Source: Nitrospirota bacterium (GTDB lineage: Bacteria; Nitrospirota; Nitrospiria; Nitrospirales; Nitrospiraceae). From it: a DNA stretch of 13,447 bases. Position numbers and translations under genes: made by a program. Location: the NCBI GenBank assembly GCA_004296865.1, contig SCVQ01000119.1, positions 1 through 13,447 of the forward strand, in the 5' to 3' direction. The notes beneath the pieces were generated by a model that made no database searches, had not been told where the DNA came from, and was given only the letters and a program-made list of their open reading frames with translations. Every line of letters begins with the position of its first letter. The stretch's first letter is position 1. Shown here in pieces: positions 1 through 13,447 of this stretch.

Positions 1-1145
1 GCCGCATTCAACGCCAGCAAGTTGGTCTGGAACGCGATCTCGTCGATGACCCCGATGATGTCGGCGATCTTCTTGCTGCTCTTGTTGATCTCGTCCATCG
101 ACGCCACGGCCTTGGCCGTCACCTGTCCGCCGTTTTCGGCCACCTCGCGGGCCGCGATCGCCAACTGATTGGCCTGTTTGGCGTTGTCTGCGTTTTGCTT
201 GATGGTGGAGGTCATCTGCTCCATCGCCGCCGTGGTCTCTTCCAGGGACGAGGCCTGCTCGGACGTCCGTTGCGAAAGATCCTGGGTGCCGCTGCTGATC
301 TGGCCGGACGCCGACGCCACCTGCACAGAACCGCGCCGCACTTCCCCCACCACCCGGGCGATGTTCTCCATCATCCGGTCGAACGCCCTGCCCATCGTCC
401 CGACTTCGTCCGTGGTCGTCAGCGCCACACGCTCGGTCAAATCGCCCTCCGCCGCCTTCTGGGCCACCTCGTTGACCTGGCCCAGTCCGCGCGCGATTCC
501 CCTGGCGATCACCCAGCCCAGGAACAGGCCCAGACCGATCCCGCCGATGATGACGCCGGTCAGCATCGCTTTGGAGTCTGCGTACGTCTTCACCGCATCG
601 TCATACTTGCCCTGGGCCACCTTCACCTTGACGTCCACCACCGCATTGAGGGTGTCGATCGAGGCCTTGAACTTGCCCGCCGCCTCCCCCTTCAGCGCCG
701 CCAGCGCGCCGGGCTGATCGCCGGCCAAGAGAAGCTTGAAGACGGTATTGTCCCGGTAGGCACGATAGTCGTCATAGGCCTTGACGAACTCGTCGTAGGC
801 CTTCTGGACCGACTCCGCCTTGATCGTCTTGGCAAAGGTGTCGCGGATCTCATCCACCTGCTTGTTCAGGTCCTTGACCTTGGCCAAGGCCTCTTCGCGG
901 TCGGCCGGATTATGCGTGAGCACCGCGGTCAGGGTCTGCCCCCGCATCTGGTAGACCAGGCCCCGGACCTTGGTGGCCAGCATGAGCGGCTTCAGTTGCA
1001 CGTTATTGATGTTGTCGACGCTCTCGTTGATCTTCCCCATGTTGACAACACCGACATAGCCCACGATGGCCATGATGGCTCCCACCAACGCGAAGCCCAG
1101 CATGAGCTTCCCCATCGTCTTCATATTGGCAAACCAGCTAAACAT
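1..1145 (-). CDS. Methyl-accepting chemotaxis protein, 3' end missing
   Basis: This is a transmembrane chemoreceptor that would control CheA activity through CheW. It is open from an ATG at 1145 to the left edge, giving 381 visible residues; the C-terminal part lies outside the window. An AAGGAG ribosome site sits 8 bases before the ATG. Visible in order: TM1 at about residues 13-34; an external, mostly helical sensor of about 155 residues that fits the four-helix-bundle (4HB_MCP) type; TM2 at about 194-214; a HAMP domain at about 212-264; and the first half of the signalling hairpin, with a methylation-type segment around 298-307 ([10 protein letters not shown]). The last residues, [14 protein letters not shown], are the conserved hairpin tip that contacts CheA and CheW, so the cut falls at the tip. 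The helix pattern resembles enterobacterial 36H receptors. It is the last gene of the minus-strand cluster visible here. The ligand cannot be predicted. Confidence 0.95.
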
Positions 1146-1312
1146 GATCGCTTCTCCTTCTTATGGGATGATTCCCTGAATGATTGCCACGAGGGGCCTC
1201 TGCCCCCTCACCTGCATGATGTCCGATATATGATGTCCGGCACTCAGGCCGGCAGAGCTTGCCGATGAATAGCCACCTTTCGTCCAACGCTTCACGCATG
1301 ACGGTTCACGCT
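1146..1312. other. Spacer between the DUF420 gene and the MCP gene
   Basis: This 167-base gap has no convincing gene. Read on the minus strand it starts with the GTGAAGC-type repeats that follow the DUF420 stop codon. It then contains two direct copies of CGGACATCAT about 16 bases apart (near 1217-1243) and a small hairpin (GGGGC-agag-GCCCC, about 1193-1206) before the MCP ribosome site. The paired decamers could be an operator, but I see no clear sigma-70, sigma-54 or sigma-28 promoter and no T-tract terminator. Confidence 0.4.
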
Positions 1313-1318
1313 TCACGC
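1287..1318. repeat. GTGAAGC-family repeat cluster at the end of the DUF420 gene
   Basis: On the plus strand this holds three near-copies of TTCACGC (at 1291, 1305 and 1312), one of them preceded by a degenerate ATGACGG. The DUF420 stop codon (1313-1315) lies inside it: on the minus strand the text is GCG-TGA-AGCGTGAA. The same stop-spanning word occurs at the ends of cheW and cheA. Confidence 0.75.
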
Positions 1319-1777
1319 CACCGAATACCAGACAAACAACAGTAAATAGACCAGATAGGCCGTGGCCATCGTGCCGGAAAACGTCCAGACGAGGAGCTTG
1401 CCGAGCCGCCGGTGCAGGGTCATCCCGGAGGACATGGCGCCGAGGCTCCCATACCGCAGCCTGGTCAACCCCTGGTAGAGGTTGTAGCCGCCCAGTCCGA
1501 TGGTCGTGGCCGCCAGGCTCGTGTGAATCAAGAGGATCGGCACGTAGATCCGCCAGTACTGCTCCGCCGTGCCCCCGAACTGGTCCCGCCCGAACAGGAC
1601 CTGTTTCGTGACATAGGCCACCAGCCAGATCCCCACGATCGTGCCGGCTCGCACCATGAGGCGCGCATGGGCGGAGACTTCGTGGTGCCGCGCGGACCTG
1701 GCGCCGGCCATGGCTACCAGATAGGCCGCGGTGATGCTGGACAACACGCCGTACCAGGCAAGAGTTTTCAGGTCCAT
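1313..1777 (-). CDS. DUF420 family integral membrane protein
   Basis: This 154-residue protein has four predicted membrane helices at about residues 7-24, 42-59, 77-101 and 127-149. The pattern fits DUF420 (YozB-like): HARLM at 37-41, an FGG motif at 67-69, R..Y before helix 3, an IH pair in helix 3 (H85) and LHRRLGK before helix 4 (H122). Histidines 37, 85 and 122 are candidate metal or heme ligands. Members of this family often lie near cytochrome oxidase genes and are thought to help respiratory assembly, but the biochemical role is unsettled. The start is set by a near-perfect AGGAGGT five bases before the ATG. The gene follows the globin/MCP chimera by 87 bases, with a strong hairpin just before its ribosome site. 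It is an unexpected member of a chemotaxis cluster; a link to redox or energy taxis is only inferred. The stop codon is supplied by an intergenic repeat. Confidence 0.82.
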   Translation of the reverse strand: MDLKTLAWYGVLSSITAAYLVAMAGARSARHHEVSAHARLMVRAGTIVGIWLVAYVTKQVLFGRDQFGGTAEQYWRIYVPILLIHTSLAATTIGLGGYNLYQGLTRLRYGSLGAMSSGMTLHRRLGKLLVWTFSGTMATAYLVYLLLFVWYSVA

Positions 1778-1797
1778 GATCGACCTCCTCGAGGGAG

Positions 1798-1832
1798 CCG
1801 CCCGTCCTCCCCGTAAGGGAGAGGACGGGCGG
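1798..1832 (-). terminator. Strong GC-rich hairpin before the DUF420 ribosome site
   Basis: CCGCCCGTCCTC-CCC pairs with GGG-a-GAGGACGGGCGG across a GTAA loop, giving about 15 base pairs with a single bulge. It lies between the chimera stop codon and the DUF420 AGGAGGT. There is no T-tract, so it may be a transcript stabiliser, an attenuator or a REP-like repeat rather than an intrinsic terminator. Confidence 0.5.
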
Positions 1833-1840
1833 GCCGGGTA

Positions 1841-1858
1841 CGTGGGAGGGGACCCACG
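1841..1858. repeat. Small inverted repeat after the globin/MCP chimera
   Basis: CGTGGG-agggga-CCCACG forms a perfect 6-base-pair stem with a 6-base loop, only 7 bases from the end of the chimeric ORF. It is next to the larger hairpin at 1798-1832. No T-tract follows. Confidence 0.4.
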
Positions 1859-1864
1859 CGCCGA

Positions 1865-2299
1865 TTAAAATTCCTCGAACTCGTTCGCGTCGCCGCGATG
1901 TCCGTTGCCCTCATGTTTGCCGACCCCTGCTCCGACCTTGATCGGCGCAGCAGACGCCGTCCGCCGTTGCGCCGCTTGAGGATGCTGGCCGGGAGCCGGA
2001 GGACCGGGCCTCTTCGCAACCGTGACCTCGGCCTTCGCCACCGGGATTTCTTCAGCCTGCTCCTCGATGGCCGTCATCTCGGCCACCTTCCCGTCCTTCA
2101 TCTTGAAAGACTCCATCAGGCGCTTGAGCCGTTGGGATTGTCCCACGAGGCCCTGGCAGGCCGAAGCCGATTGCTCGACCAGCGGCTTGACCGCCGGGTA
2201 CTTCTGAAACAGCCGCTCGTAGAACCGGGCGACCAGCTTGTCCCCCTGCGGAGCCACCAGCTTGAAACTGCTCTCTAAGAGGTCCACGTTGAGGCCCAT
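1865..2299 (-). CDS. Chimeric ORF: globin N-terminus joined to chemoreceptor C-terminus
   Basis: This ORF encodes 144 residues from an ATG preceded by AAAGGAG at 8 bases. Residues 1-39 read like the first helices of a bacterial single-domain globin: SSFKLVAPQGDKLVARFYERL, then FQKYPAVKP. At about residue 40 (base 2180) the text changes to that of a chemoreceptor C-terminus: LVEQSASACQGLVGQSQRL, a short helix ending LMESFKM, a Pro/Ala-rich flexible tail (about 95-135), and a final EFEEF. EFEEF fits the x-[HFYW]-x-x-[HFYW] tether that binds CheR and CheB in some receptors. The globin E and F helices with the heme-ligand histidine are absent, as are the receptor membrane, HAMP and tip regions. 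The other frames after the junction show no continuing globin, so this is a fusion and not a simple frameshift. It may be a deletion remnant or a small tether protein. Known parts: both families. Inferred: its origin and whether it functions. Confidence 0.7.
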   Translation of the reverse strand: MGLNVDLLESSFKLVAPQGDKLVARFYERLFQKYPAVKPLVEQSASACQGLVGQSQRLKRLMESFKMKDGKVAEMTAIEEQAEEIPVAKAEVTVAKRPGPPAPGQHPQAAQRRTASAAPIKVGAGVGKHEGNGHRGDANEFEEF

Positions 2300-2319
2300 G
2301 ATGCGGCTCCTTTCTTCTG

Positions 2320-2380
2320 CGTATCTCGTATCTCGTCGTTCGTGAAGCGTTAGAAAGAGACTCTTCTCTTCACGCTTTAC
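2320..2380. repeat. GTGAAGC/GAGATACG repeat element between cheW and the chimera
   Basis: From 2320 to 2350 this matches bases 2974-3004 at 30 of 31 positions (CGTATCTCGTATCTC, one variable base, then TCGTTCGTGAAGCGT). CGTGAAG at 2341-2347 pairs with CTTCACG at 2368-2374, and inside that loop AAGAG-a-CTCTT can form a second stem, so the RNA of either strand would fold. The cheW stop codon TAA (2377-2379) lies at the edge of the element, in GCG-TAA-AGCGTGAA on the minus strand. Confidence 0.75.
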
Positions 2381-2910
2381 GCGGCGGCGGGCTGGCTCGC
2401 CGCGGCTTCCGTTTGCGCAATTTCATCCATCGACAACACCCGGTCGATATCCAACAGCGTGATGAGCTTGTCGCCGGATTTCGCGATGCTCTGGATAAAG
2501 CTGGTGTCCACCCTGGTCCCGAAGTTCGGAGCCGGCTGGATCTCCTTCGCGGCGATGTCGAGAACATCCGAGACGGCGTCCACGACGATCCCCATCACGC
2601 GGTCCCGCACGACGACGACGACGATGACGGTGAACATGGTCGTGTCCACCTTCGCCATCCCGAACTTGGCGCGCAGATCCACGATCGGCACGATCGCCCC
2701 ACGCAGGTTCAAGACCCCCTTGATAAAGTCCGGCGTATTGGGAATCCGGGTGACCGCCGTATAGCCCTTGATCTCCTGCACCCGCAGGATGTCTACCCCG
2801 TAGTGTTCTTCGCCGAGGATGAACGTCAGGTACTGGCTCCCATCCGATGCCAGTCCGATCCGTTGATCCGATGCCGATGCTGTTGCCGTCATGTCCAGTG
2901 CCGTCGCCAT
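2377..2910 (-). CDS. cheW: Chemotaxis coupling protein CheW
   Basis: CheW is the cytoplasmic adaptor that links CheA to chemoreceptors. The chosen start gives 177 residues: the ATG at 2910 has GGAGG five bases upstream. A longer in-frame ORF to 2970 exists, but its extra 20 codons fall in the intergenic repeat and lack a ribosome site. Visible family features are YLTFILGEEHYGVDILRVQE, RIPNTPDFIKGVLNLRG and VPIVDLRAKFG, followed by MGIVVDAVSDVL and a C-terminal strand and helix ending in LLDIDRVL. The tail is Ala-rich. The third conserved strand reads VIVVVVVRDRV, encoded partly by a run of GTC codons (2611-2628 on the plus strand). It seems one residue longer than usual in CheW, which may reflect triplet slippage. 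It lies between cheA and the globin/MCP chimera, as expected for an array-forming operon. The stop codon sits in an intergenic repeat. Confidence 0.95.
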   Translation of the reverse strand: MATALDMTATASASDQRIGLASDGSQYLTFILGEEHYGVDILRVQEIKGYTAVTRIPNTPDFIKGVLNLRGAIVPIVDLRAKFGMAKVDTTMFTVIVVVVVRDRVMGIVVDAVSDVLDIAAKEIQPAPNFGTRVDTSFIQSIAKSGDKLITLLDIDRVLSMDEIAQTEAAASQPAAA

Positions 2911-2946
2911 CGCCGCCTCCTTCTTTAAATGCCGTCGCTCGTTATT

Positions 2947-3040
2947 CGTGACGCGTATCTCATCGCTCAAAAACGTATCTCGTATCTCATCGTTCGTGAA
3001 GCGTCGTGAGTGGGGAGCTGTCTTTCTTCACGCTTCACGC
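2947..3040. repeat. Longest GTGAAGC/GAGATACG repeat element, between cheA and cheW
   Basis: It holds three copies of CGTATCTC, and CGTGAAGCG (2995-3003) pairs perfectly with CGCTTCACG (3031-3039) over 27 bases. It includes the cheA stop codon at 3035-3037, read on the minus strand as GCG-TGA-AGCGTGAAG. The part at 2974-3004 is a 30/31 copy of 2320-2350. It also generates the spurious upstream extension of the cheW frame. Confidence 0.78.
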
Positions 3041-5287
3041 CGCCATCGCGGCGCCATTCCGTGCCAGCTCGATCAGCCCCCGGACGTCCAGGATGAAGCC
3101 CACTGCCCCGTCGCCCAGAATCGTCGCCCCCGCCAGGCCCTCCACTTTCTGGAAGTTTTTCTCCAGGCTCTTGATGACCACCTGTTGTTGGCCCAACAAT
3201 TCGTCCACCATCACTGCTACCCGCTCGCCTTCGGTCTCCAGAATCACCAGAATGGCCTGGGCCGGATCGGTGGCATCCGCCTTCACGCCGAAGGCCTCGG
3301 CCAGACGCACCACCGTGTGGTAGGTCCCGCGCACGTTGACCACTTCTCCCTTCCCCACGACGGTTTTGACGGAGGTCTCCTGGGGTTGGATGGATTCGAC
3401 CACCGAGAGGAGCGGCACGATGTACGTTTCGAGCCCGACGCGCACGGTCAAGCCGTCGATGATCGCCAGGGTCAGCGGCAGCTTAAGCGTGAAGGTGGTG
3501 CCCTTGCCGGCCTCGGTCTTGATGCTGACGGTGCCGCCCAGCTCTTCGATGTTCCGTTTCACCACGTCCATGCCGACGCCTCGGCCGGACACATCCGTGA
3601 CCTTCTCGGCGGTGGAGAACCCCGGCCGGAAGATCAGCGGCCAGATTTGCTCGTCCGGCAGCTTGTCCGCCTCGGTGACGAGACCCTGGGCGATCGCCTT
3701 GGCCAGGATCTTCTCGCGATTCAAGCCTCGCCCATCGTCCGCCACGGTGATGCAGATATTGCCGCCTTCGTGGAACGCGTTGAGCGTGATCGTGCCCAGT
3801 TCCGGCTTGCCGGCCGCTACACGCTCGTCGGGAAGCTCGAGCCCGTGGTCCGCCGAATTTCTGACCAGGTGCGTCAACGGATCGCCGATGGATTCGATGA
3901 CGGTCTTGTCCAACTCCGTGTCCTCGCCGGACAGGACCAGGTGGATCTGCTTCCCGTTCTTGGCCGACAGGTCCCGGACCAGGCGCGGGAAGCGGTTGAA
4001 GGCGGTGCCGATGGGCATCATCCGGACGGCCATCACCCGCTCCTGAATCTCCCGCGTGTTCCGCTCGAGCTCGGCGAGGCGCTCCTGCAACACCGGCAGT
4101 TTGTCCGCCGAGAATCGCGTCCCCAGGTCGCTCAGCATGGACTGCGTGATCACCAACTCGCCGACCAGGTTGATCAGCTTGTCGATCTTGTCGGTGTCCA
4201 CGCGGATGGTCGTGGCCGCGGCCGCGGCCTTTTGGGCTTGCGCGGCCTGGCCCAGCTTCTGCTGTTTCTCGAGCGCCTGGGTAATTTGCTGGGGCGTGGC
4301 GACCTGCTGCTCGACCAGAATCTCGCCCAGCCGCTTTTGCTGCGAGAGCGCCTGGGCGAGCGCATCGGACGACACCACCCCTTCTTCCACGAGGATCTGG
4401 CCGAGCGGCTTCTGCGCGCCATCGCCGCCCATGACGGGTGACGGGTTCTTCGAGGCCCGGCGAAAGTGTTCGCTTGTCACGCTTAACGCGTCACGGTCTT
4501 CCGTGATCGTCAGGTCGCTGGTGTCCCGCACGAACTCGAAAACGTCTTCGATCTCTTCCCGCGGATGGTCGGTCTCGAGCGTGAAGGTCCAGGACCGAGC
4601 GCAGCGGTTGGCGTCCAGCTCCTCAAGGGACGGCATATGATCAAGATCCACCCCCTTCGCGGTGAGCGCGCCGAGTCTTCGGAGTTCACGCACGATCCGG
4701 CTCGGATCGATCCCCCGCTGAAAGACCGCCGGATCAGGCGCCCAGTGAATCGTGTATCTTGTGACGCATGGCTCGTCTGCTGCGTCACGCATCACGCACA
4801 ACGCGGCACCCTCCGGAGACGTTTCACGCGTCACGTGAGGCGCTTCACGCGCCGGAGACGCGTCACACGCCACGCTCGGCGCGCTCGCGGCCGCCGCACT
4901 GCCGCTGCAACGGGCCTGCAGGCGTGCGCGCAACGGCCCCACCGTGGCCTCATCCGGCGCCGCATCCGTCCGCGCCGCTTCCAACAGCCCCTTCACCCCA
5001 TCGGTGGCCTCCAGCAACAGATCGATCAACGGCTTGTCGGCTTCCATCTGGCCGTTGCGCAGGGCATCGAGAATGTTCTCCATCTTGTGGGTGAACTCGC
5101 CGACCGCCGCAAACCCGAACATGCCGGCATTGCCTTTGATGGAATGGGCGGCACGGAAGATCCGGTTGAGCAGGTCGAGGTCGCCCGGCTGCTGTTCGAG
5201 CCGCAGCAACCCCTCTTCCATGGTCGCGATATGTTCCGCGCTCTCCTCGAAGAACGCGCCCTGAAACTTCGATAGATCGATGCTCAT
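3035..5287 (-). CDS. cheA: Chemotaxis histidine kinase CheA
   Basis: CheA autophosphorylates under receptor control and passes phosphate to CheY (and to CheB, if present). The 750 residues start at an ATG with GAGGGA upstream. Domains in order: P1 Hpt at about 1-108, with the phosphorylated histidine H48 in AAHSIKGNAG; a linker (109-175); a P2-like regulator-binding domain at about 176-264; a second linker; two tandem 25-residue repeats at 295-319 and 320-344 (LGQILVEEGVV..., LGEILVEQQVA...) like those at the N-terminus of GspE/MshE-type ATPases; P3 dimerisation at about 360-428; P4 ATPase with the N-box HLVRNSADHGLE (473-484), DDGRG, GFSTAEKVTDVSGRGVGMD and GKGTTF; and a P5 CheW-like domain from about 605. 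All catalytic motifs are intact. Both linkers contain repeats of the same family as the intergenic ones. It is 88 bases downstream of cheY. Confidence 0.97.
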   Translation of the reverse strand: MSIDLSKFQGAFFEESAEHIATMEEGLLRLEQQPGDLDLLNRIFRAAHSIKGNAGMFGFAAVGEFTHKMENILDALRNGQMEADKPLIDLLLEATDGVKGLLEAARTDAAPDEATVGPLRARLQARCSGSAAAASAPSVACDASPAREAPHVTRETSPEGAALCVMRDAADEPCVTRYTIHWAPDPAVFQRGIDPSRIVRELRRLGALTAKGVDLDHMPSLEELDANRCARSWTFTLETDHPREEIEDVFEFVRDTSDLTITEDRDALSVTSEHFRRASKNPSPVMGGDGAQKPLGQILVEEGVVSSDALAQALSQQKRLGEILVEQQVATPQQITQALEKQQKLGQAAQAQKAAAAATTIRVDTDKIDKLINLVGELVITQSMLSDLGTRFSADKLPVLQERLAELERNTREIQERVMAVRMMPIGTAFNRFPRLVRDLSAKNGKQIHLVLSGEDTELDKTVIESIGDPLTHLVRNSADHGLELPDERVAAGKPELGTITLNAFHEGGNICITVADDGRGLNREKILAKAIAQGLVTEADKLPDEQIWPLIFRPGFSTAEKVTDVSGRGVGMDVVKRNIEELGGTVSIKTEAGKGTTFTLKLPLTLAIIDGLTVRVGLETYIVPLLSVVESIQPQETSVKTVVGKGEVVNVRGTYHTVVRLAEAFGVKADATDPAQAILVILETEGERVAVMVDELLGQQQVVIKSLEKNFQKVEGLAGATILGDGAVGFILDVRGLIELARNGAAMAA
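4476..4495. repeat. GTGAAGC-family repeat inside the cheA second linker
   Basis: GTCACGCTTAACGCGTCACG on the plus strand is a degenerate copy of the intergenic word. It encodes residues around DALSVTSE between the P2-like domain and the tandem 25-residue repeats of CheA, a place where a flexible insertion should be tolerated. Confidence 0.5.
4751..4875. repeat. GTGAAGC-family repeat array inside the cheA first linker
   Basis: About 125 bases are dense in TCACGC-type words: TGCGTCACGCATCACGCA (4781-4798), TTTCACGCGTCACGTGAGGC and CTTCACGCG (4824-4852), and GACGCGTCACACGCCACG (4857-4874). GTGACGCA (4761-4768) and TGCGTCAC (4781-4788) form an 8-base inverted repeat. The array encodes roughly residues 139-180 of CheA, a low-complexity linker (HVTRETS, CVMRDA, CVTRYT) between P1 and the P2-like domain. 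The words match those in the gaps beside cheW, cheA and cheY. Confidence 0.65.
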
Positions 5288-5300
5288 TGTTTCCCTCGCA

Positions 5301-5372
5301 GGCTAGAGGCGATAGGCTATAGGCGATGGGTAATAATTCTTGCCCATTGCCCCTCACCTCTCGCCCATAGCC
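5301..5372. repeat. Second repeat vocabulary (GGCTATAGGCGAT) between cheY and cheA
   Basis: Two 14-base tandem units, GGCTAGAGGCGATA (5301-5314) and GGCTATAGGCGATG (5315-5328), differ at two positions. The second pairs with TCGCCCATAGCC (5361-5372) at 11 of 12 positions, and GGCGATGGG (5322-5330) pairs with CCCATTGCC (5344-5352) at 8 of 9. The spacer could therefore fold into alternative hairpins in the cheY-cheA message. The words differ from the GTGAAGC family in the other gaps. Confidence 0.6.
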
Positions 5373-5375
5373 TTC

Positions 5376-5747
5376 CTATGACGGCATCACCTTGGCGATC
5401 ACTTGCAACATCTGTTCGGGCTTGAACGGTTTGACGATCCAGCCCGTGGCGCCGGCCGCCTGGCCTTCTTTCTTCTTGTTTTCGTCGGACTCCGTCGTCA
5501 GCATGAGCACCGGCGTAAATTTGAAGCCCGCCATGCCCCGGACCGCCTTGATGAACGAGATTCCGTCCATCTTGGGCATGTTGAGGTCCGTGATCACCAG
5601 ATTCGGCTTGGCGCCGGCATTCAGCTTGCCGACTGCCTCTTGCCCGTCCCCGGCCTCGACCACGTCAAAGCCCGCGCCGGTGAGCGTGAAACTGACCATC
5701 TGCCGCATCGTGGCCGAGTCATCGACTATCAGAATTGTCTTGCCCAT
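5376..5747 (-). CDS. cheY: Chemotaxis response regulator CheY
   Basis: This is a single receiver domain of 123 residues, the usual CheY size, which carries the signal from CheA to the motor. Visible residues are the acidic pair D9 and D10 (ILIVDDSATMRQ), phosphoacceptor D54 (LVITDLNMPKMDG), T84 (MLTTESDE) and K106 (WIVKPFKP), all in the expected places. The start is the ATG at 5747, with GGAGGAG 3-5 bases upstream. A GTG four codons earlier is part of the ribosome site itself and is unlikely to be used. The gene lies between the receptor-like protein (74-base gap) and cheA (88-base gap), both gaps being filled with repeats. No output domain is attached. Confidence 0.95.
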   Translation of the reverse strand: MGKTILIVDDSATMRQMVSFTLTGAGFDVVEAGDGQEAVGKLNAGAKPNLVITDLNMPKMDGISFIKAVRGMAGFKFTPVLMLTTESDENKKKEGQAAGATGWIVKPFKPEQMLQVIAKVMPS

Positions 5748-5769
5748 GTGCTCCTCCACCTATGTCTTG

Positions 5770-5820
5770 CGAAGCGTCTCTCGTCGGGCGCTTCACGCTT
5801 CACGAGATACGCGTGACGCG
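5770..5820. repeat. GTGAAGC/GAGATACG repeat element upstream of cheY
   Basis: GCTTCACG, CGAGATACG and GCGTGACGCG occur in a row. GAAGCG (5771-5776) pairs with CGCTTC (5789-5794). Compared with the elements next to cheW and cheA the words are in inverted order, so the family is found in both orientations. It sits directly after the stop of the MCP/CheZ-like gene and before the cheY ribosome site. Confidence 0.65.
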
Positions 5821-5821
5821 C

Positions 5822-6949
5822 TCAGAAGAGCGTGACGTTGTCCTCCGACCCGCCCGCCGGGACCAATTGCCCAGCCAGGCCCGGTGCCTGCCCTCCGCCC
5901 TGTTGGGTAGCCCGCATCACCTTCCGTTCGGATTCCATGGTGTAGTGGCTCTCGATATTCCGTAGATACACAAGCAGGTCCTCCGCATCGAGGCCGGATT
6001 TTTCCGAGAGGCGCGTGTCCATGTATTCCTGTATTTTCTCCAAGGGCTGATAGATGTGCTCCGCCGTCTGCCGTGTCATGTCCTGGAACTGCATCGCCAC
6101 CACGATCTGCGAGACGTCGGCGGCGAGCTCTTCCGCGTGATCTTTGCCCTGCAACACGGTGGCACGGAGCACTTGGCTTTGCTCGATCATGGACCGCGTC
6201 ATGGTCTCCACGCGGTGCTTGTAGGTCAGGGTGCTGGTCATGTCCACGCTGGCCAGCTCCTCTAAATTTTTCATGGCGGCCGTCACGCCGCCCTGCACCG
6301 CGCCGACCAGATTGCGAATATTCGTGGCCGCCAGCCCCGAGCGGTTGGCCAGCTTCGTCACCTCGCCCGCGACGACCGCGAAGCCCCGCCCCTGGTCGCC
6401 GGCCCTGGCGGCCTCGATGGCGGCGTTGAGCGCCAGCAACTTGGTCTGGTCCGCGATAAATTCGATCTCGACCAAAATGCCGGAGATCGACTCCGTACTG
6501 GCGCCGACCTCGTCCATGACGGCGGCCACGTTCATGGCGACTTTGGTCGAGGTCATGACGTCCTCCACGAACTTGCTGAGCATCTGGTCGCTTTCACGGA
6601 GGACCTGCTCCACGTTGACGCCTCCGTGCTCGAACAAGTGGGTGGTCTCGGCGGCCTGGTCTTTGGCCCGGCGGGCGATCTGCTGAAAGCGCGTGCAGAG
6701 ATCCTGCGCCGCCTGCTCGGTGCAGGCCACCACCGTTTTCAACTGCTCGACCAGGACGGGCATGAGCGGGGTCGCGCAGGTCGCAAACTCCTCCCATGCC
6801 CTGACGCAGGCCTCGTGCCTCGCCGCCTCGGCGGCGGCTTTGGCCTGGACATCCGCCAAGCGCCTGCTCCACACCCGTTGCGTTCCCAGAAATGTCGCCA
6901 TACATGCAACGCCCAGCCCCGCGACGATCCACCACCATCCAAGGTTCAT
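5822..6949 (-). CDS. Receptor-like signalling protein with CheZ-like motif
   Basis: This 375-residue protein has one N-terminal membrane helix (about 5-22) and no external sensor domain. A coiled cytoplasmic region follows, then an MCP signalling tip at about 160-200 ([35 protein letters not shown], quoted in parts: [35 protein letters not shown]). After the descending helix comes [14 protein letters not shown] (286-299). The FQDMTRQ part resembles the E. coli CheZ active-site segment FQDLTGQ, in which D143 and Q147 act in CheY dephosphorylation; the matching residues are D290 and Q294. The protein ends SEDNVTLF, an acidic-hydrophobic tail that could bind CheY much as the CheZ C-terminus does. 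The start has AGGGGAG 4 bases before the ATG. It is the first gene of the chemotaxis run, directly after a terminator. The MCP assignment is firm; phosphatase activity is inference. Confidence 0.85.
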
Positions 6950-7187
6950 GCTTCTCCCCTACAAGAATCGCGCTGCACAGTCGCCCGGTCTCTCCCCCGG
7001 GTGGGAGCACAACAAAAAAGGCGCAGCCCTGGCTCTCGAATCGATCGATCGAGAGCACTTGATTGCGCCTTCAACTTGCAGGTCTGGTGGCCTGCCCGTT
7101 AAGACGGTCGCTCACCCCGTGGGTGAACCCGTGAATTGTTCCAATGCTGACGGTTACTGTATCGGCCGACGGCCGGACAACTTGAGG
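6950..7187. other. 238-base spacer with structured RNA and probable chemotaxis promoter
   Basis: No gene is supported here. On the minus strand it carries the 3' region of the response-regulator message, with stems TCACCC-cgt-GGGTGA (7112-7126) and GCAGG/CCTGC (about 7078-7095). Two copies of GACGGT (7103-7108 and 7149-7154) could compete to pair with ACCGTC (7190-7195) at the regulator's stop codon. The terminator at 7014-7071 follows, then about 64 bases that must contain the promoter of the chemotaxis genes if transcription restarts here. I could not point to a clear -10/-35 or -12/-24 pair. Confidence 0.4.
7014..7071 (-). terminator. Intrinsic terminator of the response-regulator gene
   Basis: On the minus strand AAGGCGCA pairs with TGCGCCTT as the base of the hairpin, followed at once by a run of T (complement of AAAAAA at 7014-7019). 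Inside, GCTCTCGA (7032-7039) and TCGAGAGC (7049-7056) form a second perfect 8-base stem closed by an ATCGATCGA loop. It lies 117 bases after the regulator stop codon and separates that gene from the chemotaxis operon. Confidence 0.85.
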
Positions 7188-8024
7188 CTACCGTCTTTCC
7201 TCCTGCTCTAACACTCCGACCAGCATTTTTCGCAAGTCGCCGATGTCTTTGGACTTGAACGAATGCTTGGTGTCCATGAGCACCTCCACCGATCGACGCA
7301 CGGCCTCCTCGTAGGCGGCCCCCTTGGGACACTGGATCACCCGACAGAGGTCCAGGTTTCTGTGACTCCCTCGATCTCGCTTCGTTGCCTCGATCGTGGC
7401 TTTGAGGCTGGCCGCAATTTGACCGAACAGGGTCATGGTCTGACGCAGCACCGGCTCGATCGGCCAGGCCCCCTTTGTTCCGGCCTCCGAACGCGCGGAA
7501 GCGGCTAACGATTTTTCCAGGCAGTCCATCGCCTCGCCCCATACGCGCATCTCTTCACGGGCCTTGCGTAGGGCTCGCAGGACCCGGCCCCTGCCGATCG
7601 CGAGATCGACGCCCTTGCGCAGCGCCTCGCTGCTCACAGGCTTGATGAGATAATCGAAGGCCGAGAGACGAACCGCTTCCATGGCGGTTTCGACTGTCGG
7701 ATGCCCGGTGATGACGATCACCGGCACCACCGGCCCGGCCGTGTGACCGGGACGGAGAAACGCCAGCGTGTCGTTGCCCGGCATTCTCACGTCCGTGATC
7801 AGGAGATCATAGGCATTGGTCGCCATGGCCTTCGCGGCTTCCTGGGCCGTGCCGACGCTGTCGCAGTGATAGCCTTCACCTTGCAGCAATTCCACGATGA
7901 GCTCACGGACCGGCTCCTCATCGTCCGCGATCAAAATACGGCCCCAGTCGCGACCGGCCTGGAGAGACCTGCAAGTGAGTACCGGATCGCGCTGAACGTC
8001 AGGAACGCATGCATCAGCCGTCAT
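7188..8024 (-). CDS. Response regulator with receiver domain and unassigned C-terminus
   Basis: A receiver domain occupies about residues 30-145 of the longer reading. It has D36, D37 and E38 (ILIADDEEP), phosphoacceptor D80 (LLITDVRMP), T108 (VIVITGH) and K130 (YLIKPVS); these motifs and its sequence style resemble NtrC-type receivers. The remaining 130 or so residues contain neither an AAA+ nor a helix-turn-helix domain that I can recognise. They look helical and end with a basic segment, TKHSFKSKDIGDLRKML, near the C-terminus. Two in-frame ATGs lie at 8030 and 8024. GGAAGG abuts the first but stands 6 bases before the second, so 8024 is preferred (278 residues; residue numbers above count from 8030). 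The gene ends at a strong terminator and is divergent from the LuxR-type gene. The cognate kinase is unknown; the hybrid kinase downstream of the LuxR gene is one candidate. Confidence 0.85.
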   Translation of the reverse strand: MTADACVPDVQRDPVLTCRSLQAGRDWGRILIADDEEPVRELIVELLQGEGYHCDSVGTAQEAAKAMATNAYDLLITDVRMPGNDTLAFLRPGHTAGPVVPVIVITGHPTVETAMEAVRLSAFDYLIKPVSSEALRKGVDLAIGRGRVLRALRKAREEMRVWGEAMDCLEKSLAASARSEAGTKGAWPIEPVLRQTMTLFGQIAASLKATIEATKRDRGSHRNLDLCRVIQCPKGAAYEEAVRRSVEVLMDTKHSFKSKDIGDLRKMLVGVLEQEERR

Positions 8025-8030
8025 CGTCAT

Positions 8031-8203
8031 CCTTCCATTCTTTTCTTTCCGTTCGAGGTAGACCCACCTGATTTTGGAAATCCGCTACATACAGATTAAA
8101 TCGGATAACAACGGACAAACTTAATGCGTACCCACACCTGTTTTTTAAAGGTGGTTCTACGCGCTCACTTGCGTTCTTTATCTGATAAAATGATTTTTCA
8201 GTC
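8031..8203. promoter_or_regulatory. Divergent promoter region
   Basis: This region is AT-richer than its surroundings and separates the minus-strand response regulator from the plus-strand LuxR-type gene. A possible -10 (TAAAAT, 8186-8191) would start transcription within a few bases of the LuxR ATG. A small stem, CACCT/AGGTG at 8135-8153 with T6 between the arms, lies mid-way. I could not assign a convincing -35 for either direction. Confidence 0.45.
8177..8189. promoter_or_regulatory. Candidate operator palindrome before the LuxR-type gene
   Basis: TTTATC-T-GATAAA is a perfect palindrome around one central base, 14 bases before the start codon and overlapping the likely -10. Binding there would block transcription, so autoregulation by the LuxR-type protein is possible. 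The AT-rich context makes a chance match plausible. Confidence 0.3.
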
Positions 8204-8980
8204 ATGCCGCATTCGCCCAAACGCCAAGGCCAGTACCCGTCAGCCCTCCCTTCCCCGGAACTCGTCCAAGGCTCCCTGCGCCAGTTCATGATTTCTGTCG
8301 AATCGGTCCTCCACCCCACGCTCTATAACAAAATGTTGCGTCAGGTGGGGGTCAGCCTGGGACGGCACATAAGCCACCAGTATCAGGAGACTCACGGATC
8401 ACATGAGCCCCTCTCCCGGCAGGACTATATCCGCTGCATTGAGGGCGTGACGGGGCAGTGGGGATGGGAGTGCTCGGCGGAGGAATCGACCGCAGGCGCC
8501 ATTACCTTTAACATTCCGGCCTGCCCTTTCGGGGGGCTTGCCACCGATGTCCACAGCGTCTGCCAGATAGAATCCGGGATTCTAGGTGGAATCGCGGGGG
8601 ATCACTTCGGGCAGAGCAAAGTCACCGTCCACCGTGGTCAGGGCTCGCCCCCCAAGAACTGCCGCCTGGTGGTCTATCCCCACAGGTCCGAGCAGAGCGT
8701 GGCAGCGGAGGGTACCGTCTATCCGGAGGAGTCGCATCGGCAGGACGAACAAGGTCTGGGAACCACGCTGGAGTCCGACTTGGCGATGCTCTCTCCGCGA
8801 GAGCGCCAGGTCCTCAGGCTCGTTGGGGAAGGGTTGGCCAACAAGAAGATTGCAGCCGTCCTCCATCTGAGCGTCCGGACCGTCGAAGGCCATCTCAGCC
8901 GGATTCATTCCAAGCTGGAGGTCGGGGGGCGGACCAACCTCATCCGGCTTGCGTTGCGGAGCAAGCGCGCCACGCGCTGA
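8204..8980 (+). CDS. LuxR-type regulator with V4R/MetOD1-like cysteine sensor domain
   Basis: This 258-residue protein has a C-terminal LuxR helix-turn-helix at about 193-252: LSPRERQVLRLVGEGLANKK, then IAAVLHLSVRTVEGHLSRIHSKL. It is complete and includes the glycine and RTVEGH recognition-helix motif. The N-terminal 160 residues are not a receiver. They resemble the V4R or methanogen-output (MetOD1) type: GQWGWEC at 84-90, then PACPFG (105-110), VC..ESGILGGIAGDHFG (119-136) and NCRLVVY (152-158). Cysteines 90, 107, 120 and 153 are spaced as expected for a metal, redox or small-molecule site; the family match is from memory of the pattern and is moderate. There is no recognisable ribosome site before the ATG and a likely -10 just upstream, so the message may be leaderless or nearly so. 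It is divergent from the response regulator and upstream of the hybrid kinase. Confidence 0.8.
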   Translation: MPHSPKRQGQYPSALPSPELVQGSLRQFMISVESVLHPTLYNKMLRQVGVSLGRHISHQYQETHGSHEPLSRQDYIRCIEGVTGQWGWECSAEESTAGAITFNIPACPFGGLATDVHSVCQIESGILGGIAGDHFGQSKVTVHRGQGSPPKNCRLVVYPHRSEQSVAAEGTVYPEESHRQDEQGLGTTLESDLAMLSPRERQVLRLVGEGLANKKIAAVLHLSVRTVEGHLSRIHSKLEVGGRTNLIRLALRSKRATR

Positions 8981-9003
8981 CCTTCTCATAACCGGTGTGA
9001 CGC

Positions 9004-9043
9004 CACCGCCCCGCCCGATCTCTTCCGCGCGGGCGGGGCGGTG
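9004..9043 (+). terminator. 14-base-pair GC hairpin after the LuxR-type gene
   Basis: CACCGCCCCGCCCG (9004-9017) and CGGGCGGGGCGGTG (9030-9043) pair perfectly over a 12-base loop, 23 bases after the stop codon. A smaller stem, GAGCC-ctc-GGCTC, follows at 9054-9066. There is no T-tract, so it may weaken or separate transcription between the LuxR-type gene and the kinase without being a textbook terminator. Confidence 0.55.
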
Positions 9044-9082
9044 AAGAGCCCCTGAGCCCTCGGCTCATCACATGAGGCCATC

Positions 9083-12000
9083 GTGAGACCCGGCGCAAAC
9101 GCAAACCAGCCCTCCCTGAGCGCGTCACCCTACCGGTGGATTACCGGCCTCATCGCCATCATCATCGTGACCGCCTTGGGCATCGGCGGTCTCACCCTCC
9201 ATTATCTTCAGTCCCAAGCCGTGGCCACGAGGGGGGAAAGCCTGGCGCTGCTCGCCACCGACATTGCCGACCTCCTGGACCGAGTCCTCTTCGAACGCTA
9301 TGGCGATGCCCAGATGATGGCCGATGCCTTTGCCGGCAAGATGCAGGATACGTCAGCCTTGACCCGCTACCTCAACCTGATGATGGAGCGATACCTGTTC
9401 TACCGGTGGCTGGGGGTTACCGATGCAGCGGGACGGATCGTGGCGGCCACAGACCCGGCCAGCGTGGGGGAAGACCGGAGCAACGCGGCCTGGTTCCAGG
9501 CATCGCGCGACGGCAAGGGCGTATTCCTCCAGGACGTGTCGGTCTCCACGGAGACTCACGGGGACCGTGCGATCGGGTTTTCAGCTCCTATCAGGGGGCC
9601 TAAGGGGGAATTCCTCGGCGTGGTGACGGCACGTGTCGGACTCTCGGAGCTGGAGGCTGTGATCAGGCGAACCGTCTCCTCCTTCCAGTCACAGCACAAC
9701 AACATCCCACGGGTCGAATGGCAGTTCCTGACTCGCGACGGGACCCTGATCGTCGATTCCCCGCTGCGAGAGGAAGGGACGGTCCACCTCGAGCAGATCG
9801 GCTTGTCATCGGCTCGGTTAAGCATGGCGACGGAGCCGGGTTATGTCGAGGAGCTCCATCCCCGCCGGCAAGTGCCGGTCATCACCGGCTATGCAAGGAC
9901 CGAAGGCTACGGAGAATTTCCCGGATTCCACTGGGGGATTCTCGTGCGGATGGATCGCAGCGACATCCTGCACCCGATCAGAGAGGTCTTGAAAAAACTG
10001 GGCGCGGTGGGGCTGCTCTTGTTCGTCCCGATGCTCGGCCTTCTGCTGTGGATGTCGAAACGTCTGCGGAGGGAATGGACCAGTGCGGCGGATCAACTGA
10101 TGCGGCTCAGAGGGCTGCACAGCGTGAGCAAGGCCTTACAGCAGGAAGCGCCCAAACCGCATACGGACTTCGCGCTGGCTGAGTTTCTCCAGTTGCTCGT
10201 CGACAGCGCCATGCAGATCACCGGGGCCAAGTATGGCGCCTTCGGCCTCTTTGACGAATCAGGCAAACACCTCGTCCGGTTCATCACGGGCGGAATGGCT
10301 CCCTCGACGGTGCAGGCAATCGGCGCCATTCCGACCGGAAGAGGCCTCTTGGGATTCCTGGCCCAGGAGGGCGACGTGCTTCGCTTGAAGGACCTGACCC
10401 GACACCCCACGTTCACCGGGTTTCCTCCGCACCATCCCCCGATGCGCTCGTTCCTCGGCATCTCCGTACGCGTGCACGGCCGCGTCATGGGACGGTTCTA
10501 CTTGACCGAGAAACAGGGCGCCGACGAGTTTACGGACGTGGACGTGGAAGTCATCTCGGCCCTGGCGGCCCAGTCCGGCGTGGCGATCGAAAACGGCTAC
10601 TTCCTGAATCAGATCCGGGCTGCCGAAAGGCACTACCGCACCACCATGGCCGCTCTGCCGGTCGCAGTCGTCCGGTTGGACCACGAGAATATCGTCCGAT
10701 TCGCCAACCAGATGTTCTACAAATTCATCCAGCGTAACGAGACGGACACCCTCGGCCAGCCGATCGACGTACTGCTGCCGCGTGAAGAACTGACCACGCT
10801 GTTGCATGCCATACGCGCGCAGGGAGCGCCGAGCTTTCAGGAGCAAGACTGCCAGTACCTCGCCCCCGACATGCCCCACTGCCGCCTGATCGCCAGAGCC
10901 ATTCACGAAACGGATGAGATCGTCCTGGTCATCAAGGACATTTCTGCACAGAAGCAGGTGGAACAGGAACGAACCAAGCTCATGCGGGATCGACTCCTGC
11001 TCCTGGAATCCACCGGCGAAGGCATCTTCGGCATCGACTTGCAAACCCGCTGCACGTTCATCAATAGAGCCGGAGCGGCGATGCTGGGATACCGGCCTGA
11101 AGAATTACTTGGCCGGAACATGCATGAGTTGATTCATCACACCAAGCCGGACGGCGCCCGGTATCCGGCAGAGGACTGTCCGATCGCCCGATCCTGCCTG
11201 AGCGGGCAAGGCTGCCGATTGGATGACGAGGTTTTATGGCGGCGGGATGGCACGTCGTTCCACGCCGAGTATGCCGTTCGCCCGATCCTCGATGAAGACT
11301 GGATCACCGGTGCGGTCGTAACCTTCGCCAACATCACCGAACGCAAGCGGGCGGAGCTGGCGCTCGCCGAGAAAACGCAAGAACTCTCGGACTTCATTGA
11401 GCACGCCTCCGTAAGCATGCATTGGGTGGGACCGGACGGGATCATCCTGTGGGCGAACCAGGCAGAACTGGATCTCCTCGGCTACACCCGCGAGGAGTAC
11501 ATCGGACGCCCCATCGCTGACTTCCATGTGGACCAGCCGGTCATCCAGGGCATTCTCGATCGCCTTAGCCACGCCAAGGCGGTTCAGGAATACGCCGCCC
11601 GCCTGCGGTGCAAGGACGGTTCGATCAAGGACGTGCTCATCGATTCGAGCGTCTTGTGGCAAGACGGCGAGTTCATCCACACCCGTTGTTTTACGCGCGA
11701 CATCACCGAGCGCAGGCGGGCGGAAGAGGCACTGCGGATGAGCCAGGCCCGTATGCAGGCCATCCTGGAGAACGCGCTCGATGCCGTGATCGGAATCGAC
11801 GAGGACGGGCGCATCACCGACTGGAATCCACGGGCCGAGACCATCTTCGGCTGGGCTTCCGGCGAGGCGATCGGACGGGACCTTGCCGAGACGATCATCC
11901 CGTTGCAATACCGTGAGGCCCACCGGCATGGTCTGCGGCATTTCCTGGTCACCGGCGAAGGACCGTTCCTCAACCGGCGGATTGAACTCACCGCCTTGCG

Positions 12001-13285
12001 GCGCGACGGAAACGAGTTCCCCGTCGAGATATCGATCCTGCCGTTGAAGCTTGGAAAGCAGTACTGGTTCAGCGCCTTCGTCGCCGACATCACCGAACGT
12101 AAGCGGGCGGAAGAGGCGCTGCAGGCCAGCGAGGCGCAACTCCGCCAATCCCAGAAGATGGAGGCGGTCGGGCAATTGGCGGGGGGTATCGCCCACGACT
12201 TCAACAATATTTTGATGGTCATAAACGGCTACAGCGCGCTCCTGTTGCGCGAGCTGGGACCGGACAGTCCGCTGCACCGCTATCCCCGAGAAATCGCCAA
12301 GGCCGGCGACCGGGCCGCCGCCCTGACCCAACAACTGCTGGCGTTCAGCCGGCGGCAGGTCATTACGCCCTCGGCGCTCCATCTCAACGAAGCCGTGACC
12401 TCCATGCAGGACATGCTCCGCCGGCTCATCGGAGAACACATCGAACTGGTGCTCGCACTGGCTCCCCACCTGGACTGCGTGATGGCCGACCGGTCGCAGA
12501 TCGAGCAGGTCATCATGAACCTGGTCGTCAACGCCCGCGATGCCATGCCGAACGGCGGGCGGCTGACCATCGAGACCGCGAACGTGGCCCTCGACGAGGC
12601 AATGGCCGATTCACTCAGCGGGGTGGCGCCGGGTCCGCACGTGACGCTGGCGGTGCGCGATACAGGACATGGGATGGATGCGGCCACCCAGGCTCGCATT
12701 TTCGAACCTTTTTTCACGACGAAGGAACCGGGCATGGGGACAGGGCTGGGCCTAGCCAGCGTGTTCGGCATCGTGAAGCAGAGCGGTGGGGCCATCGTCG
12801 TTCAGAGCGAGCCAGGACAGGGGACGGTCTTTCATATCTACCTGCCACGGGCTGCCGGGGACGCCGTTGAGCCTCAGCCCGCCGCTACGGCAGCGCAGCC
12901 CACCGGAGGGCGGGAAACCATCCTCCTGGTCGAGGATCAAGAGGAAGTCCGGGCGTTCGTGCAGGAGATCCTTCAAGAAGCCGGCTACCAGGTACTGGTC
13001 GCGCACGATGGGATCGAGGCGCTCGCGCTCAGCGAGCGGTACAAGGAACCGATCCACCTCCTCTTGACCGATGTGGTAATGCCCAAGATGAGCGGACGGC
13101 AGGTGGCGGACCGGCTGGCCCTTCTATGCCCGGCCATGAAAGTGCTTTACTTGTCCGGCTACACGGACGATGCCCTGGGGGCCCACGGGGTCCTCGATCC
13201 CGGTACGCCGTTGCTGTTCAAGCCCTTTGAGGCAGACGTCCTCTTGCGGACACTGCGCGAGCTGCTGGACGCCGGCCCGCGCTGA
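9083..13285 (+). CDS. Membrane-bound hybrid histidine kinase (Cache-GAF-PAS4-HisKA-HATPase-REC)
   Basis: This 1400-residue sensor starts with GTG; GAGG lies 5 bases upstream, and the ATG at 9072 is in another frame and soon stops. Domains in order: TM1 (about 20-40); an external Cache-like sensor (about 45-290, with YRWLGVTDAAGRIVAATDP and the FLGVVTARV strand); TM2 (about 307-324); GAF (about 360-510); four PAS domains (about 515-625, 634-755, 764-876 and 885-1004), several followed by the ITERKRAEEAL linker; HisKA with phospho-accepting H1038 in GGIAHDFNNIL; HATPase with NLVVNARDAM, DTGHGM, FEPFFTTK and GTGLGL; and a C-terminal receiver (about 1277-1396) with D1330 and K1380. The second PAS has the YPAEDCPI motif and cysteines at 699, 705 and 711. 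The HisKA/HATPase style is the NtrB-like class. No Hpt or DNA-binding domain is present, so output must pass to another regulator or the receiver tunes the kinase. Confidence 0.93.
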   Translation: MRPGANANQPSLSASPYRWITGLIAIIIVTALGIGGLTLHYLQSQAVATRGESLALLATDIADLLDRVLFERYGDAQMMADAFAGKMQDTSALTRYLNLMMERYLFYRWLGVTDAAGRIVAATDPASVGEDRSNAAWFQASRDGKGVFLQDVSVSTETHGDRAIGFSAPIRGPKGEFLGVVTARVGLSELEAVIRRTVSSFQSQHNNIPRVEWQFLTRDGTLIVDSPLREEGTVHLEQIGLSSARLSMATEPGYVEELHPRRQVPVITGYARTEGYGEFPGFHWGILVRMDRSDILHPIREVLKKLGAVGLLLFVPMLGLLLWMSKRLRREWTSAADQLMRLRGLHSVSKALQQEAPKPHTDFALAEFLQLLVDSAMQITGAKYGAFGLFDESGKHLVRFITGGMAPSTVQAIGAIPTGRGLLGFLAQEGDVLRLKDLTRHPTFTGFPPHHPPMRSFLGISVRVHGRVMGRFYLTEKQGADEFTDVDVEVISALAAQSGVAIENGYFLNQIRAAERHYRTTMAALPVAVVRLDHENIVRFANQMFYKFIQRNETDTLGQPIDVLLPREELTTLLHAIRAQGAPSFQEQDCQYLAPDMPHCRLIARAIHETDEIVLVIKDISAQKQVEQERTKLMRDRLLLLESTGEGIFGIDLQTRCTFINRAGAAMLGYRPEELLGRNMHELIHHTKPDGARYPAEDCPIARSCLSGQGCRLDDEVLWRRDGTSFHAEYAVRPILDEDWITGAVVTFANITERKRAELALAEKTQELSDFIEHASVSMHWVGPDGIILWANQAELDLLGYTREEYIGRPIADFHVDQPVIQGILDRLSHAKAVQEYAARLRCKDGSIKDVLIDSSVLWQDGEFIHTRCFTRDITERRRAEEALRMSQARMQAILENALDAVIGIDEDGRITDWNPRAETIFGWASGEAIGRDLAETIIPLQYREAHRHGLRHFLVTGEGPFLNRRIELTALRRDGNEFPVEISILPLKLGKQYWFSAFVADITERKRAEEALQASEAQLRQSQKMEAVGQLAGGIAHDFNNILMVINGYSALLLRELGPDSPLHRYPREIAKAGDRAAALTQQLLAFSRRQVITPSALHLNEAVTSMQDMLRRLIGEHIELVLALAPHLDCVMADRSQIEQVIMNLVVNARDAMPNGGRLTIETANVALDEAMADSLSGVAPGPHVTLAVRDTGHGMDAATQARIFEPFFTTKEPGMGTGLGLASVFGIVKQSGGAIVVQSEPGQGTVFHIYLPRAAGDAVEPQPAATAAQPTGGRETILLVEDQEEVRAFVQEILQEAGYQVLVAHDGIEALALSERYKEPIHLLLTDVVMPKMSGRQVADRLALLCPAMKVLYLSGYTDDALGAHGVLDPGTPLLFKPFEADVLLRTLRELLDAGPR

Positions 13286-13349
13286 GCGGCGGCCTTCTCG
13301 TTCCCTCCTGTTACCGATAAATCAATATTAAAATCATCTTTTGTTTATA
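13286..13349 (+). promoter_or_regulatory. AT-rich promoter region before the CI-like ORF
   Basis: After the kinase stop codon the base composition drops sharply to AT-rich from about 13314. A perfect TATAAT (13346-13351) overlaps the ATG of the next ORF. No good -35 stands 16-18 bases upstream, and there is no ribosome site, so either the hexamer is chance or translation begins further downstream. Confidence 0.35.
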
Positions 13350-13447
13350 ATGCCAAAAGTTGCTGATATTCTTGAAAGAATGCGCCTTGCGACCGGGGCA
13401 AAGTCGCTCGCGGCGATGGGACGTTCATTAAAAATTGCGCCTCAAGC
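13350..13447 (+). CDS. Start of a phage CI-type repressor-like protein, cut by the window end
   Basis: The frame is open from the ATG at 13350 to the window end (32 full codons plus two bases). The sequence reads MPKVADILERMRLATGAKSL, then AAMGRSLKIAPQ. It fits the opening of the bacteriophage CI repressor helix-turn-helix family: a D-I-L-E-R helix, a T-G-A-K-S turn, then an A..GRSL.I.PQ helix pair where that family has A..LG.S.Q. The first helix makes use of this ATG likely, although no ribosome site precedes it; an upstream stop (TAA at 13329) limits other starts to a TTG at 13341. It could be a prophage repressor, an element-borne regulator or a stand-alone regulator with a similar DNA-binding fold. 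Too little is visible to choose. Confidence 0.55.
   Translation, partial: MPKVADILERMRLATGAKSLAAMGRSLKIAPQ

Follow-up and report, generated by a model that had tools for sequence, protein, structure and literature searches.

A small open reading frame (ORF) between cheW and a DUF420 gene raises the question of whether a protein that begins like a globin and ends like a chemoreceptor is a new kind of protein or the remains of an old one. The window, meaning the whole stretch of 13,447 nucleotides that was analysed, contains no N, and the ORF on its minus strand (Table 1) starts with ATG and is open to its stop over 144 codons. The sequence AAAGGAG is present 7 bases 5' of the ATG, confirming the good ribosome site and open frame described in the first-pass annotation, and is found 8 bases ahead of the same start in G055, a genome of the same family whose protein is annotated Nitrospira sp. 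A scan for promoters and terminators found no promoters and eight terminator-like sites, against 5.4 expected. None of the matches listed in a literature search of titles and abstracts describes this locus. The ORF is probably a recent deletion relic of one globin/Aer2-type receptor gene, not a protein of a new kind.

Table 1. Features of the window at and around the 144-residue ORF.
Feature	Position	Strand	Basis
4HB chemoreceptor gene, second receptor slot, cut by the contig end	3..1145	-	Pfam 4HB_MCP_1, HAMP, MCPsignal (positions 2-56 of 172)
DUF420 membrane-protein gene, downstream neighbour	1313..1777	-	Pfam DUF420, 3.9e-23
Probable internally deleted globin-coupled MCP gene, 144-aa ORF	1865..2299	-	Ends match one 784-aa gene of G055, in the same place, and one 793-aa protein, P0031
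Tail: end of receptor last helix, linker, EFEEF pentapeptide, stop	1865..2179	-	77% identical to P0031 over 104 residues
Join, with 5-base microhomology CGCTG	2180..2184	-	Codon comparison with G055
Head: codons 1-40, first globin helices	2180..2299	-	40/40 identical to P0031, 90% to G055
cheW, upstream neighbour	2377..2970	-	Pfam CheW, 6.6e-38
cheA	3035..5287	-	Pfam Hpt, H-kinase_dim, HATPase_c, CheW

The two ends of the ORF are each recognisable. Residues 1–40 are matched at 70–100% by 22 of the 25 listed proteins (the other three are listed without a head match), and most of the short matches to the 144-residue protein carry the Pfam globin domain PF00042. The earlier reading of residues 1–39 as the opening of a bacterial globin agrees with this, since residues 1–40 match the starts of globin-domain proteins. 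It had also been proposed that the text from about residue 40 is a receptor C-terminus ending in EFEEF, and residues 41–144 do match receptor C-termini; residues 39–144 correspond to the end of the G055 receptor (E 2.4e-28, 59%). The EFEEF fits the CheR/CheB-binding pentapeptide, which is defined as xZxxZ in an excerpt from PMC7390727. Such a pentapeptide ends 118 of the 120 collected proteins of more than 700 residues, by a pattern that also allowed H. In Pfam searches of the 144-residue protein (E up to 1, and E up to 0.1 in a second run) neither a globin nor the MCPsignal domain PF00015 was matched, because both domains are truncated. A weak match to Phycobilisome (E 0.18) was taken as chance.

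Both ends of the ORF map, far apart, onto a single 784-residue ORF in G055 that has Pfam matches to Globin, PAS, MCPsignal and, weakly, HAMP. The gene order there is that of the window: MCP-like gene, cheY, cheA, cheW, receptor and DUF420. The nearest intact relative, P0031, is likewise the best relative of both the head and the tail. In a joint mapping of the window with 27 relative loci, 11 of the 27 have a globin-MCP gene with cheW and DUF420 as its immediate neighbours. Two pairs among these 11 are identical (L104/L114 and L036/L116), leaving nine distinct contigs, which include the complete Nitrospira defluvii chromosome FP929003.1 with its 772-residue gene. The sample is not random, because many loci were fetched for matching the head; nine further loci (L095, L097, L098, L100, L103, L105, L107, L109 and L117) were mapped separately, outside the count of 27. 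Two loci (L115 and L118) have cheW, globin-MCP and cheR without DUF420, and a non-globin receptor adjoins cheW in six (L099, L101, L102, L106, L108 and L110). Head and tail thus descend from one globin-coupled MCP gene in the same operon slot, and the alignment with relatives that the first-pass annotation had called for has found the intact globin-PAS-MCP gene between cheW and DUF420. In genome G007 (L031 and L032) three separate cheW/globin-MCP pairs occur within about 70 kb, away from DUF420.

The first-pass annotation had placed the join near 2180 at a shared leucine codon, and it is located at Leu40, within 2180–2184. If G055 is taken to represent the ancestor, the sequence is AAG CCG CTG TTC on the head side and GCG GCG CTG GTC on the tail side, and the window reads AAG CCG CTG GTC. 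The loss is of 1926 bases relative to G055, in frame, and of 649 residues relative to P0031. Among breakpoint pairs drawn at random from the same gene, 0.57% have microhomology of at least 5 bases, and among in-frame pairs 0.91%. Inside the lost part, together with the Aer2-like PAS region and the signalling domain, lies residue 81 of P0031, a histidine that aligns with the presumed heme-ligand position. Of the globin domain of a working globin-coupled MCP only residues 1–40 remain, without that histidine, and the PF00015 signalling domain is absent. The loss of the later globin helices needed for heme, and of the receptor tip, was therefore correctly recognised in the first-pass annotation. 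Parts that are essential for function are gone here and intact in the relatives, as in a relic.

The ancestor would have been a globin-PAS-MCP receptor of an operon of the form cheY-cheA-cheW-[receptor 1]-DUF420-[receptor 2]-cheR-cheB and, judging from its domains, was probably an oxygen sensor. A deletion of about 1.93–1.95 kb between two copies of CGCTG would have joined codon 40 of the globin in frame to the codon for leucine in the conserved NAALVEE motif, as far as the relatives represent the ancestral gene. The product is predicted to keep two helices and a disordered EFEEF tail. Any 144-residue protein that is made lacks the histidine that ligates heme, the PAS sensors and the receptor tip in contact with CheA and CheW, and should therefore be unable to sense oxygen or to signal. 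The operon would then rely on the 4HB receptor in the second slot.

The in-frame loss with its 5-base microhomology, and other stages of loss at the same slot in genomes G020 and G012, count in favour of the relic. Against it counts that the locus is known from one draft assembly. The contig may be a misjoin, made at conserved spots either within a single intact gene or between sequences of two closely related species, or it may rest on a chimeric read, and the true gene may then be intact. Such an artefact, or a minority variant, is unlikely. The assembly comprises 613 contigs, and of the three MCPsignal matches in the genome, two run into a contig end within the signalling tip (C606, position 3 of 13447; C554, position 6197 of 6199). 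The related G009 assembly breaks exactly at MGLN, after cheW. There is no second copy of the locus for the species in the protein collection, where the window's DUF420 is matched at 100% once and next at 84%. Microhomology favours chimeric molecules as well as deletions, and short pieces of the missing middle may have dropped out of the assembly. However, a 5-base overlap is far below the length at which assemblers join sequences, the join is in frame and without N, and the two sides of it are similar in base composition and in distance to G055. Genuine loss at the same slot in G020 and G012 also argues against an artefact. The possibility that the missing middle lies on a different contig of this genome was rejected; beyond paralogous receptor domains, the search of the genome gave only weak matches, of E 0.003 or worse.

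The age of the deletion was considered from the tail. Relative-rate counts of the window against P0031, with five outgroups, are 8–5, 7–5, 6–4, 7–4 and 5–2; none is significant, and the window is always the higher. The dN/dS of the tail to G055 is 0.32, compared with 0.37 for the intact pair G055–G027 and 0.18, 0.21 and 0.15 for three other intact pairs. Fourteen positions do not vary among 11 intact tails. The tail in the window departs from them at two: Glu43, next to the join, has become Gln, and another position has disappeared at the join itself; when compared with the seven nearest tails, an Ala to Ser change is also found. With no clear acceleration in the tail, the deletion appears to be young when set against the divergence from the relatives. 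An unaccelerated tail fits a young deletion, and it fits an intact gene that has been misassembled equally well. The third-position GC content (GC3) of the tail is 0.73 and that of the head 0.90, while the 4HB-MCP, DUF420, cheW, cheA, cheY and MCP-like genes are at 0.81–0.88. In six other receptors the GC3 of the tail is also below that of the rest of the gene, by 0.02–0.14.

The relatedness of DUF420 does not track that of the receptor, which is a further point against the relic. The best relatives of the window's DUF420 are at 81–84%, whereas P0151, the DUF420 protein probably from the contig of P0031, is at 77%; P0031 and P0151 are each on a contig of 16,809 bases, probably the same one. 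The receptor and DUF420 therefore have different nearest relatives, the closest DUF420 matches lying elsewhere than on the contig of P0031. This difference in nearest relatives (window 1313–2299 against P0031, P0025 and G055) hints at an exchange of the receptor in this slot, or at a chimeric contig.

The first-pass annotation had left a choice between a relic and a small protein that offers a tether, and the former is much the better supported. As a working protein, the ORF would encode a soluble hairpin of two helices extended by a long, flexible tail, the EFEEF of which would bind CheR/CheB and act as a decoy or delivery tether. Such a model is very improbable, even though the frame is open, the ribosome site is conserved, the pentapeptide is intact and the dN/dS of the tail is 0.32. 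The predicted structure has two helices (residues 5–33 and 37–65) with the remainder disordered, which would suit a tether, but its mean pLDDT is 61 and its pTM 0.27. A young relic would look identical. Without a signalling tip the protein would have no evident route into the array, and the genome has a single CheR-like match, on another contig, which shares 32% identity with the G055 CheR of operon type; the cheR gene of the operon itself presumably lies beyond the contig end. The sequence is also unique: a database of about 5.8 billion contains the 144-residue protein as one sequence on one contig, and the receptor tail stands at the end of none of the 22 other matches. A widely conserved 144-residue family, which the first-pass annotation had named as evidence against its reading, is therefore rejected. 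Were the model nevertheless correct, a free tether born by deletion in one step could sequester or deliver putative CheR/CheB partners and so tune adaptation in the receptors that remain, a gutted receptor having been turned into a regulator; this too is very improbable.

Single-domain globins with a similar start exist (P0016, 137 residues), but the proposal of two originally separate neighbours, a globin gene and a receptor gene, fused by a deletion is rejected as extremely improbable, since each of the 11 relative loci at which a globin-type gene lies between cheW and DUF420 reads as a single uninterrupted globin-MCP frame and the head and tail share P0031 as their best relative. The deletion in that proposal stands; the fusion does not, this being one gene with its middle missing, and the intact ancestor would not have had a globin gene and a full MCP, the relatives having a single continuous globin-PAS-MCP gene. 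A frame that is open, starts well and has identifiable sequence at both ends can thus be the relic of a single gene and not a new fusion.

The relic gene belongs with other reduced forms of the same slot. Of 99 genomes searched with the ORF, its own included, 21 gave any match at E 0.01. Neither the ORF nor DUF420 is matched in G001 and G002, the genomes of the same genus, which therefore offer no sister locus for comparison. In the gap between cheW and DUF420 of G020 a frame ends in LKAGAFVGAHAGNGNGSGSKDGFEEF, which shares 25 of its 26 residues with P0033, an intact globin receptor (tblastn 6e-15, 31/44 overall). This remnant resembles P0033 more than it does the tail in the window, which points to independent losses in G020 and the window. 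In G012 there are about 70 bases between cheW and DUF420, and no receptor remnant. The closest cheA relative (80%) is in G009, where the contig that breaks after cheW and a second one, with a receptor tail, a DUF420 trace (E 1.2e-4) and a 4HB receptor, would appear to belong together. The trace, at 735–1290 of G009 L092, is a decayed DUF420 (residues 52–78, tblastn 1.2e-4) between two receptor genes.

A 4HB (four-helix-bundle) receptor follows DUF420 in the window, G012 and G020, whereas in the maps of the nine intact contigs DUF420 is followed directly by cheR. This Nitrospira group therefore contains a series consisting of the intact gene (nine contigs), the gene gutted in frame (the window), about 26 codons (G020) and nothing (G012), with a second receptor present in the operon in all three reduced cases. 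The value of the relic is modest, as a snapshot of receptor loss; whether these lineages gave up heme-based aerotaxis is now testable.

The intact relatives can be compared with known systems. Nitrospira globin-coupled MCPs (the gene of FP929003.1, and P0093, named by its source as N. lenta) share with the window ORF the locus, the globin start and the tail ending in a pentapeptide; the ORF differs in lacking some 640–650 middle residues, comprising the rest of the globin, PAS, a HAMP-like part and the signalling domain. In HemAT-type globin-coupled sensors, as described in an excerpt from PMC13401364, a globin is fused to an MCP signalling domain, and the intact relatives share this fusion. 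The difference lies in the globin, that of G055 scoring for Pfam Globin PF00042 (2.1e-18), with Protoglobin PF11563 just under the cut-off (24.3 of 25 bits). Among solved structures, the nearest globins are of the hemoglobin-like flavoprotein, flavohemoglobin and Vitreoscilla types. The PAS of intact P0031 matches the solved PAS of Aer2-type heme-PAS receptors (4hi4, 2.6e-22; 3vol, 7.2e-35), but no PAS domain is left in the window ORF. Two other Nitrospira-type globin receptor starts, P0012 and P0009, have unrelated-looking ends, on contigs of 32,532 and 132,352 bases, which are read as frameshifts in the gene or in the assemblies.

The intergenic regions contain small repeats. A 27-base repeat, CGTATCTCGTATCTCRTCGTTCGTGAA, is present before the relic (2320–2346) and before cheW (2974–3000), and with up to three mismatches it is found in just these two places in the genome. 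Shorter look-alikes are at 1305, 2926–2968 and 3027. A 20-base stretch in the cheA linker (4831–4850) resembles intergenic sequence at 5779–5798 (85%); small intergenic repeats may have entered the cheA linker.
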